From assembly GCA_030038475.1 (NCBI GenBank), contig JASHOU010000062.1, positions 1 through 64,000 of the forward strand: 64,000 bases of DNA. The letters run 5' to 3'. This DNA comes from Terriglobales bacterium. Lineage in GTDB: Bacteria; Acidobacteriota; Terriglobia; Terriglobales; Acidobacteriaceae. The notes beneath the pieces are model-generated. The model worked only from the letters and a program-made list of their open reading frames with translations, searched no databases and was not told the origin of the DNA. A program made the position numbers and the translations under genes. Below, one piece after another: positions 1 to 64,000 of this stretch; positions within the stretch are counted from its first letter, which is position 1, and the number at the start of each line of letters is the position of its first letter.

Positions 1-155
1 GATGGCGTTGCGGAGAAGAGGTGCGGTGACCCCCCGCAACCATCATGATGTGTTTTCTCTCCGGTGCGACTTGTGAGGGAATTATCGCGAAAATACGGCC
101 TTTTGGGCTTACTTCAGCTGGGATGTAACAGATCTTCTCCGCACTGAAGACTGTT
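1..155. other. Left edge, no gene seen
   Basis: This stretch lies beyond the 3' end of the tRNA gene. No coding frame, strong hairpin or repeat can be supported here. Confidence 0.5.
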
Positions 156-230
156 TGGTAGCGCTACCGGGAATCGAACCCGGGTTTGAAGATTGAGAAT
201 CTTCCGTCCTAACCCCTAGACGATAGCGCC
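156..230 (-). tRNA. tRNA-Glu (anticodon CTC)
   Basis: On the minus strand the sequence folds as a full cloverleaf. The seven-pair acceptor stem is GGCGCTA/TAGCGCT (first pair G-U). The anticodon stem is GAAGA/TCTTC around the loop TTCTCAA, so the anticodon is CTC and reads the GAG codon for glutamate. The T-arm is CCGGG-TTCGATT-CCCGG. The CCA end is encoded (TGG at 156-158 on the plus strand). The gene stands alone, with no other RNA gene beside it. Confidence 0.95.
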
Positions 231-352
231 ACTGGGTGGGTGCGCCGAAAAATCGATTATAGCAAAAGCTTACTATGCGCAGACTTGGGCCCTTTGCATC
301 AGCCAGATCCGCGCAGCGGAAACTCGAACCTTTAAAGCGATGTCCTTGAGAC

Positions 353-1222
353 TTAAGAGCGGCCTTCCCCGGGGGTGAGAACCGCGAACTCGGCGCTCGC
401 CGACGGCTGTAGAGTGGAAAGACGCGAGATGGTGGCGACCATCATGCCGGAGAGGAATTGCATCGTGGCCACATCGTTGTTGTCGAAGGCATTGGGCGCT
501 GACGAGAGCACTTCGAAGACTCCGAGTGTCCGGCGAAAATGGCACAACGGAGACACAAGAATGGACCGCACGCCAAGGCGCCTACAAGTAGCCCAATCGA
601 CGCGTGGGTTCGACTCGGCGTCATGGCAGAGCAGAACTTCGCCGGTGCGCACGCATTCGGCAGAAAGGCCGCTATCGGTTTGCAGGCGAACGCCGAGATC
701 GGGCGCGGTGCGGCCGGTGCGGGCGCGGCAAACGATTTCGTTGCCGCGGCGCAGCGCGATGGCGGCTCCCGTCGCGCCGGTGAGCGCCTGCGCTTTTTCG
801 GCGATAATGCTGATGCCCGGTTCGAGGTCCAGTTCTGCGGCGTTGATTAACGGATGCGGCACCGAGAGCGGTCCGTGATGACGGGGCCTGATGCGATGAC
901 GCGAGGAAAAACCCGCGGCGGAGAATTCAGCCTGATCTTTGTGCTGGGCGTCGTCAACAGGAATGTTCTGTATCGCTTCATTTGGAACCGTGTTGAGCAA
1001 TGACCGCACCAGACGGTCGAGCTCGGCATCGGCGATGAGATGCGCCGTCTGCTGGCCGCGAAGCGAGCCGCCCAGCACGCGCGAAAGACTGAGCACGGCG
1101 AGGCTGCCGCAAGCCAGGCATCGCGACGTGTTGTTTTCGCTGAGCAGTTCACACTGCACACAAAACACAGCCGACGGCAAAGAAATGAAATTCACGTCGA
1201 CGGCGGTGAGCGAGCGCTGCAT
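353..1222 (-). CDS. GAF-domain protein with N-terminal zinc-ribbon motif
   Basis: 289 aa, cytoplasmic, no signal peptide. The N-terminus has two CxxC pairs (C21/C24 and C35/C38), a probable zinc ribbon. Residues about 130-270 read as a GAF domain, a small-molecule-binding sensor fold, with the usual pattern of a free-radical/GAF stretch (TGATGAAIALRRGNEIVCRA) followed by a 'signal' segment ending in SGMM. There is no kinase, cyclase or HTH partner domain. GAF proteins of this architecture are regulators or sensors, but the ligand cannot be read from sequence. The start is supported by GGAAGGAA about 8 nt upstream of the ATG. It is divergent from the next gene. The product class is fairly sure; the role is unknown. 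Confidence 0.75.
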   Translation of the reverse strand: MQRSLTAVDVNFISLPSAVFCVQCELLSENNTSRCLACGSLAVLSLSRVLGGSLRGQQTAHLIADAELDRLVRSLLNTVPNEAIQNIPVDDAQHKDQAEFSAAGFSSRHRIRPRHHGPLSVPHPLINAAELDLEPGISIIAEKAQALTGATGAAIALRRGNEIVCRARTGRTAPDLGVRLQTDSGLSAECVRTGEVLLCHDAESNPRVDWATCRRLGVRSILVSPLCHFRRTLGVFEVLSSAPNAFDNNDVATMQFLSGMMVATISRLSTLQPSASAEFAVLTPGEGRS

Positions 1223-1335
1223 TGTGATGATTCCTTCCGGACAATTCTTTCCGAGGAAAAATGAGATTAAATAGTTTTGCTGGGACGAAGAAAGTGACGG
1301 CGCTGGTTCAGGCTGTGGATAACTTCTGCGAAGCG

Positions 1336-1437
1336 GTTTCAGAGTTTCAATGTTTCAAAGTTTCATGTTTTCGGAAACGAAAGCGCGCTGCGATTCGAAA
1401 TGCTTCGAACTCCGAATCTTTTGAAAACTTGAAACCC
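1336..1437. repeat. Inverted octamer arrays between divergent genes
   Basis: The left array is five 8-nt units in exact register: GTTTCAGA, GTTTCAAT, GTTTCAAA, GTTTCATG, TTTTCGGA (1336-1375). A looser right arm (about 1390-1437) contains the complementary TTCGAAA/TTGAAAAC/TTGAAAC units. Read towards either flanking start codon, the units look like TTGAAAC. The right arm supplies the -35 of the next gene. Confidence 0.65.
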
Positions 1438-1456
1438 GTGTTGGCACAACTATAAT
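1429..1456 (+). promoter_or_regulatory. Sigma-70 promoter, leaderless-type
   Basis: TTGAAA (1429-1434), a 16-nt spacer and a perfect TATAAT (1451-1456). The ATG of the next gene begins only 8 nt after the -10 box, where the transcript itself should start, so the mRNA is probably leaderless. No Shine-Dalgarno site can fit. Confidence 0.7.
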
Positions 1457-1463
1457 TCGGCGC

Positions 1464-1946
1464 ATGTCATTTCTCCGGTTTCTCATGCTGCTCTCGCTCG
1501 TGGTCTGGCTGGGCGGGCTGATTTTCTTGGCCTTCGTCGAAGCGCCCACCGCTTTTTCGCCCGGACTGCTTCCCACGCGCCACATGGCTGGGTCGATTGT
1601 GGGGCGTTCGCTCGATTTACTGCACTATGTGGCAATAGTTTGCGGAATTGTTTTTCTGGTTGCCTCGATGGTTTACAACCGGATGGCGAGAGGCGATGCA
1701 AGGCCTTTGGCGGCGCGGCATCTGCTGATTATGTTGATGTTGTTGCTGACACTGATTTCGCAGTTTGAAATTTCCACGAAGATGCATGCGATCCGGACTG
1801 AAGTTGGGGTAATTGACAGCGTTCCGCTGGATAATCCGCTGCGGAGAGAGTTCGACCGGCTACATATGTGGTCGGAAAAGTTCGAGGAAGCGGTGCTGTT
1901 GCTGGGGCTCGTGGCATTGTATGCAACGGCGCAGGCGTTCGGGTGA
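1464..1946 (+). CDS. DUF4149-like integral membrane protein
   Basis: 160 aa with four hydrophobic segments (about 4-26, 50-75, 85-105, 138-158). The pattern WLGGLIFLAFVEAP near the N-terminus and the overall size match the DUF4149/TMEM205-like membrane family, whose biochemical role is not established. Polar residues are concentrated in the loop at about 107-135. It stands alone between a GAF gene and an M28 peptidase gene that both face away. The start directly follows a TATAAT box with no room for a ribosome binding site, which suggests leaderless translation. The family call is likely; the function is unknown. Confidence 0.7.
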   Translation: MSFLRFLMLLSLVVWLGGLIFLAFVEAPTAFSPGLLPTRHMAGSIVGRSLDLLHYVAIVCGIVFLVASMVYNRMARGDARPLAARHLLIMLMLLLTLISQFEISTKMHAIRTEVGVIDSVPLDNPLRREFDRLHMWSEKFEEAVLLLGLVALYATAQAFG

Positions 1947-2024
1947 TTTTGCACCTGAAGGGCCATACATTCACGTCTGGCCACGATGCGCCCGACGGAC
2001 GAGCCGCCGGTCGCTCCAAAGGAC

Positions 2025-2879
2025 TCATTGGTGTGGCGCCGAGGGCTTCAACGAGTCATCGAGATAAGCGAGATACCCGGCCATCAATTTATAACTATCG
2101 TAGTACCCATTCATCTGGATCGCAGCCAGAGTGTCCAACGGGGAATGCAGAATTGACCAATTCTTTTCTGTAACGGAATGCAGGGTGATGCGCGGGATAT
2201 GGTACGGGGCGAAAGATTCGGAGTCGGCACCGGCGCCTTCGGGCGGGTCGATTGAGCTTACCGTTAACTTGCCGGCGAATGCGACCGCGCGCAGAGCGTC
2301 GAGCAGGGCCGGGTCGGCGTGTGACGCCCAAACTTCAGTTGGACCGAGACCCAAGCTGTCGAAATTCACCATAGCGTCGATGCGAGCGCGCTCGGCGTCA
2401 GTAAGCTGATCGACGTAATAGCGCGATCCAAGCAAGCCGCGTTCTTCGCCTGAAAATCCGACAAAGATCAGCGTGTGATGGCGAGGATGGGCGCTGAGAC
2501 TGTAGAAGAGCGCGGGCAGCAGGACGGCGCCAGTCCAGTTGTCGACTACGCCGTCACCCGGTTCGACCTTATCGGTGTGAGCGCCGATAACGATAGCTTC
2601 CCGCGATGCGCCCGGCAGCAGGCAGACGACATTCGGCGGAAATCCCGGAGCGAAGATTTGCTCGGAGAGATTTGAGCGCTTGCAACCGGACTCCGCGAAC
2701 CACTTGCGGATGCGCACTTCACGTTCGCTATTGCTGGTTGAAAAAGACTTCAGGTGGTCTTCAATGGCTTCGCGCGTCTGCAGGCGCGGGCTGGGCGTTT
2801 GGGCCTGCGCACAAACAGTGGCTAGGCAGATGACGAATAGCGCGGCAACAGCGCTCGGGCCTTTCTTGGCGAACTTCAT
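2025..2879 (-). CDS. Exported M28-family zinc aminopeptidase
   Basis: 284 aa with a cleavable signal peptide (hydrophobic 9-25, CAQAQ before the mature part). The five metal ligands expected of M28 peptidases are all present: H101 in AHTDK, D113 in VDNWTG (bridging), E146 next to the catalytic E145 in SGEERG, D174 in NFDSLG, and H245 in LHSPLD. The enzyme should be an active two-zinc exopeptidase in the periplasm or outside the cell. There is no PA domain and no lipobox. It is a single gene. The fold and the active site are clear; the substrate is not known. Confidence 0.88.
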   Translation of the reverse strand: MKFAKKGPSAVAALFVICLATVCAQAQTPSPRLQTREAIEDHLKSFSTSNSEREVRIRKWFAESGCKRSNLSEQIFAPGFPPNVVCLLPGASREAIVIGAHTDKVEPGDGVVDNWTGAVLLPALFYSLSAHPRHHTLIFVGFSGEERGLLGSRYYVDQLTDAERARIDAMVNFDSLGLGPTEVWASHADPALLDALRAVAFAGKLTVSSIDPPEGAGADSESFAPYHIPRITLHSVTEKNWSILHSPLDTLAAIQMNGYYDSYKLMAGYLAYLDDSLKPSAPHQ

Positions 2880-2991
2880 TCTGCGAGCGTAGCACGGTCA
2901 ATCTAGAAATCGCACGCGGGCTTGACCCGCTGGACAGGCGAGGCGTGCTTCTCCACGCGTATGTGGAGATGATTTATGCTTCTTGGTTGAT

Positions 2992-3026
2992 CTGAGAACC
3001 GAGAATTAAGGCCTGAGAACTGAGAG
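2992..3026 (+). repeat. Heptamer array just upstream of ychF
   Basis: Five 7-nt units in register: CTGAGAA, CCGAGAA, TTAAGGC, CTGAGAA, CTGAGAG. The array ends 6 nt before the ATG of the following gene, so it lies in the 5' leader and its last unit occupies the ribosome binding position. Confidence 0.7.
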
Positions 3027-3032
3027 CTCATC

Positions 3033-4118
3033 ATGAAAACTGGCATCATTGGCCTGCCGAAAGTTGGCAAGACCTCTTTGTTCCGCATTCTGACGAAGGC
3101 GAATCTCTCCGAGCACGCATTTTCCAATCCGCGCGAGGCACACGTTGGAATCGCCAAAGTGCCCGACGAGCGGCTCGACAAGCTGGCAGCGCTCTATAAC
3201 CCGAAGAAGTTGACGCATGCCTCGGTCGAGTACGTGGATGTCGGCGCGATCGGTCAGGACGCGCTCAAAGAAACCGCTTACATCGGCCATTTGAGGCAGG
3301 TGGACGCGCTGATTCACGTTCTGCGCGCGTTTGAAAACGACGAGATTCCACACGTCGGGCCGATCGATCCGCTGCGCGATATCAAGAATGTTGAGTTCGA
3401 TTTGATGGTGAGCGATCTTGGCCAGATCGAGAAACGGCTGGAGCGGCTGGAAAAAGACCTGAAGAAAATGAAGACGCCGGAACTGGAAAAAGAGAACGAG
3501 CTGTTGATTAAGGCCAAGGCGCATCTCGAAACCGAAAAGCCGCTGAGGGAAATGGAGATGCCGGCTGAGGATAAAAAGCGCATCCGCGGCTTCATGTTTC
3601 TGAGCGAGAAGCCGATGCTTTATGTGCTGAATATTGGCGAGAGCGCTGCCTTGGGCAAAGATTTGGAGGCGGCGGTTGCGAAATACAAGTTGGTCGAAGT
3701 TTCGGCGCGCCCGAATGCCGGAGCGAGTGCGATTTGCGGCAAGGTGGAAGCGGAGTTGGCGGAGATGAGTGACGAAGACGCAGCGGAGTTTCTTAGCAGC
3801 TACGGACTGACGGAAAGCGGTCTATCACGGCTGATTCGCAAGAGCTATCACCTGCTGGGGCTGATTTCGTTTTTCACCGCTGGAGAAGATGAATGCCGCG
3901 CCTGGACGATTCCGGTGAATACGCGGGCACAGAATGCGGCGGGCGCGATTCACTCGGATCTGGAAAAACACTTTATTCGCGCGGAGACGATTTGCTGGGA
4001 TCAGCTGCTGGAAGCGGGATCGGAGGCGAATGCCCGGGCTAAAGGCACTCTGCGGTTGGAAGGGAAGGATTACGTCGTGCAGGATGGAGATGTTATGCAC
4101 ATTCGGCACAGCGGATAA
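3033..4118 (+). CDS. ychF: YchF/OLA1-type P-loop ATPase, divergent motifs
   Basis: 361 aa, the usual length of YchF. The C-terminal TGS domain (about 278-361) is highly typical (AWTIP, HSDLEKHFIRAE, GKDYVVQDGDVMHIR). The P-loop is G7-LPKVGK-T14, followed by a coiled-coil insertion at about 128-170. The NxxE signature that makes YchF prefer ATP over GTP is kept (N200-E203). Two switch motifs are unusual. The effector loop reads HAFSNPREAHVG instead of the normal form with a conserved Thr, and switch II reads DVGAIG (69-74) instead of D-I-A-G-L. YchF binds ribosomes and is linked to stress responses. The gene is flanked by heptamer arrays on both sides. It could be a paralogue with altered catalysis. 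Confidence 0.88.
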   Translation: MKTGIIGLPKVGKTSLFRILTKANLSEHAFSNPREAHVGIAKVPDERLDKLAALYNPKKLTHASVEYVDVGAIGQDALKETAYIGHLRQVDALIHVLRAFENDEIPHVGPIDPLRDIKNVEFDLMVSDLGQIEKRLERLEKDLKKMKTPELEKENELLIKAKAHLETEKPLREMEMPAEDKKRIRGFMFLSEKPMLYVLNIGESAALGKDLEAAVAKYKLVEVSARPNAGASAICGKVEAELAEMSDEDAAEFLSSYGLTESGLSRLIRKSYHLLGLISFFTAGEDECRAWTIPVNTRAQNAAGAIHSDLEKHFIRAETICWDQLLEAGSEANARAKGTLRLEGKDYVVQDGDVMHIRHSG

Positions 4119-4119
4119 A

Positions 4120-4147
4120 CAGTTCTCAGTTGCCAGTTCCCAGAGAA
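4120..4147 (+). repeat. Heptamer array directly after ychF stop
   Basis: Units CAGTTCT, CAGTTGC, CAGTTCC, CAGAGAA in exact 7-nt register, starting right after the stop codon. They are the reverse-complement type of the array upstream of the same gene. Confidence 0.7.
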
Positions 4148-4184
4148 AACCAAAATCATAGTGCCTGTGATCCACGAGAACTGA

Positions 4185-4916
4185 TTAATGCACATGAAAA
4201 AAGCGATCCAGCAAAAACATGCAGGCCGCTCCAACGAAGACTAACAGCGCCATCCTCACGCCAGGTTCTTTATTGACTTCCGGGATCAGGTCTGAAGCTG
4301 CAACGTAGATCGTAACTCCCGCCGATAGCGGCAAGCCAAAGCTCACCTCACGTCGGAACACAGCCATGGTCATCACTCCGGCCACGGTTGCCACGCCCAG
4401 CATCACGGATGCTCCCCAGGAGAAAGCGCGGCTGCGGCCACTCGCGAGCATGACCGACGAAATGGTAAAACCTTCGGGAATCTTGTGGAGAAAAACAGCG
4501 ACGAAGATGATCCAGCCAAGAGCCGGCGAGACGAGGAATCCCGAGGCGATGGCGATGCCATCGAAGAAAGTGTGGATCAGCAGTCCGAGCAGAACGGAGT
4601 AGCCTTTGTGAGAATGCACAAACTGGTCGGCGTGGGTTTCTTCACCGAAGTGGAAGTGCGGGGTGACGGTGTGCTCGAAAAAATGAACGAGCAGATATCC
4701 GCCAAGAATAAGAAATCCGGCGTAGGGGCCGCGCAGATGGATGCTCTCCGGCACCATTTCAACAAGAGCGGTGGCAAGCATAAAGCCAGCGCCGAGCGCG
4801 ACGAAGTAGCGCAGGTAGGAGTGCTCCCAATTCCGCTGCACAATGATCGCGCCGCCGAAGACGTTGGCAGCGGCCGCCGTCAACCCCAGCAGCACACTGG
4901 TCAGAATTGGAGACAT
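4185..4916 (-). CDS. ZIP-family divalent metal transporter
   Basis: 243 aa with about eight hydrophobic segments. ZIP hallmarks are visible: HTFFDGIAIASGF in TM4 and HKIPEGF in TM5, which form the metal path, and a His-rich loop between TM3 and TM4 (HFHFGEETHADQFVHSH, about residues 87-103) that would bind zinc or similar ions. ZIP proteins bring Zn2+, Fe2+ or Mn2+ into the cytoplasm; the specificity cannot be read here. It is a single gene, convergent with ychF and divergent from lolC, with a shared inverted heptamer element in the latter gap. Confidence 0.88.
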   Translation of the reverse strand: MSPILTSVLLGLTAAAANVFGGAIIVQRNWEHSYLRYFVALGAGFMLATALVEMVPESIHLRGPYAGFLILGGYLLVHFFEHTVTPHFHFGEETHADQFVHSHKGYSVLLGLLIHTFFDGIAIASGFLVSPALGWIIFVAVFLHKIPEGFTISSVMLASGRSRAFSWGASVMLGVATVAGVMTMAVFRREVSFGLPLSAGVTIYVAASDLIPEVNKEPGVRMALLVFVGAACMFLLDRFFHVH

Positions 4917-4940
4917 GAGCGAGCAGGATATCAGTTTGAT

Positions 4941-5164
4941 CAGTTGTTAGTTTTCAGTTCTCAGTTCTCAGTTGTTGGTTCTCAGTAGATCGCTCACCAT
5001 CAGACCCCGCGAGAGTTGGTCGTGCGATACTTCATTTTTGCCTGTTTCCGAAAACGATCCTCTATGTTCCCTATCATCCGGAGTTTGCGGAGGCCAAGGC
5101 AAGTAGGTCAAGCCAGCTATAATCCGCATAACTGAAAACTGACGACTGAGAACTGACAGCTGCC
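4941..5164. repeat. Inverted heptamer arrays between ZIP and lolC genes
   Basis: The left array has seven units in 7-nt register: CAGTTGT, TAGTTTT, CAGTTCT, CAGTTCT, CAGTTGT, TGGTTCT, CAGTAGA (4941-4989). The right array is complementary: AACTGAA, AACTGAC, GACTGAG, AACTGAC, AGCTGCC (5130-5164), ending 3 nt before the lolC start. The spacer of about 140 nt is unique and contains TATAAT at 5118-5123. Confidence 0.75.
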
Positions 5165-5167
5165 CCT

Positions 5168-6571
5168 ATGCGATTCGAACTTTTCATCGCAAGCCGCTAT
5201 CTGCGCGCCAAACGGCGGCAGGCGTTTATTGGCGTCATCACGGGGATTTCTATTCTTGGCGTGGCGGCGGGAGTGGCTTCGCTGATCGTTGCACTGGCGA
5301 TCAATAACGGATTCAGGCAGGATTTGCAGGTTCGGCTTTTGGGATCGACGTCGCATATCAGTCTGTTGCGGGTGGAGAGCGACGGGATTCGCGATTGGCG
5401 TCCGCTGCTGGAGAAGTTGTCGAAGGAGCCGCATGTGGTGGCGGCGGCTCCCGCGATTTATGAGCAGGTGCTGATTTCACGCGGGCCGCGGGCGCAGGGC
5501 GCGGTGCTGAAGGGGATGCTGCCGCGATATGAACGGAAGGTCAGCGATTTGCTGAACTCGGTCACGATGGGATCGGCAGCGGAGCTGGCAGAAGAATCGG
5601 TGAGCGCGGCAGGTTCGACTGAAGAGCCGAGTTCAGAAGCAAGTGCAACACCAAAAGCAAATGCAAAAACAACATCAACGGCGGCGGGCGAGGGCGCCGG
5701 CTCCACACAAACACAAAACGAATCGCCAGACGATTTGGTTGGCGTGCAGCAGCGCGTCGCCGCGATGCCTCCGATTATTCTGGGCGAGGATTTGGCCGAC
5801 CAGATCGGCGCGACGGTGAGATCGGTGGTGTTAGTGACTTCTCCGCAGGGAGAGCTGACACCGTTTGGCATGGTGCCGAAATACATTCGCTTTCGCGTGG
5901 TGGGAATTTTTAACTCCGGCTTCTACGATTATGACTCGTCGTGGGCGTTTATTCGTCTGGCAGACGCGCAAAGTTTGTTTGGGTTGGGCGACGTGGTCTC
6001 GGTCATTCAATTCAAAATCGACGACATTTATCTGGCGGGCGAGGTAGCGAAGCAAATCGAAAACGCCGCCGATCAGATTTCAGGAAGCCACGGCTTCATG
6101 ACGACAAATTGGATGGAGCAGAACAAGCCTCTGTTTCGCGCGCTGCGGCTGGAGCGTGTGGTGACGTTCATCACGATCGGGCTGATCGTGTTCGTGGCGG
6201 CGCTGAATATTCTGATCTCGCTGATCATGATGGTGATGGAAAAGACGAAGGACATTGCCGTTCTGATGTCGATGGGAACGAAGAAGGCGCAGATCCGGCG
6301 CGTGTTTATTGCGCAAGGCGTGCTGATTGGAGTGATTGGGACGGCGATCGGGCTGGTGCTTGGCTACGCGATCTCTTGGGCGGGCGGACATTATCATTTT
6401 ATTTCGCTCTCGCCCGAAGTTTATTCGATCGACTATGTTCCGTTTGCAGCGCGAGCAACCGATGGGGTTATCGTCGCGCTGGTTTCGATCGGGATTTCGT
6501 TTGTGGCGACGATTTATCCGTCGTGGTCGGCAGCCCGGATTCTGCCGGCGGAGGCGCTGCGATATGAATAA
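5168..6571 (+). CDS. LolC/LolE-type lipoprotein-releasing ABC permease
   Basis: 467 aa. It has the FtsX/LolC layout: one TM near the N-terminus (about 20-45, after the family start FIASRYLRAKRRQ), a large periplasmic domain, and three C-terminal TMs (about 330-460) with MSMGTKKAQIRRVF between them and the PSWSAARILPAEALRYE ending. The family moves lipoproteins out of the inner membrane or works in other envelope ABC systems. An unusual Ser/Thr/Ala-rich stretch of about 50 residues (about 140-190) interrupts the periplasmic domain. The matching LolD-type ATPase is 2.1 kb downstream, separated by a radical SAM gene. No second LolE-type permease gene is seen, so a homodimer is plausible. Confidence 0.85.
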   Translation: MRFELFIASRYLRAKRRQAFIGVITGISILGVAAGVASLIVALAINNGFRQDLQVRLLGSTSHISLLRVESDGIRDWRPLLEKLSKEPHVVAAAPAIYEQVLISRGPRAQGAVLKGMLPRYERKVSDLLNSVTMGSAAELAEESVSAAGSTEEPSSEASATPKANAKTTSTAAGEGAGSTQTQNESPDDLVGVQQRVAAMPPIILGEDLADQIGATVRSVVLVTSPQGELTPFGMVPKYIRFRVVGIFNSGFYDYDSSWAFIRLADAQSLFGLGDVVSVIQFKIDDIYLAGEVAKQIENAADQISGSHGFMTTNWMEQNKPLFRALRLERVVTFITIGLIVFVAALNILISLIMMVMEKTKDIAVLMSMGTKKAQIRRVFIAQGVLIGVIGTAIGLVLGYAISWAGGHYHFISLSPEVYSIDYVPFAARATDGVIVALVSIGISFVATIYPSWSAARILPAEALRYE

Positions 6572-6853
6572 GCAGGACTTCACCTGCCAGTTCCGCTCGG
6601 GAATGTTGAGGTTCTCGTGCGCGCGCTCGGCGGCTGGAAACAGGCCGGTTATGGCAGCTGTGAACCGCTGCGCCACCCAAAATCGATTTTTTTCGCAACC
6701 CATGAAGTCGTGGCCTACCCGTTCCGAGAACCGCTGAGTCCCGCGTGAGTGTTACTTCCCCTGTAATAGTTTTGTACTGTGTCCCTCCTCACTGAAGCTG
6801 GCGGCTAAGGGCTGCTAGGTTCGAATCATCGCAATCATTTAGGAAAATCTGAA

Positions 6854-8512
6854 ATGAAAGTCCATCCCAAAGGCACTCGTGCGCGCGTGCTGCTCAGTTC
6901 GGTTTTCGGTCCATACGCGCAGGACGATGAATTCGGATCGCGCGTCATCAATCCTATGGAGCTCTATCACAATCAGGTGACGCGGGCGCAGGGTGGATTT
7001 TCGCTGCGCATGTTTCACCGGTCGTGGGGGATCATGATGATCCAGCAAAATATTTCGGCACCGTGCACGGTACTGGATTTTCCGGCACGCGAAGACTTCG
7101 CTCGCGAGCTGACGGCGAACGACTATGACATTGTCGGGATTTCTTCGATCATTGTTAATCTCGGGAAGGTACGGGAGATGTGCCGAATGGTGCGGGAGCT
7201 TTCGCCGCAATCGGTGATTGTGATCGGTGGGCACGTCGCGGCCGTCCCTGGGCTTGAAAGCACGATCGATGCCGACCATATCGTGCGCGGTGAGGGGATT
7301 TCGTGGATGCGACGGTATCTGGGCGAAGATCCGGAGGCGGCAATTCGGCATCCGGATATTGTTTCGGGGCTGAAGACGCGCGTCATGGGCATTCCCCTGG
7401 TTGAGCGCAAGGGCGACACGGCGGCGACCATCATTCCTTCGGTGGGCTGTCCGATGGGCTGCAACTTCTGTACGACCTCGGCGTTTTTCGGAGGCAAAGG
7501 CAAGTTTGTGAATTTTTATGAGACGGGCGATGAACTCTATGAGGTGATGTGCCAGGCGGAAGCGTCGCTCGGAGTACAGACGTTTTTTGTGATGGACGAA
7601 AATTTTCTGCTGCATCGCAAGCGCGCCATGCGTTTGCTAGATCGCATGAAAGAAGCGGGCAAGGCATGGGGTATGGCGGTGTTCGCCTCGGCAAATGCAA
7701 TCCGGCAATACACGATGGAACAGTTGGTTGAGCTCGGTGTGTCGTGGATCTGGATGGGACTGGAGTCGCCGCGATCGAGCTACGGGAAGCTGAAGGGAAC
7801 GGACTCACAGCAGTTGACGCGGGAGTTGCGCGAGCACGGCATTCGGGTGCAGGGCTCGACGATTATCGGGCTCGAGCACCACACCTCCGACAACATCGTC
7901 GAAGAGATCGAGTACGCGGTTGACCACAACACCGATTTTCACCAGTTCATGCTCTACACGCCGGTGCCGGGCACACCGTTATATAAGGAGATGGCGGAGC
8001 AGGGCCGGATGCTGGAAGGGATCGACGTAGCTGATATTCATGGTCAGGACAAGTTCAACTTCCGGCACGCGGCAATCTCGCGCGACGACTCGAAGCGCTT
8101 TCTCGACTGGGCGTTCTGGCGCGATTTCGAGCGCAACGGCCCGAGCGTGTATCGCATGTGCCGGACGATGCTGCAGGGGTGGCGGCGATATAAGGACTAT
8201 CCGGAGCTGCGTGTACGGGAGCGTTTTTCGCGCGAAAGCGCCAATCTGCGCACGGCCTACAGCGCGGCACTATGGGCAGCAGAGCGCTATTTTCGCAAAG
8301 TGAACGAGGATGTAAGCCGGCAGATTCGCGAACTGCGGCGCGAAATCGAGAAAGAATTTGGCGCGATCTCGCGACTGGCAGCCGACCTGGCAGGACCGGT
8401 GCTATTGTGGACGACGCGGCGCGAAGACCAGCGGCTGGCGGCGGGCGTAACCTATGAACCCCCGACAATTCTGGAGCGGCGCAACTGGACGAATGGGGTT
8501 GAACAAGCTTGA
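6854..8512 (+). CDS. B12-binding-domain radical SAM enzyme
   Basis: 552 aa, cytoplasmic. The N-terminal part (about 30-170) looks like a cobalamin-binding Rossmann domain (DIVGISSIIVNLGKV, VIVIGGHVAAVPG, HIVRGEG). It lacks the DxHxxG histidine loop, as many class B enzymes do. The radical SAM motif is CPMGCNFC (CxxxCxxC) at about 199-206, and the TIM-barrel part contains WIWMGLES and TPVPGTPLYKE. The last 130 residues are helical and basic/acidic. This architecture covers methyltransferases and lipid- or cofactor-modifying enzymes, including hopanoid methylases; the substrate cannot be assigned. The start has TTAGGA upstream. The gene sits between lolC and lolD in the same direction, with gaps of 282 and 210 bp. 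Confidence 0.85.
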   Translation: MKVHPKGTRARVLLSSVFGPYAQDDEFGSRVINPMELYHNQVTRAQGGFSLRMFHRSWGIMMIQQNISAPCTVLDFPAREDFARELTANDYDIVGISSIIVNLGKVREMCRMVRELSPQSVIVIGGHVAAVPGLESTIDADHIVRGEGISWMRRYLGEDPEAAIRHPDIVSGLKTRVMGIPLVERKGDTAATIIPSVGCPMGCNFCTTSAFFGGKGKFVNFYETGDELYEVMCQAEASLGVQTFFVMDENFLLHRKRAMRLLDRMKEAGKAWGMAVFASANAIRQYTMEQLVELGVSWIWMGLESPRSSYGKLKGTDSQQLTRELREHGIRVQGSTIIGLEHHTSDNIVEEIEYAVDHNTDFHQFMLYTPVPGTPLYKEMAEQGRMLEGIDVADIHGQDKFNFRHAAISRDDSKRFLDWAFWRDFERNGPSVYRMCRTMLQGWRRYKDYPELRVRERFSRESANLRTAYSAALWAAERYFRKVNEDVSRQIRELRREIEKEFGAISRLAADLAGPVLLWTTRREDQRLAAGVTYEPPTILERRNWTNGVEQA

Positions 8513-8548
8513 GTGAAGGGTGGTGTGGAAAGCGCCTTCATTATTCCC

Positions 8549-8564
8549 TGTGACTACGGTCACA
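8549..8564. promoter_or_regulatory. Perfect CRP/FNR-type palindrome
   Basis: TGTGA-CTACGG-TCACA matches the E. coli CRP core TGTGA-N6-TCACA exactly, and the palindrome extends to TGTGAC/GTCACA. It lies between the radical SAM gene and lolD, followed by TTGCAA and TATACA (only 14 nt apart). A hairpin with arms CCCACTTCC and GGAAGGGTGGG follows at 8604-8629. It is a likely binding site for a CRP/FNR-family regulator. Confidence 0.55.
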
Positions 8565-8640
8565 TTGCAAATGTTTTCCCGAGGTATACAGTTTTTCGCA
8601 TAGCCCACTTCCGAAATTGGAAGGGTGGGATCGGGTTATT

Positions 8641-8690
8641 GCGCCTCGTGGTCTAATGGATCAGGCCTGTGCCTTCTCCGCATTTCAGAG
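8641..8690 (+). pseudogene. tRNA-Arg-like 5' remnant (D-arm and anticodon arm)
   Basis: The D-arm GTCT-AATGGATC-AGGC pairs fully (one G-U). The next hairpin is at exactly the right spacing: TGTGC-CTTCTCC-GCATT, with an anticodon TCT in the expected place, although its outer pair is T-T. The string GTGGTCTAATGGATCAGGC resembles bacterial tRNA-Arg. No T-arm or matching 3' acceptor follows, so it cannot be a working tRNA. It is probably a decayed copy or the trace of a past recombination event. Confidence 0.4.
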
Positions 8691-8722
8691 GAGTGACCGG
8701 GCCGGTACTTAGGAGGGCAAGT

Positions 8723-9436
8723 TTGCATCCAATGACTCAAGATCCTCTTTTGAGGGTCGAAGGGTTAAGCAAGGTGTTTCGCTCAGGCGAAGCAGAGCTG
8801 GTGCTCTTTGAGAATCTGTCGTTCGAGGTCGCAAGGGGAACGATGCTGGCGATCGTCGGGCAGTCGGGCGCGGGCAAGAGTACCTTATTGCATATCCTCG
8901 GCGCGCTAGATCGTCCTTCGGCGGGTGCGGTATACTGCGCTCACTCGAAGGTGAATGCGCTCTCAGACGATGAAGCCGCCGAGTTTCGTAACCGCGAAAT
9001 CGGCTATGTCTGGCAGTTCCACTACCTGCTACCAGAATTCACCGCCCTCGAAAATGTGGCCATGCCGCTTCTGACGCGCGGGCAGGCCTTATCTTCAGCG
9101 GAACAGGAAGCTGCGCGATGGCTCGGCGAAGTGGGACTGGAGGCGCGCGGGCATCATCGTTCGGGAGAGCTTTCCGGAGGTGAACAGCAAAGATTGGCTC
9201 TGGCGCGGGCGCTGATCACACAGCCGCAAATCTTGCTGGCTGATGAGCCTACAGGCGACCTAGACGGGCGCACGGGAGAGATCGTATTTGAATTGATTGC
9301 GCGGTTGCACCGCGAGCACCAGTTGACGTCGTTGATCGCTACGCACAATCTGACGTTTGCACGACGGTGCCATCGCGTATTACGGTTGGATCAGGGCAAA
9401 ATGGAAGAAGTGGCCCCGGAGTCGCTGCCAGCGTAG
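8723..9436 (+). CDS. LolD-type ABC transporter ATPase
   Basis: 237 aa from the TTG at 8723. I chose this start because AGGAGG (8711-8716) lies exactly 6 nt before it; the ATG at 8732 would be 15 nt away. The Walker A motif is GQSGAGKST, the signature is LSGGEQQRLALARAL, Walker B is ILLADEPTGDLD, and the H-loop is ATHN. The early WQFHYLLPEFTALENV segment is typical of the MacB/LolD subfamily, which powers FtsX-like permeases. The partner is the LolC-type permease upstream. A CRP-type site and a tRNA-like remnant in the 210-bp leader suggest separate control from the genes before it. Confidence 0.88.
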   Translation: MHPMTQDPLLRVEGLSKVFRSGEAELVLFENLSFEVARGTMLAIVGQSGAGKSTLLHILGALDRPSAGAVYCAHSKVNALSDDEAAEFRNREIGYVWQFHYLLPEFTALENVAMPLLTRGQALSSAEQEAARWLGEVGLEARGHHRSGELSGGEQQRLALARALITQPQILLADEPTGDLDGRTGEIVFELIARLHREHQLTSLIATHNLTFARRCHRVLRLDQGKMEEVAPESLPA

Positions 9437-9655
9437 CGAACAGGACGTAACGAAAAAAAGACAAGACGCACGATTATGAAGAGGATGTGCAAAGGCATAG
9501 TGCAAAGGTAAGAGCGAACGAGGTTACTAGAAGAGAAAAGCGGCGAATATCGCTTAGGAGTTTGGGCGATATAAATGCATAATAAAAGGTGGTAGGGGCT
9601 TAGGGTTTGGCGGACGGCGAGGGCGTTTCGCAGAAACTCGGGGGGAAATCGGTAT

Positions 9656-12103
<2,448 letters not shown>

Positions 12104-12105
12104 TC

Positions 12106-12133
12106 GTCAGTTATCAGTCGTCAGTTATCAGTG
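12106..12133 (+). repeat. Heptamer array after clpC stop
   Basis: GTCAGTT, ATCAGTC, GTCAGTT, ATCAGTG in 7-nt register, directly after the stop codon and immediately before the terminator hairpin. Confidence 0.65.
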
Positions 12134-12136
12134 AAG

Positions 12137-12168
12137 GCCGTCAGCGAAAGCCGGCGGCTTTTGTTTTT
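12137..12168 (+). terminator. Rho-independent terminator of clpC
   Basis: The stem GCCGTC/GGCGGC contains an inner GC-GAAA-GC hairpin, followed by TTTTGTTTTT. The stem sequence is almost the same as in the terminator at 16684. Confidence 0.8.
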
Positions 12169-12184
12169 GAGATACACTCTCAAA
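12166..12184. promoter_or_regulatory. Perfect 7-bp inverted repeat before the DUF3857 gene
   Basis: TTTGAGA-TACAC-TCTCAAA ends 7 nt before the ATG and overlaps a possible -10 box (TACACT). It could be an operator or an RNA hairpin that covers the ribosome binding region. Confidence 0.4.
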
Positions 12185-12191
12185 TACAGCT

Positions 12192-15100
12192 ATGCGCCGC
12201 GTAACTCTATTTGCCTTCCTACTTACAGCTTTGTTTCTCCCGCTAGCGCAGGCGAATCGGCAACAATCCACATCTCCCGATACCAAACCGATTGAAGATA
12301 AGTCGCAAGCGGTCACCTCTTCCAAGCCGGATTATTCCAAGGAAGCTTCCGTCGTAGAGAAATACCAAGTCCGCTTACGCTTTGAGAATGACGGCACGGG
12401 CCGCCGTGAAGAGACTGCTCGCGTCCGCGTGCAAAGCGACGCGGGAGTACAGCGCTGGGGTCAATTGCGATTTGGCTACAACTACGCGAATGAAAGCATT
12501 GAAATTCCCTACGTACGAGTTCTCAAAGAAGATGGCTCCGTAGTTAAGGCAGGCGCCGACGCGGTTCAAGAGCTGAACGAGCCTATCCAGCGCATTGCAC
12601 CGGTTTACACCGATTTTCGCGAGAAGCATGTCACCGTGCCCGGTTTGCGGGCAGGAGATGTGCTCGAATGGCAGAGCGTAGTAGTAACTCACACTCCGCT
12701 CGCACAAGGGCAGTTTTGGACGCAGCGTAACTTCGACAAGGCACAAATCGTGCTCGACGAAGAACTGGAGATCGATGTGCCTGCGGCGCGCGCCGTAAAG
12801 TTGAAGACGAAAACCGGCTACGATGCGAAAATCACCGAGGAAAACGGTCGCCGCGTCTATCGCTGGTCCACGTCGAACCTGGAGACGGAAGCCGAAAAGA
12901 CCGCAAAAGATAAGGATAAGGAAGACAAGGAAAAATCCGCGAAGAAGAAGAAACATGCGGACGACACCGCCGACGTTCAGTTGACATCTTTCGCCAGCTG
13001 GGAGGAGGTTGGGCGCTGGTATGCAAGTCTGGAAAAAGACCGGCGCGCTCCCTCGCCGGCGGTGAGGGCCAAAGCCGAAGAGCTAACCAAAGGGCAAAAG
13101 TCTGACCTCGATAAGATCGAAGCGCTCTATGACTACACAGCCCTGAATTTCCGCTATGTGAGTCTGGCGCTCGGCCTCGGACGCTATCAGCCCCATGCCG
13201 CTGACGACGTGCTGCACAATCAATACGGCGACTGCAAAGACAAACACACGCTTCTGGCTGCGCTGTTAGAGGCCGAGGGCTTTCACGCGTCGACAGTGCT
13301 CATCGGTAGCGTGCATAAACTCGACCCAGAGATTCCTTCGCCCGCGCAATTCAACCACGTCATCACCATGGTGCCTCTCGGCAACGAGGAAGTCTGGGTG
13401 GACACGACGACCGAGGTGGCGCCGTTCCGGCTGCTCGTTTTTCAGCTTCGCAAGAAACAGGCGCTGGTAATTCCTCAGGATGGCGCACCGCATCTCGAAG
13501 AAACGCCGTCCGACACTCCTGTCCCAGATACTGAGTCCGTCGAAATCGACGGCAAGATCGACGATACCGGCAAGCTGGATGCCAAAATCAGGGTTGCGGC
13601 GCGAGGCGATTCTGAGGTGCTGGTTCGCTTCGGGATGCGCGCCGTGGCCAGCTCGCAGTGGACGAAGATCATGGAGGGTGTGAGCGCAAAAGAGGGGTGG
13701 GGCAGCGATGTCAGTGAAGTTAAAATCTCCGACCCTGCCGCGACACGCGAGCCGTTCACTTATTCTTACCGCGTTGCCAAGGCCAACTATCTCGATTTTT
13801 CCAAGAAAAAATCGGAGGTGAAGTTTCCCGCGTCCACTGTTGGTCTCGCGAACGCCATTTCCGAAGACGCAGACAGCCCCGATCCCATCAAACTCGGCGC
13901 TCCGAATACGCACGAATACAAAATCAGACTTGAGTTTCCCGTCAAATGCACCGTGCGCCCTCCGCTGCCTGTTTCTGTAAAGCGCGACTACGGCAGCTAC
14001 GAAGCAAGCTACAAACTGGAAGGAACCGTACTCACTGCCGATCGCAAACTTATAATCAGCGAGGCAGAATTGCCTTCATCGAGAGTGCAGGATTATCTGG
14101 CTTTCCGCCGCTCCGTGACCGAGGACCTGGCGCAGAGAATTGCGTTTGAGCCTGACATCGTCTCGATCCCGGCTCTAACCGCGGATTTGAAACCGGCCGA
14201 TCTGTTCAGACGCGGCAACGACGCTCGAAAAGACGGCAACTACGCGGTGGCCATCGATTTTCTCAAGCGCGGAGTCGAAGCCGACCCAAAAACCAACGAT
14301 GGATGGAATGAACTCGGCATCGCCTACCTCGATTCCAACCAGGACGAACAGGCGATCGCGGCGTTTCAAAAGCAGATCGATGTGAATCCTTACCATCAGT
14401 ATGCCTTCGAAAACCTAGGTCGCATCTATCTGCGCCAGCGGAAGTATGACGAGGCCATAAAGTGGTTCAACAAGCAAATCGAGGTTGATCCGCTCAACAA
14501 GAATGCGCACAACAACCTGGCCATCGCTTATCTCGAGCAGCACAAGTATCAAGATGCATTGCCGGAGCTGGAAAAAGCGGCGTCCCTGGAACCGGATAAC
14601 GCGGAGGCGAAGGTCCGCCTTGGCGAAGCCTACTTAAATCTGGACGAGGATGACAAAGCCATGGCGGCATTCGATCAGGCTCTGAAGATTTCCGCCAGGC
14701 CGGCAGTATGGAACAACATTGCCTATCAGCTGGCGCTCAAGAAAACACACTTGGATCTGGCTCGCAGTTATGCCGAATCGGCTGTTTCTACAACCGCTGC
14801 CTCATTGCGCACTTTGTCGCTCGATCGACTCGAAACCCGCGACATTGGTCATACCGCGACGCTGGCGAACTGCTGGGACACGCTGGGTTGGGTCGCCTTT
14901 GTCGATGGCCAGTCAAGCCAGGCGGAAAAATACCTGACGGCGGCATGGCAACTCTCGCAAAACTCGGATAGTGCCGATCACTTGGCGCAGATCTTCGAGA
15001 AGCAGGGCGAGAAAGAGAAAGCAATCCGCTTCTATGCGCTGGCGATGAACGTGCGCCGTCCGGAAACGGAAACGCGTCAACGTCTGGTGGCGCTTGCAGG

Positions 15101-15446
15101 CGGCGATGACAATGCCGATGCGATGATTGCGAAAACACGGGAAGGTTTTGCTGCGCTGGGCGCGATGCACGTACCCAATCCCTCGAAACTGGAGGGTAAA
15201 GCCGATTTCTTCGTTCTGCTGAAGAGTGGCTCTGAGTCGTCAGTCACCGTCGACAACGTCAAGTTTGTGAGCGGAGAGGAAAAACTCAAGCCGTTTGGCG
15301 ACGCGCTCCGCAGCGCCCGTTACGATCAGTCTTTGCCTGACGGAACCCCGGTCAAACTGCTGCGCCGAGGAACGCTCTCCTGCGCTGCAGTCGCCGATTG
15401 CACCTTTCAGTTGACGCAGCCAAGTGAGGTTCACTCCGTGAACTGA
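12192..15446 (+). CDS. Exported DUF3857/transglutaminase-like TPR protein
   Basis: 1084 aa with a signal peptide (1-21). A DUF3857 beta domain (about 50-240) is followed by a Lys/Asp/Glu-rich linker (234-257), then a transglutaminase-like fold with an intact Cys-His-Asp triad: C348 in YGDCKDK, H389 in QFNHV and D404 in WVDTT. A DUF3858-like beta region comes next, then about five TPR units (about 680-860) and a C-terminal domain. Such proteins are common and large in Acidobacteriota and Bacteroidota and are secreted or periplasmic. The triad suggests a peptidase or cross-linking activity, but the substrate is unknown. It is a single gene between two strong terminators. The start follows a 7-bp palindrome with only a weak ribosome site. 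Confidence 0.82.
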   Translation: MRRVTLFAFLLTALFLPLAQANRQQSTSPDTKPIEDKSQAVTSSKPDYSKEASVVEKYQVRLRFENDGTGRREETARVRVQSDAGVQRWGQLRFGYNYANESIEIPYVRVLKEDGSVVKAGADAVQELNEPIQRIAPVYTDFREKHVTVPGLRAGDVLEWQSVVVTHTPLAQGQFWTQRNFDKAQIVLDEELEIDVPAARAVKLKTKTGYDAKITEENGRRVYRWSTSNLETEAEKTAKDKDKEDKEKSAKKKKHADDTADVQLTSFASWEEVGRWYASLEKDRRAPSPAVRAKAEELTKGQKSDLDKIEALYDYTALNFRYVSLALGLGRYQPHAADDVLHNQYGDCKDKHTLLAALLEAEGFHASTVLIGSVHKLDPEIPSPAQFNHVITMVPLGNEEVWVDTTTEVAPFRLLVFQLRKKQALVIPQDGAPHLEETPSDTPVPDTESVEIDGKIDDTGKLDAKIRVAARGDSEVLVRFGMRAVASSQWTKIMEGVSAKEGWGSDVSEVKISDPAATREPFTYSYRVAKANYLDFSKKKSEVKFPASTVGLANAISEDADSPDPIKLGAPNTHEYKIRLEFPVKCTVRPPLPVSVKRDYGSYEASYKLEGTVLTADRKLIISEAELPSSRVQDYLAFRRSVTEDLAQRIAFEPDIVSIPALTADLKPADLFRRGNDARKDGNYAVAIDFLKRGVEADPKTNDGWNELGIAYLDSNQDEQAIAAFQKQIDVNPYHQYAFENLGRIYLRQRKYDEAIKWFNKQIEVDPLNKNAHNNLAIAYLEQHKYQDALPELEKAASLEPDNAEAKVRLGEAYLNLDEDDKAMAAFDQALKISARPAVWNNIAYQLALKKTHLDLARSYAESAVSTTAASLRTLSLDRLETRDIGHTATLANCWDTLGWVAFVDGQSSQAEKYLTAAWQLSQNSDSADHLAQIFEKQGEKEKAIRFYALAMNVRRPETETRQRLVALAGGDDNADAMIAKTREGFAALGAMHVPNPSKLEGKADFFVLLKSGSESSVTVDNVKFVSGEEKLKPFGDALRSARYDQSLPDGTPVKLLRRGTLSCAAVADCTFQLTQPSEVHSVN

Positions 15447-15659
15447 ACCAATCGGTGTTTTTTCCCTCAACGCTTGGGTTGTTAGCCGACTGCATGTTGC
15501 CCTTCATACATGCCTCAATTGGGAATAAGTCGCGATTACCCGGCCGGGCGATTGACCGGCGGCGGAAGTTATGTTTAACTGCTAGGAATCGGGGCGGGCT
15601 CAACGCTGTAGTGTTGGAATGTGCGGAAAAAATTCCGGGGCGTGAGACCGAGGTGCAGT

Positions 15660-16661
15660 ATGAAGTCTAGCTATCTGGTAGTCCTCGCGGTATCCCTTCT
15701 GGTTGTAACTCTTCTAAGCGTGAGTGCTGGTGCGCGGGAAGTCGTGTTGCCCGCCGGTACTCTTCTGCAGTGCACCATGAATGAACCGAACTTTTCTTCG
15801 GCAACGGTCGCGATCGGCGATCCGGTGCTTTGCCATCTGCACTCGGTCACGGAATTCGGCCAGCAGACGTTTCCGCGCGGCAGTTATCTGGTTGGCCATT
15901 TGGAGTCGGCCAAGGATCCCGGACATTTTTGGGGCAAAGGCTACATGAAGCTGGTGTTCGACCGCATTGGATTGCCGCAGGGCGATATGCCGCTCGACGC
16001 CAAGGTGATCGCGACCCGCGGCTACAAGGTGGATAAAGACGGCGATATCCGCGGCAAAGGCCACGCCACGCGCGACGCCATCGAATGGCTGATTCCACCG
16101 CTCTGGCCGTGGAAGATCATCATGCTGCCGGCGCGGGGGCCGCGGCCTACTCTGAAAGGCGAGAGCATGCTCACGCTGCGGCTGATGGATGACGTGCAAA
16201 TACCGCAGGTGAACGCCTCGAACGGGCCGGACTGGCACTTCTTCGGGCGTCCGCGAGTAGAAAACGACTCGTACTATCAGGGTTCTTACGAGGGCGCGAG
16301 CGCCAGGCAGACCGATGACGGGATTCCTCAACTGACCGTACGCCGGGTAAGCGTCACCGCTAGCGAGCAGACGGCAACCCAGGATCGGGATTTCGTCTAC
16401 GCCAGCTACGTCACGAAATCTGCGACCGGCGGTGCGGCTCCGGGAGTGCCGGTATTTGTGCTGAAGAGCGGCATGGTTCTGGAGGTGGGAAATTACATCT
16501 ACCAGGATGGCCGCATCAACTATGAACTGGCCAGTGGCGGCAACGGGGTGATCAGCACCGATGAAGTCGATTGGACAACGACTACTAGGGTGAACAACGA
16601 ACGCGGCGTGCGGGTAATGCTGCGGGGCGGGCACCCGGGCGGCGGCGAGGCGGGATACTAA
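15660..16661 (+). CDS. Exported conserved protein, TrbI/VirB10-like beta fold
   Basis: 333 aa from the ATG at 15660, which has GAGGTG 5 nt upstream and opens a clean signal peptide (MKSSYLVVLAVSLLVVTLLS, cut after SAGA). An upstream GTG-type extension is not supported. The first 170 residues read LPAGTLLQC, VAIGDPVLCHL, FPRGSYLVGHL and FDRIGLPQGDMPLDAKV. This pattern of 'gate and rigidity' beta segments is seen in TrbI/VirB10-like exported proteins. The C-terminal half is of low similarity to anything I know. No conjugation genes are nearby, so this is a stand-alone envelope protein of unknown role. Confidence 0.6.
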   Translation: MKSSYLVVLAVSLLVVTLLSVSAGAREVVLPAGTLLQCTMNEPNFSSATVAIGDPVLCHLHSVTEFGQQTFPRGSYLVGHLESAKDPGHFWGKGYMKLVFDRIGLPQGDMPLDAKVIATRGYKVDKDGDIRGKGHATRDAIEWLIPPLWPWKIIMLPARGPRPTLKGESMLTLRLMDDVQIPQVNASNGPDWHFFGRPRVENDSYYQGSYEGASARQTDDGIPQLTVRRVSVTASEQTATQDRDFVYASYVTKSATGGAAPGVPVFVLKSGMVLEVGNYIYQDGRINYELASGGNGVISTDEVDWTTTTRVNNERGVRVMLRGGHPGGGEAGY

Positions 16662-16683
16662 ATTTTTCGGTCATCAAGCCTAG

Positions 16684-16716
16684 AGCCGTCGGCGCAAGCC
16701 GGCGGCTTTGGTTTTT
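16684..16716 (+). terminator. Rho-independent terminator
   Basis: A nine-pair stem GCCGTCGGC/GCCGGCGGC with a GCAA tetraloop, followed by TTTGGTTTTT. It is very close in sequence to the clpC terminator. Confidence 0.88.
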
Positions 16717-16822
16717 CGGAGTTCATCCGCACAGCCGTCACCCACGTGACGAGATTCTCTGCGACCCGCACTCTGCAGGGGTCATCCATTGAACATCTCA
16801 GGTCTCAATCTCCGAGGGTCGT

Positions 16823-17182
16823 ATGTCCAAAATCAACATTGCGCAGAAATTCGCCGGCATTTCCGATCACTGGAAGCCCCGCATCGCCGCAGAACTCAAC
16901 GGGCAGTACATCAAATTTGTGAAGTTCATCGGCGAATTTGTATTTCACCACCATGACCATGAGGATGAGATGTTTCTGGTGGTCGAGGGCCGATTCCGCA
17001 TGGAGTTTCGCGACCGGCATGAGTGGATTGAAGAAGGGGAGTTTATCGTGGTGCCGCGTGGCGTCGAGCATCGTCCCGTGGCCGACGAGGAATGCTCGGT
17101 CATTCTTTTCGAGCCAGCGAGCACGCTGAACACCGGCAACCTGGAGAATGAGCGGACGCTGCATGAACTGCAGCGGATGTAA
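16823..17182 (+). CDS. Small cupin-domain protein
   Basis: 119 aa, a single cupin barrel. The metal-binding motif is visible as HHHDHEDEMFLVVEGRFRMEF in the first half (three His and a Glu), and the second half supplies PRGVEHRPV. Small cupins of this kind bind a divalent metal and act as isomerases, dioxygenases or binding proteins; which one cannot be told. GAGGG lies 5 nt before the ATG. It lies 68 bp before a glutaredoxin gene with a strong hairpin between, so the two are probably separate units. Confidence 0.8.
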   Translation: MSKINIAQKFAGISDHWKPRIAAELNGQYIKFVKFIGEFVFHHHDHEDEMFLVVEGRFRMEFRDRHEWIEEGEFIVVPRGVEHRPVADEECSVILFEPASTLNTGNLENERTLHELQRM

Positions 17183-17202
17183 AAAGAGGCGCGCCGACAG
17201 TC

Positions 17203-17234
17203 CGTAGGGACGGACGAGCGCGTCCGTCCCTACG
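17203..17234. repeat. Perfect 14-bp stem-loop, REP-like
   Basis: CGTAGGGACGGACG, loop AGCG, then CGTCCGTCCCTACG. All fourteen pairs match. No T-run follows, so it is not an ordinary terminator. It lies between the cupin and glutaredoxin genes and overlaps the -35 position of the latter. Confidence 0.75.
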
Positions 17235-17237
17235 CGA

Positions 17238-17243
17238 TATTAT
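17238..17243 (+). promoter_or_regulatory. -10 box, leaderless-type
   Basis: TATTAT followed by exactly 7 nt and then the ATG of the glutaredoxin gene. This is the same spacing as at 1451 and 56982. No good -35 is visible because the stem-loop occupies that place. Confidence 0.4.
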
Positions 17244-17250
17244 TGAAGCA

Positions 17251-17514
17251 ATGGAAATCACCATCTACTCCGCGCCCTGGTGTCCGGATTGCCGCGAAGC
17301 CAAACGCTTTCTCGATCAGCACAACCTGGCATACACCGATATCAATGTCGAGACGACTCCCGGAGCGATTGAGGAGATCATCAAACGCACCGGCAAGCGC
17401 GCGATTCCGCAGTTTGTCATCGATGGCGAATGGGTACAGCCGTATGCCCCCGGCGAAGGCTTTCTTTATGACGAGATGGCCAAACGGCTCGGGGTCGAGT
17501 TGTCCAATCCTTAA
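17251..17514 (+). CDS. Glutaredoxin-like thiol-disulfide protein
   Basis: 87 aa, the length of a class I glutaredoxin. The active site is CPDC at residues 11-14, followed by the cis-Pro in AIPQFVIDGEW. CPDC differs from the common CPYC, and similar forms occur in NrdH/Grx-like proteins (family knowledge). The C-terminus has a Gly-rich GEGF segment. It should reduce disulfides in the cytoplasm with glutathione or another thiol. No Shine-Dalgarno site is present, which agrees with a leaderless start. Confidence 0.85.
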   Translation: MEITIYSAPWCPDCREAKRFLDQHNLAYTDINVETTPGAIEEIIKRTGKRAIPQFVIDGEWVQPYAPGEGFLYDEMAKRLGVELSNP

Positions 17515-17663
17515 GCCGCTGGAGCCAGGTGAGGTGCGCCGAGCCCCGTCTTCTACGTTACCTTTGGCCGCCAGCGATTCGACTTCGGTACCCTACTAGA
17601 CAAGGCCTGAATACGTCAGGATAGTGATCTACCCGGATTCCGCTCCCCACCGGGCCTGACATT

Positions 17664-18689
17664 ATGTTCGATTCCGAGCGTGGGGAAGGCGAATTAGTCG
17701 AGACCTGGCAGCGGTTTGTGCAAGGGCTGCTGGGCGTGCTCGCTCTGATTGGCGCGGGAATTATGGCTCACTATTACGCGCCGCCCGATACTGCCGAACT
17801 GGATCAGCAGGTGCATCAACTCTCGCGCCAGGTAGCGGATTTACAACGCCAGCAGTCGTTTTCGTCTGCAGCCGTGGATGACGCTCGGGGATCGGTGGCG
17901 TATGTCTACGGGGTCTATCACGTCTCCGGCCGGGGGAACCTGCGCGCTCGCGTGTCGGGCACGGGATTCGTGGTTGCTACGGGGTTGCTGGCTACGAATC
18001 GCCATGTAGCCGAACCCTGGTACGGCGATCGAGAGGTCGCTGTAGCATTGCGCGAGGGCGGCACGCCTGCGCTGGAGAAATTGGAGGCATATTTCCCCGG
18101 ATCGCCGCTTCCAGTCAAGCTTGAGACCGCTGTTCTGGCCACTCATGGAGACCTGGCGGTGCTGCGTTTTGAAAACACGGCCTTCACCAACAAACTTCGC
18201 CCGCTGACTCTGGCGCAGGCAGCGCCGCACGTGGGCGATGCGGTGAGCGTGCTGGCTTATCCGATGGGAGTGACAGGTATGGTCGCCAAGTCGCCGGCGG
18301 CGGTGTACGAGCGGCTTGCGTCGCATCCAGATAATGCCGAGACAGCAGGAGAACTGGCGGCACTCTCACTGATCAGGCCTTCGGCGACCTTCGGCCATGT
18401 CGGCGACGTGACCGGCGACAAGTTGATCTACGATGCGCCGACGGCACGCGGGGGCAGCGGAGGACCGATTCTGAATCTGCGCGGCGAGGTTGTGGGTATC
18501 AACTCGGCATACATTGACGGCTTTTCCGGCGGAACGCTTGGGATCACGACCGCGGAGCTGCGTCCACTGGTGGAAACGGCAAAAACAAAGAGAGAGAGAT
18601 TAAAGACGGACTCCGAAGAGTCGTGTCAAGTCACAGGCGTCAGTTGCCAGCCAAAACGTATCGGCGCTGCGCTGCGAACGAAGAACTGA
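17664..18689 (+). CDS. Membrane-anchored trypsin-like serine protease
   Basis: 341 aa. There is an N-terminal TM (about 17-37), a short coiled coil (about 45-66) and an S1C-like double barrel. The triad is visible: His in TNRHVAE, Asp in THGDLAVLRF and Ser in ARGGSGGP. No PDZ domain follows, so it is shorter than DegP/HtrA. It should face the periplasm. The last 25 residues (CQVTGVSCQ onwards) are encoded by an intergenic-type heptamer array, so the natural C-terminus has probably run into repeat DNA. No clear ribosome site is seen, and the start is chosen from the TM. Confidence 0.8.
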   Translation: MFDSERGEGELVETWQRFVQGLLGVLALIGAGIMAHYYAPPDTAELDQQVHQLSRQVADLQRQQSFSSAAVDDARGSVAYVYGVYHVSGRGNLRARVSGTGFVVATGLLATNRHVAEPWYGDREVAVALREGGTPALEKLEAYFPGSPLPVKLETAVLATHGDLAVLRFENTAFTNKLRPLTLAQAAPHVGDAVSVLAYPMGVTGMVAKSPAAVYERLASHPDNAETAGELAALSLIRPSATFGHVGDVTGDKLIYDAPTARGGSGGPILNLRGEVVGINSAYIDGFSGGTLGITTAELRPLVETAKTKRERLKTDSEESCQVTGVSCQPKRIGAALRTKN

Positions 18690-18712
18690 GAGAGCTAGGA
18701 GCTAGGAACTGA
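18623..18712. repeat. Inverted heptamer arrays at protease gene 3' end
   Basis: The left array is GTGTCAA, GTCACAG, GCGTCAG, TTGCCAG (18623-18650), inside the reading frame. The right array is ACTGAGA, GAGCTAG, GAGCTAG, GAACTGA (18685-18712), crossing the stop codon. Both are in 7-nt register. Confidence 0.6.
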
Positions 18713-18869
18713 AAAGTCGCTGCCTTCCCTAAGAAGTCTCATTCCGAAAGCTGCAATTCGTTGCACAAGGACCCCCCAATCACGATTGTTAGTTCATCAC
18801 AAACAGACAAAGTGCCCTGGATTCAGGTACATTGTTAACTTATCGACTTGACTAACTGGCCTTAGGGCT

Positions 18870-18960
18870 GCTGTTAAACGGGGAGTAAAGCCACGGTGGA
18901 AGACGGACCGAAGACGGTTTTCGGCCCGTTTCCGTGAAAGCGGCGGACAACATATTCCCG
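18870..18960 (+). promoter_or_regulatory. Structured leader of lipoprotein gene
   Basis: The 312-bp gap before the lipoprotein gene holds no gene. GGGGAGTAAAGCCACGG is followed by a hairpin with arms ACGG-A-CCGAA and TTCGG-C-CCGT (about 18901-18930). The AAAGCCACGG part recalls c-di-GMP-I (GEMM) riboswitches, but the first GEMM stem is missing. It is probably a structured 5' leader; its class is open. Confidence 0.35.
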
Positions 18961-19001
18961 CCAGACAGGTTCAAAAAGAGTTGAGTTCCAGAGATCTCGT
19001 A

Positions 19002-21215
19002 ATGGTGATGATTAAGAAATTTCTGTTGGCGGTAGTATTGCTGAACCTCGCGCTGGCCGTCGGTTGTGCGACGGGTGGCAATGGCATTGTGACGCAAACG
19101 ACGGTTACGGTCAGCGCTCCGGCCGGAATTAACACTACCGCAACCTACCCGACGCAGACTTTTACGGTCACGGCGACGGTTACCAACTCGTCAAATACGG
19201 CGGTTACCTGGAGCCTGAGCGGCAGCGACGACTGCAGCGGCAGTGCGTGCGGAACGCTGACGCCAGTCACACCAGCAACCAACCCGGCAACCGCAGTTTA
19301 CGTAGCGCCTTCATGCGTCTCCCAGACGGTATGCCTCTCAGGTGCGGAGCCGATCATCACGGCGACACTCGTGTCCGACACGTCGATAACGGGCACGCTG
19401 GGAATCGGACTGGTTGACATCACCACCGAGGTAGCGCCTTCGACGGTAAGTGTGGGCACCGGCCTGACCCAGCAGTTCACAGCGACAGCCGTGCCCGACG
19501 ACGCGCCGCAAACCTTTACCTGGACGTGCTCGGCGAACGGCAATCCCTGCGTGAGCTTTAGCCAGGATGCCAATGTGTCCGGGTTGGCCTACTATACGGC
19601 GAGCGATAACTGCAGCGGTTCTTGCGTTACGATATCGGCGATTACGCCGCTCGACCCAGCAGGCTGCTCTGACAATCCCAAGAACTGCACACTCGCGAAA
19701 TTCGCGCTGGTCACCTCCCGCGTCAGCGGGACATATGCATTCCGGTTTTCGGGCTATGACAGCAGCAATCATCCTGTAGCTGTCGCTGGAACTTTCACAG
19801 CGACGAACGGAACGATTACGAGTGGCGTAGAAGACGAATTGACCTCGGGCGGGCCGAACACACAGATTGCGATTAGCGGAGGTTCCTACACTCCCACGTC
19901 CTCTGACCCTAACAATTCCAACAACGCGGGCACGTTGATTTTGACGTTGCCGAGCGGAGTCTACCCAAATCAGTTTCAGGCAGTTCTCGATGGCGCCGGC
20001 GACATTCAGATGATCGAAAATGACGGCCATGGCAGCGGTTCCGGAGTTGCCGAGCCGTTGACGAAGAACAACGGTTTCAACTCGTCCGGCGATCAGACTT
20101 TCGCCTTTGGCTTTACCGGCGTCGATTCGTCCGGCAACCGCATTGGCTACGCCGGGCTGATACCCATGAACGGAGCAGGCGTTGTCAGCGGTGGCTCGAT
20201 CGATGTGAACGATAACGGCAATGCCAAAAACAGCATCTGCAGTGCTCCGCCGTGCACAGTAACGGGAACCTACCAACAGCTTGCCAGTGGCGCGTGGCAA
20301 TTGGCGCTGACGGCGCCGATCGCGATGAATTTCGATTTTTACGTCGCCAATGGGAACACGAAAGCTACAACTCCGCTGACTCTGTATGCGATTTCCACCG
20401 ACAGCAACCCGGCGGTTTCGGGCACGATGGTGCTCCAGGATTCGACGCAAACCTATAACATCAATGCCTTCGATGGCGTTAGCGTTTCCGCTCTCACGGG
20501 GTTGAACGGCGCGAATACGAATGTCTCGTTGACGCTCGGCACCACCGACGGCAGTGGCGACTTCAGCGGCCAATACGACCAGAATAATGCCGGCACGATC
20601 AACTCCGCCATCCAATTCAATACCTCGGGAAACTCGACGGCTTACATGTATGCGGCGTCGTCCAGCAACAACGGACGATACACATTTCCGATGCTTGGCA
20701 ATCCCGGCGCAAATCCGGTTGTGGCTCCGGTTCCATTTATTCTCTACGCCAGCGGAGCCAATCGCGGATTCCTGCTCGACCAGTCTAGTTCGGCAGTGAT
20801 GACGGGAACCATGAATCCGCAAGGCAAAGGCGGGGGTTACTATGACCCTTCGGAGTTACCGGGAACGTATGCCGCTGCGACCACTACGAGCGCCACATCG
20901 GCAATCACCCCGACTGCGGCGAATCTGCTGCTGACGTCTACGGGAAATGCCACCTACAACGTCGCGGGGACGCTGTATCCGGGCGCTCAGGCAGTGCCGA
21001 GCGGGTCCAGTTACACGCTGACGGACACCGGGCCAGGCACAATCGTGCTGAGCGGTCAAAACGGTCAGCCACCCCAGAACTATGCGATCTATACCGTCGA
21101 CACTTCGGGTTGTTCACCAACCAGTGCAAGCCCGGTGTGCTCAATTCTGGATTTTTTCATGATCGATGAGGATGAGAAGAATACGACTCCGGCCGTCATC
21201 TTTGCGCACCAGTAA
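19002..21215 (+). CDS. Large exported lipoprotein with Ig-like repeats
   Basis: 737 aa from the ATG at 19002 (an in-frame TTG at 18981 is possible). A lipoprotein signal (KKFLLAVVLLNLALAVGC) puts the lipid Cys about 22 residues in. The remainder is rich in Ser, Thr, Asn and Gly. It begins with two Ig-like (Big_2/BACON-style) domains with TVTVSAP and STVSVGTGLTQQFTATAVP, followed by three or more similar beta segments with TSGGPN/FAFGFTGVDSSGN elements. Proteins of this kind sit on the surface of Acidobacteriota in many copies; adhesion or structural roles are assumed. No enzyme motif is seen. The long structured leader suggests control of the RNA. Confidence 0.7.
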   Translation: MVMIKKFLLAVVLLNLALAVGCATGGNGIVTQTTVTVSAPAGINTTATYPTQTFTVTATVTNSSNTAVTWSLSGSDDCSGSACGTLTPVTPATNPATAVYVAPSCVSQTVCLSGAEPIITATLVSDTSITGTLGIGLVDITTEVAPSTVSVGTGLTQQFTATAVPDDAPQTFTWTCSANGNPCVSFSQDANVSGLAYYTASDNCSGSCVTISAITPLDPAGCSDNPKNCTLAKFALVTSRVSGTYAFRFSGYDSSNHPVAVAGTFTATNGTITSGVEDELTSGGPNTQIAISGGSYTPTSSDPNNSNNAGTLILTLPSGVYPNQFQAVLDGAGDIQMIENDGHGSGSGVAEPLTKNNGFNSSGDQTFAFGFTGVDSSGNRIGYAGLIPMNGAGVVSGGSIDVNDNGNAKNSICSAPPCTVTGTYQQLASGAWQLALTAPIAMNFDFYVANGNTKATTPLTLYAISTDSNPAVSGTMVLQDSTQTYNINAFDGVSVSALTGLNGANTNVSLTLGTTDGSGDFSGQYDQNNAGTINSAIQFNTSGNSTAYMYAASSSNNGRYTFPMLGNPGANPVVAPVPFILYASGANRGFLLDQSSSAVMTGTMNPQGKGGGYYDPSELPGTYAAATTTSATSAITPTAANLLLTSTGNATYNVAGTLYPGAQAVPSGSSYTLTDTGPGTIVLSGQNGQPPQNYAIYTVDTSGCSPTSASPVCSILDFFMIDEDEKNTTPAVIFAHQ

Positions 21216-21395
21216 TCCCAGTAATCTGCGAGCACTCGTGATGGCGTAACCTCTGCGCCTGAAGGCGCGTTGAAAGACAACTCGTTGATCGCAGCGGTGA
21301 AACGCCGCACCACACAAAAGCTAAAGACCGACTTGATTTTTTCGCAGTGTGTAAGGTCGGAACTTTTTCTAACTCTAACAACCTTGTCTCGAGCT

Positions 21396-23699
21396 TCACT
21401 TCCCGCGAATCACAGTCTTGGCAATGGCGAGATTATCGAAACGGTCGTAGGCGCGAACCACGACGACATGGTCACTCGCCGTGTTGTTAGCCATCATGGG
21501 CGGCGGAGCAGCTTCCGATTGCGGCACGGAGACGCGAAAGTCGTAGTCTTCGGTTTTCGAATCCGACAATTGGCCAACCGGCTCGACGAACTGCCATTCG
21601 CCGCCATCGAGCGAATACTCGGCGCGCTTGATCGGCGAGAACGAATCGGTAGCGCGGAAGTGGACATGAATTTGCTTCCGCGCGTTTTCTTTAGAATCGC
21701 TCTCCTTGGAATTGGATTCCAGCGCAGCGGTCAGGTTATCAATCACCGGAGGAGTGTTATCGACCTCGAAGCGGGCGCTATCGCGCTCGGCGTAGAGCGC
21801 GTCTCCAGGCGAATGCGAGGGCGCATCGGAAGCGATGACCTTCATCGTGTAGCCGCCATCAGGCATGAGACTGGCGTCGAACGAGTAAAAGCGATCGAAG
21901 AGATTATTCTTCAGCAGTAGCCAGCGCGATTCGCCGTCGCCGCGGTAGTAGACAGTGAACACAAATTGATCGTCGTTATCGTCGTGCGCCGACCAGCGAA
22001 CTCCAATCGAATCGTGGTCGCGAATCGATGGAGGCGGAGACTCGAAACGCGGCTGGCCGGCAATCTGTGTGTCGGCTCCGGTGACACGTGGAATGGGCTG
22101 ATAGCGATAGCCGGGCTGCACCGTAATCTCGTCAATCTCAGGTGCAACGTTCTTCGGCAAATAGTAGAGGAGGACGTCGTCAAGGCGAGGCGCTGGATTT
22201 CCCGCCCGAAGCACGGCTTTCCACTGCACGAAGCGCGCAGACGGGACGTTGAGCGCCGAGCCGGCGGAAAGATTAACAGGCGTCCAATGGCTCCAGTTGC
22301 GATCAGGATTGTCGACGTTGCCGCTGCGGGCATAAAGCTCGACAGCGCCGACGCTGCGCACGCTGGCGCGTCCCCACGAGGAAAAAATGTGCGCATCGAA
22401 GACATCGCTTTCGTAGGTGCCTTCGGACTCCGGGCCGGGACCAAGCACAAAAATCTTGCCGAGATTGCTACCAGAGGAGTAGAGACCGCCGCCCGGAGCA
22501 GCGGCAAATGCCGTGATCTGCGTGGCGCTCGCTTTGACTAAGTCGGTGAAATCGTCAACGCCATTAATGGCGAAGATGTGACCGCGATTGCCGGTGCCGG
22601 CGACAAGGCGTCCGCGCTGATCGAAGGCGAGAGCATAGACCAGATCTTCGTGCGAGGTCCAGAGGCGCGAAGGTGCGCCATCAGGCGCGATACGATAAAT
22701 TTCGGATCCGCCGGTGACGCCTGCGCCGGGAGCGGGAAATGGCGTTGCAGGAGCAGCGGATGCGGGGCCGAGAGTAATCGTGCCGCCGGGCGCTACCGGA
22801 TTCGGCACAGGAGCTGTGAGCGTGATGCTCATCTGCGGGCTTGCGCTTTCGGGATGCTTTTCTCCGGCGCCGGCGGCGTAGATGTTGCCCGCTGCGTCAA
22901 TGGCGAGAGCTGTAATTTCCTTCTTCGGTGCGCTGTAGAGAACGAAGGCGTCGCCGTTGGGAGCGATGCGGTAGATGAGACCGCTGCCGTCGGAGCCGGC
23001 AATCAGATTTCCTTTGGGATCGAGCGCAAGAACGCGGATGTGAACTTCATCGCTCTTGAAGAAGAGCGAGTGCTGGCCGTTAGCGGCGACCTTGTAGATT
23101 TCACCGTGATCGCCGGTAGCAACGTAGAGATTGCCTGCGCCATCGAGAACCATATCCCAGATGTATTTTGAACCGGGATCGAAGTAGGGAGTTGCGCTCC
23201 ATGATTTCTTAAAAGACGATTTGTTGGAAAGCGATTCCTTGGAAGACGATTTCGCGGCTTTGCCGGTCTCCGCCGAGTTGGCCTCAAGACGGTACACTTT
23301 GCCGTCGGGCGCGGTAGCTGCATAAACAATGCCGCTTTTGTCGACGACGAGTGATTGCACCTGCAATTCCTGCGGCTCGAAGATAGCGATAGTCTGGCCA
23401 TCGGGCGTGATGCGATAGACACGAGCAGGCGCTCCAGCGGCAGCGTAGATGTTTCCGGCGGAGTCCGATGCAATCGACCAGATGTAGGTCGAAGGCGTGG
23501 TCGTGAGCGCCTTAAAGGCCGGGGCGAGCTCGAGTCCGCCCTGGCTGCGCAGGGCGATGCCCTTTGGAGTTCCCTTCGTCAGTTCGTCGAATTTCGATTG
23601 TTCCCAGGTTCGAGTACCTTCAGCCGAGGAGAGTGAGGAAAGCGTTAAGACTGAAAAAACGAGTGTGGATAACAGAAGCGTCTTACGATCCAAAGTCAT
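21396..23699 (-). CDS. Exported beta-propeller protein with C-terminal Ig-like domain
   Basis: 767 aa with a signal peptide (about 1-26). Residues about 60-400 contain repeated blades of the type DSAGNIYAA.....VYRITPDG, as in NHL/two-component-regulator-like propellers, about six in number. A short SKESLSNKSSFKKS linker interrupts them. The C-terminal 250 residues include an Ig/fibronectin-like region (DNTPPVIDNL, AEYSLDGGEW, VVVRAYDRFDN). It has no catalytic motif and is probably extracytoplasmic. It follows the S55 gene in the same direction after 88 bp and may be one transcript with it, which suggests a joint surface function. A REP-like hairpin lies in the gap. Confidence 0.65.
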   Translation of the reverse strand: MTLDRKTLLLSTLVFSVLTLSSLSSAEGTRTWEQSKFDELTKGTPKGIALRSQGGLELAPAFKALTTTPSTYIWSIASDSAGNIYAAAGAPARVYRITPDGQTIAIFEPQELQVQSLVVDKSGIVYAATAPDGKVYRLEANSAETGKAAKSSSKESLSNKSSFKKSWSATPYFDPGSKYIWDMVLDGAGNLYVATGDHGEIYKVAANGQHSLFFKSDEVHIRVLALDPKGNLIAGSDGSGLIYRIAPNGDAFVLYSAPKKEITALAIDAAGNIYAAGAGEKHPESASPQMSITLTAPVPNPVAPGGTITLGPASAAPATPFPAPGAGVTGGSEIYRIAPDGAPSRLWTSHEDLVYALAFDQRGRLVAGTGNRGHIFAINGVDDFTDLVKASATQITAFAAAPGGGLYSSGSNLGKIFVLGPGPESEGTYESDVFDAHIFSSWGRASVRSVGAVELYARSGNVDNPDRNWSHWTPVNLSAGSALNVPSARFVQWKAVLRAGNPAPRLDDVLLYYLPKNVAPEIDEITVQPGYRYQPIPRVTGADTQIAGQPRFESPPPSIRDHDSIGVRWSAHDDNDDQFVFTVYYRGDGESRWLLLKNNLFDRFYSFDASLMPDGGYTMKVIASDAPSHSPGDALYAERDSARFEVDNTPPVIDNLTAALESNSKESDSKENARKQIHVHFRATDSFSPIKRAEYSLDGGEWQFVEPVGQLSDSKTEDYDFRVSVPQSEAAPPPMMANNTASDHVVVVRAYDRFDNLAIAKTVIRGK

Positions 23700-23751
23700 A
23701 CCTCAATGTAATCTTTTTGGCAGAAAGCCGCGCGTGTCCAGCCTGGCCGTA

Positions 23752-23766
23752 CGGGCGTCACGCCCG
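23752..23766. repeat. Short REP-like palindrome
   Basis: CGGGCG-TCA-CGCCCG, six pairs, in the gap between the S55 gene and the beta-propeller gene. It could form an mRNA hairpin between the two genes. Confidence 0.4.
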
Positions 23767-23787
23767 CCCTCCACGAGCTGAAGGCAG

Positions 23788-25671
23788 CTACTTGATATTA
23801 ATTGTGAGCATCTGCGCGCCGGAGACTACGTAGTCGAGCGGTTCAGTGGAGGCTTCGCTGACCGACGATTCGCCGAGCACGACCATATCCTGCGTGCCGC
23901 GCATGTTCTCCATCACGTTCATGACAGAGAGCGGGAGGGTCGGCATCACTTTGTCGGCAACCATCGCTTCGGGGTCGGACTCGATGAGCGAAACATAAAC
24001 GCGATCGTCGGCGCGCTCTTTGTTAAGCAACGCGATCGTCGGCCCAAGGCCGAGACCCCGGTTCATCATGGGCGTGCCGCGGTGGATGCGATCGAGCGTA
24101 TCTCCGTCGCTGACCAGGATGCGCAGAGTTCCCTTGGCAGTGGAAGTTGGAATGCGAATGGGAATCTGCCGCACGAGCCGCTCGCCACGATAGGGACGAA
24201 TCACCGTCTCGACCGTGATCTGGTCGCCGGGACGAGCTTCGGTCATATCAGTGCGCGCCGCTTCCAGTCGGGCCGAGCGACGCTCGCGAACCAGATCGAA
24301 ATCAAGTTTGATGCCCTCAACGTCGGGAACGTCGAAGGGATTGGTATAGATGCGTCCAAAGCGGTCGCCGATCGTAGCAGCCGCCAGAGCCGCCGCAGGC
24401 TGCCCGTTATCCTGCGGGGCAAACATGTTGCGCATCGTAACCTCGGGATAACCTTTTACGCTGAACACGCCATTCATGCGATACGTGATGTCTTCGCCAT
24501 ATTCATTGGTGCCATGCAGTGCGTTGAAGACGGTTGCTGTCATCGCCAGAGGACTCAAACGGGCGTTGTTGAGAATCTCGTAATGGAATTCCTTGGTCGT
24601 CGAGCCACTTTCTCCAGCGATGTGCATGGCGATGGTCACGGGAATCATCTTCGATTCTCGTCCGGGTATGCCCATGATTCCGTTCTGGCGATCCTGCACG
24701 AAAGCACCAACGGTCTCGGTTGTGTTGACGATCTTGAAGGCATTCAGCGGCGATGGCAGCGTGGCCAGCACGGTCGCCTTGGTCATGGGCAGATCGACTT
24801 CGCCAAACTGCAGCAATGGATGGCCGCAGGCGAGCAAGCGCTGCGGATCGACGTAAGTCACGGTGCAGGTAGCGGCAATATCCATATCGCCGCGGACGAG
24901 CACGGCGCTGACGGCCGATCCTGGCTCGATTGGCTCCGGTTGCTTCTGATCGCTCGCCGAGCCGATGCCCATCACCGGAACGATACCGGCCTGCGCAAAC
25001 TGCGAACCGTAGCGCTGCAAGGTGTCAGCGGAAAAACCGTTAAATACAAGCGGCGTTTCGATGGGCTTGAGATAGTCGGTATAGTTCTCGACAGGCGCTG
25101 CGCCATTTTCCGCCGGGCTTGCGGTCGCAGAAGTCGATTTCTGCGCTGAAGAGTTGCTGTCTGGATTGCCGGCACGCACTGAGTCCGCCGACGCACCTTG
25201 TCCCGCGCTCTGTCCTGAACTTTGTCCAGAACTATGGTCGAGCGCGCTGATCTCCAGCATCTCTTCGATCGGCGTGACGCCCGCGATCGGTTCCTTGGAG
25301 AATTCGCCGATGCGAAAGGCGAGCGCGCCTGCAAGTTTGCCATCGAAGTAGACGGGGCTTCCGCTCATGCCGGCTACCACGCCGGTATATTCGGGCTTAC
25401 TGCCGTGGAGGCGCACGAGAATGATGTCACCCTTGGGACCGTTTACGTTACGCATGACACCCAGAACTTCCACCTCCATCGACTCCGGCTGCACCCCCTG
25501 AAACACGGTGAGCGCCGTGCCTTTCATGCCCGCGTGGATCTGATCCAGCGGCATAATGGCGATCACAGGTTTCGATTGCGTAGTAGCTTGCTGTGGAGTG
25601 GTTTGTGCCGTAGCCCAGACAACCAACAATAGAGACAAGACCACGACGAGTGCGCGCGCAACTTTACCCAT
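23788..25671 (-). CDS. Exported SpoIVB peptidase S55-domain protein
   Basis: 627 aa from the ATG at 25671, with GGGG 6 nt upstream; an in-frame TTG at 25677 is less likely. It has a signal peptide (about 1-26) and then the S55 domain (about 40-250): MPLDQIHAGMKGTALTVF, RLHGSKPEYTGVVAGMSGSPVY and the Gly-rich turn after it. The serine in GMSGSP corresponds to the catalytic Ser of SpoIVB. A Ser/Gln/Ala-rich low-complexity insert (about 150-190) splits the domain. SpoIVB itself cuts a sporulation protein in Bacillus, but this organism type does not sporulate, so the substrate is different and unknown. It probably forms an operon with the beta-propeller gene. Confidence 0.78.
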   Translation of the reverse strand: MGKVARALVVVLSLLLVVWATAQTTPQQATTQSKPVIAIMPLDQIHAGMKGTALTVFQGVQPESMEVEVLGVMRNVNGPKGDIILVRLHGSKPEYTGVVAGMSGSPVYFDGKLAGALAFRIGEFSKEPIAGVTPIEEMLEISALDHSSGQSSGQSAGQGASADSVRAGNPDSNSSAQKSTSATASPAENGAAPVENYTDYLKPIETPLVFNGFSADTLQRYGSQFAQAGIVPVMGIGSASDQKQPEPIEPGSAVSAVLVRGDMDIAATCTVTYVDPQRLLACGHPLLQFGEVDLPMTKATVLATLPSPLNAFKIVNTTETVGAFVQDRQNGIMGIPGRESKMIPVTIAMHIAGESGSTTKEFHYEILNNARLSPLAMTATVFNALHGTNEYGEDITYRMNGVFSVKGYPEVTMRNMFAPQDNGQPAAALAAATIGDRFGRIYTNPFDVPDVEGIKLDFDLVRERRSARLEAARTDMTEARPGDQITVETVIRPYRGERLVRQIPIRIPTSTAKGTLRILVSDGDTLDRIHRGTPMMNRGLGLGPTIALLNKERADDRVYVSLIESDPEAMVADKVMPTLPLSVMNVMENMRGTQDMVVLGESSVSEASTEPLDYVVSGAQMLTINIK

Positions 25672-25823
25672 GGACAACCCCGGAGATCACAATTGATTTG
25701 CTGCTTTAAAGACTCCGCCTATCAGAAGTTTTGCCAGGGGAGGCAGCATTTTTCAAGGCCCGAAAAACCCCAACTGCAGAGTACTTGCATCTATACTAGC
25801 ACAGGAGCTTCAGAGGTATCCCT

Positions 25824-27065
25824 ATGTTTTCCAGCGAATTTGGCGTGCAAAACCGCTCGCAAAGCACTTTCTCTAAGCCTGTGATCCTGTTGACGTTTGT
25901 TCTTTTCTGCATGGCCGCGGCGTTTTCGGCACAAGCTCAAGACTCTTCTCAGCAACCACCGCAGCAGCCACCTGCGAATCCGAATCAGCAGGAAGCGCCG
26001 CCGGAAGCGGGTGGGCCGCAGAACGATATCGGACCGTACGTGATCCCGAAGAAGAAGGAAGAACCTCCGCCGCCGGCGCCGGAAAAGCCGAAGAAAATTG
26101 AGGGCATGCCCGACTACTCACTTCACGTCGAAGTGCCCGTGGTGAGCCTTGATGTGCTGGTGACCACGAAAGACGGCCAGCTTATTCCCGGCCTGAAGAA
26201 AGAAAACTTCAAGGTGATGGAGGATGGCCAGGCCCAGCAGATTGCGACTTTCAGTCAAACCCAGGCTCCGATCACGGCTGTCTTGCTCGTCGAATTTGCC
26301 TCGACGAACTATTCCTTCGAGGTCGAGGCCTTGCGAGCGTCCTATGCTTTTGCAAACACGCTCCAGAAAGACGACTGGATCTCGGTCATTTCGTACGACA
26401 TCAAGCCCTACATTCTCACCGATTTTACCCAGGACAAGCGCGCTGCCTACGCAGCGCTGAACGAGCTGCGGATTCCGGGTTTCTCGGAAACCAATCTATT
26501 CGACGCTTTGTTCGACACTCTTGATCGCATTGATCGCATCGAAGGCAAAAAGTACATCATTCTTGTCACCACCGGGGTCGACACCTTCAGCAAGATCAAC
26601 TTGGACCAGACCATCAAGAAAGTGAAAGCCACGAAAGATGTCACGATCTACCCGATCAGCGTGGGATTCTGGGTACGTGAGGCGTGCGAAGACAGTCCCA
26701 GCGCTCACAGCTTCGCTTGCCAAAACAATCGCGGCATCGGAATACCAGCTGGCCGAATGACGTACCTGCAAGCCGACAACGAAGTAAGGACGTTCGCGGA
26801 ACTGACCGGGGGCCGTGCCTATTTCCCACGCTTCCAGGGCGAACTGCCGGAGATTTTTCACGATATCTCATCCGACATCCGCAATCAGTACAGCATCAGC
26901 TACCACCCGACGAACACCAAACTCGACGGCACCTATCGCAAACTGAAAGTGGAGCTCCAGGCGCCCGATGGTGGTCCGCTGAAAGTGCACGACCAGAAGG
27001 GGAAGGATGTGAAGTACATCGTATACGCGCGCGAAGGCTACACAGCAAAGCATACGGTGGAGTAG
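25824..27065 (+). CDS. Exported VWFA-related protein of the acidobacterial type
   Basis: 413 aa with an N-terminal export signal (hydrophobic 23-42). A Gln/Pro-rich stretch (about 47-95) precedes the VWA-like domain (about 100-345). The lead-in VVSLDVLVTTKDGQLIPGL, followed by FKVMEDGQAQQI, is the mark of the VWFA-related family that is expanded in Acidobacteriota. The MIDAS motif, normally DxSxS, reads EFASTNYS here, so metal binding is uncertain. The role is taken to be adhesion or complex assembly outside the cell; this is inferred. AGAGG lies 7 nt before the ATG, and a -10 box TATACT lies at 25792. Confidence 0.85.
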   Translation: MFSSEFGVQNRSQSTFSKPVILLTFVLFCMAAAFSAQAQDSSQQPPQQPPANPNQQEAPPEAGGPQNDIGPYVIPKKKEEPPPPAPEKPKKIEGMPDYSLHVEVPVVSLDVLVTTKDGQLIPGLKKENFKVMEDGQAQQIATFSQTQAPITAVLLVEFASTNYSFEVEALRASYAFANTLQKDDWISVISYDIKPYILTDFTQDKRAAYAALNELRIPGFSETNLFDALFDTLDRIDRIEGKKYIILVTTGVDTFSKINLDQTIKKVKATKDVTIYPISVGFWVREACEDSPSAHSFACQNNRGIGIPAGRMTYLQADNEVRTFAELTGGRAYFPRFQGELPEIFHDISSDIRNQYSISYHPTNTKLDGTYRKLKVELQAPDGGPLKVHDQKGKDVKYIVYAREGYTAKHTVE

Positions 27066-27076
27066 CAAAAGATATC

Positions 27077-27172
27077 GGGTCATCGGTTGATTGGACCATC
27101 AGGCGATCGAAAGTCAAGAGCACACGACCTGAGATGACCAGATGGCCCGATCACCCGATGACCCGATGTCCT
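27077..27172. repeat. Inverted octamer arrays between VWFA gene and purB
   Basis: The left array has 8-nt units GGGTCATC, GGTTGATT, GGACCATC, AGGCGATC, GAAAGTCA (27077-27116). The right array is GATGACCA, GATGGCCC, GATCACCC, GATGACCC, GATGTCCT (27133-27172), the reverse complement of the left family. The spacer is only 16 nt, so a stem of up to 40 pairs with mismatches could form. Confidence 0.8.
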
Positions 27173-27229
27173 CCCCTGATTTACAATCCCCAGTTCCCCT
27201 CCACAAAGAATTGTTCCTAGGAGAAACCC

Positions 27230-28597
27230 GTGATCCCACGCTATACCCGGCCCGAGATGGCTCGAATCTGGAGCGATGAGAATCGATTCCGCACCTGGCT
27301 GGCGGTGGAAGTTGCCGCGACCGAAACGCTGGCCGAAGCCGGAATCGTGCCGAGGGAAGCGGCCAAGGCGATCCGCGCGCGCGCCGATTTCAATGTCGAT
27401 CGCATCTTCCAGATTGAGGCCGAGGTCAAGCACGACGTCATCGCCTTCACCACGGCCGTAGCTGAAATCGTGGGTCAACACGCGCGTTGGTTTCACTATG
27501 GACTCACCTCAAACGATGTCGTGGACACAGCGCAAGCATTGCTCATTCGCGAGGCCTCGTCGCTGATCGCCGGCGATCTGGAGCGACTGGCCGACGTGCT
27601 CGAACGGCGCGCGTGGGAATTTAAAGATACGCCGATGATCGGGCGCACTCACGGCATCCACGCCGAGCCGATCACTTTTGGATTCAAGATTACCAACTGG
27701 TATTCGGAGACGCAGCGCAACATTGCACGCTTTCGGGCGGCGGCTGAGGATCTGCGCGTGGGCAAATTCTCCGGCGCAGTGGGTACGTTTGCTCATCTCA
27801 CGCCCGAGCTCGAAGAAAAAATCTGCACGCGCCTGGGATTGAAAGCCGCCGCCGTGTCGTCGCAGGTGATTCAGCGCGACCGTCACGCTTTCTATTTGGC
27901 GACGCTCGCCACGATTGCTTCGACTCTCGACAAGATCGCAACCGAGATTCGTCACCTGCAGCGGACTGAGGTGCGCGAGGCCGAGGAATTTTTTAGCGAG
28001 AAGCAGAAAGGTTCGTCGGCGATGCCGCACAAACGGAACCCCGTCACCAGCGAGCAGATCAGTGGATTGTCGCGCGTGGTGCGATCAAACGCTCAGGCGG
28101 GATTCGAGAATGTCGCGCTCTGGCACGAGCGCGACATTTCGCACTCCTCGGCGGAACGCATCATCATTCCCGACTCGACGACACTTGCCGATTACCTGCT
28201 GAACAAAACCGCGAATCTGATCGAGACCATGTTCGTCTATCCGGAACGCATGATGGCGAATCTTGAGAGCACGCACGGCCTCGTCTTCAGCGGACAGTTG
28301 CTGCTTGATCTGGTGGAAGGCGGTGTTTCGCGTGAAGACGCATATCGGCTGGTACAAACTCACGCCATGCGTGCGTGGAAGGAAAATCTCGACTTCCATG
28401 AATTGATTCTGAACGATCCCGAGATTAGCGGACGCGTGCCGCGGGTGAAGATCGAGCGCGCCTTCGACCTGAAGCGGCAACTGAAGAACATCGACAAGAT
28501 TTTTGCGCGGGTGTTCGCAGATGAAACCGCCAGGGGGGGGAATTCGATGCATTCGAAGAAGAAAACGAGAAGAGGAAAGCGAAAAGCAAGCGGCTAA
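27230..28597 (+). CDS. purB: Adenylosuccinate lyase
   Basis: 455 aa from GTG at 27230, with AGGAG 6 nt upstream. It makes fumarate from SAICAR and from adenylosuccinate, two steps of purine synthesis. The superfamily signature GSSAMPHKRNP is intact (about 263-273), and the first conserved parts YGLTSNDVVDT and GRTHG(I)HAEP carry the catalytic His. The C-terminal tail (MHSKKKTRRGKRKASG) is strongly basic and follows a run of eight G's at 28533-28540. That tail is absent from standard PurB proteins of about 430-435 aa and would change if the G-run slipped. No other purine genes are in the window. Confidence 0.94.
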   Translation: MIPRYTRPEMARIWSDENRFRTWLAVEVAATETLAEAGIVPREAAKAIRARADFNVDRIFQIEAEVKHDVIAFTTAVAEIVGQHARWFHYGLTSNDVVDTAQALLIREASSLIAGDLERLADVLERRAWEFKDTPMIGRTHGIHAEPITFGFKITNWYSETQRNIARFRAAAEDLRVGKFSGAVGTFAHLTPELEEKICTRLGLKAAAVSSQVIQRDRHAFYLATLATIASTLDKIATEIRHLQRTEVREAEEFFSEKQKGSSAMPHKRNPVTSEQISGLSRVVRSNAQAGFENVALWHERDISHSSAERIIIPDSTTLADYLLNKTANLIETMFVYPERMMANLESTHGLVFSGQLLLDLVEGGVSREDAYRLVQTHAMRAWKENLDFHELILNDPEISGRVPRVKIERAFDLKRQLKNIDKIFARVFADETARGGNSMHSKKKTRRGKRKASG

Positions 28598-28670
28598 TGT
28601 CTTCGCTCCACTAGGGGTTCGCTGAGACATGCGCGCAACCACTGAGGCCAGCGCGCCGAAAGACTGCGGC

Positions 28671-29561
28671 TTAGTTCGCCTTGCGGGAGTGCACCAGCTT
28701 CAGGCTGTCGCTTTGCAGGATGCGCTGGATCTGATGTTTGGCATGGACCGTCCACGGGCCGGCGGTATCCAGCTTCACGTAGGCGCGCCAGTGTTGCAGC
28801 GCCTTCCGGGGTTCGCGCATTTTCTCGTAGGCGAGCGCGATGTTGTAGTGCGCATCGGCATAAGTGGGGGCAAGTTGAATTGCGGTTTTGTAAGCGGCGA
28901 TGGCCTCCTCGACGCGGCCGGTCTCATCGAGCACGTTGCCTAAATCGAAATACGCGAGCGCGTAGCGCGGATCGATCTGAATTGCCGAGCGATAGTGCTT
29001 CTCGGCGAGCCCGTATTCCTGACGGTTGTAATATAGCGTTCCCAGGTTGATGTGCGCGGCGGCGTGCATGGGGTCCATTTCAAGCACCTTCAAATAAGTC
29101 GTAATCGCCTCGCTCTGCGTCGAGGGATTTTCTTCCTGCGCAATCCCGCGGGCAAACAACTCGGCAACGTCGGTAACGACCAGTTCCGGTCGATTTCGCG
29201 GCGGGCTGGTCACAACTTTGTTCTCTTCGGATGAAAAATCGAACATGAACTGACCGGCGATGGGTTCGAGCAGCCGCCCCTGATGCCGGAAGGCGACACG
29301 ATGTCCACTTTGATAAGCGCTGGCTTCAAGCAGCGGATTCTCCATCCCCGCAACTTGTTTCTGCATGGCTTCGAGCGACTGGCGAATCACGGCCGGACGC
29401 ACCCGCTGTGCACACAGGTCGCGTACTTTCTTGATCTGCACGAGATCGAAAAACGAATAACTTTCGGCCGCAGTCACGAGGCCAGCTTTTTCCCAGGTTT
29501 GCAGCTGGCGAGGAGCAAGATGGAGAATGCGAAGCAAATCGGCGCGGCTATAGCGATACAC
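28671..29561 (-). CDS. MerR-like HTH protein with TPR repeats
   Basis: 296 aa from GTG at 29561, chosen because GAGAG lies 9 nt upstream and the protein starts just before the HTH; longer starts would run into the divergent gene. Residues about 4-70 form a MerR-type winged helix (SRADLLRILHLAPRQLQTWEKAGLV...FDLVQIKKVRDL). Four TPR units follow (about 150-280), ending in a helical tail. It has no effector or metal-binding motif. Such acidobacterial proteins probably bind DNA and a partner protein through the TPRs. It is divergent from the ECF sigma gene at 29858, with a 296-bp gap that has no other feature. Confidence 0.78.
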   Translation of the reverse strand: MYRYSRADLLRILHLAPRQLQTWEKAGLVTAAESYSFFDLVQIKKVRDLCAQRVRPAVIRQSLEAMQKQVAGMENPLLEASAYQSGHRVAFRHQGRLLEPIAGQFMFDFSSEENKVVTSPPRNRPELVVTDVAELFARGIAQEENPSTQSEAITTYLKVLEMDPMHAAAHINLGTLYYNRQEYGLAEKHYRSAIQIDPRYALAYFDLGNVLDETGRVEEAIAAYKTAIQLAPTYADAHYNIALAYEKMREPRKALQHWRAYVKLDTAGPWTVHAKHQIQRILQSDSLKLVHSRKAN

Positions 29562-29857
29562 GGCTGTCAGCTCTCTGCAAGTGATTATCCGGCTTTTATA
29601 CGGGAATGCAAGTAGCAAGCTGGTGAAATGTGTGGGAAATCGGGCAAAAATGGCACAGAAGTGGTATGGGCATTCTTCAGCTTCAGAGTAACAGCGAAAC
29701 TTACTTCGCTCGCCGGAATCAGATCGGATGAGACTTCGTGTCAAGGTGGTTGTGTCTCCACCGAGTCCGATGCCAGTCAGTTGCGGGTTGTGTTGCGCAT
29801 CATGCTGTGCACGTCGGCGTCGACTCTGTCTTGCAGTGAGAACTGCGGTGGGAAGAG

Positions 29858-30514
29858 ATGGCGGAAAGAGCAACTTCGCTGGAATATGCGGGCGAACAAC
29901 GCGACGAGGCGGCGCTGATCCGGCGGGTACGCGAAGGCGAGCATGAACTTTTTTATGAGCTGGTTCGCCCCTACGAACGCCGGGTCTACGCGGCCGCGTT
30001 CGCCATTCTGCGGAGCGAGGCTGACGCCGAAGACGTGGCTCAGGAAGCGGTGCTGAAGTCCTTCAAGCACCTGCGGCAGTTTCGCGCCGAGGCGCGGTTC
30101 AGCACGTGGCTGCTGCAGATCGCGGTGAATGAGGCGCGGATGCGAAAAAGAAAAGCGCACGCCGAGATTATGGAGCCGATCGCCGATCGCGAGGACAGCG
30201 AGGGCAACTATACGCCGCGCGACTTCGCCGACTGGCGCGAGATTCCATCGGAAACGCTGGAACGCAAGGAGGTTCGGCAAAAGCTCGCGGAAGCGCTGTT
30301 GGGGCTGGGGCAAATCTATCGCGAGGTATTTGTGCTGCGCGATATGCAGCACCTCAGCATCGAAGAAACTGCCAAGGCGCTCGGCATTTCCCCCGCGTCG
30401 GTCAAAACCCGATTGCTGCGCGCCCGGCTCATGCTGCGCGATCTGCTCGCTCCTGGCCTGGGCGGCGCGTGGAGCAGCAAGTTGTCATTCGCCAAGGGGA
30501 CAAAGCCATGGTAA
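29858..30514 (+). CDS. ECF sigma factor (sigma-70 family)
   Basis: 218 aa. Region 2 (about 38-105) includes FYELVRPYERRVYAAAFAIL and the conserved DAEDVAQEAVLKSF. Region 4 (about 145-195) contains IYREVFVLRDMQHLSIEETA and GISPASVKTRLLRAR. A typical acidic linker lies between. It should direct RNA polymerase to a regulon of its own. Its 3' end overlaps the next gene (anti-sigma) by 7 nt in CCATGGTAA, so the pair is translationally coupled. GGAAG lies just ahead of the ATG, with short spacing. Confidence 0.9.
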   Translation: MAERATSLEYAGEQRDEAALIRRVREGEHELFYELVRPYERRVYAAAFAILRSEADAEDVAQEAVLKSFKHLRQFRAEARFSTWLLQIAVNEARMRKRKAHAEIMEPIADREDSEGNYTPRDFADWREIPSETLERKEVRQKLAEALLGLGQIYREVFVLRDMQHLSIEETAKALGISPASVKTRLLRARLMLRDLLAPGLGGAWSSKLSFAKGTKPW

Positions 30515-31050
30515 TCCATTGCGAAGAAGTTTGGCGCGAGGTTTCAAACTATCTCGATGGCGAAATCGATCCCAGTTTGCGCACTGCCATCGACGAGCAC
30601 GTCCGCGGATGCCAGCGTTGTGCTGCGGTGCTCGACGGCACGCGCAACGTGATTCAGCTGTATGGGGATGAGCGCATGCTCGAAGTTCCCCTCGGGTTCA
30701 GCCAGCGCCTTCACCGGAGACTCGATGATCAGATGCCGCAGAATCGAAGAACCGTCCTCGGATGGCTGGTTGCCGCGGCCGCTGCCGTGCTCGTCGCTGG
30801 AACGATTGAGTTGTCGCGTTTGTCGGTATGGGGTCGACCCGATCTTCGTTCGCAAATGGCGCATCACGGTAACGGAGTGCCGGGGAATCTTATGGTGGTC
30901 GTTGCCGAAGACGGACGATTGTTTCACCTGGCGGGATGTTCATTCATCCATGAAAAAGACAAGCTGCGAACGATGACCGCGGCCCAGGCAACGCACGACG
31001 GTTATACGCCCTGCCCGCGTTGCCTGAAAAAGTATCTCGTCTCGACTTGA
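30508..31050 (+). CDS. Membrane anti-sigma factor with Ada-like C-terminal domain
   Basis: 180 aa from the ATG at 30508, with AAGGGG 8 nt upstream. The N-terminal ZAS domain binds a zinc ion through H31-x3-C35-x2-C38 plus C5 or another ligand, and should hold the sigma factor encoded just before. A TM spans about 82-102. The periplasmic part ends in FHLAGCSFIH...ATHDGYTPCPRC (C144, H148, C169, C172). This resembles the small Ada-type Cys4/His metal-binding domain (FHxxxC...GYxPCxxC) known from Ada and a few other proteins. The combination in an anti-sigma factor is unusual and suggests sensing of oxidants, alkylating agents or metals outside the membrane. Confidence 0.82.
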   Translation: MVIHCEEVWREVSNYLDGEIDPSLRTAIDEHVRGCQRCAAVLDGTRNVIQLYGDERMLEVPLGFSQRLHRRLDDQMPQNRRTVLGWLVAAAAAVLVAGTIELSRLSVWGRPDLRSQMAHHGNGVPGNLMVVVAEDGRLFHLAGCSFIHEKDKLRTMTAAQATHDGYTPCPRCLKKYLVST

Positions 31051-31056
31051 TGCTTG

Positions 31057-31085
31057 CAGCCGGTGTAACTTTTGGTGTCCGGCTG
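31057..31085 (+). other. Hairpin between anti-sigma factor and msrA
   Basis: A seven-pair stem CAGCCGG/CCGGCTG with a 15-nt loop. No T-run follows. It is followed by TATAGT at 31091-31096, a possible -10 element, so msrA may have its own promoter too. Confidence 0.4.
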
Positions 31086-31139
31086 AATCTTATAGTTGGC
31101 AGTCGAATTCAACGACTGCGCGTTTCAAAGGAGGTCCTT

Positions 31140-31811
31140 ATGTCGCGATTTCCCCACCGCGTACTAGCCGTGCTCTTGATGGTGATGCTCGCAGGCGTCG
31201 CGGCCAAAGCCGGAGATCCTGCCACCGCTTTCCCGAATCCCACGGTGGACGCCACGCAGGCGACGAGCAAGTCCCAGCAGGCTGCTGTGCTGGCCGGAGG
31301 CTGCTTCTGGGGTATCCAAGCTGTCTTCCAACATGTGAAGGGAGTAATCAGCGCGACCTCGGGATACTCCGGCGGCGAGGCCAGCACGGCGCACTACGAG
31401 CGGGTCAGTGAAGGCAACACCGGCCACGCCGAATCGGTGAAGATTGTTTACGATCCCTCGAAGATCACTTACGGTCAAATCCTCCGCGTGTACTTCTCCG
31501 TGGCGCACGATCCTACGGAGTTGAATCGTCAGGGACCGGACGTTGGCACTCAATATCGGTCTTCCATTTTCTATGCCAACGATGAACAGAAACACATCGC
31601 CGAGGCCTACATTGCGCAACTGGATAAAGCCAAAGTCTTCCCCAGTTCGATCGTCACAGTGGTGGTTCCATTGAAAGCCTTTTATCCAGCCGAAGCCTAC
31701 CACCAGGACTACGCAGCGCTTTATCCTGACAATCCCTACATCGTCTATAACGACGCGCCAAAGGTCGCTCACCTGCAGCAACAGTTTCCCGATCTTTACA
31801 AGAGCAGATGA
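31140..31811 (+). CDS. msrA: Exported peptide-methionine (S)-S-oxide reductase
   Basis: 223 aa from the ATG at 31140, which has a perfect AAGGAGG 5 nt upstream. Residues 1-24 form a signal peptide ending in AKA, so this MsrA acts in the periplasm. The catalytic GGCFWG is present, and the family motifs SGYSGG, H in GHAESV and YHQDY are intact. It returns oxidised methionine in envelope proteins to methionine. It lies 89 bp after the anti-sigma gene in the same direction, possibly a target of the ECF pair. Confidence 0.92.
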   Translation: MSRFPHRVLAVLLMVMLAGVAAKAGDPATAFPNPTVDATQATSKSQQAAVLAGGCFWGIQAVFQHVKGVISATSGYSGGEASTAHYERVSEGNTGHAESVKIVYDPSKITYGQILRVYFSVAHDPTELNRQGPDVGTQYRSSIFYANDEQKHIAEAYIAQLDKAKVFPSSIVTVVVPLKAFYPAEAYHQDYAALYPDNPYIVYNDAPKVAHLQQQFPDLYKSR

Positions 31812-31876
31812 CAATGGTGAGTAAGTCCACAAAGATACGCCAGTAACATGGGCCAGTAACCTGGGATAGTTCCACG

Positions 31877-34800
31877 CTATTTCAGCCGCTCGTATTCTGC
31901 CTTAGCTTGCCTCAGGACAGGTATCTCGGCGTCCGCATCCTTCCACAATTTGAGAAAGTCCGAATAGGCCACGCGGGCTATACCCTTATCTCCAGTTAAG
32001 GCATACGCCCGGCCAAGCTGGAGACGGGCCAATGCACCCAAAGGACAATTGACGGTGATACCAGGATGGTCGAGAAATTTCTGGAATTCCGCCGCTGCAT
32101 TGGTGCCATCGCGTAAGAGTAAGTAAGACTGGCCGCGAACATAGACGGGATAAAGGTAAGCTCCGATTTCGGCCTGCGGCAAAGGATTGCCCAGTTCGTA
32201 GGGAACGGCGTCGGCCAGAGCATCGATCGCTTTCGAAGGATTCTTGCGGTCGATTTCGATTGCGCCACGAATGGCCGGCAGCCAATAACGATTCACCACC
32301 GTATCCGACGGATAGCGCTTGCCTAGATCATCCGCAATTTGCTCGGCACGTTTGAAATCTCCGGCACGGGCCAGAGCTAGGGCGCCGAGAATCTGCATCT
32401 CGCGACTCGAGGAATTCGTCAGCACTGCATCCACGCGCTGCAGCGCTGGCGGATCGTTGCCAAACTCCGCTTCGCGCAACGCAGCATTCATCTGCCATCC
32501 CGCTGCAGTTTCCTGCTGATTGTTGCGCACAGCGGACTCCACAGCCTGTTGCGTCAACTCTCGCGCCCGCCGCAGCCGCCCGCCATAGGCCTCAGTGTCT
32601 GCCTCGGCCGAGAGCAACAGATTCTCGGCCGCCGGTTTTCCCGATGCCCACGCAGCTTGCCGTTGCATCTCTGCAGTGTCCGTTTCCAGGAATGCGATGC
32701 CATACAGATTCAGGTGCAGGAACGCAACATCCAGATTGCGCGCTTTTGCCTTCTGATAGGCGGCCTTTGCCTCTGGCAGCCGATTCAGCGCGGTGTAATG
32801 ACTCATAAGGTTGACATAACCCACCACGCTGTCAGGGTTAAGGCGAACGTCTTCTTCCATTTCAGTTGCAGCCTGATCGTAGCGCCCAAGGTAACCATAA
32901 ATTGCGCCTAAATCGCCGCGGGGCGCGTATTCGCGAGGATAATCTTCAGCCCAGAGTTGATAAGTTTCAGCAGCTTTCTCCAAATCGCCGGTCACCAGAT
33001 GGTAGTAAAGGCCCGAAACCCAATACCGCTCGCGGTCGCTGACCTGATCGCGCAATTCATAGGCCTTGCGGAGATTCTCGCTGGCGAGTGTCGGCTCCCA
33101 CAGATTGGTATAACTGGTTCCCAATGCCGCGTACGCGGCAGCAAAGTTCGGATCGAGTTCAACAGCGTGTTTGAAATAAGGAATCGCGGCCTCAGGTCCT
33201 TTTTCGAGCAGCGTTCTTCTACCTTGCGAAAGCGATTTGAGTGCTTCAAGCGACACGGTCGTATCCTGAACGATGGGCACGTCGAACTTCTGAATGCTGG
33301 CCAACGATTCGCCCAGCCTCTGGCGAAGCTTCGTCGTAGCGCCATCCAACGCCTTCAGTACTTTCTCTTTGCTCTCCGCTGTGACTTGCTCCTGAGCCAG
33401 AGGATCGCCCGTCGCACAGTTAATGGCGTTCACGCCAATCACATACTCGCTGCCCAGACGCGCGATTGAGCCTTCGATATACGCTTTGCTCGCGGCGCGC
33501 TGGCAGAGATCGCGCGCCACATCTCCGGTCACTTTGGTGCCCGGCGGCTTCGCCATCAGCTTTAGCACGGCGCGAGTCTTGGCATCGGAGAGAATGCTAA
33601 GAAAGGGCGATTGCGCCAACTGCACGGCCATCGCCTGTTTCAATGTGTCATCGAACACCGGGTCGCCGGTGGTGTTATCGAAATCGGCCAGCACCAGAGT
33701 GTCTTGCTCGGTCAGCACATGCGCGTGTCGCGCGCGAAGCATGAACGCTAACGCAACGATGGCTGCGATCGCGAGGACTCCTGCCGCCGCGAACCACAGC
33801 TTTCGACTGTGCAGGGCGCGGGTGACCCGAGCACGCCTTCCAGCCGCAATCTCCTTCAGGTCGTCGAGAATCTCAGCTGCCGACTGATAGCGCTCCGCGC
33901 GATCCTTCTGTAGAGCTTTGGCGATGATGTGCCCCAATCCCTCCGGAAGCTGCGGGCTAAGGGTCGTCTTCGCGAGTGGATCGCGATTGAGAATGGAATC
34001 AAAAACCACGGCGGCAGTAGTGCCGGCAAATGCCACCTGGCCTGTGGCCATCTCGTAAAATACGGCGCCAAGGCTGAATAAGTCGGTGCGGATATCAAGC
34101 TCTTCGCCACGGGCCTGTTCCGGCGACATATATGCGACCGTGCCGATCGCCATGCCAGTGCCGGTCAACTCGCCCGAACTTTCCTCCAACAAAGCGGAGC
34201 CCCCAGAAGCAATCGAAGCTTTGTGGCGCGCGGGAGCCAGTTTTGCCAGCCCAAAGTCCAATACTTTTACCTGCCCATGCCGAGTAACAAAAATATTGGC
34301 CGGCTTGATGTCGCGATGAATGATGCCTTGCGCATGAGCGGCATCGAGCGCCTCAGCGATCTGAATCGCCAGTTGCAGCAGGCGGTCCGCGGCCAGCGGC
34401 CCCGATTCGATGAGATGTTTGAGGGTCTGGCCGTCAAGATACTCCATGGCGATGAAGGCTCGACCTGCCTCCTCGCCGATGTCGTAAATCGTGCAAATGT
34501 TGCGATGGTTGAGGGAACTGGCAGCACGCGCCTCACGCTGGAATCGAATGATGGCGGTCGGATCTGCGGCGAAGCTTTCGGGCAAAAACTTCAGCGCCAC
34601 CAGCCGCCCCAGCCGCGTATCGCGCGCTTTGTAGACGACGCCCATACCGCCGCCGCCTAATTTTTCGAGAATGCGATAGTGAGAGACCGACTGGCCTACC
34701 AGCGCCGAGCCACTTTCTTCGGCTGTCCGGGTGCGGGGTTTGGCTAACTGCCGCGCGGCCACTTCAAGGGCCGGCACTTCGATGAAGGTCTCCGCTGCGT

Positions 34801-34960
34801 CATCGAGGGCAAGCAGCGATTCGACCTCGCGGCGCAGCGCCAAATCTGCGCCACACTCGCTCTCGAGAAATGCGCGGCGCTCGGCCGCGGCACGCTCCAA
34901 TGCCGAATGGTACAGCTGCTCCAACCGTCGCGCTCGTTCCTCGTCCCTCTCGCCAGCCAT
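31877..34960 (-). CDS. Transmembrane Ser/Thr protein kinase with TPR domain
   Basis: 1027 aa. An N-terminal helical segment (about 5-75, RRAFLESEC...LRREVESLL) is typical of acidobacterial and planctomycete kinases paired with ECF sigma factors. The kinase domain (about 90-360) has GGGGMGVV, the ATP Lys in VALKFLP, HRDIKPAN and DFGLA, and the APE region reads MSPEQARGE, so it should be active. A TM lies at about 388-410. The extracytoplasmic part has a TolB-like segment (VLADFDNTTGDPVFDDTLKQ) followed by many TPR-like repeats (about 580-1010). Its gene starts 20 bp after an ECF sigma gene. It probably phosphorylates or senses for that factor; this is inferred. Confidence 0.88.
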   Translation of the reverse strand: MAGERDEERARRLEQLYHSALERAAAERRAFLESECGADLALRREVESLLALDDAAETFIEVPALEVAARQLAKPRTRTAEESGSALVGQSVSHYRILEKLGGGGMGVVYKARDTRLGRLVALKFLPESFAADPTAIIRFQREARAASSLNHRNICTIYDIGEEAGRAFIAMEYLDGQTLKHLIESGPLAADRLLQLAIQIAEALDAAHAQGIIHRDIKPANIFVTRHGQVKVLDFGLAKLAPARHKASIASGGSALLEESSGELTGTGMAIGTVAYMSPEQARGEELDIRTDLFSLGAVFYEMATGQVAFAGTTAAVVFDSILNRDPLAKTTLSPQLPEGLGHIIAKALQKDRAERYQSAAEILDDLKEIAAGRRARVTRALHSRKLWFAAAGVLAIAAIVALAFMLRARHAHVLTEQDTLVLADFDNTTGDPVFDDTLKQAMAVQLAQSPFLSILSDAKTRAVLKLMAKPPGTKVTGDVARDLCQRAASKAYIEGSIARLGSEYVIGVNAINCATGDPLAQEQVTAESKEKVLKALDGATTKLRQRLGESLASIQKFDVPIVQDTTVSLEALKSLSQGRRTLLEKGPEAAIPYFKHAVELDPNFAAAYAALGTSYTNLWEPTLASENLRKAYELRDQVSDRERYWVSGLYYHLVTGDLEKAAETYQLWAEDYPREYAPRGDLGAIYGYLGRYDQAATEMEEDVRLNPDSVVGYVNLMSHYTALNRLPEAKAAYQKAKARNLDVAFLHLNLYGIAFLETDTAEMQRQAAWASGKPAAENLLLSAEADTEAYGGRLRRARELTQQAVESAVRNNQQETAAGWQMNAALREAEFGNDPPALQRVDAVLTNSSSREMQILGALALARAGDFKRAEQIADDLGKRYPSDTVVNRYWLPAIRGAIEIDRKNPSKAIDALADAVPYELGNPLPQAEIGAYLYPVYVRGQSYLLLRDGTNAAAEFQKFLDHPGITVNCPLGALARLQLGRAYALTGDKGIARVAYSDFLKLWKDADAEIPVLRQAKAEYERLK

Positions 34961-34980
34961 GGTCGTTACTCGCTAGCTGC

Positions 34981-35604
34981 TCACGCGGACTCGGCAGTCG
35001 TTTCCCCGTCCGTTTCCGCACCGGTTTCTCTGCTTAAAGCGCGCAGCAGCCAGGCTTTCGCAAACCTCCAATCGCGTTTCACGGTCTCGGGCGAAATTTT
35101 CAACGCTTCGGCGGTTTCCTTGACTTCGAGGCCTCCAAAAAACCGCAGCTCCACCACCTGGCTCTGTCGCGGATACAACTTGGCGAGTTCCGTTAGCGCG
35201 GCATCGAGCGCCAGAATATCCGCATCCTTCTGCGGCGCAACGAAAACAGCCTCGTCGAAGGAAACCTGTACCGCGTCTCCGCCTCGCTTCTGATAACCTC
35301 GCGACCGCGCGAAATCGGTGAGGATGCGGCGCATCATGCGCGCCGATATGGCGAAAAAGTGGGCACGATCCTGCCAGTCGACGGCGTTGATATCCACCAG
35401 GCGGAGATAAACCTCATTGACCAAGGCCGTGGTTTGCAGGGTGTGGCCGGATCTTTCCCTGGCCATGCAGCGGTGCGCAATCCGGTGGAGCTCTTGTTCG
35501 ACGACCGGCGTCAATCGTTCGAGCGCCTTGTCGTCCCCCGCGCCCCAAGCTCTGAGCATTTGAGTGACTTCGACCTTTGAGGGGCTGTCAGCAAAACCGG
35601 CCAT
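34981..35604 (-). CDS. ECF-like sigma factor, kinase-linked type
   Basis: 207 aa from the ATG at 35604, with GAGGA 8 nt upstream; an earlier ATG is not supported. It matches the sigma-70 group (TIGR02999-like) that often stands next to Ser/Thr kinases in Acidobacteriota and Planctomycetes. It has VTQMLRAWGAGDDKALERL, HTLQTTALVNEVYLRLVD (region 2), and region 4 with LYPRQSQVVELRFFGGLEVKETAEAL. It has no anti-sigma partner; the neighbouring kinase gene starts 20 bp later. The operon pair implies control by phosphorylation, which is known for other kinase-linked ECF groups. Confidence 0.86.
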   Translation of the reverse strand: MAGFADSPSKVEVTQMLRAWGAGDDKALERLTPVVEQELHRIAHRCMARERSGHTLQTTALVNEVYLRLVDINAVDWQDRAHFFAISARMMRRILTDFARSRGYQKRGGDAVQVSFDEAVFVAPQKDADILALDAALTELAKLYPRQSQVVELRFFGGLEVKETAEALKISPETVKRDWRFAKAWLLRALSRETGAETDGETTAESA

Positions 35605-35808
35605 GGTTGCGGTCCTCGTGCGGCACGGAGGCAAAAGTGGCGTAGAGGCAAATTATCACATCGACCTCAGCCATGCCAGCGGCAGCCAAGGTTCAATTTC
35701 TCTCGTTCATATTGGCTCCCTCTGACCTTGGTTCCCGCGACATCAGCTGACGGGCCACATGAGACAGGCTTCGCGAACTAGAAAGGGGAACGGCAATCGT
35801 TCCCAATT

Positions 35809-38328
35809 TTGTTTTTCGGAACGGCATGGTTTACGGTGTTAGCAGCGGATCAACCCCTTATTACCGTGCCCAATTTCTGCGACGTCGCTCTTGCCGTGCC
35901 GCTGGATATGGCGTTTACCTACGCCATCCCGGCAGGTATGGAGCCGGTAGTCGGCGGGCGCGTGCTGGTGCCTTTCCGCGCAAAACGAATGTCGGGTGTG
36001 GTGGTTGATCTGCACGATCGTCCGCCGCAGCTCCAGACAAAGAAAGTTGTTGAAGCGCTCGATCTTTCGCCGGTTCTCGACGAATCTCTGCTGCAACTTG
36101 GGAAGTGGGTTGCCAATTACTATCTTGCGCCGCTGGGCGAAGTGTTCCGTAGCATGCTACCGCTGGCAGCGGAGTTCAAGCGCGCCATCACCTATCGCAT
36201 TACCGATGAAGGCAGAATGGCGCTGCATCTGGCGGGGATGTCGGGGTCTTCGGCGCGTTCCAGGCGCACACCGGAAGAACAACTGACCGAATTCCGAGTG
36301 CTCGATTACCTTGCGGAGCGCGAGAGCGTACGAGGCGAGAGTTTGCGCGCGGCGACGCGAGCCGGAAAGGGTCTGCTTGCGGGCATGGTGCAGAAGAAAT
36401 GGATTGTGCGTGAGGATGTTTCGGCTGCGCGGGAGGGGGTGCAAGTGGTGAAAGTTGCGGCGCTGATTGGAATAGAAGGAGGAACCGACAAGAAACTCAA
36501 CGAGAACCAGCGCGCCCTGATTGAAACTCTGGCCGCAGCGGGCGGGCGACTGCCCGTGGAGGTTCTCCGCGGATTGGATCTTCCGCGCACCACGCTCGGC
36601 ACGCTGGTGCGGCGCGGGCTGGTCGAAGTCGTTGATGAGCCGCAAAGCCTCACAGTTTCGAGGGCCAAACCTTCAAAGCTCAAGGCTCGGCAGTCTCCGT
36701 TTGAGTTCGAATTCAACGCGGCGCAGAAAGATGCGCTCGCCAAAATCACAGACGCTGTCGCATCACGCAAGTTCGCAGGTCTGCTTCTGCACGGCATCAC
36801 CGGATCGGGCAAGACAGCCGTCTATCTCGCGGCTATGCGCGAGGTGTTGGAATGGGGGCGTGCGGCGATTTTGCTAGTTCCAGAAATTGGCCTGACCCCA
36901 GCCGTGGCGGCAGATCTGTACCAGGTGTTCGGCGATCAGGTTGCCATTCTGCATTCGGGGCTGTCGGATGCCGAACGAGCCGAACAGTGGCATCGCATTC
37001 GGCGTGGCGAGGCCCGCATGGTCGCGGGAACACGCTCCGCTGTGTTCGCGCCCGTTAGCGATCTGGCTCTCATGATCGTCGATGAAGAGCAGGACTCGTC
37101 TTATAAACAAGAGGAAACGCCGCGCTACCACGCCCGCGATGTGGCCGTGATGCGCGCGAAGATGGCGGGCGCAACCGTGGTTCTCGGCTCGGCCACGCCG
37201 TCGCTGGAATCGTATTTCAACGCGAAGAAAAACAAGTATGCGCTTGTCGAATTGCCCGACCGCGTCGAGCAGCGTCCACTGCCGGAAGTAGAAATTGTCG
37301 ACATGCGACAGGAATTTCAGGAAACCGGGCAAGAGCAGGTCATCTCGCGCAAGCTGGCCGAGGAGATTCGCGAGCGGTTGGAGAAGAACGAACAGGTCAT
37401 GGTGCTGCTGAACCGGCGTGGGTATTCTCCGGTCGCGTTGTGCCGAGCTTGCGGCAAGACGTTGCAGTGCAAGAACTGCGCCGTCTCGATGACGCACCAC
37501 AAGCGCGAGCGCAAAATGGAATGCCATTATTGCGGTCATGTCGCGCAAATTCCTGACAAGTGCAGACATTGCGGCAGCGACTATGTCTACTTTGTCGGGA
37601 CGGGATCGGAGAAGCTTGAGGAGCTGTTGCATGGAATGTTTCCGCAGGCGCGCATCGGCCGCCTCGACCGCGACACCGTGCGCGGTCGGGAGGATTTCGA
37701 GCATGTGCTGAATGCGCTCAATGAAGGCGCGCTTGACATGCTGGTCGGCACGCAAATGATCGCCAAAGGCCACGACGTTCACGGGGTAACGCTGGTCGGG
37801 GTGGTGGGAGCGGATATGGCGCTCGGGCTGCCTGATTTCCGCGCGGCGGAGAGAACGTTTCAATTATTGACGCAAGTCGCTGGACGCGCCGGCCGCGGGC
37901 AATCGCCGGGGAAAGTCGTCTTGCAGACTTATTTTCAGGATCACTATGCCGTGCAGTTTGCGGCACGCCATGATTTTGCCGGTTTCTACGAAAAAGAACT
38001 GCAATTTCGCGCCTGGATGCACTATCCGCCTTACAGCGCTATCGCCAATGTGCTGGTTCGCAGCGAGAAACTCGACGAAGCGCTAACGTGGTCGGGCGAA
38101 CTTGGGCGCTGGTTTGAGACAACGCGCCATGAAGGGATTCGCGTGCTCGGGCCTGCCGCTGCGCCGATCACTCGCCTGAAGCGAGATTACCGCTATCACT
38201 TCATTCTGAAGTCGCCGAGCCGCGAAAAGATGAACGCGCTTCTACGCGCGATGCTGGCCGAAGCGGCGGCGCGAAAGATTCCACGGACGCAGTTGATCGT
38301 GGATGTGGATGCGTTGTGGCTGATGTAG
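35809..38328 (+). CDS. priA: Primosomal replication restart helicase PriA
   Basis: 839 aa, longer than the 730 aa of E. coli PriA. It has the DNA-binding N-domain (about 20-120), the helicase Walker A GITGSGKT, Walker B DEEQD, and a cysteine-rich double zinc site of eight Cys in four CxxC pairs (CRAC, CKNC, CHYC, CRHC). The C-terminal helicase motifs GTQMIAKGHD and VAGRAGRG are intact. It restarts stalled replication forks by loading DnaB. The start is uncertain: TTG at 35809 is the earliest, and GTG at 35836 or 35866 is possible; none has a strong ribosome site. It is convergent with the M50 gene. Confidence 0.92.
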   Translation: MFFGTAWFTVLAADQPLITVPNFCDVALAVPLDMAFTYAIPAGMEPVVGGRVLVPFRAKRMSGVVVDLHDRPPQLQTKKVVEALDLSPVLDESLLQLGKWVANYYLAPLGEVFRSMLPLAAEFKRAITYRITDEGRMALHLAGMSGSSARSRRTPEEQLTEFRVLDYLAERESVRGESLRAATRAGKGLLAGMVQKKWIVREDVSAAREGVQVVKVAALIGIEGGTDKKLNENQRALIETLAAAGGRLPVEVLRGLDLPRTTLGTLVRRGLVEVVDEPQSLTVSRAKPSKLKARQSPFEFEFNAAQKDALAKITDAVASRKFAGLLLHGITGSGKTAVYLAAMREVLEWGRAAILLVPEIGLTPAVAADLYQVFGDQVAILHSGLSDAERAEQWHRIRRGEARMVAGTRSAVFAPVSDLALMIVDEEQDSSYKQEETPRYHARDVAVMRAKMAGATVVLGSATPSLESYFNAKKNKYALVELPDRVEQRPLPEVEIVDMRQEFQETGQEQVISRKLAEEIRERLEKNEQVMVLLNRRGYSPVALCRACGKTLQCKNCAVSMTHHKRERKMECHYCGHVAQIPDKCRHCGSDYVYFVGTGSEKLEELLHGMFPQARIGRLDRDTVRGREDFEHVLNALNEGALDMLVGTQMIAKGHDVHGVTLVGVVGADMALGLPDFRAAERTFQLLTQVAGRAGRGQSPGKVVLQTYFQDHYAVQFAARHDFAGFYEKELQFRAWMHYPPYSAIANVLVRSEKLDEALTWSGELGRWFETTRHEGIRVLGPAAAPITRLKRDYRYHFILKSPSREKMNALLRAMLAEAAARKIPRTQLIVDVDALWLM

Positions 38329-38333
38329 GTGGG

Positions 38334-38417
38334 CTGTTGGCTCTTAGCTCGTCGCTCTTGGCCGTTTGCTTAAGACGATCAACGCCGAGATCGCAAATCG
38401 GCAATCCACAATCCCAG
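38334..38417. repeat. Two heptamer arrays between priA and M50 genes
   Basis: The array after priA is GCTGTTG, GCTCTTA, GCTCGTC, GCTCTTG, GCCGTTT (38334-38368). The second array, which follows the M50 stop on the minus strand, reads on the plus strand ATCGCAA, ATCGGCA, ATCCACA, ATCCCAG (38390-38417). The two arrays are in 7-nt register but are not complementary to each other; each belongs to its own gene. Confidence 0.65.
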
Positions 38418-38418
38418 G

Positions 38419-39480
38419 TCACTTCCGATGCAGTACGTGGCGAAAATCGTGGCCAAGCGACTGAATCATATCTCGCGCTTCATCCCGAATATCGGGCCAA
38501 ACTTCACGGCCGGAGCTGTGCGTGAAAGGCGCTGGCGTGAACGATAACAGCAACATCACTACTGCAAATACGGCCAACCACTTTCGCCCAGCAGAAATTT
38601 CTGGCCGCCTCGCAATCGGCGGATGATGACTCGTAAGCCACAACATGACTGCCCAAATCAACCAACCCACCCAACAGTATTTGGCCAACGGGATGAGCGC
38701 AATCACTACGGCGATCGAAACCCATCGGTGCAGCTTTGGAAGCACCGAGAACAAGATGTGACCGCCATCAAGTTGGCCTCCGGGCAGCAAGTTGAGCGCC
38801 GTCGCAAACATTCCCACCCATCCCGCAACCGCGATTGGATGCAGAGACAGCGCGGTCAACGGTACATCGAGATGCAAAAGGCGGGCCGCCAATCGAAACG
38901 CGAGTGGGAATCCCGGCTCATTTTCAAGGGGCGCACGGCTGAACATGAGCGGATGAGACATCGCCAGCCCAACCAGCACCGCTACGCATGACGGAATAAA
39001 GCCCGCAATCGGTCCGGCAATGCCGATGTCGAACAATACGGCGCGATTCGGAATCGGGCCTTTGATCCGAATGAACGCGCCGAAGGTGCCGATCAAACTC
39101 GGAAAAGGAATAAAAAATGGCGGCGTCGCATAGACGTGATAATGCCGCGCATACAAATAATGTCCCATTTCGTGCGCAAGCAGTATGAACATGAGCGGAA
39201 GCGAAAAATAGAGCCCATGCAGCAGTTTGATCGGAGCTTGCCACATCCACTCGACCGGGAAGATGGGAACGTTGTCATTCAGGAAGGAGAAGGCCGGCTG
39301 ACGAACCTCGAAGTTGGCATACATGCGCGCGCCCACCACCAGCGTGCTGAAGAAAGTCGCGGCCAGCAGAAGGAAATGCAGCCACCAGCGCGGCTGCGGC
39401 GGTCGCACAACCCACACCGGAGGATGCGGAGATTGCTCCCAATCAAGGGCGGCGGGAAAAGAAGGTGCGGGTTCGGACAT
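38419..39480 (-). CDS. M50-family site-2 zinc metalloprotease
   Basis: 353 aa, multi-spanning membrane protein. The zinc site is HEMGH in the membrane helix LAHEMGHYLYARHYHV (about 103-118), and the third ligand is in LLPGGQLDGGHIL, as in site-2 proteases. It has about six TMs in all and no PDZ domain. Such enzymes cut regulatory TM proteins such as anti-sigma factors; the natural target here is unknown, but two anti-sigma/kinase systems occur 3-8 kb away. The start is ATG at 39480, directly after an inverted heptamer array. Confidence 0.85.
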   Translation of the reverse strand: MSEPAPSFPAALDWEQSPHPPVWVVRPPQPRWWLHFLLLAATFFSTLVVGARMYANFEVRQPAFSFLNDNVPIFPVEWMWQAPIKLLHGLYFSLPLMFILLAHEMGHYLYARHYHVYATPPFFIPFPSLIGTFGAFIRIKGPIPNRAVLFDIGIAGPIAGFIPSCVAVLVGLAMSHPLMFSRAPLENEPGFPLAFRLAARLLHLDVPLTALSLHPIAVAGWVGMFATALNLLPGGQLDGGHILFSVLPKLHRWVSIAVVIALIPLAKYCWVGWLIWAVMLWLTSHHPPIARRPEISAGRKWLAVFAVVMLLLSFTPAPFTHSSGREVWPDIRDEARDMIQSLGHDFRHVLHRK

Positions 39481-39488
39481 ACAAATCT

Positions 39489-39582
39489 GAGGTCAGAGCT
39501 TAGAGGTCAGATTGCAGAGTGAAGGATCCATCGCAGTAGTTGCTTCCGCAATCTGACCTTTGCAACCTGCAATCCGACGTAA
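39489..39582. repeat. Inverted heptamer arrays between HU and M50 genes
   Basis: On the plus strand the left array is GAGGTCA, GAGCTTA, GAGGTCA, GATTGCA, GAGTGAA (39489-39523). The right array is GCAATCT, GACCTTT, GCAACCT, GCAATCC, GACGTAA (39548-39582), the reverse complement of the first family. The spacer is 24 nt, and both keep 7-nt register. Confidence 0.75.
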
Positions 39583-39601
39583 TGTGCAACCGCGAAAGCA
39601 A

Positions 39602-39871
39602 CTAGTCAATCGATTGCAGTTCCTTGCCGGGTTTGAAGCGCACGGCCTTCCCCGGCGGAATAGAAACCTCTGCTCCGGTGCGCGGGTTCCGTCCGATGCC
39701 GGTCTTGCGCGGACGCACATTGAATACGCCGAAGCCGCGCAGTTCGATGCGGTCGCCGGTTGAAAGCGCCTTTTTCATGCTCTCGAAAACGGTTTCAACG
39801 GCCAGCTCCGCTTTGGTTTTGGTGATCCCGGTGCGGTTCACCACTTCGTTGATGATGTCGAGCTTAATCAC
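39602..39871 (-). CDS. HU/IHF-family DNA-bending protein
   Basis: 89 aa, the standard HU length. The GTG start at 39871 has GGGAGA 6 nt upstream. It has the N-terminal helices (KLDIINEVVNRTGITKTKAE), GFGVFNVRPRKTGIGRNPRTG in the DNA-bending arm with its Pro, and the closing AVRFKPGKELQ. It would act as a dimer that bends and compacts DNA. It is divergent from dcd, with a long inverted heptamer element between them. Confidence 0.93.
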   Translation of the reverse strand: MIKLDIINEVVNRTGITKTKAELAVETVFESMKKALSTGDRIELRGFGVFNVRPRKTGIGRNPRTGAEVSIPPGKAVRFKPGKELQSID

Positions 39872-39988
39872 GGGTATCTCCCGTCTCCCGAGGATTTCGT
39901 GTTCCTCAAGTTATTGATGCTAAGGGGGATAGAGCAGATTGTCAACCAGCGCTGTTGTTTCGTAAGATGACTGCACCAGCCTGGCAAA

Positions 39989-40100
39989 AATTTGTGATTG
40001 GCGATTTCTAATTTACGATTGAAACCTCATCCTTCCGGGCTTTCGATCCCGCAGTAAAATTACCAATTACCAATTACAAATTACCAATCACAAATTCCAA
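39989..40100. repeat. Inverted heptamer arrays between HU and dcd genes
   Basis: The left array is TTTGTGA, TTGGCGA, TTTCTAA, TTTACGA, TTGAAAC (39991-40025). The right array is ATTACCA, ATTACCA, ATTACAA, ATTACCA, ATCACAA, ATTCCAA (40059-40100), ending 9 nt before the dcd start. A 13-nt stretch, AATTTGTGATTGG (39989-40001), is matched perfectly by its reverse complement at 40084-40096; the full stem could reach over 30 imperfect pairs. Confidence 0.8.
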
Positions 40101-40109
40101 AGGGGTTTC

Positions 40110-40661
40110 ATGATCAAGTCCGACCGCTGGATCCGGCGCATGGCGCAAGAGCACGACATGATTAATCCGTACTCGGAAAAACAGGTGAGCGCAGGGGTGA
40201 TTTCCTACGGCGTTTCCAGTTACGGATACGACCTGCGCGTAGCCGACGAGTTCAAAATTTTCACCAACGTCAACAGCACAATTGTCGACCCCAAGCATTT
40301 CGACGAGCGCTCGTTCGTTACGGTGAACGCCGATGTGGCCATCGTCCCGCCGAATTCCTTCGCGCTGGCGCGGTCGGTTGAATATTTCAAGATTCCGCGC
40401 GACGTGCTCACTGTCTGCGTCGGCAAATCGACCTACGCGCGCTGCGGCATCATCGTGAACGTGACGCCATTCGAGCCGGAGTGGGAAGGCTTCGTCACGC
40501 TCGAGATTTCCAACACAACACCTCTGCCAGCGAAAATTTACGCGAATGAGGGCCTGTGCCAGATTCTCTTCTTCCAATCGGACGAAGTTTGCGAGACGAG
40601 CTACAAAGATCGCAAAGGAAAATACCAGGCGCAGAAGGGGATTGTGCTGCCGAAATTATAG
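40110..40661 (+). CDS. dcd: dCTP deaminase
   Basis: 183 aa. It deaminates dCTP to dUTP for thymidylate synthesis, as a homotrimer. Typical regions are [50 protein letters not shown] (with the catalytic Glu in LEISN) and [12 protein letters not shown]. The C-terminus is a normal flexible tail. AAGGGG lies a few nt before the ATG. It is divergent from the HU gene, and another heptamer array follows its stop. Confidence 0.93.
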
Positions 40662-40670
40662 AGAGCAGCG

Positions 40671-40712
40671 GTCAGCCATCAGCTCTCAGCTATCAGTTTT
40701 GCACTCAGCTTA
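40671..40712 (+). repeat. Heptamer array after dcd
   Basis: GTCAGCC, ATCAGCT, CTCAGCT, ATCAGTT, TTGCACT, CAGCTTA in 7-nt register, beginning 9 nt after the stop of dcd and ending 7 nt before the next ATG. Confidence 0.65.
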
Positions 40713-40719
40713 GGGTGAT

Positions 40720-41277
40720 ATGCAGGTCGTTACGGACGAGGAAATGCGCGAGTTTCTCTCGAAGCACGCTGACCTGCGATGCGAAGAGCGGCGGCTACAC
40801 TTCGATCATCCGGAAGCGAAAACGATCTATGTCGACCTGCGAGTTAGCGAACCCCACCAACTGGTTTATCTTGCGCGACTAGCGGCCCATCTGCGTTATG
40901 AAGAAGGACATTTCAGCGGCGCATCGCTATGGATCACGCAGTGGGGCGTTTGGGACCAGCGAGTTGAGGCTGTGGGCTTCAAAACGCTGGAGCGCATTCG
41001 CCAGGGCTACGGCGAGAACCGATCCCTGACTGCAGCGCCGGGCCACTTCTTCAGACACGACGAGTTTGTGGAATCCGTAGCGTGCCTGGTCCAACCTATG
41101 GTCATTGGCTGGGACGCATATTTCGTACCCCAATGGGCATGGGGAACCCTGGATTACTTTCTGTTCGTTAGCCACGACGGATTCCTGGATATCGCGATTA
41201 GAACGACTGCGATGTGCGATGCAGCGGTCGAGATCCTTAGGTCGCACGAATGGCTGAAAATCAGAGTGCGAACCTAA
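40720..41277 (+). CDS. Hypothetical protein
   Basis: 185 aa, not recognised. It has no signal peptide, TM or HTH. The sequence is rich in aromatic residues and His (SLWITQWGVWDQR, WDAYFVPQWAWGTLDYFLFVSHDGFL) and has a globular, soluble look. AGGGTG lies 4 nt before the ATG. It directly follows dcd after a heptamer array and is followed by a membrane protein gene 67 bp later. Coding is supported by the length and codon usage like the neighbours; function cannot be assigned. Confidence 0.6.
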   Translation: MQVVTDEEMREFLSKHADLRCEERRLHFDHPEAKTIYVDLRVSEPHQLVYLARLAAHLRYEEGHFSGASLWITQWGVWDQRVEAVGFKTLERIRQGYGENRSLTAAPGHFFRHDEFVESVACLVQPMVIGWDAYFVPQWAWGTLDYFLFVSHDGFLDIAIRTTAMCDAAVEILRSHEWLKIRVRT

Positions 41278-41344
41278 TCTTGGTTGGCATGAGACACCAA
41301 CTAAGGACTATCCCCCCTCCCATCGAGCCTGCTAGAAAACAATA

Positions 41345-43135
41345 GTGCCGCTGCCTCGAACTGCTGTTCCTTTTATCGGAATCTTACTCTTCGTCGGCAC
41401 CGTGACTCTCTACTACCCCGCGCTCGAAAACGTATTCGTCAACTACGACGATCCCGACTATGTGACTTCCAATTATCACGTTCAGCAGGAGCTGACTTTA
41501 CGCGGCGTGGCGTGGGCTTTCACTTCAACTGCCGAAGCTAACTGGCATCCGTTGACCTGGATTTCGCACATGCTCGATGTGCGCTTGTTCGGGCTGCAGC
41601 CCAAAGGGCATCACGCGCAGAGCCTCTTCTGGCACGCCGTCAACGTCGTGCTGCTGTTCCTGCTGCTGGCAAAAGCGACCGGATTCGTCGGCCGAAGCGC
41701 GCTCGTCGCCGCGCTATTCGCTGCTCATCCACTAAACGTCGAGTCGGTCGCATGGGTTGCGGAACGCAAAACCGTCCTTTGCACTTTCTTTTTTCTTCTG
41801 GCATTGGCCGCGTATGGCTGGTACGCGAAACGGCCGAGCATAAGCCGTTACCTGCTGGTTGCGCTGCTCTTCGCGCTGGGGCTAATGGCGAAGCCCATCG
41901 CGATTACGCTGCCGATCCTCCTGCTGCTCGTCGATTTTTGGCCGCTGCAGCGCTTTCCGCAAACGCCACTCTCCAGGCTTGTGCTCGGAAAAATTCCTTT
42001 GCTCGTTTTGTCGGCCGCGAGCGCAGGAATCACACTCTACGCGCAGCGCGCGGGAGGCGCCGTCGGCTCGACTCTTGCTCTGCCGCTTGCCATGCGCGTG
42101 AAAAACGCAATTTACTCCTACCTCATTTATCTGACGAAGGCCATCTGGCCGTCACGGCTGGCCGTTTTCTATCCGCATCCCGGGGGCTCGCTCGCGTGGT
42201 GGAGAGTGTTGTGCGCAGCTCTCATTCTCATCACGATCACAGCTCTGTTCTGGCATTTCCGCGAACGCCGCTACTTGTTGGTTGGCTGGTTGTGGTTTTT
42301 GATTACGCTCGCGCCGGTGATCGGCATCGTCCAGGTCGGCCGCCAGGCTTGGGCCGACCGCTACGCCTATATTCCGCTTTGGGGACTATTCGTGATTGCC
42401 GTCTGGCTGCTCTCCGAGGCCGCGGCGCGAACTTCGCTGAGCCGCGCGGCGCAAATCGTAATTGCATTGGCCGTGCTGCTCGGCTATGCCGTCACAGCGC
42501 GCAGCCAAATAGGATACTGGCGTGACAGCTACTCCTTGTTTGCGCATGCGCTGCAAGTAACAAACGCCAATTCCATCGCCGAGGGCAATTTGGGATCGGC
42601 ACTGATGGAGATGCGCCGTCCCGATCTCGCCGAGCCGCACCTGGAGCGCTCGATCCAGTTGATGCCCACGAACGCAGCCGCACATTACAACCTCGGCAAT
42701 CTGCTGCAACGTCAGAATCAACTTTTTCGGGCACAGCAGGAGTACCAACTCGCATTGAAGTTTGCCTCCGATGAGCGTGAGGCTGCGCAGACGCACAACA
42801 ATCTTGGAGTGTTGTTCAGCCAGCTTGGACGCCGCGATGAGGCTCTGACGGAGTTCACCAAAGCGATTGCGATCAATCCGTACGAGCAGAATAGTTTCAT
42901 TGGCCGCGGCCTGATCGAGCGGCAGGAGGGCAAACTCGAGGCTGCGTTACAGGATTTTGTGCGTGCCGCACAAATCGTGCCCTCGCCGGTGGCGTGCTAT
43001 TGGCAGGGCCGCATTCTGGAAGAAAAAGGACAATCCTCGGATGCCGCCGAAGCCTATCGAGCGGCGCTGAAATTGGCGCCTGATTTCGGCGACGCGGCGG
43101 CGAGATTAGAAAACATTCAGAAGCCCGCTAAATAA
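41345..43135 (+). CDS. TMTC-like membrane glycosyltransferase with TPRs
   Basis: 596 aa from a GTG at 41345; no clear ribosome site, so the start is uncertain. About ten hydrophobic segments (residues 8-395) are followed by TPR-like repeats (about 400-590: AEGNLGSALMEMRRPDLAEPHLERS, NLGNLLQRQNQ, NLGVLFSQLGRRDEALTEF). The first extracytoplasmic loop has NYDDPDYV, the DD pair typical of GT-C enzymes that use dolichol- or polyprenyl-phosphate sugars. This layout matches the TMTC/O-mannosyltransferase family. Activity and substrate are inferred. Confidence 0.72.
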   Translation: MPLPRTAVPFIGILLFVGTVTLYYPALENVFVNYDDPDYVTSNYHVQQELTLRGVAWAFTSTAEANWHPLTWISHMLDVRLFGLQPKGHHAQSLFWHAVNVVLLFLLLAKATGFVGRSALVAALFAAHPLNVESVAWVAERKTVLCTFFFLLALAAYGWYAKRPSISRYLLVALLFALGLMAKPIAITLPILLLLVDFWPLQRFPQTPLSRLVLGKIPLLVLSAASAGITLYAQRAGGAVGSTLALPLAMRVKNAIYSYLIYLTKAIWPSRLAVFYPHPGGSLAWWRVLCAALILITITALFWHFRERRYLLVGWLWFLITLAPVIGIVQVGRQAWADRYAYIPLWGLFVIAVWLLSEAAARTSLSRAAQIVIALAVLLGYAVTARSQIGYWRDSYSLFAHALQVTNANSIAEGNLGSALMEMRRPDLAEPHLERSIQLMPTNAAAHYNLGNLLQRQNQLFRAQQEYQLALKFASDEREAAQTHNNLGVLFSQLGRRDEALTEFTKAIAINPYEQNSFIGRGLIERQEGKLEAALQDFVRAAQIVPSPVACYWQGRILEEKGQSSDAAEAYRAALKLAPDFGDAAARLENIQKPAK

Positions 43136-43233
43136 ACTCCACAGGACCACTGCGTCGCCGGAGAATTTTCGCCTCGGAAATCTAAGCCTCATCCCAGATC
43201 AGCGTGATCCTAGATCCCAATCGGAAACAACCA

Positions 43234-44499
43234 CTAATTTGCCGCGACAGGATTCTCAAGCAGCAGCGCGATGCCTTGTCCGCCTCCAATGCAGGCTGAG
43301 GCGACGCCGTAGCGTGCGTTCGAACGCTTCAGTTCGCGCGCCAGAGTAATTGCCAGTCGCACTCCAGTCGCGCCGAGCGGATGCCCGATAGCGATTGCGC
43401 CTCCGTTGATGTTCAGCTTGTTGCGGGCAAGGCCAAGTTCGCGCTGGCAGGCGAGAACCTGAGCGCCGAAAGCTTCGTTAATTTCGAAACGATCGATCTG
43501 CGAAAGACTCAAGCCGGCGGAGTCGAGCAGCGTATGAATAGCCGGCACGGGCGCGATGCCCATAATCTCGGGGCGAACCCCAACCACGGCTCCAGCGACC
43601 ACACGCGCCAAAGGAACCTTATTATGCTCCTTCACGTATTCGCTCGACGCCACGAGCGTTGCGGCCGCGCCGTCCACGATCGCGGAGCTATTGCCACCCG
43701 TCTGCACTCCACCAAACGACGGCTTGAGCTTCGACAGAACCTCAAGCGGCGAGGGTCGAATGTGCGTATCCACCGTTATCTTCTCGACCGAACGCGGAAG
43801 CTTGATTCCGCGCGATAAATAACCGGCGAGTTCGAAGACTTCACTGGTCAACGGCGCGATCTCGCCGCTCAGAAAGCAGCTTTTTTGCGCAGCGACGGCG
43901 CGCTCAAAGCTCTCGGCAGCGAACTGGTCGACGTCGGCGCGAGTGATGTCGTACTTTATCGCCAGCTTCTCGGCAGTGCCTCCCATGGTGAGGTTGCAGG
44001 CGGGATCGAGCAACGCTTCCCACAAAAAGTCCTTGAACTCCACCTGGCCCATCCGGAATCCGCCGCGGCTAGTGTAGGAGGCGACCGGATTGCGCGACAT
44101 GGATTCGGTTCCGACGACGAGTGTCAGACTCGCCTTCGACAGTTTGATATTGTCGGCTGCCTGAAGAATGGCCTCGACACCAGTTCCGCAGACGCGTTGC
44201 ACAAGATGCGCGGGAACCTCGAGGGGAACGCCGGAGTAGAGGCCGATGTGCCGAGGCAGTACATACGCATCGAACGAAGCCTGCGCCATATTCCCGGCCA
44301 CGACGATATCTACGTCAGTCGGTGCAACGCCGCTTCGCCGAAACATCTCCCGAGCAGCTTTGATTCCCAGGTCTGTGGGAGATACGAGTCCGAGGTCCGT
44401 GTTGTAATCCACGAACGGAGTGCGCACGCCATCGAGCAGGACAACGTCTTCGTAGTGCGAAAGCAGGGCTTTGTTTTTATCGTGATGGTGAGTGCTCAT
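43234..44499 (-). CDS. Thiolase (acetyl-CoA acyltransferase family)
   Basis: 421 aa. The nucleophilic Cys lies in [12 protein letters not shown]. The other signatures are [22 protein letters not shown] (catalytic His) and [14 protein letters not shown] (second Cys). It cleaves a 3-oxoacyl-CoA or joins two acetyl-CoA. In this context, next to a complete protocatechuate branch, it may act as beta-ketoadipyl-CoA thiolase (PcaF-type), which would complete that pathway. This is inferred, since no family-specific mark for it is present. Its ATG overlaps the stop of the HxlR gene in ATGA. Confidence 0.88.
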
Positions 44500-44987
44500 A
44501 ACGCTGTTTTAGCATCGTTGATCCCAGGAACGCCGATCTCAGGAACGACAGCCGCCAAGCGCGGCACATGCGAAGACAGCAGAGTACCGGATGCTGCATT
44601 CTTAGCAATACTGCCAGCTACCATGTTCCCGCCGCCGTTGCCAGTTGCGGGCTTTTGCGCCGGCGCGCGAGTTGCGCCATAGCGAGCCCGATGTCTGGTT
44701 CCCCAGGCCGACATCAACTTCAGGATCGGCTTCAGGCTTTCTCCGTGGCGCGTGAGCGAATATTCGACGCGCGGCGGCACTTCGGCGAACACCTTGCGCC
44801 GCACAATCCCATCCCGTTCCAGTTCGCGCAAATGCTGGGTCAGCATTTTCTTGGTCAGGCCAGGAATAAGCCTTTGCAGCTCGCAGAAACGCCGCGTCCG
44901 GCCTTCGAGATAGAACAGCAGCGGCGGCTTCCATTTTCCGCCAATGATCGAAGCGGTCAGCTTCACCGGGCAATTGTTGTGATCCAT
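44496..44987 (-). CDS. HxlR-family transcription regulator
   Basis: 163 aa. The winged helix spans residues about 6-100: [41 protein letters not shown] and [12 protein letters not shown]. Cys6 sits where quinone- and oxidant-sensing members (YodB/HypR type) have their redox Cys, though many HxlR proteins share this residue. The last 60 residues are a low-complexity tail, longer than usual. It is coupled to the thiolase gene by an ATGA overlap and is divergent from the oxidoreductase gene at 45214. It probably controls both directions. Confidence 0.87.
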
Positions 44988-45094
44988 AGTGCAGTCCGAA
45001 AGAGAGTCTAGGTTACCGAAACGTGCCTACTAGCCAAGAAGATACTTTTACCTAAAATTAGCCCCTGGTAGCAAGAGGATACCTGATCCGCTGT

Positions 45095-45128
45095 CGATTG
45101 CAAAGCAACGGGTTTCGATTGCAAAGCA
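45095..45128. promoter_or_regulatory. Tandem operator candidate in the HxlR divergent gap
   Basis: CGATTGCAAAGCA occurs at 45095-45107 and again at 45116-45128, 21 bp apart, about two helical turns. The first copy contains the palindrome TTGC-AAA-GCAA. Further out, GGATACC (45077) and GGGTATC (45142) are inverted to each other. This suits a regulator that binds both sites on one face. The 21-bp step is also three heptamers, so it may be related to the other arrays. Confidence 0.5.
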
Positions 45129-45213
45129 TTTGTTGCAGTCGGGGTATCACTCGGCTGTCGGCTAAGCAATCGCGTATCTATTATCGACGAGTGATCCACT
45201 GCGAGGTGCACGA

Positions 45214-46329
45214 ATGAGCGACAAGAAGCCGGTCGTAATCTACGGCGCCAACGGTTTCTCGGGACGCCTTATTGCGGAGTTTTTGCGTGAATACAATGTG
45301 CCGTTCATCGCTGCCGGCCGCAGCCGCGCGCGGCTCGAAGACGTGATGAAGCACGTTCCCGGCATCGAAACCGCCAACTATGAGGTCGTCGAAACCAAGG
45401 GATCGGTCGAAGCGCTCACGCAACTCTTTGCCGGAGCGAAGGTGGTGTGCAACACGGCCGGACCCTTCATCTACAACGGTCCAACCGTGATTGAAGCCGC
45501 GCTGAACGCAGGCTGCCATTATCTGGACATTGGCGGCGAGCAGGCGTGGATTCGCCAGGTGAAGGAAAAGTGGGGCGCTAAGTTCCGAGAGCGCGGATTA
45601 CTCGCCGCTCCCGCCACGGCGTTCATGTCGTCGGTGAGCGATGCCGCGATTCGCACCTGCCTCGAACACAATCGCGGAATCGACACGCTCGAAGTGCTGA
45701 CCATGTTCAAAGGCAACCCCACCTTCGGTTCCACGCAGACCATCTTCGCCGTGATTCAGACCGACGCTTTTTACCTTGAGCAAAACGCCTACAAACCGTG
45801 GCCGCGCGCCACGCGGTACGATGTGGTTGTGCCGGGCAGCATTCAAACTCAGCTCGCTCTAGCCTGGGGAGGTTTCCCTCATCCGGTCTGGTATAAGGAT
45901 CATCCGCAGGTAGCCAATGTGCGTTCGTTTGGCGGGCTGCTCGACCGGCAGATTATGGAAGGCGTGGCCGCGACAGAAAAATTGTTTGAAGAGCAGATTC
46001 GGCCATTGCCTGCGGTCGAACAGGAGCGAAAGCTTAGCGAGATGGCGAATGCGGTGACGGCCGGCACGCCGCCGCGGGAAAACCCCCGCGAACACCGAAC
46101 CATCGATGTAATCGTCGGCCGCGGCAGCACAGAGAGCGTGCAGTGTGCTGTCTTCGGGACGTGCTGCTATCGGCAGACCGCGCTCATTCAGGCGTTTGCG
46201 GCGCACAATCTGGTGTATGCGGCGCCGCGAGTGGTGGGCTTCGCGTCTGCGCCGCAGGCTTTCGGCCACCGGGAGATCCTCGGCGTTTTGGAAACGCATG
46301 GTCTTTCCAAGGTGAAAATGTTGCCGTAG
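45214..46329 (+). CDS. Saccharopine-dehydrogenase-like NAD(P)-binding oxidoreductase
   Basis: 371 aa. It opens with a Rossmann fold (VVIYGANGFSGRLIAEFL, with GANGFSG as the dinucleotide loop), then VCNTAGPFIYNG and GCHYLDIGGEQ, as in saccharopine-dehydrogenase-like and trans-acting enoyl reductase-like families. The substrate domain follows (about 130-370). GAGGTG lies 6 nt before the ATG. It is the first of five genes in one direction up to 50470. True saccharopine dehydrogenases have other partners, so it is likely a catabolic reductase here. The reaction is unknown. Confidence 0.78.
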   Translation: MSDKKPVVIYGANGFSGRLIAEFLREYNVPFIAAGRSRARLEDVMKHVPGIETANYEVVETKGSVEALTQLFAGAKVVCNTAGPFIYNGPTVIEAALNAGCHYLDIGGEQAWIRQVKEKWGAKFRERGLLAAPATAFMSSVSDAAIRTCLEHNRGIDTLEVLTMFKGNPTFGSTQTIFAVIQTDAFYLEQNAYKPWPRATRYDVVVPGSIQTQLALAWGGFPHPVWYKDHPQVANVRSFGGLLDRQIMEGVAATEKLFEEQIRPLPAVEQERKLSEMANAVTAGTPPRENPREHRTIDVIVGRGSTESVQCAVFGTCCYRQTALIQAFAAHNLVYAAPRVVGFASAPQAFGHREILGVLETHGLSKVKMLP

Positions 46330-46408
46330 TTGTTTGCAGGCAAGATGATTCGTGTGTGGAGACGGGATTAGCCCGGTCGCTACGTGCGACATAGGCAAGC
46401 AGAAGACG

Positions 46409-47983
46409 ATGCGGGCCATCGATTATTTCGACAAAAGCGCAGATTTGTGTCCCGAGCGGGATGCAATTTTGGAGGAAAACGCGCGTCATTCCTACGCTGA
46501 AACGCGCGCTTTCAGCGAGCGAATCGCGCGAGGAATGTGCGCCCTCGGCGTCGGGCGGGAACAGCGTGCTGCCATCTACTCGCCCAATCATCCGGCGGTT
46601 CTATTCTGCATGTTGGGTTTTCTTCGCGCCGGCGCGGCGTGGGTTCCCGTCAACTTTCGCAACGCAAGCGATGCCAACGTGGAGTTCCTGAATTATTCCG
46701 AGACAACCTGGCTTTTCTATCACAGCTGCTTTCGCCGTGAAGTTCAAGAAATTCGCAGGCGCGTTCGCTCGCTGCAGCATTTTATTTGTATCGACGGTGG
46801 TGACAGCGAGGATCCCTCGCTTACGAATTTCATGGAGCAGGGAAGCGCAGGAGACGCGGGCGACCCCGATTGGGCCGACGCTCACGGAAATCCCGAGGAC
46901 GTCATGGGCCTCGTTCCAACCGGCGGAACAACCGGTCCGGCGCGGGGTGTGCGCGTGACCAATCTTGCCTGGGGCACGATGATCGAGATGGCAATCCACT
47001 ACTGGAGCGGTGGGGTCGACGCTCCGGTTTGCCTTTGCACAGCGCCGCTCTCCCACGCAGCCGGACCCGTCGCGTTCGCAACTTTGGCTATGGGCGGGAC
47101 CAACGTGGTTCTTCCCACATTCGATGCCACCGAGGTGTTGCAGGCCATTGAGCGCCACCGCGTCACGCACATGTTTCTTCCGCCCACGGCGCTGTATTCG
47201 CTGCTCGCCCATCCGGAAGTGAAGAAGTTCAATCACTCCAGCCTGCGCGTTTTTCTGCTTGCCGGCTCTCCGGTTTCGCCCGACAAATTCAAACAAGCCA
47301 TAGAAGTCTTCGGCCCGTGCATGTGCCAGTCCTATGGGCAAACCGAAGCGCCGATGCTGGTCACGTTTCTGGATTCGAAGACCGCAGCGGCGGCTGCAGC
47401 GGGAGATCATCCTGAGCGCCTGCGCAGTTGCGGAAAGCCGACGGCATCGGTTCGAGTCGCAATCATGGACGATGCCGGCAACATCCTTCCACCGCATCAG
47501 CCCGGAGAAATCGTGGTTCGCGGCTCGCTTGTGAGCGGCGGCTATTTCAACCTGCCGCAGGCGACAGCCGAGATTCGCGGCCACGGCTGGCACCACACCG
47601 GCGACGTCGCTTACCGCGACGAAGAGGGATACATTTATATTGTCGATCGCAAGAAGGATATGATTGTCAGTGGCGGCTTCAACGTCTATTGCGTGGAAGT
47701 TGAAGCCGGAATCATGGCGCTGCCGCAGGTTCACGAATGCGCTGTGATAGGCGTGCCCGACGAGAAGTGGGGTGAAGCAGTCAAAGCGCTGGTCGTGGTG
47801 AAACAAGGAGAATCGCTGACCGAGAGTGAAGTGATCGCGCACTGCAAGGCAAAACTGGGAAGCGTGAAATCTCCGAAGTCGGTTGATTTTGTGCGGGAGA
47901 TTCCCAAAACCATGGCGGGAAAACTCGACCGCAAAACCATGCGCAAACCGTATTGGGCGACGGCGGACCGCGAAGTGCACTGA
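46409..47983 (+). CDS. Acyl-CoA/aryl-CoA synthetase (AMP-binding)
   Basis: 524 aa from the ATG at 46409. It activates a carboxylic acid as acyl-AMP and then makes the CoA thioester. The AMP-binding P-loop reads PTGGTTGPARGV, where the normal Lys after Pro is replaced. YGQTEAP, HTGDVAYRDEEGYIYI and the hinge VDRKKDMI are normal, and the C-terminal catalytic Lys is in MAGKLDRKTM. It probably belongs to the fatty-acid/aryl-acid branch. Next to the pca genes it could supply CoA esters for the thiolase or the E1 enzymes; no pcaIJ transferase is present. Confidence 0.87.
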   Translation: MRAIDYFDKSADLCPERDAILEENARHSYAETRAFSERIARGMCALGVGREQRAAIYSPNHPAVLFCMLGFLRAGAAWVPVNFRNASDANVEFLNYSETTWLFYHSCFRREVQEIRRRVRSLQHFICIDGGDSEDPSLTNFMEQGSAGDAGDPDWADAHGNPEDVMGLVPTGGTTGPARGVRVTNLAWGTMIEMAIHYWSGGVDAPVCLCTAPLSHAAGPVAFATLAMGGTNVVLPTFDATEVLQAIERHRVTHMFLPPTALYSLLAHPEVKKFNHSSLRVFLLAGSPVSPDKFKQAIEVFGPCMCQSYGQTEAPMLVTFLDSKTAAAAAAGDHPERLRSCGKPTASVRVAIMDDAGNILPPHQPGEIVVRGSLVSGGYFNLPQATAEIRGHGWHHTGDVAYRDEEGYIYIVDRKKDMIVSGGFNVYCVEVEAGIMALPQVHECAVIGVPDEKWGEAVKALVVVKQGESLTESEVIAHCKAKLGSVKSPKSVDFVREIPKTMAGKLDRKTMRKPYWATADREVH

Positions 47984-48012
47984 AGAAGACCATTAAGCCG
48001 TGCGCAGAAAAA

Positions 48013-48044
48013 GTGCATTGAAGAAGTGGTGCATTGAAGCGGCG
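48013..48044 (+). repeat. Short direct repeat before lipoyl gene
   Basis: GTGCATTG-AAGAAGTG-GTGCATTG-AAGCGGCG: a 16-nt step that contains two octamers. It lies between the ligase stop and the lipoyl-protein gene. Confidence 0.45.
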
Positions 48045-48121
48045 CGAAGTCCCAATCGCCGAATCTCGGATTACGCAATCGAGTTGCGCGCGCCAGCGGA
48101 GGCATTGCCATTCTTACGACT

Positions 48122-48394
48122 TTGAAAGTCCCCAAGACCGGCGGTATCCCCACGACGAAAGCGAGCGTGCTTCGCTGGCTGAAGAGCGAGGGAGACGCGG
48201 TCGAAATCGGCGAAGCCGTGGTGGAGTTGGAGACCGAAAAAGTGAGCTACGAACTGGAGTCTCCGATTGCCGGCGTGCTGCTGAAAATTGTTGCCAGCGA
48301 AAACAATCAAGTTCCAGTCGGCGGCCCGCTTTGCCACATCGGCCAGCCGGGAGATTCGATTCCTGAAAAGTTCCCCTCTATGCAAAAGGAGTGA
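48122..48394 (+). CDS. Stand-alone lipoyl-domain carrier protein
   Basis: 90 aa, a single lipoyl (biotinyl/lipoyl) domain with nothing else. The modified Lys is in LETEKVSYE (about residue 40); the ETEK form points to lipoate rather than biotin. The beta-sandwich elements VPKTGGIPTTKASV and SPIAGVLLKI are complete. The start is uncertain: TTG at 48122 has no good site. ATT at 48110 has GCGGAGG 7 nt upstream and would add four residues (ILTT) that fit the family's N-terminus. The next gene (E1 alpha) follows closely. No E2 catalytic domain is attached or nearby. Confidence 0.82.
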   Translation: MKVPKTGGIPTTKASVLRWLKSEGDAVEIGEAVVELETEKVSYELESPIAGVLLKIVASENNQVPVGGPLCHIGQPGDSIPEKFPSMQKE

Positions 48395-48417
48395 CGCCGA
48401 AAAGGAGTGATGCGACG

Positions 48418-49473
48418 ATGAACGACCACAAAAGTCTCGGCAAAAACCTCGCCAGAAACCTCGGAAAAGATCGGCTGATCTGGATCTACACCCAGATGAT
48501 CCGCATTCGCGAATTCGAGGAGCACGTAAAGCGCACTTTCCTCGAGCATCCGGGAGCGATGCGTGGGCATACGCATCTGGCCGATGGCGCGGAAGCTTCG
48601 ATTGTCGGCACGCTCGCCACGCGCAACGCCACAGATTTCGTCATGCCGACGTATCGCTGTCATGCGCATCCGCTCGTGCTGGGCACGTCAGCGAAGAAGA
48701 TGATGGCCGAACTCTATGGCCGAAAAGACGGGCTGTGCAAAGGTTTTGGCGGGTCGATGCATTTAGCCGATCCGGATCGTTATTTTCCCGGCACTTCGGG
48801 CATCGTCGGTCAAAGTATCGCCCATGCCGCAGGCGCGGCATTGACGGCTCAAGTCAAGAACACTGGTCAGATCGTGTATTGCTTCTTTGGGGATGGCGCG
48901 AGCAAACAAGGCGCATTCTTCGAGACCCTCAATCTGGCCGCGCTCTGGAAGCTGCCGGTTGTGTTCATCCTCGAAAACAATGAATACCAGGCTTACACGC
49001 ATGTCGCTTTGGAAGACGCGAATGCGCAGGCCGGCGATCCACTTTCGCAGAAGGCCGCCGCGTTCAGCATTCCGGGCGTGACGGTCGATGGCAACGATCC
49101 GCTGCTCGTTTATGACGAAGTCGCCAAGGCTGCGGAGCGCGCTCGCACCGGCCTCGGCCCCAGCCTGATCGAATCGAAGTTCTACCGCTTGAGCGCGCAC
49201 GGCAACGCTATCACCATTCCTCCGGCGCCGACTCAGTTTCCCGAGCATGAAGCCATTGGAGTCTATGGCAACAAAGCCGAGTATCGCGCCGCAAAAGATC
49301 GAGACCCGATTCCGCGCTTTGCCGCGCATCTCGAGAGCGAGAAGATTCTCACGCAGTCAGAGCGGCAAGCTCTTGACGACAAAGCACGCGTCGAGATGGA
49401 CGATGCCGTCGCTTTTGCGCTGGCCAGTCCGCTGCCCGAGCCTGAAGAGGCCATCAAGTACGTTTACGCGTAG
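48418..49473 (+). CDS. 2-oxoacid dehydrogenase E1, alpha subunit
   Basis: 351 aa from the ATG at 48418, with AAGGAG 10 nt upstream. The thiamine-diphosphate motif is GDGASKQGAFFETLN...NN (the GDG to NN span), typical of PDH/acetoin/branched-chain E1 alpha. Other parts, such as MPTYRCHAHPLVLG, CKGFGGSMHL and TSGIVGQSIAHAAG, match the family. It should decarboxylate a 2-oxoacid or a 2-oxo compound such as acetoin and transfer the acyl group to lipoate. It makes an alpha2-beta2 unit with the next gene. Upstream lies the lipoyl carrier. Confidence 0.9.
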   Translation: MNDHKSLGKNLARNLGKDRLIWIYTQMIRIREFEEHVKRTFLEHPGAMRGHTHLADGAEASIVGTLATRNATDFVMPTYRCHAHPLVLGTSAKKMMAELYGRKDGLCKGFGGSMHLADPDRYFPGTSGIVGQSIAHAAGAALTAQVKNTGQIVYCFFGDGASKQGAFFETLNLAALWKLPVVFILENNEYQAYTHVALEDANAQAGDPLSQKAAAFSIPGVTVDGNDPLLVYDEVAKAAERARTGLGPSLIESKFYRLSAHGNAITIPPAPTQFPEHEAIGVYGNKAEYRAAKDRDPIPRFAAHLESEKILTQSERQALDDKARVEMDDAVAFALASPLPEPEEAIKYVYA

Positions 49474-49486
49474 GAGGTTCGTTCCA

Positions 49487-50470
49487 ATGTCCAGGGAAAT
49501 GATGTACGGCGAAGCGATGGCCGTTTCCATTACCGAAGAAATGCAGCGCGACGCGAATGTAATTTTCTACGGCCAGAACATGGCCATGACCGAGCGCGAC
49601 CCGATGCTGAAGATGTTCGGCCGAAACCGCGTTCGCATCGCACCGATTTCTGAAACTGCCGAAATTGGCATCGCGGTCGGTGCCGCGATTACGGGATTGC
49701 GACCCATCGTCGAGCTCTGGATGAGCGAGTTCATGCTGGTGGCCATGGACCAGATCATCAACGAAGCGCCGCGCCTGCGCTACATGTCGGGCGGCCAGGT
49801 GAAGGTTCCGCTGGTGCTGAAGGCTGGCTACGGATTCGCCGCGGGCTGGGCGGGTCAACACTCGAATTGTATTTATCACACAATGATGGGTATTCCGGGA
49901 CTGAAGGTCGCGCTGCCGTCAACTCCAGCCGACGCAAAGGGCTTGATGACAGCGGCCATTCGCGACGATAATCCCGTCGTATATCTTCACCACTACATGT
50001 TGACGCTCGACACCGGCGATGTTCCCGAGGGCGAATACATTGTTCCGTTCGGCGTCGCGGACATCAAGCGAGCCGGCAACGACGTCACAATCGTCGCCAC
50101 GGGATGGATGGTCAAGAAATCGCTAGCCGCAGCCGAGCAACTGACGCGTGAAGGCATTAGCGCCGAGGTGATCGATCCGCGAACGCTTGCCCCGCTCGAT
50201 GTAGAGACCATCGTCAAGTCGGTAAAGAAGACCGGCAGGCTCGTCCTGGTGGATCAGGCGCCCCGGCAATCGTCAGCGGCAGCCGTCATCGCCGCGGAGG
50301 TCGCGGAGAAAGGCTTCGAGCATTTGAGCGCGCCCATCGTAATGGTGACCGCGCTCGACGCTTCAGTGCCCTACAGCGAGCCGCTCGAAAGCTATCTGCT
50401 GCCCAACGAAGACAAAATCTCCGACGCGGTTCGTTCCGTCGTCGGTGAACACGCACGGATGCGCGCCTAA
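49487..50470 (+). CDS. 2-oxoacid dehydrogenase E1, beta subunit
   Basis: 327 aa from the ATG at 49487, with a perfect AGGAGG 9 nt upstream that overlaps the end of the alpha gene. It is the normal length for E1 beta. Family parts are GEAMAVSITEEMQRDANVIFYGQ, RIAPISETAEIGIAVGAAITGLRPIVE, GWAGQHSNC and the C-terminal half with TGRLVLVDQAPR. It gives the E1 heterotetramer with the alpha subunit. E2 (acyltransferase) and E3 (dihydrolipoyl dehydrogenase) genes are missing in this window, so the partner enzymes must lie elsewhere or are not used. Confidence 0.9.
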   Translation: MSREMMYGEAMAVSITEEMQRDANVIFYGQNMAMTERDPMLKMFGRNRVRIAPISETAEIGIAVGAAITGLRPIVELWMSEFMLVAMDQIINEAPRLRYMSGGQVKVPLVLKAGYGFAAGWAGQHSNCIYHTMMGIPGLKVALPSTPADAKGLMTAAIRDDNPVVYLHHYMLTLDTGDVPEGEYIVPFGVADIKRAGNDVTIVATGWMVKKSLAAAEQLTREGISAEVIDPRTLAPLDVETIVKSVKKTGRLVLVDQAPRQSSAAAVIAAEVAEKGFEHLSAPIVMVTALDASVPYSEPLESYLLPNEDKISDAVRSVVGEHARMRA

Positions 50471-50492
50471 GTTTAAAAACTGAGTTCGGAAA

Positions 50493-50515
50493 TGCGGTTC
50501 AGAAACAAAACCGCA
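50493..50515. terminator. Hairpin between convergent E1 beta and ALDH genes
   Basis: A seven-pair stem TGCGGTT/AACCGCA with a loop of 9 nt. No clean T-run follows on either strand, so termination is only probable. Confidence 0.35.
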
Positions 50516-50535
50516 AGCCGGCCCAAAACGCGAAG

Positions 50536-51987
50536 TTAGAACGGATAGTGTCGCGGCGTCGTCTGAATCGTAATCCAACGTAACTCCGTAAATTCGTCGA
50601 CGGCAGCCTTCCCGCCAAATCTCCCATAGCCGCTCGCCTTGACCCCTCCGAAGGGCATTTGCGCTTCGTCGTGTACAGTAGGACCGTTGACGTGGCACAT
50701 TCCTGAATCGATGCGCTTGGCAACTTCGACGGCGCGCGCAATGTCACGTCCGAAGACCGCAGCGGCAAGTCCATACTCGGTATCGTTGGCCAAAGTAATC
50801 GCGTCTTCGACAGTTTTGAAGCGAGTGATCGAAACCGAGGGACCGAAAGACTCTTCGCGGAAAATCTGCATCTCGGGTGTGACATGATCAACGATCACGG
50901 CGGGCATGATGGTCCCCTGCGCGTCGCCGCTCAGAAGAACTTTCGCACCGCGAGAAACCGCATCTTTCACCAGGCCTTTTACCCGATCGACTGTAGGCAT
51001 GCCCACGACCGCACCCAGGACTACGTCACCCTTTCGCGGATCGCCGCACGGCAGCGCCTTTACCTTGGCAACAAATTTTTGTGCGAAGGCGTCGGCCACT
51101 TTTTCATCGACGATGATGCGTTCGGTCGACATACAGATTTGTCCCTGGTTCATGAACGCCCCGAAAGCGGCCGCATCGACGGCAGCGTCGAGATCGGCAT
51201 CGTCAAGAATAATCAGCGGAGCCTTGCCTCCCAGTTCGAGCAGAACCGGCTTCAGATGCTTCGCTGCGGCGACGGCGATAAGCCTTCCCACACGCGTGGA
51301 GCCGGTGAAGTTGATGCGGCGCACCGCGCGATGCGCGATGAGAGTATCGACGATGGTTGAGGCGCTGGCAGCATCGTGCGTCAAGACGTTAACGACGCCG
51401 TGGTCCAGTCCGGCTTCGCGCAACACCGTGCCAATCAGGCGATGAGTCGCGGGGCAAGTCTCCGAAGCCTTCAGCACAACCGTATTTCCGCAAGCCAGCG
51501 GCATGGCAATCGCGCGCACGCCAAGAATCACCGGAGCGTTCCAGGGCGCAATGCCCAACACGACTCCTACAGGCTGCCGGATGGAAAACGCCAAACTGCC
51601 GGGGATTTCAGAGGGAATCGTTTCGCCCGAGACTTGCGTCGTCATCGACGCCGCTTCGCGCAGCATTTGCGCAGCAAGGTAGACATTGAAGCCGGCCCAG
51701 CCGGCGGTCGAACCGATCTCATCCATCATCACCGCAATAAAATCGGGCGTGCGAGCCTCGAGCAAATCGGCGGCGCGCAACAGCTTTTTGCGCCGTTCGT
51801 GCGGACCGAGCCCCGACCATGCCTTGAACGCCTCCGCGGCCGCTTCCGCGGCCAAGATTGCGTCGTCGGCGCCGGCCGCGGCCGCGCGGGTCGCAACTTC
51901 ACCGGAAATCGGATTTTGCCGCACAAAGGTTGCCGCGCTGCTAGCGGCCGTATCACGATCGCCGATCAGAAGCTGTACTTCGGTCAT
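50536..51987 (-). CDS. NAD(P)-dependent aldehyde dehydrogenase
   Basis: 483 aa. The catalytic Cys is in NQGQICMS, the general-base Glu in LELGGKAP, and the cofactor loop is INFTGSTRVG. The sequence resembles the salicylaldehyde/vanillin dehydrogenase group, which makes aromatic acids from aldehydes such as vanillin or protocatechualdehyde; this would feed protocatechuate into the pathway upstream on the same strand. Its ATG overlaps the stop of pcaC by 4 nt. It is the last gene of the pca operon and converges with E1 beta. Confidence 0.87.
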   Translation of the reverse strand: MTEVQLLIGDRDTAASSAATFVRQNPISGEVATRAAAAGADDAILAAEAAAEAFKAWSGLGPHERRKKLLRAADLLEARTPDFIAVMMDEIGSTAGWAGFNVYLAAQMLREAASMTTQVSGETIPSEIPGSLAFSIRQPVGVVLGIAPWNAPVILGVRAIAMPLACGNTVVLKASETCPATHRLIGTVLREAGLDHGVVNVLTHDAASASTIVDTLIAHRAVRRINFTGSTRVGRLIAVAAAKHLKPVLLELGGKAPLIILDDADLDAAVDAAAFGAFMNQGQICMSTERIIVDEKVADAFAQKFVAKVKALPCGDPRKGDVVLGAVVGMPTVDRVKGLVKDAVSRGAKVLLSGDAQGTIMPAVIVDHVTPEMQIFREESFGPSVSITRFKTVEDAITLANDTEYGLAAAVFGRDIARAVEVAKRIDSGMCHVNGPTVHDEAQMPFGGVKASGYGRFGGKAAVDEFTELRWITIQTTPRHYPF

Positions 51988-52400
51988 AACCGTTTCCTTT
52001 TTTTGGAGTTGGTTTTGCGCCCGCCATCCATCTCTTTAAAAACGTCGGCCGCAATGTGAAACGCGGTGTTCGCCGCGGGCACGCCGCAGTAGATTGCGGA
52101 TTGCAGCAAGACCTCTTTGATCTCATCGCGCGTCACGCCATTATTGAACGCGGCCTTCACGTGCATGCGGAATTCGTCGCCGCGGTTCAGGGCGACCATC
52201 ATGGCGAGCGTCAGCAGGCTGCGCGTATGGCGGGGAAGGCCGGGACGCGTCCATATTTCGCCCCAGGCATTGCGCGTGATGAAGTCCTGAAAATCGCGGT
52301 TGAACTCCGTCGTGTTCTCCCGGGCGCGATTCACGTACGCGGCGCCCAGGACCTCTCGCCGTACCTTCATTCCTTCTTCGTAGCGTTTGCTGTCGTCCAT
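51984..52400 (-). CDS. pcaC: 4-carboxymuconolactone decarboxylase
   Basis: 138 aa, the normal PcaC length and AhpD-like helical fold. It has YEEGMKVRREVLGAAYVNRA at the N-terminus, ITRNAWGEIWTRPGL, RSLLTLAMMVALNRGDEF and GVTRDEIKEVLLQSAIYCGVPAAN. It converts 4-carboxymuconolactone to 3-oxoadipate enol-lactone. It is in order with pcaD upstream and overlaps the ALDH gene by ATGA. The basic tail (RKTNSKKRKRL) is longer than usual. Confidence 0.93.
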   Translation of the reverse strand: MDDSKRYEEGMKVRREVLGAAYVNRARENTTEFNRDFQDFITRNAWGEIWTRPGLPRHTRSLLTLAMMVALNRGDEFRMHVKAAFNNGVTRDEIKEVLLQSAIYCGVPAANTAFHIAADVFKEMDGGRKTNSKKRKRL

Positions 52401-52423
52401 GGGCGTCGTCCATTATGCGTAGA

Positions 52424-53206
52424 TTATTTCGATAAGAAGTCGCTGACTGCCTTCGTGTAAGCCTCGGGCTGCTCCACATTCGAGAGGTGAGCTGCCTCGA
52501 GTTCAACCTTCACCGATCCGCGGATTTGCTCGCTGAGAAAGTCGGCGTCCGCGGCCGGCGTAACCGGATCTCTTGCCCCGTAGATCACCAGCGTCGGAGT
52601 TTTGATTTGCGCAATCGAGTCACGCTGGTCCATATCGCGAATAGCGGCACAGCACGCGGCGTAACCTTCCGGCGATGCGTTCTCGAGCATTTGCTGCGCT
52701 CTCGCGACTTTTTCTGGCGAGGACGCTCGAAAGTCCGGACTAAACCAGCGTTCGATAACAGCGGCCGCTACGGACTTCATCCCATCTTTGTCCTTGCGCA
52801 CGGTTGCAATGCGCGCGTTCCATGTTTCCTTTGTGCCGATGCGGGCGGCGGTGTTCGAGAGCACGAGACGATCGAGTCGTTCCGGTGCGTGAACCCCCAG
52901 CCACATTCCGATCGCACCGCCCATCGAAAGCCCGCAGAAATGAACGCGATTGAGGCGCAGCGAATCGAGCAGACCAATGACGTCGCGGCCCAACTGCTCG
53001 ATTGTGTAATCCCCGCGAGTTACTGATGACTGTCCATGCCCGCGAGTGTCATAACGTAGAACGCGGAAATGCCGCTGCAGCTCCGGCACTTGCGCGTCCC
53101 ACATGAAAAAATTGGTGCCGAGCGAATTGGAGAGCACGAACACAGGCCCAGTGCCACCGCTGAGCGAATAGTGGGTCCGCAATTCTCCAAGTTCGGCAAA
53201 CGGCAT
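52424..53206 (-). CDS. pcaD: 3-oxoadipate enol-lactonase
   Basis: 260 aa from the ATG at 53206, with AAAGG about 6 nt upstream; a longer frame upstream has no family similarity. It is an alpha/beta hydrolase. The nucleophile elbow is GLSMGG, the acid is in GARDPVTP, and the His is near the C-terminus in AAHLSNVEQP. It hydrolyses the enol-lactone to 3-oxoadipate. The order pcaB-pcaD-pcaC in this operon fits with that step. It is a separate gene rather than a PcaCD fusion. Confidence 0.93.
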   Translation of the reverse strand: MPFAELGELRTHYSLSGGTGPVFVLSNSLGTNFFMWDAQVPELQRHFRVLRYDTRGHGQSSVTRGDYTIEQLGRDVIGLLDSLRLNRVHFCGLSMGGAIGMWLGVHAPERLDRLVLSNTAARIGTKETWNARIATVRKDKDGMKSVAAAVIERWFSPDFRASSPEKVARAQQMLENASPEGYAACCAAIRDMDQRDSIAQIKTPTLVIYGARDPVTPAADADFLSEQIRGSVKVELEAAHLSNVEQPEAYTKAVSDFLSK

Positions 53207-53267
53207 GGTTGGCCTTTTCAGCGAAAGCATCAATATAGTAATGCGTGATATCAATGCGCGCGACCGA

Positions 53268-54620
53268 TCAATTTTTAGGACTGGCGTTGCGACTGGCAGC
53301 AACCACGCGATCCACCAGCAGCCCGGCGACGCCAAGATAATTCTCGGGAGCAAACAGGCGATCCAGATCCGCCGAAGTGAGATGTTCGGTTACCGCCTTA
53401 TTCTGACGCAGCGCTTCGCGAAAGTGCTTCCCCGACTTTTTCGTCTCGCGGCTGACCGCTTCCACCAAATCATGGGCCGCAGATTTCCCAATGTGGCCAG
53501 CCAAAGCCATGCTGACGGCTTCCGCAAAGATCAATCCACGCGTTGCATCGAGATTGCGCCTCATGCGCTCCGTGTCGATTTCGAAATGAGGCACGAGCTC
53601 CGCCATTTGATACAACGCCCCGGCCGTCAACCGAAAGATTTCCGGCAGCGTTTCCCACTCCGCGTGCCAATTGCCGAGACCGCGCTCATCTTCCTGAACC
53701 ATCGCGCTCAACATCGTACCGACAAAACCCGGCACCCGCGTCGCCGCAGCCAACACCACCCCGGCGCTCACCGGATTGCGTTTATGAGGCATGGTTGACG
53801 AACCGCCTCGGCCCTGGCCCGCAGGTTCAAAGACCTCGGCGATCTCGGTTTGCGTGTGCAGGGAAATATCGCGCGCTATTTTTCCCAGCGTGCCCACAAG
53901 TAAACCCAATGTGGTCGCGACTTCCGCAACCCGGTCGCGTTGGGTATGCCACGGTATCGTGGGCAGGCCGAGGTGAAGCTCTGCCGCGAGCACCTCACCC
54001 ACCTGCAATCCTTTTTCGTGCAAAGCCGCGAGCGTGCCGACGGCCCCGCCAAACTGCAAAACCAGCACTCGCGCTTTCGTCTCCGCGAACCGCTCGTAAT
54101 GGCGATTGACGCCATCCAACCAGCTGGCAACCTTGACTCCAAAAGTGGTCGGCGGAGCTTGCTGCATGAGCGTGTGCGCGGCCATAGGAGTGGAACGGTA
54201 CTTCCGCGCTAATTCGGTCAAGCCTGCGCACAGCGCCGATAAATCGTTTTCAAGAATTTCAAAGGCTTGCCGAATTTGCAAAACTAATCCGGTATCGTTT
54301 GCATCCTGACTGGTTGCGCCCCAGTGAACGAAGCGTGCAGCGTCGGCATTGTCTTTCTCGACCAGCTCCGTCAGTTGTTTGACGAGCGGTATTGCGGGAT
54401 TCATCGCAGCGGCAGTGGCGGAAGCGAGCGCCTTGTGGTCAATCAGCTCCGCTTTGCATTTTGCAGCGATCGCCGTGGCTGCGGCAGAAGGAATCACGCC
54501 ACAGGTGGCCTCGGCGCGAGCTAGCGCAGCCTCAAAGTCCAGCATGCGCTGAACGCGCGCGGCGTCGGAGAAGACTTCACCCATTGCCGCTGAGCCGAAG
54601 AGTGGATCGAGCAAGGCCAT
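53268..54620 (-). CDS. pcaB: 3-carboxy-cis,cis-muconate cycloisomerase
   Basis: 450 aa, of the fumarase/aspartase superfamily. The signature GGSSTMPHKRNP is intact (about 274-285), and WGATSQDANDTG and HTLMQQAPPTTFGVK are typical of PcaB. It cyclises the ring-cleavage product to 4-carboxymuconolactone. The start at 54620 has only a weak ribosome site, and the 114-nt gap before it contains four 15-nt repeats. Confidence 0.94.
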   Translation of the reverse strand: MALLDPLFGSAAMGEVFSDAARVQRMLDFEAALARAEATCGVIPSAAATAIAAKCKAELIDHKALASATAAAMNPAIPLVKQLTELVEKDNADAARFVHWGATSQDANDTGLVLQIRQAFEILENDLSALCAGLTELARKYRSTPMAAHTLMQQAPPTTFGVKVASWLDGVNRHYERFAETKARVLVLQFGGAVGTLAALHEKGLQVGEVLAAELHLGLPTIPWHTQRDRVAEVATTLGLLVGTLGKIARDISLHTQTEIAEVFEPAGQGRGGSSTMPHKRNPVSAGVVLAAATRVPGFVGTMLSAMVQEDERGLGNWHAEWETLPEIFRLTAGALYQMAELVPHFEIDTERMRRNLDATRGLIFAEAVSMALAGHIGKSAAHDLVEAVSRETKKSGKHFREALRQNKAVTEHLTSADLDRLFAPENYLGVAGLLVDRVVAASRNASPKN

Positions 54621-54662
54621 TCAGGATCTGTTTGCAGCCGATTGGTTCTACCGATGTCGGGC

Positions 54663-54722
54663 AACGTCAAGCCGGTGAACGTCAAGCCGGTGAACGTCAG
54701 GCCGGCGAACGTCAGGCCGGTC
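54663..54722. repeat. Four 15-nt tandem repeats between pcaG and pcaB
   Basis: Unit AACGTCAAGCCGGTG, two exact and two with changes (AACGTCAGGCCGGCG, AACGTCAGGCCGGTC). They fill half of the 114-nt gap inside the operon. They would be transcribed in the minus sense. Confidence 0.85.
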
Positions 54723-54734
54723 ACGTCAGTTCGG

Positions 54735-55310
54735 TTACAAGCCCACGTCGAAGAATACCGTTTCGTCCGGTCCTTGCAAAAGAACATTCCATTCCAGCGT
54801 GCCGGCACCGCCGGCGGTCTTCCGGGCGATTAAGGTCGAACGGCGCTCCGGTTCCACCAAAGTGAGGATCGGGTCATCCGCGTTCCGCGGATCGTCAGGA
54901 AAATACATCCGCGTGACCAGCCGCTTCAAAAGCCCGCGCATGAAAATTGAAATCGCCAAATGTGGCGCCTGTTCTTTGCCCTTCGGTCCGGGCACGGAGC
55001 CTGGCTTGATCGTCACAAAGCGAAACATTCCCTCATGGCTTACCAGCACGCGACCATATCCTTTGAACCCCGGCTCCAATAGTTTCCTCTGCGTGTCTTC
55101 CGGGTGATCATATTTCCCATGCGCGTTGGCTTGCCAGATTTCCAGAATCGCATCCGGGACGGGAAGGCCGTCGCCGTCAAAAACTCGCCCTTGAATCGTA
55201 AACCGATCGCCCGAAACCCCCTCACCGATAAGGTTGTCGCGGATCAACCAAGTCATACCGATCCCGAAATAGGGGCCGACCGTCTGCGAGGTGGTTGTTT
55301 GCAGGCTCAT
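54735..55310 (-). CDS. pcaG: Protocatechuate 3,4-dioxygenase, alpha subunit
   Basis: 191 aa, the usual length. Family parts: TVGPYFGIGMTWL, DGLPVPDAILEIWQANAHGKYDHPED, RMYFPDDPRNADDPIL and ETVFFDVGL at the C-terminus. This subunit builds the alpha-beta protomer, while the iron is held by the beta chain. Its ATG directly follows the TAA stop of pcaH (TAAATG), so they are translated together. Confidence 0.95.
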   Translation of the reverse strand: MSLQTTTSQTVGPYFGIGMTWLIRDNLIGEGVSGDRFTIQGRVFDGDGLPVPDAILEIWQANAHGKYDHPEDTQRKLLEPGFKGYGRVLVSHEGMFRFVTIKPGSVPGPKGKEQAPHLAISIFMRGLLKRLVTRMYFPDDPRNADDPILTLVEPERRSTLIARKTAGGAGTLEWNVLLQGPDETVFFDVGL

Positions 55311-56027
55311 TTACTCTCCCAGTTTGTCTCCCATCGGCGTAGCTTCGCGCCCGCGCAGGATGAGATCGAAACGATAGCCTAGCGAGTAGTCAGGGCTGGT
55401 GGTTTCCCAGTCGAACACCGAGATCAGCCGGTTGCGAGCTTTCTCGTCCGCGGTGCAATTGAAAATCGGATCAAACGCAAGCAGCGGATCGCCGGGAAAG
55501 AACATCTGCGTTACCAGGCGTGTGGCGAAGGCCGGACCGAAGATGGAAAAGTGAATGTGCGCCGGCCGCCAGGCATTATAGTGATTACCCCACGGATATT
55601 CGCCCGGACGAATGGTGAGAAAGCGATAGCGACCCTCGGAATCAGTAATCGTTTTTCCAGAGCCGGCGAAGTTCGGGTCGAGCGGAGCGTCGTGTTTATC
55701 GACTTCATGATGGTATCGGCCGGCCGCATTTGCCTGCCAGATCTCGATGAGCGTGTTCGGTACCGGACGGCTGTTTTCGTCGAGCACCCGCCCGCTCACC
55801 ACGATCCGCTCGCCAATCGCTTCCCCGCCGCGCAGCCGGGTTAAATCGCAAGCCTTGGGCGGGAGAATTTCCGTGCCAAAAGATGGGCCGGTAATTTCGG
55901 TCAACGTGAAGGGAATTGGCACAAGCGGCTTGGTGGGCGCTCGCTTTCTCGAGGATACATAGGGCGGATGCAGATGATTCGGCTGCGTTCCCGGATACGG
56001 CGGGCGATAGCCCGCAAGTTGCGTCAT
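55311..56027 (-). CDS. pcaH: Protocatechuate 3,4-dioxygenase, beta subunit
   Basis: 238 aa. The iron(III) ligands are visible: a Tyr in GRYHHEVD, a Tyr in NHYNAWRP and two His in PAHIHFS. It splits protocatechuate between the two hydroxyls to 3-carboxy-cis,cis-muconate. First gene of the operon pcaH-G-B-D-C-ALDH on the minus strand. The 150-bp space upstream separates it from another minus-strand gene; a promoter is not obvious. Confidence 0.95.
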   Translation of the reverse strand: MTQLAGYRPPYPGTQPNHLHPPYVSSRKRAPTKPLVPIPFTLTEITGPSFGTEILPPKACDLTRLRGGEAIGERIVVSGRVLDENSRPVPNTLIEIWQANAAGRYHHEVDKHDAPLDPNFAGSGKTITDSEGRYRFLTIRPGEYPWGNHYNAWRPAHIHFSIFGPAFATRLVTQMFFPGDPLLAFDPIFNCTADEKARNRLISVFDWETTSPDYSLGYRFDLILRGREATPMGDKLGE

Positions 56028-56177
56028 GATTCTTTGCCCTTGTCGTGCTGAACTCCCCGACTCTATGCAAGGGGCGAGGCTGTGTCAAGAGTGACAAACG
56101 ACGCGCATTTCATCGTGCCAGCAAGCGCGGGCGGTTACTTTTTGCAGCCCTGGGAATTTTCCGCAGATACCGCATTG

Positions 56178-56876
56178 CTAAAAGCTCGCGATCACAACGT
56201 TGGGTGCCGAGGGCAGTAAAAACTTTATGCCGCGCTGTTGATTGGCCTCCACGGTGGCAGAGGCGTCGAGCGCGGAGAGTGGAACGTCCTTGGTCCAATA
56301 GCCGTTTTGCCAGTAGTTGCCGTGGATGTAGATAGCGCCACCGGCGATGGTGTAGTCGGCGATCTCCTCGCGATGTCCGTCGCGATAAACCAGCACCGTG
56401 GGTGAGACTTCGCTCGATTGCGATTCGGTGAATTGTTTCCGCATCAAGCCCGCGGATGGCGTCGTGGGCTGGGTGATCGTGGGCTCCGTAATCGAACTCT
56501 TCGCATAATCGGGAGATAGGGTTGCATGTCCCGGCGAATCCGCGACATCACCGATTCGCACATAACGGTCTCCGCGCCACTCGATCAGCAAAGGCCCTGG
56601 CTTTGGCTGAGAATCGCTAGGCGCGGACTGCACGATTACAACCTGTGGCAGAGCATTCTCCTCCATATACGGCTCTGGAGTGTCATAGTCCGAATAGAAA
56701 AAGGGATCGCCCCAAAGAACTCCTCTGTGAAACGAACGCGTGCCACGCTGAAAGCCAAACCCATGCGTAGCACCGCGTCCAAATCCGCCGTGTTGCGCAG
56801 TCGATAACGGCACAGACACAGTCGCTGCCAGCAGCGCGATAGTCAGTCGCCGAAACGTATTCTGCCGGAACTCCAT
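56178..56876 (-). CDS. Exported hypothetical protein
   Basis: 232 aa from the ATG at 56876. It has a signal peptide (about 1-27, cut after STAQ), a Gly/His-rich stretch (HGGFGRGATHGFGFQRGTRSFHRG), and a C-terminal part (about 145-210) VLVYRDGHREEIADYTIAGGAIYIHG that I have seen only in acidobacterial proteins. No catalytic motif is visible, and it is not recognisably linked to the pca genes that follow. Role unknown. AGAGGG lies only 3 nt before the ATG, which is short. Confidence 0.6.
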   Translation of the reverse strand: MEFRQNTFRRLTIALLAATVSVPLSTAQHGGFGRGATHGFGFQRGTRSFHRGVLWGDPFFYSDYDTPEPYMEENALPQVVIVQSAPSDSQPKPGPLLIEWRGDRYVRIGDVADSPGHATLSPDYAKSSITEPTITQPTTPSAGLMRKQFTESQSSEVSPTVLVYRDGHREEIADYTIAGGAIYIHGNYWQNGYWTKDVPLSALDASATVEANQQRGIKFLLPSAPNVVIASF

Positions 56877-56981
56877 CGTCCCTCTCAACTCATATCTATT
56901 CTAACGCCATTATCTTGATCGCACTTAATCGAAGCGCGCGCGGGGGTCTCATCTGTGGAAGTCGTGATATCTTGCGAGCCA

Positions 56982-56987
56982 TATAAT
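56982..56987 (+). promoter_or_regulatory. Perfect -10 box, leaderless-type
   Basis: TATAAT followed by AAGTGTC (7 nt) and the ATG at 56995. No -35 near consensus is visible at the normal distance. The transcript would begin about at the start codon. Confidence 0.5.
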
Positions 56988-56994
56988 AAGTGTC

Positions 56995-57456
56995 ATGGCT
57001 GAGCTTGATCATGCTGCAATGCTGGCGGTCGCGCTGTCGGAAGCCCGAAAAGGTCTCGCCGAAGGCGGCATCCCGATCGGAGCGGCAATCTTCGATGCGG
57101 CGGGCAAACTCGTCGGCTCCGGTCACAACCGTCGCGTGCAGAACGGAGATCCCTCCATGCACGCTGAAACCGATGCCTTCCGCAATGCCGGACGCCAACG
57201 CAGCTATCGCAACTTGACCATGGTTACCACGCTTGCGCCATGCTGGTATTGCAGCGGACTGGTTCGGCAGTTTGGTTTCGGCTCGGTGATAGTCGGCGAG
57301 AGCCGTAATTTTCAAGGCGGCACGGAATGGCTCCAGTCGCTCGGCGTGCGAGTGGTTGATCTCGATTCTGAAGAGTGCGCCTCGTTGTTGCGCGAATACA
57401 TCCGCAAAAACCCGAAGATATGGAATGAGGACATTGGAGAACCCGATGAAACTTGA
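56995..57456 (+). CDS. Cytosine deaminase, yeast-type
   Basis: 153 aa, a small zinc-dependent deaminase. The zinc site is HAE and PCWYC, with the proton-shuttling Glu in HAE. The C-terminal pattern VGESRNFQGG...WNEDIGE is very close to yeast FCY1 (which ends WFEDIGE), unlike the large E. coli CodA. It makes uracil from cytosine. It is the first gene of a salvage operon; adenosine deaminase overlaps its end by 11 nt and a purine permease follows. Confidence 0.86.
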   Translation: MAELDHAAMLAVALSEARKGLAEGGIPIGAAIFDAAGKLVGSGHNRRVQNGDPSMHAETDAFRNAGRQRSYRNLTMVTTLAPCWYCSGLVRQFGFGSVIVGESRNFQGGTEWLQSLGVRVVDLDSEECASLLREYIRKNPKIWNEDIGEPDET

Positions 57457-58537
57457 CAAAGCGCTGTTGCAGAGCCTTCCAAAAGTCCTCTTGCATGAAC
57501 ATCTCGATGGTGTGCTGCGCCCGCAAACCGTGGTCGAGTTGGCGAAGAATGCGGGCTATGCGGGCCTGCCGACTTCCGATCCCGAAATGCTGGCGCAGTG
57601 GTTCCATCGCGGCGCGGCCCAGGGAAGTCTCGCCAAGTATCTCGAAGGTTTCGCCCACACCATTGCGGTCATGCAAACCGCGGAGGCGCTGGAGCGCGTC
57701 GCCTATGAGCAGGCTGAAGATCTGAGCAAAGATGGCGTCGTTTATTTTGAAACTCGCTTTGCGCCGATTTTTCACACGCAAAGAGGATTGACGCATCAAC
57801 AGGTGGTCGCGGCCGTTTTGAAGGGGCTGGAGCGAGGCCGCAGGAATGTCGGGATTTCATCGGGATTGATTATCTGCGCCATGCGCAATATGGATGTTTC
57901 GCGCGAAATGGCAGAACTGGCGGTAGATTTTCGCGAGCGTGGAGTGGTCGGGTTTGACCTGGCCGGGGAAGAAGGCGGTTATCCGCCTAAAAAACACGTA
58001 GACGCTTTTCATTACATTCAGCGCGAGAACTTCAACATCACGATTCACGCGGGAGAAGGTTATGGGAAGGAATCGATCTGGCAGGCGATTCAGTATTGCG
58101 GAGCGCATCGTATCGGACATGGCACCCGCTTGATCGACGACATCGCGGTCGTAGATGGTAGGGCAGTAAAGTTGGGCGATCTTGCCCAGTATGTGCTCGA
58201 CAAGCGAATCCCGCTGGAGCTTTGCCTCATCAGCAACGTTCATACCGGGGCCACGCCCAGCTTGAGCGCGCATCCTTTCAAAATTCTCTACCAGGAAAAG
58301 TTTCGCGTTACGCTCAATACCGACAACCGTCTGATGAGCAGCACCAGCATGACGCAGGAGTTCCAGGCTGCGGCAGAAACTTTTGGTTTGTCTCTGGACG
58401 ATTTCGAAAAGATCACGATCAATGCCATGAAGAGCGCTTTCCTGCCGTATAAGCAGCGTTGCGATTTCATCTATTCCATCATCAAGCCGGGCTATGCCAA
58501 CATCCGCAAGTCTCTGCCGATTCCGGCCTATTCTTAG
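57446..58537 (+). CDS. add: Adenosine deaminase
   Basis: 363 aa from the ATG at 57446, with GGAGA 5 nt upstream; longer starts would run through the deaminase gene before. Zinc and catalytic motifs: LHEHLDG (normally HxHLDG, here H-E-H), HAGEGYGKE, HRIGHGTRL and LNTDNRLMSST (normally SxDD; here T-DN). The last change removes the second Asp of the DD pair, as in some ADA-like members. It probably deaminates adenosine or a related nucleoside to the inosine form. It overlaps the cytosine deaminase gene. Confidence 0.87.
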   Translation: MKLDKALLQSLPKVLLHEHLDGVLRPQTVVELAKNAGYAGLPTSDPEMLAQWFHRGAAQGSLAKYLEGFAHTIAVMQTAEALERVAYEQAEDLSKDGVVYFETRFAPIFHTQRGLTHQQVVAAVLKGLERGRRNVGISSGLIICAMRNMDVSREMAELAVDFRERGVVGFDLAGEEGGYPPKKHVDAFHYIQRENFNITIHAGEGYGKESIWQAIQYCGAHRIGHGTRLIDDIAVVDGRAVKLGDLAQYVLDKRIPLELCLISNVHTGATPSLSAHPFKILYQEKFRVTLNTDNRLMSSTSMTQEFQAAAETFGLSLDDFEKITINAMKSAFLPYKQRCDFIYSIIKPGYANIRKSLPIPAYS

Positions 58538-58585
58538 CGTAGTTTGAAGCGCTTGTAGAAAATCCTCTAGAGGAAAGAAAGAAGA

Positions 58586-59881
58586 TTGATCGAACGCTAC
58601 TTCAAACTCGCCGAAAACCAATCCAGCATTAAACACGAATTACTGGGCGGTCTCACGACTTTTGTGACGATGGCCTACATCATCGTCGTGAACCCCCAAA
58701 TCCTCGCGCAAGCGGGTATGCCGGCCGAAGGCGTGGTATTCGCAACCTGCATTTCGTCAGCTGCCGCCACTCTCGTGATGGGCCTCTACGCCAATTACCC
58801 CATCGCTCTTGCGCCGGGGATGTCACTGAATGCCTATTTCACGTATGCCGTCTGCCTCAACATGCATGTTCCGTGGCAGACCGCGCTGGCGGTGGTTTTC
58901 TTTTCGGGCGCACTTTTTTTGCTGCTCACCGTAACCCGAGTGCGCGAACAAATTGTCAACGGCATGCCCGACTGCCTGAAGCATTCGACGGCCACCGGTA
59001 TCGGGATGTTCATTGCCTTTGTCGGGCTGCGCAACGCCAGGCTCGTGGTTGCGAACCCGGCTACCTTCGTTGGACTTGGCAGCTTCTCCGATCGGGAAGT
59101 GCAGACCGCTTGCTTCGGAATCGTACTGACTCTTTTTCTCATGGCGCGGAGGATTAACAGCGGAATTCTGGTTGGTATCTTTGCTACCACGCTGCTGGGA
59201 ATTCTGCGCGGCATGACGCACTGGCCCTCCGCAATTTTGTCTCTTCCCCATCCTTCCTCCACTTTTCTGAAGCTGGATTTTCGCGGAGCCATCCATCTTG
59301 GCTTTCTCGAAATTCTGTTTGCATTCTTATTTGTCGATCTTTTCGATAATGTGGGCACGCTGGTGGGCGTGTGCGAGCAGGGCGGATTCATCAAAAACGG
59401 CAAGATTCCCCGCGTTGGCAGGGCTCTGGTATCCGACGCCGTGGGCACCATTTTCGGCTCGCTGACTGGAACCTCGACCGTCACCAGCTATATCGAAAGC
59501 GTGGCCGGAGTCGCGGCTGGAGCCCGCACTGGCCTGAGCAATATCGCCGTTGCCGCGCTGTTTCTACTGGCCATGTTTTGTTCGCCTCTGGCGACCGCAA
59601 TCCCGGCTTATGCCACTGCGCCGGCGCTAATCGTGGTCGGCGCGCTCATGACGCAATCGATTTCCCACATCGAATGGAGCGACTTCAGCGAAGCCGTTCC
59701 CGCCTTCATCACCATGATCGCCACTCCATTAACCTTCAGCATCGCCACCGGCATCAGCCTGGGGCTGATCGCCTACACCGTGGTGAAAATCGCCGCCGGC
59801 AAAGTTCGCGAAGTTACATTGCTGACATGGATTCTCACCGCACTCTTTATTTTGCGCTATGTATATCTCGCGGCCACGTAG
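58586..59881 (+). CDS. AzgA-type purine permease (guanine/hypoxanthine)
   Basis: 431 aa from TTG at 58586, with AGAGGAAAGAAAGAAGA before it. About twelve hydrophobic segments. The NCS2/AzgA marks are [33 protein letters not shown], the TM8 piece [15 protein letters not shown], and [23 protein letters not shown]. It moves guanine, hypoxanthine or adenine into the cell together with H+. It is the third gene of the operon after two deaminases and so supplies their substrates or removes their products. Confidence 0.9.
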
Positions 59882-60048
59882 TATGGGGACGAAGTAGGGA
59901 ATCGTCGAAGCGCACACTCAACCGACGTCATATTCCATTTGCATCGGCGAGCGATTCGGAGGAAAATAGCCGACACTCGTGGGGTTCAGAGTTTAGGTGG
60001 CTCTCTTCATCAGTCGCGGCCGCCAGTGACGAAGCCGTGTCAGGAAAC

Positions 60049-61827
60049 ATGGAGATCCGGTCGCACGACATTCTTCTCGTAGGAGGCGGAGGCGCGGGAT
60101 TACGAGCCGCTATCGCCGCCGCCGAAGTCAATCCAAAACTCAGCGTGGCGGTGGTCTCGAAGGTCTATCCCATGCGCAGCCACACGGTCTCTGCAGAAGG
60201 CGGAGCTGCGGGCGTAGCCAAGCCCGACGACAGCCTCGACGAACACGCGTATGACACCATCTCCGGCGGCGACTGGATGTGCGATCAGGATGCAGTCGAA
60301 GCCTTCGTGAAAGAAGCACCGCTGGAGTTGCTGCAACTGGAGCGATGGGGCTGCCCGTGGAACCGCGAACCGGATGGTCACATTGCCGTGCGCGCCTTTG
60401 GTGGAATGACGAACAAGCGCACCTGGTTCGCCGCCGACAAAACCGGCTTCCACATGCTGCACACGCTGTTTCAGACCACGCTCAAATATCAGCCAATCAC
60501 GCGCTACGACGAATACTTTGTCACCAAACTGCTGGTCGACGATGGCCGCGTGCAGGGCGTGGTCGCGATTGAAATCATGTCGGGAAAAATTCAGGCCATC
60601 ACCGCCAAGGCCGTGATTCTTTGCACCGGCGGCTGCGGGCGCGTTTTTCCCTTCACCACCAACGCCAATATCAAGAACGGCGATGGCATGGCACTCGCAC
60701 AGCGCGCCGGAGCGCCACTCAAGGATATGGAATTTGTGCAGTACCATCCTACCGGTTTGCCGTTCACCGGTATTTTGATTACCGAAGCCGCGCGCGCCGA
60801 AGGCGGCTACATGCTGAATAAGGATGGCTACCGCTATCTCCAGGACTACGACCTGGGCAAGCCGCAACCAACACCGGTGCTTCGCTCCATGGAACTTGGT
60901 CCGCGTGACCGGCTGTCGCAAGCGTTCGTTAAGGAAGATCAGAAGGGACGCACCATACCGACCGAATACGGCCCGGTGGTTCATTTGGATCTACGCCATC
61001 TGGGAGAAAAGCTGATCAACGCGAAGCTGCCGTTCGTGCGTGAGCTTTGCGTGAAGTATCAGAACATCGATCCGGTCACGGAACTGATTCCGGTGCGGCC
61101 GGTGGTGCACTACATGATGGGCGGTGTGAGCACCGACATTAACGGCGCAACTCCGATGGCGGGTCTCTACGCGGCGGGCGAGGTGGCGTGCGTCAGCATC
61201 AATGGCGCCAATCGCCTCGGTTCGAACTCACTGCCCGAGTGCCTCGTCTTCGGCGCCCGCGCCGGCCACGCGGCGGCTGAATTCGCGGCCAGTCAAAAAG
61301 CTCCGAATGGCAGCGTCTGGACGCAGGCTACCAACGAAGTGCTGAGGCTCGAACAGCAATACCTCCATAAAACCAGCGGGCGCGAGCGCATCGCCACTCT
61401 GCGCGAAGAGATGCAAAAGACCATCGAGGCCGGCGCCGGAATTTATCGCGAGGAAGCTTCTCTCAAGCAGGCGCGCCAGAAAATTCAGGAATTGCAAGAA
61501 CGATTCGAGAACGTTGGCCTCGACGACCACGGCCGCACCTTCAACACCGAGCTGATTTCGGCGCTCGAGCTCGGCTTTATGCTTGATGTCGCGCAGTCGA
61601 TCATCGAGTGCGCTCTGTATCGCGCTGAATCCCGTGGAGCGCATCAGCGCACGGATTTCCCCAAGCGCGACGATCAGAAATTCCTGGCGCATTCGCTGGT
61701 GCGAAGAAGCTCGGATGGTTCTCTAAGCGTCGATTATCTTCCGGTGAAAATCACGCACTGGCCGCCGGGCGAGCGCAAGTATGGTGAGGGTTCGCACAAA
61801 GCGTCCAAGCAAACGAAAGTTAGCTGA
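60049..61827 (+). CDS. frdA: Fumarate reductase flavoprotein subunit
   Basis: 592 aa from the ATG at 60049 (AGGA close before it); the frame is open further upstream but has no family similarity. The FAD loop is [14 protein letters not shown], and [10 protein letters not shown] carries the His that binds FAD covalently. Catalytic [14 protein letters not shown] and [12 protein letters not shown] are intact. The sequence is closer to E. coli FrdA than to mitochondrial SdhA. With frdB-C-D it forms quinol:fumarate reductase, which in an aerobe may run as succinate dehydrogenase. Confidence 0.92.
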
Positions 61828-61833
61828 ACAGGG

Positions 61834-61878
61834 TTAATTGAACACGAGCTACAGGGGTGAATTGAACAAGGGTGAGTT
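61834..61878 (+). repeat. Imperfect repeats before frdB
   Basis: Three related pieces, AGGGTTAATTGAACA, AGGGGTGAATTGAACA and AGGGTGAGTTGAATG, fill the 53-nt gap. The last one leads directly into the frdB start codon and supplies its ribosome site. Confidence 0.6.
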
Positions 61879-61880
61879 GA

Positions 61881-62654
61881 ATGGCTGACAAGATCGTGCT
61901 CGAAATTGCGCGTTACGCACCGGAACGGGACGACAAACCGTCGTTTCAAAGCTTCGAAGTTCCGCTGCGCAAGGAATGGGTGGTGCTCGACGCGCTGAAC
62001 TACATTAAGGACAAAGTGGACGGCACGCTGACCTATCGCTGGTCGTGCCGCATGGGAATCTGTGGCAGTTGCGGCATGATGGTCAACGGCGAACCCAAAC
62101 TCACCTGCGCAACCTTCCTCACATCCTACGGCAATAATGCCACCGTGCGCGTCGAGCCCTTACGCTATTTTCCCGTCATCCGCGATCTCGTCACTGCCCT
62201 CAGCGATTTTCTCGTGAAGCTCCAAAAAGTGAAACCATGGCTCATTCACCCCAATCAGCCGCCGCTAAGCGCAGGCGAATTTCTTCAGACGCCCGAGCAA
62301 CTCGATCTCTACAAGCAATTCAGCATGTGCATCAACTGCACGCTCTGCTATGCGGCTTGCCCGGTTGTTGGGCTCGACCAGGAGTTTGTCGGCCCGGCGG
62401 CACTGGCCCTGGCGCAGCGCTATAACCTCGACAATCGCGATCAGGGATCAGCCGAGCGCCTGGCCACGCTGGCGCACCCCGACGGCATCTGGGGATGCAC
62501 CTTCGTCGGCGAGTGCACGCGGGTTTGCCCCAAGCATGTCGATCCTGCGGGAGCGATTCAGCAATACAAACTCACCGCCGCGCTCGACTGGGTGAAGTCG
62601 TTCATTCTGCCGCGCGGGCACAAAGACGCGCCTCAGGAGACAGCCCATGACTGA
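61881..62654 (+). CDS. frdB: Fumarate reductase iron-sulfur subunit
   Basis: 257 aa. The [2Fe-2S] cluster is held by [10 protein letters not shown] and a later Cys in LTCAT, the [4Fe-4S] cluster by [12 protein letters not shown], and the [3Fe-4S] cluster by [12 protein letters not shown]. It carries electrons between the flavin of FrdA and the membrane quinone site. It is overlapped by 8 nt at its end by frdC. Confidence 0.94.
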
Positions 62655-63081
62655 AATGTCCGAGTTGAATCAAGCGGCCCACACCGAATTTCATCCACGA
62701 TGGTATCGAAAACGCCTCTCTACGTGGTGGTGGCTGGGTGAGTGGCACTATCTGGTATTCATCTTGCGGGAACTCAGCAGCCTTTCGGTGGCATGGTTTG
62801 TAGGACTGACGCTATTTCAGTTGCGGGCCTTTATGCGTGGACCGGATAGCTACGGGCGCTTCACCGACACTTTGCAATCGCCCATAATGATCGCGCTCAA
62901 CCTGATCGCATTCTGCTTCATCATGTTGCACGCGATTACCTGGTTCAATCTGGCCCCGCGCGCCATGCCGGTGCGCGTGGGTGGAAAACGCGTGCCCGAA
63001 TTTCTGGTTGCCGCTCCCAATTACGTTTTGTGGATCGCGGTTTCCGCATTTGTCGCCTGGCTGCTGTTGAGGACATCATGA
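62647..63081 (+). CDS. frdC: Fumarate reductase membrane anchor subunit C
   Basis: 144 aa with three TMs (about 41-62, 76-100, 121-141). It resembles FrdC of E. coli in [42 protein letters not shown] and [13 protein letters not shown]. It anchors the complex without heme and helps form the quinone site. It starts within frdB and overlaps frdD by ATGA. Confidence 0.85.
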
Positions 63082-63440
63082 GCGAAACGCCGAAAAAAGC
63101 GTCGAACGAAGGCTTCCTGTGGCTGCTCTTCAGCGCCGGTGGAGTGGTCGCGGCGATTCTGATCCCGATTCAACTGTTCTTGTTCGGATTGGCATTTCCG
63201 CTCGGTTGGCTTCCGCAACCGAGCTACGATCATCTCGTGTATTTAATGAGTTCGCCCTGGGTGCGGCTTTATTTGTTCGTGATGTGCTCGCTGCCGCTGT
63301 TTCATTGGGCGCACCGATTTCGTTTTACACTTTACGATGGGCTGCAGGTCAAGCACCTGAACGAGGTGATATTCGCTTTTTGTTACGGCGGCGCGCTCGT
63401 GGGCACGGTACTGGCCGCATATCTGCTGTTAAGTATCTAA
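63078..63440 (+). CDS. frdD: Fumarate reductase membrane anchor subunit D
   Basis: 120 aa from the ATG at 63078, overlapping frdC in ATGA; E. coli FrdD is 119 aa. Three TMs (about 13-38, 58-80, 96-118) with HWAHRFRFTLYDGLQVKH between. It matches FrdD in length, place and topology. It finishes the type-D complex. Confidence 0.85.
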   Translation: MSETPKKASNEGFLWLLFSAGGVVAAILIPIQLFLFGLAFPLGWLPQPSYDHLVYLMSSPWVRLYLFVMCSLPLFHWAHRFRFTLYDGLQVKHLNEVIFAFCYGGALVGTVLAAYLLLSI

Positions 63441-63485
63441 CCGCGCCCGTTTCGGTTCTCAAGATTTTCGCTTAGGGAGGTTAAT

Positions 63486-64000
63486 TTGGAATTCACATTG
63501 AAGACAATTTCGAAAGACAGCATTCCGGAAGCGATTTCCAAAGTCGAACTCTATCGCTATCTCAATGAACCGGAGGAAGCGGAGTCGATCTGCCGCGACA
63601 TTCTTGGGGCCGACCCAGAGAACCAGTTGGCAATCCGGTTGTTAGGATTGACCCTGACCGACCAATTCGAAGGCCGGCATCCCGATCGCTATGCCGAGGC
63701 GGAAAAGATATTCCAGAGTCTGACGGATGCGTACGACAAGGTCTATTATCGCGGGCTTCTGCTGGAGCGGCGAGCCAAGGCGCAAATGAAAGCCGGAGTT
63801 TCGGCGCGCAGTCTGGTCGGATCGTTGCATGAAGCGATGCGCTGTTTCGAGGAAGCGGAGAAGGTTCGTCCACCGCACAACGACGACGCTATGCTGCGCT
63901 GGAACCGGTGCGTTCGTCTGCTGGAGAAACTGGGGCATGCCCCAGTCGAAGAGAAAGAGACGGCGTTCGAAGACCACGACACGCCACCGATCAAGATTGC
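63486..64000 (+). CDS. TPR-like helical protein (partial, runs off the window)
   Basis: An open frame from TTG at 63486 to the window end (171 codons, no stop). GGGAGG lies 5 nt before the TTG, which fixes the start. The sequence has TPR-like helices (AISKVELYRYLNEPEEAESICRDIL, AEAEKIFQSLTDAYDKVYYRG, SLHEAMRCFEEAEKVRPPHND), so it is a helical repeat protein with no signal peptide. It starts 45 bp after frdD in the same direction and may be part of that operon. The C-terminus is missing. Confidence 0.72.
   Translation, partial: MEFTLKTISKDSIPEAISKVELYRYLNEPEEAESICRDILGADPENQLAIRLLGLTLTDQFEGRHPDRYAEAEKIFQSLTDAYDKVYYRGLLLERRAKAQMKAGVSARSLVGSLHEAMRCFEEAEKVRPPHNDDAMLRWNRCVRLLEKLGHAPVEEKETAFEDHDTPPIKI

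Follow-up and report, generated by a model that had tools for sequence, protein, structure and literature searches.

A gene for a cobalamin-binding radical SAM enzyme that stands between two Lol-like transporter genes of a Terriglobales bacterium carries an operator of its own, and the same operator precedes a fatty-acid desaturase operon that also encodes a histidine kinase and a response regulator. Co-regulation of the enzyme and the desaturase is well supported by the comparison of upstream sequences, and we consider it rather probable that the enzyme is the second output of a DesK/DesR-like membrane switch and that its substrates are lipids, which it most likely alters by C-methylating their acyl chains. 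In the mechanism that we propose, a self-contained unit of operator, promoter, and one enzyme gene would have settled by chance between lolC and lolD and would answer to a membrane-sensing two-component system; of the two outputs of this system, the desaturase-kinase-regulator operon would be the first and the radical SAM enzyme the second. The kinase would sense the state of the membrane, the regulator would bind TGTAAT-N5-TGTAAT and activate both promoters, and the desaturase, judging from its family, would introduce double bonds into acyl chains. If the enzyme is switched with the desaturase, it most likely edits membrane lipids, and the second change that it would make to them is most likely methylation of an unactivated acyl or alkyl carbon by the cobalamin route. 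We infer both the binding of the regulator to the operators and the methylation chemistry of the enzyme. On this reading, an orphan enzyme family of many soil Acidobacteria would become a lipid-enzyme candidate with a proposed regulator, operator, and partner gene, and a desaturase switch in the style of DesK/DesR would work with an OmpR-family regulator and have a B12 radical SAM enzyme as its second output.

The window, that is, the whole 64,000-nucleotide stretch of DNA analyzed, contains at positions 6854 to 8512 (+ strand) an open reading frame of 552 amino acids encoding the cobalamin-binding radical SAM enzyme. Both Pfam domains expected from the preliminary description, which had called this a B12-type radical SAM gene, score above their cut-offs: a B12-binding domain at residues 71 to 148 (PF02310, 44.7 bits versus a cut-off of 32.1, E = 1.4e-11) lies N-terminal to a Radical_SAM domain at residues 193 to 354 (PF04055, 45.2 bits versus 29.5, E = 1.5e-11), which is the arrangement of the cobalamin-binding class. 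The CxxxCxxC motif, formed by C199, C203, and C206, is invariant in 27 of 27 aligned orthologues. In a family-model scan, the protein of the window reached none of the NCBIfam cut-offs, and the 27 orthologues scanned gave largely the same family matches.

We then compared the fold of an AlphaFold2 model (mean pLDDT, 79.6; pTM, 0.84) with solved structures. Cobalamin enzymes gave the matches AprD4 (Z, 15.2), OxsB (14.5), TsrM (13.7), and MgmA (12.7), and the methylthiotransferases of tRNA and ribosome were almost equal (RimO, 12.9; MtaB, 12.7; MiaB, 12.4), while Foldseek ranked TsrM first. Such matches of a predicted model would tell the kind of enzyme, not its substrate, and a lipid substrate was indicated by no family model and no solved structure in the profile scans. 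The enzyme shares with TsrM, OxsB, MgmA, CysS, TokK, and AprD4 the N-terminal B12-binding domain, the CxxxCxxC radical SAM core, and the overall fold, although identity to these structures is only about 13 to 18%. Unlike the TsrM/OxsB-type enzymes, it has a conserved N-terminal motif of its own, LLSSVFGPYAQDDEFGSR, and a C-terminal part that is helical and matches no Pfam family.

The enzyme belongs to a widespread but patchy orphan family of cobalamin-binding radical SAM proteins of Acidobacteriota, for which we found no assigned function. Holders make up 44 of 299 genomes of the class and 81 of 398 genomes of its own family, the window's genome being counted in both, as well as 98 of 237 genomes of family f6. 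One scan for viral copies returned none. Two full-length copies occur together in several genomes of family f6 (G091, G712, G722, G733, and G794), and such paired copies may serve two substrates or positions.

An operator shared with a desaturase operon

Upstream of the enzyme gene, the operator reads TGTAAT-N5-TGTACT (6762 to 6778, + strand), an 11-bp direct repeat and putative site of an OmpR-family regulator. A -10-like hexamer of the radical SAM promoter, TAGGTT (6816 to 6821, + strand), follows a TG as in an extended -10 and was assigned from the spacing of TAnnnT across loci. As TGTAAT-N5-TGTAAT, the 11-bp direct repeat is common to enzyme upstream regions from unrelated genomic places. 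We scored it over 12 fixed positions, in stretches of 260 bp for the enzyme and the controls and of 290 bp for the desaturase. It was present with at most two mismatches in 68 of 95 enzyme loci, which are related by descent and do not constitute 95 independent cases, and with at most one mismatch in 47. At the same two thresholds, 1900 local shuffles gave 25 and 2 sites, and the regions before 627 further genes located around the enzyme gave 2 and 0, after 38 stretches overlapping the enzyme's own upstream region had been dropped from this control. The 95 loci come from an initial 112, from which we removed 10 duplicates and set aside loci without a recognized enzyme gene, a start motif, or enough upstream sequence.

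At two mismatches, the operator was absent from 27 of the 95 loci, including all 9 that were read in family f2, 2 of which have it at three mismatches. Family f6 carries it in 12 of 29 readable enzyme loci, a set that overlaps the 95, and there it is reverse-oriented. The distance to the presumed -10 is narrow: of 57 forward-oriented enzyme sites, 41 have a TAnnnT hexamer 36 to 39 nt 3' of the operator, with 15 further occurrences at 48 to 49 nt, one helix turn on, and the reverse-oriented enzyme promoters (n = 11) have 7 occurrences at 21 to 22 nt. When a strict operator pattern was searched in four genomes, the window's included, the enzyme promoter was the sole match in each, and the reversed control gave one match. 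The promoter of the enzyme gene travels with the gene, and the leader that had been ascribed to the gene is present and conserved.

A loose operator pattern, searched in six genomes, returned 33 sites versus 9 for the reversed control. We compared 30 of these sites by blastn over 150 bp, by which diverged counterparts can be missed, and recovered the desaturase promoter in six of six genomes, the enzyme promoter at four loci, and 20 singletons. The gene found behind such a site in all six genomes encodes a fatty-acid desaturase (PF00487, 63 bits versus a cut-off of 29.7). Among 46 desaturase loci from 41 genomes, five of them second copies, the operator was found in 42 at two mismatches or fewer and in 39 at one or fewer, and its orientation was constant in all 42. 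The desaturase promoters have TAnnnT 21 to 22 nt 3' of the operator (31 occurrences in the 34 parsed of the 46). The operator precedes 25 of 26 desaturase loci in enzyme-holding genomes (G021 counted) and 17 of 20 in enzyme-free genomes; being as common without the enzyme as with it, the desaturase operator does not predict the enzyme, and its presence in genomes that lack the enzyme marks the desaturase as the older target. At E 1e-60, no desaturase was matched in eight of the 30 genomes with an orthologue (G020, G039, G041, G044, G045, G047, G048, and G052); G020 keeps the enzyme operator, and the other seven are also without it. Joint absence of desaturase and operator in these seven genomes would fit a loss of the switch.

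OmpR-family regulators commonly bind half-sites spaced 11 bp apart, and operators of the PhoP/PhoB/PmrA type have half-sites every 11 bp and a -10 without a clear -35. The promoters described here likewise have two half-sites at an 11-bp period and a -10 with no clear -35. Unlike in that type, the half-site is TGTAAT, and in the six genomes only the desaturase and the enzyme were found as conserved targets; a PhoB regulon was rejected as a candidate, as the loose pattern, compared by blastn over 150 bp, yielded no other conserved target there. The speculation of the preliminary description that the enzyme acts on lipids thus gains independent support from an operator common to the enzyme and the fatty-acid desaturase operon.

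Two further observations concern cytochrome c-like genes. A small gene of this kind is divergent from the desaturase and forms a cluster in 16 of 30 loci (e.g., L199, L186, L200, and L206), and the operator between the two genes might serve both. The second is a site in G015 (locus L187, position 1501) that fits the loose pattern perfectly and lies ahead of two genes, one for a probable exported protein and one cytochrome c-like; the sites from the other five genomes included no counterpart of it.

Chemistry and candidate substrates

The most common reaction in this enzyme class is methylation at an unactivated carbon. One alternative accepts the shared operator as real and lets the enzyme act on a non-acyl target that changes with the membrane, such as a hopanoid, a carotenoid, a quinone, or a small molecule. 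The nearest family models do include HpnJ and BchE, with low scores, and the genome has HpnH as well as a true HpnJ elsewhere (779 bits). Like the enzyme, HpnJ and HpnR are B12-type radical SAM proteins, they act on membrane lipids, and they are among its best distant family matches. However, the enzyme scores 34.8 bits against the HpnR model TIGR04367, with a cut-off of 650, and 72.8 bits against the HpnJ model TIGR03471, with a cut-off of 577.6, so that, in the comparison with hopanoid methylases that the preliminary description had proposed, kinship does not hold at the family level; HpnJ, moreover, is no methylase. Among the recurring neighbors listed, we recognized no hopanoid gene by eye. 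With both cut-offs missed widely and no such neighbor, we regard a non-acyl target as unlikely.

A second alternative, which we rate as rather unlikely, is that the enzyme cross-links or cyclizes lipid chains, in the manner of Tes, Mss, or Grs, and does not methylate. It draws on the nearest folds, since AprD4 and OxsB are cobalamin-type radical SAM enzymes that do not methylate. Against it, the profile search of solved structures listed no Tes-like match at E <= 0.01 (the fold list also lacks Tes, which by itself proves nothing), and, to our knowledge, Tes does not carry a B12 domain. Of the 21 radical SAM genes of the genome, none of the 20 besides the window's own was named Tes or Mss, and for one unassigned gene among them no relative of solved structure turned up at E 1e-5. 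Precedents for radical SAM enzymes that cross-link or cyclize lipid chains are described, in archaea and bacteria, in passages of two papers (PMC8941075 and PMC11868695).

One specific form of acyl-chain methylation would be of wider consequence. Passages of two further papers (PMC10087280 and PMC13274423) describe radical SAM lipid chemistry in Acidobacteria and a methylation that rises in the cold. On both points the enzyme, as we read it, would resemble Tes, Mss, and the presumed C5/C6 methylase of branched glycerol lipids (brGDGT). The enzyme could then be a cold-controlled C-methyltransferase that places mid-chain methyls on the iso-diabolic acid- and brGDGT-type lipids of Acidobacteria, under a switch common to it and the desaturase. 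We see this as a long shot. If true, the enzyme would be the one behind the brGDGT methylation palaeothermometer, whose temperature response would come from a membrane-sensing desaturase switch. Neither "Candidatus Koribacter versatilis" nor "Candidatus Solibacter usitatus," two known methylated producers, appeared among the best 80 named enzyme loci, which leans against a close orthologue in either. In the titles, abstract openings, and passages retrieved, we found no paper naming the brGDGT C5/C6 methylase and none linking the enzyme family to the desaturase switch. Soil Acidobacteria are described in the passages available to us as shifting lipid methylation with temperature, and the enzyme offers a testable candidate for this shift.

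The kinase and the regulator

A histidine kinase gene lies 3' of the desaturase gene, on the same strand, in 22 of 30 loci with a 1.5-kb flank, and the order desaturase-kinase-regulator was found in 10 of 10 genomes chosen for the check, five of them without the enzyme. In the genome of the window, the domains are HisKA and HATPase_c in the kinase and Response_reg and Trans_reg_C in the regulator, placing the latter in the OmpR/PhoB family. Two stretches of the kinase (about residues 7 to 36 and 38 to 67) are hydrophobic, with a short loop between them, and the protein has no outside domain, as expected for a sensor of the membrane itself. In this genome, a 519-amino-acid open reading frame on the opposite strand, rich in VNGDG-type repeats, stands between desaturase and kinase (locus L292, 2514 to 4073); the distance between the two genes is within about 450 bp in nine other genomes fetched.

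DesR of Bacillus subtilis is of the NarL/LuxR type. In the DesK/DesR system of that organism, membrane helices are likewise the sole sensor part of the kinase, and its gene likewise stands beside the desaturase gene with the regulator behind. The regulator described here belongs to the OmpR/PhoB family, as shown by Trans_reg_C, and not to the DesR type, and, unlike in DesK/DesR, a B12 radical SAM enzyme would be the second target.

The repeat could instead be bound by a regulator other than the OmpR-family neighbor, or could be shared by convergence without physiological co-regulation. A period of 11 bp would suit direct repeats of CarH-type regulators as well, and we tried the CarH-type operator as a candidate, but, when read against the motif nnnnTnnACAn given in a passage of PMC9304148, the repeat fits in period and does not contain TnnACA. 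The regulator gene 3' of the desaturase in all 10 genomes and the narrow spacing from operator to -10 argue for the neighbor, and we hold another regulator, or convergence, to be rather improbable.

The place between lolC and lolD

The upstream neighbor, which ends 282 bp before the enzyme's open reading frame, encodes a LolC/E-type lipoprotein-releasing permease of 467 amino acids (5168 to 6571, + strand; FtsX and MacB_PCD domains), and the downstream neighbor encodes a LolD-type ABC ATPase (8723 to 9436, + strand; ABC_tran; longest open reading frame, 8669 to 9436). Both fall below their NCBIfam equivalog cut-offs (permease, TIGR02212, 328.8 versus 362.45 bits; ATPase, TIGR02211, 265.4 versus 307.75 bits), so that "Lol-like" is the safe name. 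The position given earlier for the enzyme, between these two genes, was accurate; we keep the names lolC and lolD for brevity. The start of lolD is likely TTG at 8723 and not GTG at 8669, judging from the AGGAGGG ahead of it (8711 to 8717); in the alignment of lolD upstream regions, this ribosome-binding site and TTGCATC are largely conserved.

The lolD promoter is intact and separate from the enzyme gene. Its CRP-type palindrome, TGTGACTACGGTCACA, which the preliminary description had placed before lolD, lies at 8549 to 8564 (+ strand), and an exact TGTGAN6TCACA occurs in 16 of 24 lolD upstream regions. A -10-like element, TATACAGT (8585 to 8592, + strand), follows 20 nt 3' of this site within a conserved alignment block. 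Further on, CCTCGTGGTCTAATGGATCA (8644 to 8663, + strand) belongs to a lolD leader that is conserved in the genus whether the enzyme gene is present or not. This stretch had been taken for a tRNA-like remnant, an assignment that we withdraw: ARAGORN found tRNA-Glu at 156 to 230 alone, and Rfam gave no match up to E 1 at 8500 to 8800. In some relatives, e.g., G016, G017, and G020, the lolD leader CCTCRTGGTCTAATGGATCA occurs in tandem copies.

We searched for orthologues in 61 genomes, the window's own and 60 relatives, and judged 30 to be holders from the scores, leaving out G021 (a 54-residue piece at a contig end) and G056 (a 34% relative). The enzyme adjoins lolD and clpC in six genomes, the window's own, G001, G002, G015, G010, and G023. 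On its other side, lolC is found only in the window's own, G001, and G015; the contigs of G010 and G023 stop inside the gene, and lolC of G002 is on another contig. Both lol genes were readable in 20 loci, 14 with the genes 206 to 383 bp apart, three with about 1.6 kb between them and no enzyme, and three with the enzyme. The 14 genomes with close lolC and lolD comprise 8 with an enzyme orthologue elsewhere and 6 in which none was found. Adjacency of lolC and lolD is not universal, since they are about 18 kb apart in G029 and on opposite strands in G024.

Other genes are also found in this gap, each beside the enzyme: a DUF4062/HEAT gene in G001 and a subtilase gene in G015. Insertions in the gap were located at L033 (5716 to 8142) and L034 (10671 to 12281), and stretches of about 1.6 kb at L142, L144, and L151. 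The presence of unrelated genes in G001 and G015 indicates that the gap takes insertions. Around 99 enzyme loci, whose flanks are unequal and reach up to about 10 kb, no other gene cluster recurred in more than 10, and no recurring lipid gene was found beside the enzyme. FabI, IlvE, and a branched-chain dehydrogenase were rejected as partners: of the 99 loci, 4 have FabI-like and 3 have IlvE-like genes, and the recurring clusters listed do not include the dehydrogenase, with names read from the sequences.

The enzyme's place between lolC and lolD is incidental. The preliminary description had offered a functional tie to the exporter or an insertion, and gene order supports the insertion and contradicts the tie, as in many relatives lolC and lolD are neighbors and the enzyme lies elsewhere among unrelated partners. 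A role for the enzyme in the Lol-like exporter, with a lipoprotein or lipopeptide handled by LolCD as its substrate and a functional gene order, would agree with its location between the lol genes in three genomes (the window's own, G001, and G015) and next to lolD in three others (G002, G010, and G023), but is hardly credible and largely refuted by the 14 genomes with close lol genes and no enzyme between them, 8 of which have the orthologue elsewhere, by the DUF4062/HEAT and subtilase genes sharing the gap, and by a lolD promoter that is whole and distinct.

We compared the trees of the enzyme and its neighbors. In the enzyme tree, the copy of the window and the five others that lie beside lolD form one group (100/99), and forcing the window's copy together with 13 other copies of the genus was rejected (p-AU, 0.00025), with the reservation that these 13 were chosen after the lolD tree was seen and that the lolD tree does not hold all of them. 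In the lolD tree, the genome of the window falls into a group (96/89) with 11 genomes in which the enzyme is not kept at lolD. The two trees thus conflict in where they place this genome, and the lolC tree, which has no starred branch and a p-AU of 0.1, leaves its placement unsettled. Transfer between species into the same lolC-lolD gap would be a fair reading of these trees. Downstream of lolD lies the clpC-like gene (9656 to 12103), which is followed at 12192 to 15446 by a gene for a 1084-amino-acid protein with a DUF3857 domain, a transglutaminase-like domain, and many TPR repeats.

Follow-up and report, generated by a model that had tools for sequence, protein, structure and literature searches.

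The question raised by this locus is what an anti-sigma factor with an Ada-like tail perceives, and which genes its sigma factor controls. The DNA examined (the window) is a stretch of 64,000 nucleotides from a Terriglobales bacterium, for which an earlier note had suggested that alkylation, oxidants or metal might be sensed in the periplasm.

Sigma factor and anti-sigma factor genes

The ECF sigma factor (218 amino acids; 29858..30514, + strand) is characterized by matches to Sigma70_r2 (E 1.1e-15) and Sigma70_r4_2 (E 2.3e-14). Its stop codon overlaps by 7 nt (ATGGTAA) the start, an ATG at 30508, of the gene for a 180-residue anti-sigma factor (30508..31050, + strand), the reading frame of which ends at 31050. 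Each of the 66 related contigs has a sigma ortholog, 64-87% identical, at the corresponding position directly 5′ of the anti-sigma gene.

Residues 5-39 of the anti-sigma factor (30520..30624, + strand), predicted to be cytoplasmic, match zf-HC2 with an E-value of 5.9e-9 and a score above the Pfam cut-off, and the ligands C5, H31, C35 and C38 are invariant across 30 aligned orthologs; the ZAS zinc motif claimed by the earlier note is borne out. The pattern C/H-X23-26-H-X3-C-X2-C is present in 66/66 anti-sigma relatives, and a Foldseek search with the full-length model returned RsiW (5wuq) as its best match. By its motif and the co-encoded cognate ECF sigma factor the protein is assigned to ZAS class I, with sigma inhibition as its predicted activity. 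It has the ZAS domain in common with RsrA, ChrR and RsiW, none of which, to our knowledge, bears an Ada-like outer domain.

The AlphaFold2 model contains one hydrophobic helix at residues 83-102 (30754..30813, + strand), preceded immediately by the Tat-like sequence RRTVLG and accompanied by a weak Pfam TAT_signal match. A hydropathy segment above 1.5 is found in 64 of the 66 orthologs, in agreement with the single transmembrane segment originally described. The charge bias agrees with an N-inside topology in 47/66 relatives; the tail probably lies outside the cytoplasm. An RRxF(L/F/M)-type Tat-like motif adjoins the membrane segment (window 30739-30759) in 21/66 anti-sigma factors and is absent in the others; it may indicate that the metal domain is folded first and then inserted through Tat. 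Between the membrane segment and the tail lies a conserved segment, (R)SxH(A/S) (window 30850-30861), in which S115 is invariant in 30 orthologs, most of which have RSEHA; the segment is encountered again in stand-alone tail proteins.

The Ada-like tail

The C-terminal domain (residues 123-177; 30874..31038, + strand), delineated by profile, Pfam, model and Foldseek evidence, carries H140 (30925), C144 (30937), C169 (31012) and C172 (31021). Along with P168 and R171 these residues are invariant in 30/30 aligned orthologs, and 65 of the 66 relatives in the genome_contigs set show the His-Cys3 pattern, the exception (L100) being cut by the contig end. Conservation of the Cys/His residues, suggested earlier as a check, thus extends to all 65 untruncated orthologs. 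All of the relatives carrying the tail are Acidobacteriota MAGs (Acidobacteriaceae, Candidatus Sulfotelmatobacter, Terriglobia). In five of the orthologs (L018, L022, L024, L028, L032) an extra short hydrophobic stretch follows the Ada-like domain, whereas others end in an acidic extension.

The sequence FHLAGC...GYTPCPRC had been read as fitting the metal-binding domain of Ada, a view that holds in part. Against Ada_Zn_binding the single protein scores 14.7 bits, under the Pfam cut-off of 23, whereas all 30 aligned family members match at E<1. Searching the PDB with a tail profile recovered Ada N-terminal domains (E 0.014-0.035); a phmmer search of the PDB with the single tail gave chance matches only. 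The tail model (mean pLDDT 90) retrieves E. coli Ada at Foldseek ranks 1-3 (prob 0.97, 0.96 and 0.84), with E-values of 0.1-0.5 that are weak, as can be expected of 55 residues. With E-values of this order, a likeness to Ada is weakly suggested.

Cys38 of E. coli Ada is the methyl acceptor. In the alignment of the two proteins H140 falls on this residue, and C144, C169 and C172 fall on Cys42, Cys69 and Cys72. A true Ada from the same family (L141) has kept the Cys at the acceptor position. The tail therefore reads as Ada-like but without the residue for Ada chemistry, and the site as His-Cys3, its first ligand being His, and not the Ada-type Cys4 for which a structure prediction had been proposed; the bound metal is probably zinc. 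By comparison with N-Ada (PF02805) the tail has the same spacing, three Cys ligands and predicted fold, and differs in the His for Cys38, the sub-cut-off score, the membrane anchor and the probable location outside the cytoplasm. Although this likeness in sequence and fold would suit an Ada-type alkylation sensor, in which a tail Cys takes up a methyl group, the acceptor position is His in every ortholog and the regulon predicted below contains methionine sulfoxide repair genes and no alkylation-repair gene. Because of the Cys38-to-His change, alkylation sensing is rejected as scarcely credible.

Gene neighborhood

A gene for an MsrP-like molybdoenzyme and one for cytochrome b561 (Ni_hydr_CYTB) are located directly before the sigma gene in 54/66 related contigs. 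In four further contigs the cytochrome gene alone stands at the contig end before sigma, and two contigs begin inside sigma, such that the cytochrome precedes sigma in 58/58 informative loci outside the window's clade. The molybdoenzyme matches Oxidored_molyb (E 7e-34), and its best NCBIfam model is MsrP (88.6 against a cut-off of 207). In the six closest relatives of the window the pair is absent at the sigma locus, and four of these six possess msrA directly downstream, as does the window. The window's msrA (31140..31811, + strand) encodes a peptide methionine-S-sulfoxide reductase (PMSR E 4.2e-59; TIGR00401 165.6 bits, cut-off 108.1) with an N-terminal export signal, recognized by inspection. 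MsrA was considered as a constant partner and rejected, being near the sigma/anti-sigma pair in 8/66 loci only; a constant association is seen instead for the MsrP-like and cytochrome genes.

A gene for a Met-rich exported MXKDX peptide, often convergent, is present in the examined flanks of about 28 loci. The genome to which the window belongs has its MsrP-like, cytochrome and MXKDX genes together on another contig (C58), apart from sigma. Among 200 family genomes, 37 possess both tail and MsrP, three the tail only, 12 MsrP only and 148 neither (p 2.5e-26, a value that ignores phylogeny). No MsrP or cytochrome gene was found in the flanking DNA examined of the tail-less ZAS paralogs L107-L110, L112-L116 and L118.

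The window also encodes, on the - strand, a protein resembling protein kinases, with repeats in its C-terminal part (31877-34960), and, upstream of its gene, an ECF-like sigma factor (34981-35634). Both adjoin the anti-sigma system but are apparently unrelated to it.

Predicted promoter and regulon

The motif GWAACTT-N13-GAATC is found 5′ of msrP in 37/54 loci (0.9 expected from shuffles) and, in the window's clade, 5′ of sigma at every locus (7/7). In the window it corresponds to GAAACTTACTTCGCTCGCCGGAATCAGA (29696..29723, + strand), the ECF promoter predicted for the sigma/anti-sigma operon, and to an exact match, GTAACTTTTGGTGTCCGGCTGAATCTTA (31065..31092, + strand), the one predicted for msrA, 75 bp 5′ of the msrA ATG. 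Two matches in 64 kb are unsurprising by number (21% of shuffles, one mismatch allowed), and the weight is therefore placed on their positions and on the orthologs. The same -35 and spacing precede msrA in 9/9 loci with this gene when the -10 is GA[AC]TC, its GACTC variant having been read from the same sequences; the original motif gives 2/9. Before the MXKDX gene they occur in 22/28 loci (0.01 expected), the -10 being mostly CATC, by a pattern adjusted after inspection; a strict GAATC gave 3/29. As a control, the wide pattern was found in 0/70 cases before three neighboring housekeeping gene families. Where the cytochrome gene precedes sigma, the motif was not found within 100 bp 5′ of sigma (0/58); the promoter sits before msrP instead. 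A gapped-word search 5′ of sigma across all loci was set aside, its output being read mostly as the coding signal of the cytochrome C-terminus.

An independent test was provided by the window's own genome, the 4.46 Mb of which were scanned with the pattern derived from the msrP and sigma promoters. Five exact matches were obtained (one in the reversed control), three of which precede sigma, msrA and the MXKDX gene; allowing one mismatch adds a site 65 bp 5′ of the msrP ATG. Other matches (contigs C110, C151, C39, C159 and C201) revealed no convincing target. Taken with the ortholog data, these results strongly support a predicted regulon consisting of the sigma/anti-sigma operon, msrA, the msrP-like/cytochrome operon and the MXKDX peptide gene.

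The sharing of a promoter by msrP-like, msrA and Met-rich peptide genes lends strong support to oxidant sensing among the options first put forward; since the sigma factor apparently switches on envelope methionine repair, bleach-like oxidants are likelier signals than DNA alkylation. That the tail senses a metal instead (zinc limitation, copper, cadmium or chromate) would fit its metal-site motif and the response of Caulobacter SigF-NrsF to chromium and cadmium (PMC3511200). The promoter-linked targets, however, are devoted to oxidation repair, the own-genome matches having yielded no gene for metal transport or efflux, and we judge metal sensing highly improbable.

Comparison with known systems

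The closest parallels are the ECF16 pairs SigF-NrsF (Azospira, Caulobacter) and BcrS-AbcS (Brucella). In Azospira and Brucella an msrP-type regulon is reported to respond to hypochlorite, and periplasmic cysteines of the anti-sigma factors NrsF and AbcS matter or, in the case of one, are proposed as the sensor (PMC5748585, PMC8315932, PMC3511200). As in the window's relatives, the sigma/anti-sigma pair is encoded beside msrP-like, membrane electron-carrier and Met-rich MXKDX genes. An MsrP-like reductase, an electron carrier and an MXKDX peptide are under one ECF promoter there and, as far as can be read from the sequence, here too. In both cases the anti-sigma factor is a membrane protein having conserved cysteines for which a periplasmic location is proposed (the same reports). 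The -35 is that of the ECF16/SigF promoter, (T/C)GTAAC-N17-CGAA, and the -10, CGAA(T), is similar, whereas the spacing before CGAA is about 14 as opposed to 16-17, i.e., some 3 nt shorter. Furthermore, cytochrome b561 replaces MsrQ, and NrsF and AbcS are six-TM DUF1109 proteins with two Cys, whereas the protein described here has one membrane segment, a ZAS domain and an Ada-like His-Cys3 site; a Pfam search of it gave zf-HC2 and no DUF1109 match.

By analogy, the predicted regulon equals the one that SigF-NrsF and BcrS-AbcS control in connection with hypochlorite, although the anti-sigma factor in charge of it here is unrelated, and a response to hypochlorite is predicted; the His-Cys3 domain would stand at the place matching the sensing cysteines of NrsF. 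What is new is the sensor module, the kind of regulator being already known. A search of a literature collection with few subscription journals found no paper on an Ada-like anti-sigma factor. The earlier statement that no system of this build had been described fits the literature searched, with the proviso that the regulon type itself is known from SigF/NrsF. Uncultured soil Acidobacteria thus appear to possess the hypochlorite/methionine-repair regulon known from Proteobacteria, here governed by an anti-sigma factor that is unrelated and bears an outer cysteine site of its own. This raises the question of which agent in soil oxidizes the methionine of bacterial envelopes.

A ZAS anti-sigma factor is also found in the RpoE2-HrsE pair of Haemophilus influenzae, where the sigma factor controls a periplasmic methionine sulfoxide reductase with a link to HOCl (PMC7907618); HrsE differs in being a cytoplasmic protein of 67 residues without a membrane segment or outer domain. 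That such a protein controls msrAB lends some credence to an alternative in which redox switching, as in RsrA and as proposed for HrsE, takes place at the cytoplasmic ZAS zinc site, the tail being only an anchor, stability or interaction element. The four ZAS ligands are likewise invariant, and the anti-sigma factor matches the RsrA model weakly (32.3 bits; cut-off 62.5). In addition, one genome of another genus (G063, locus L162) has a ZAS anti-sigma factor that lacks the Ada-like domain, along with sigma, MsrP, cytochrome and the promoter motif. The tail is thus not needed in every such circuit, and this genome offers a natural comparison for its role. On the other hand, the envelope is where the predicted targets act, the four ligands of the tail are conserved as well as those of the ZAS domain, and ZAS zinc in membrane-bound anti-sigma factors may be structural (PMC7406223). 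A switch residing in the ZAS site is in our opinion unlikely.

Proposed mechanism

We favor, as probable, a periplasmic His-Cys3 zinc-thiolate switch for the repair of oxidized methionine. This reading starts from the computed architecture, ligand conservation, neighborhood and promoter before all four units, from which we infer the HOCl-like signal, the zinc, the topology and the release step. Zinc-cysteine sites are oxidant switches in other systems (PMC6432622, PMC6715182, PMC8262984). The membrane-spanning ZAS anti-sigma factor would retain its ECF sigma factor on the cytoplasmic side of the membrane until reactive chlorine, or a similar thiol- and methionine-oxidizing species, oxidized the cysteines of the extracytoplasmic His-Cys3 site. 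The ensuing loss of metal and altered shape of the Ada-like domain would lead to release of sigma, by conformation or by regulated proteolysis. Free sigma would then transcribe its own operon, msrA, the msrP-like/cytochrome b561 operon and the gene for the Met-rich exported MXKDX peptide, which is probably sacrificial. The circuit is complete and testable, comprising sigma, anti-sigma factor, promoter consensus and four target units, and a widespread exported Ada-like zinc-site module gains a likely job.

Stand-alone tails and other Ada-like proteins

In some genomes the tail is a protein of its own, anchored or exported, which mostly has the SEH(A/S) linker as well. Such small Ada-like His-Cys3 proteins, each with a transmembrane or signal segment and most with this linker, are found at L164:2591-2881 (+), L166:2289-2585 (-), L169:3118-3396 (-), L170 about 2340-2694 (+), L175:2739-3056 (+) and L176:2787-3104 (-), all beside MsrP-cytochrome or MXKDX-like genes with no adjacent sigma. 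By genome, stand-alone tails adjoin MsrP-cytochrome without an adjacent sigma in G004, G042, G023 and G049, and an MXKDX-like peptide gene in G023, G090 and G163. These proteins indicate that the tail has a role apart from holding sigma.

One such role would be as a working part of repair, i.e., a partner, substrate or metal-handler of MsrP/cytochrome b or of the Met-rich peptide, the fusion to the anti-sigma factor reading repair load and not oxidant. The positions of the stand-alone tails and the co-occurrence of tail and MsrP are congruent with this, but an interaction of the tail with MsrP, cytochrome or peptide is hypothetical and a stand-alone tail could still sense for another regulator; that of G049 looks like a remnant of a recent loss of sigma and ZAS. 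We regard this explanation as decidedly unlikely. There is a modest chance that the His-Cys3 domain is an independent, hitherto undescribed component of envelope methionine-oxidation repair captured by an anti-sigma factor, through which damage or repair load is read outside the membrane.

Ada-like domains in which His replaces the acceptor Cys are not restricted to regulators. In other Acidobacteriota, exported SNase-like nucleases (L126, L128, L130, L135, L137, L140 and L143) carry such a domain at the C-terminus. The tails of five of these (L126, L128, L130, L137 and L140) resemble that of the anti-sigma factor in the arrangement FH/YH...C...GxxPCxxC, with His first, and differ in being joined to a nuclease and not to a regulator. 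His-first forms are also present on small exported proteins elsewhere in the phylum.
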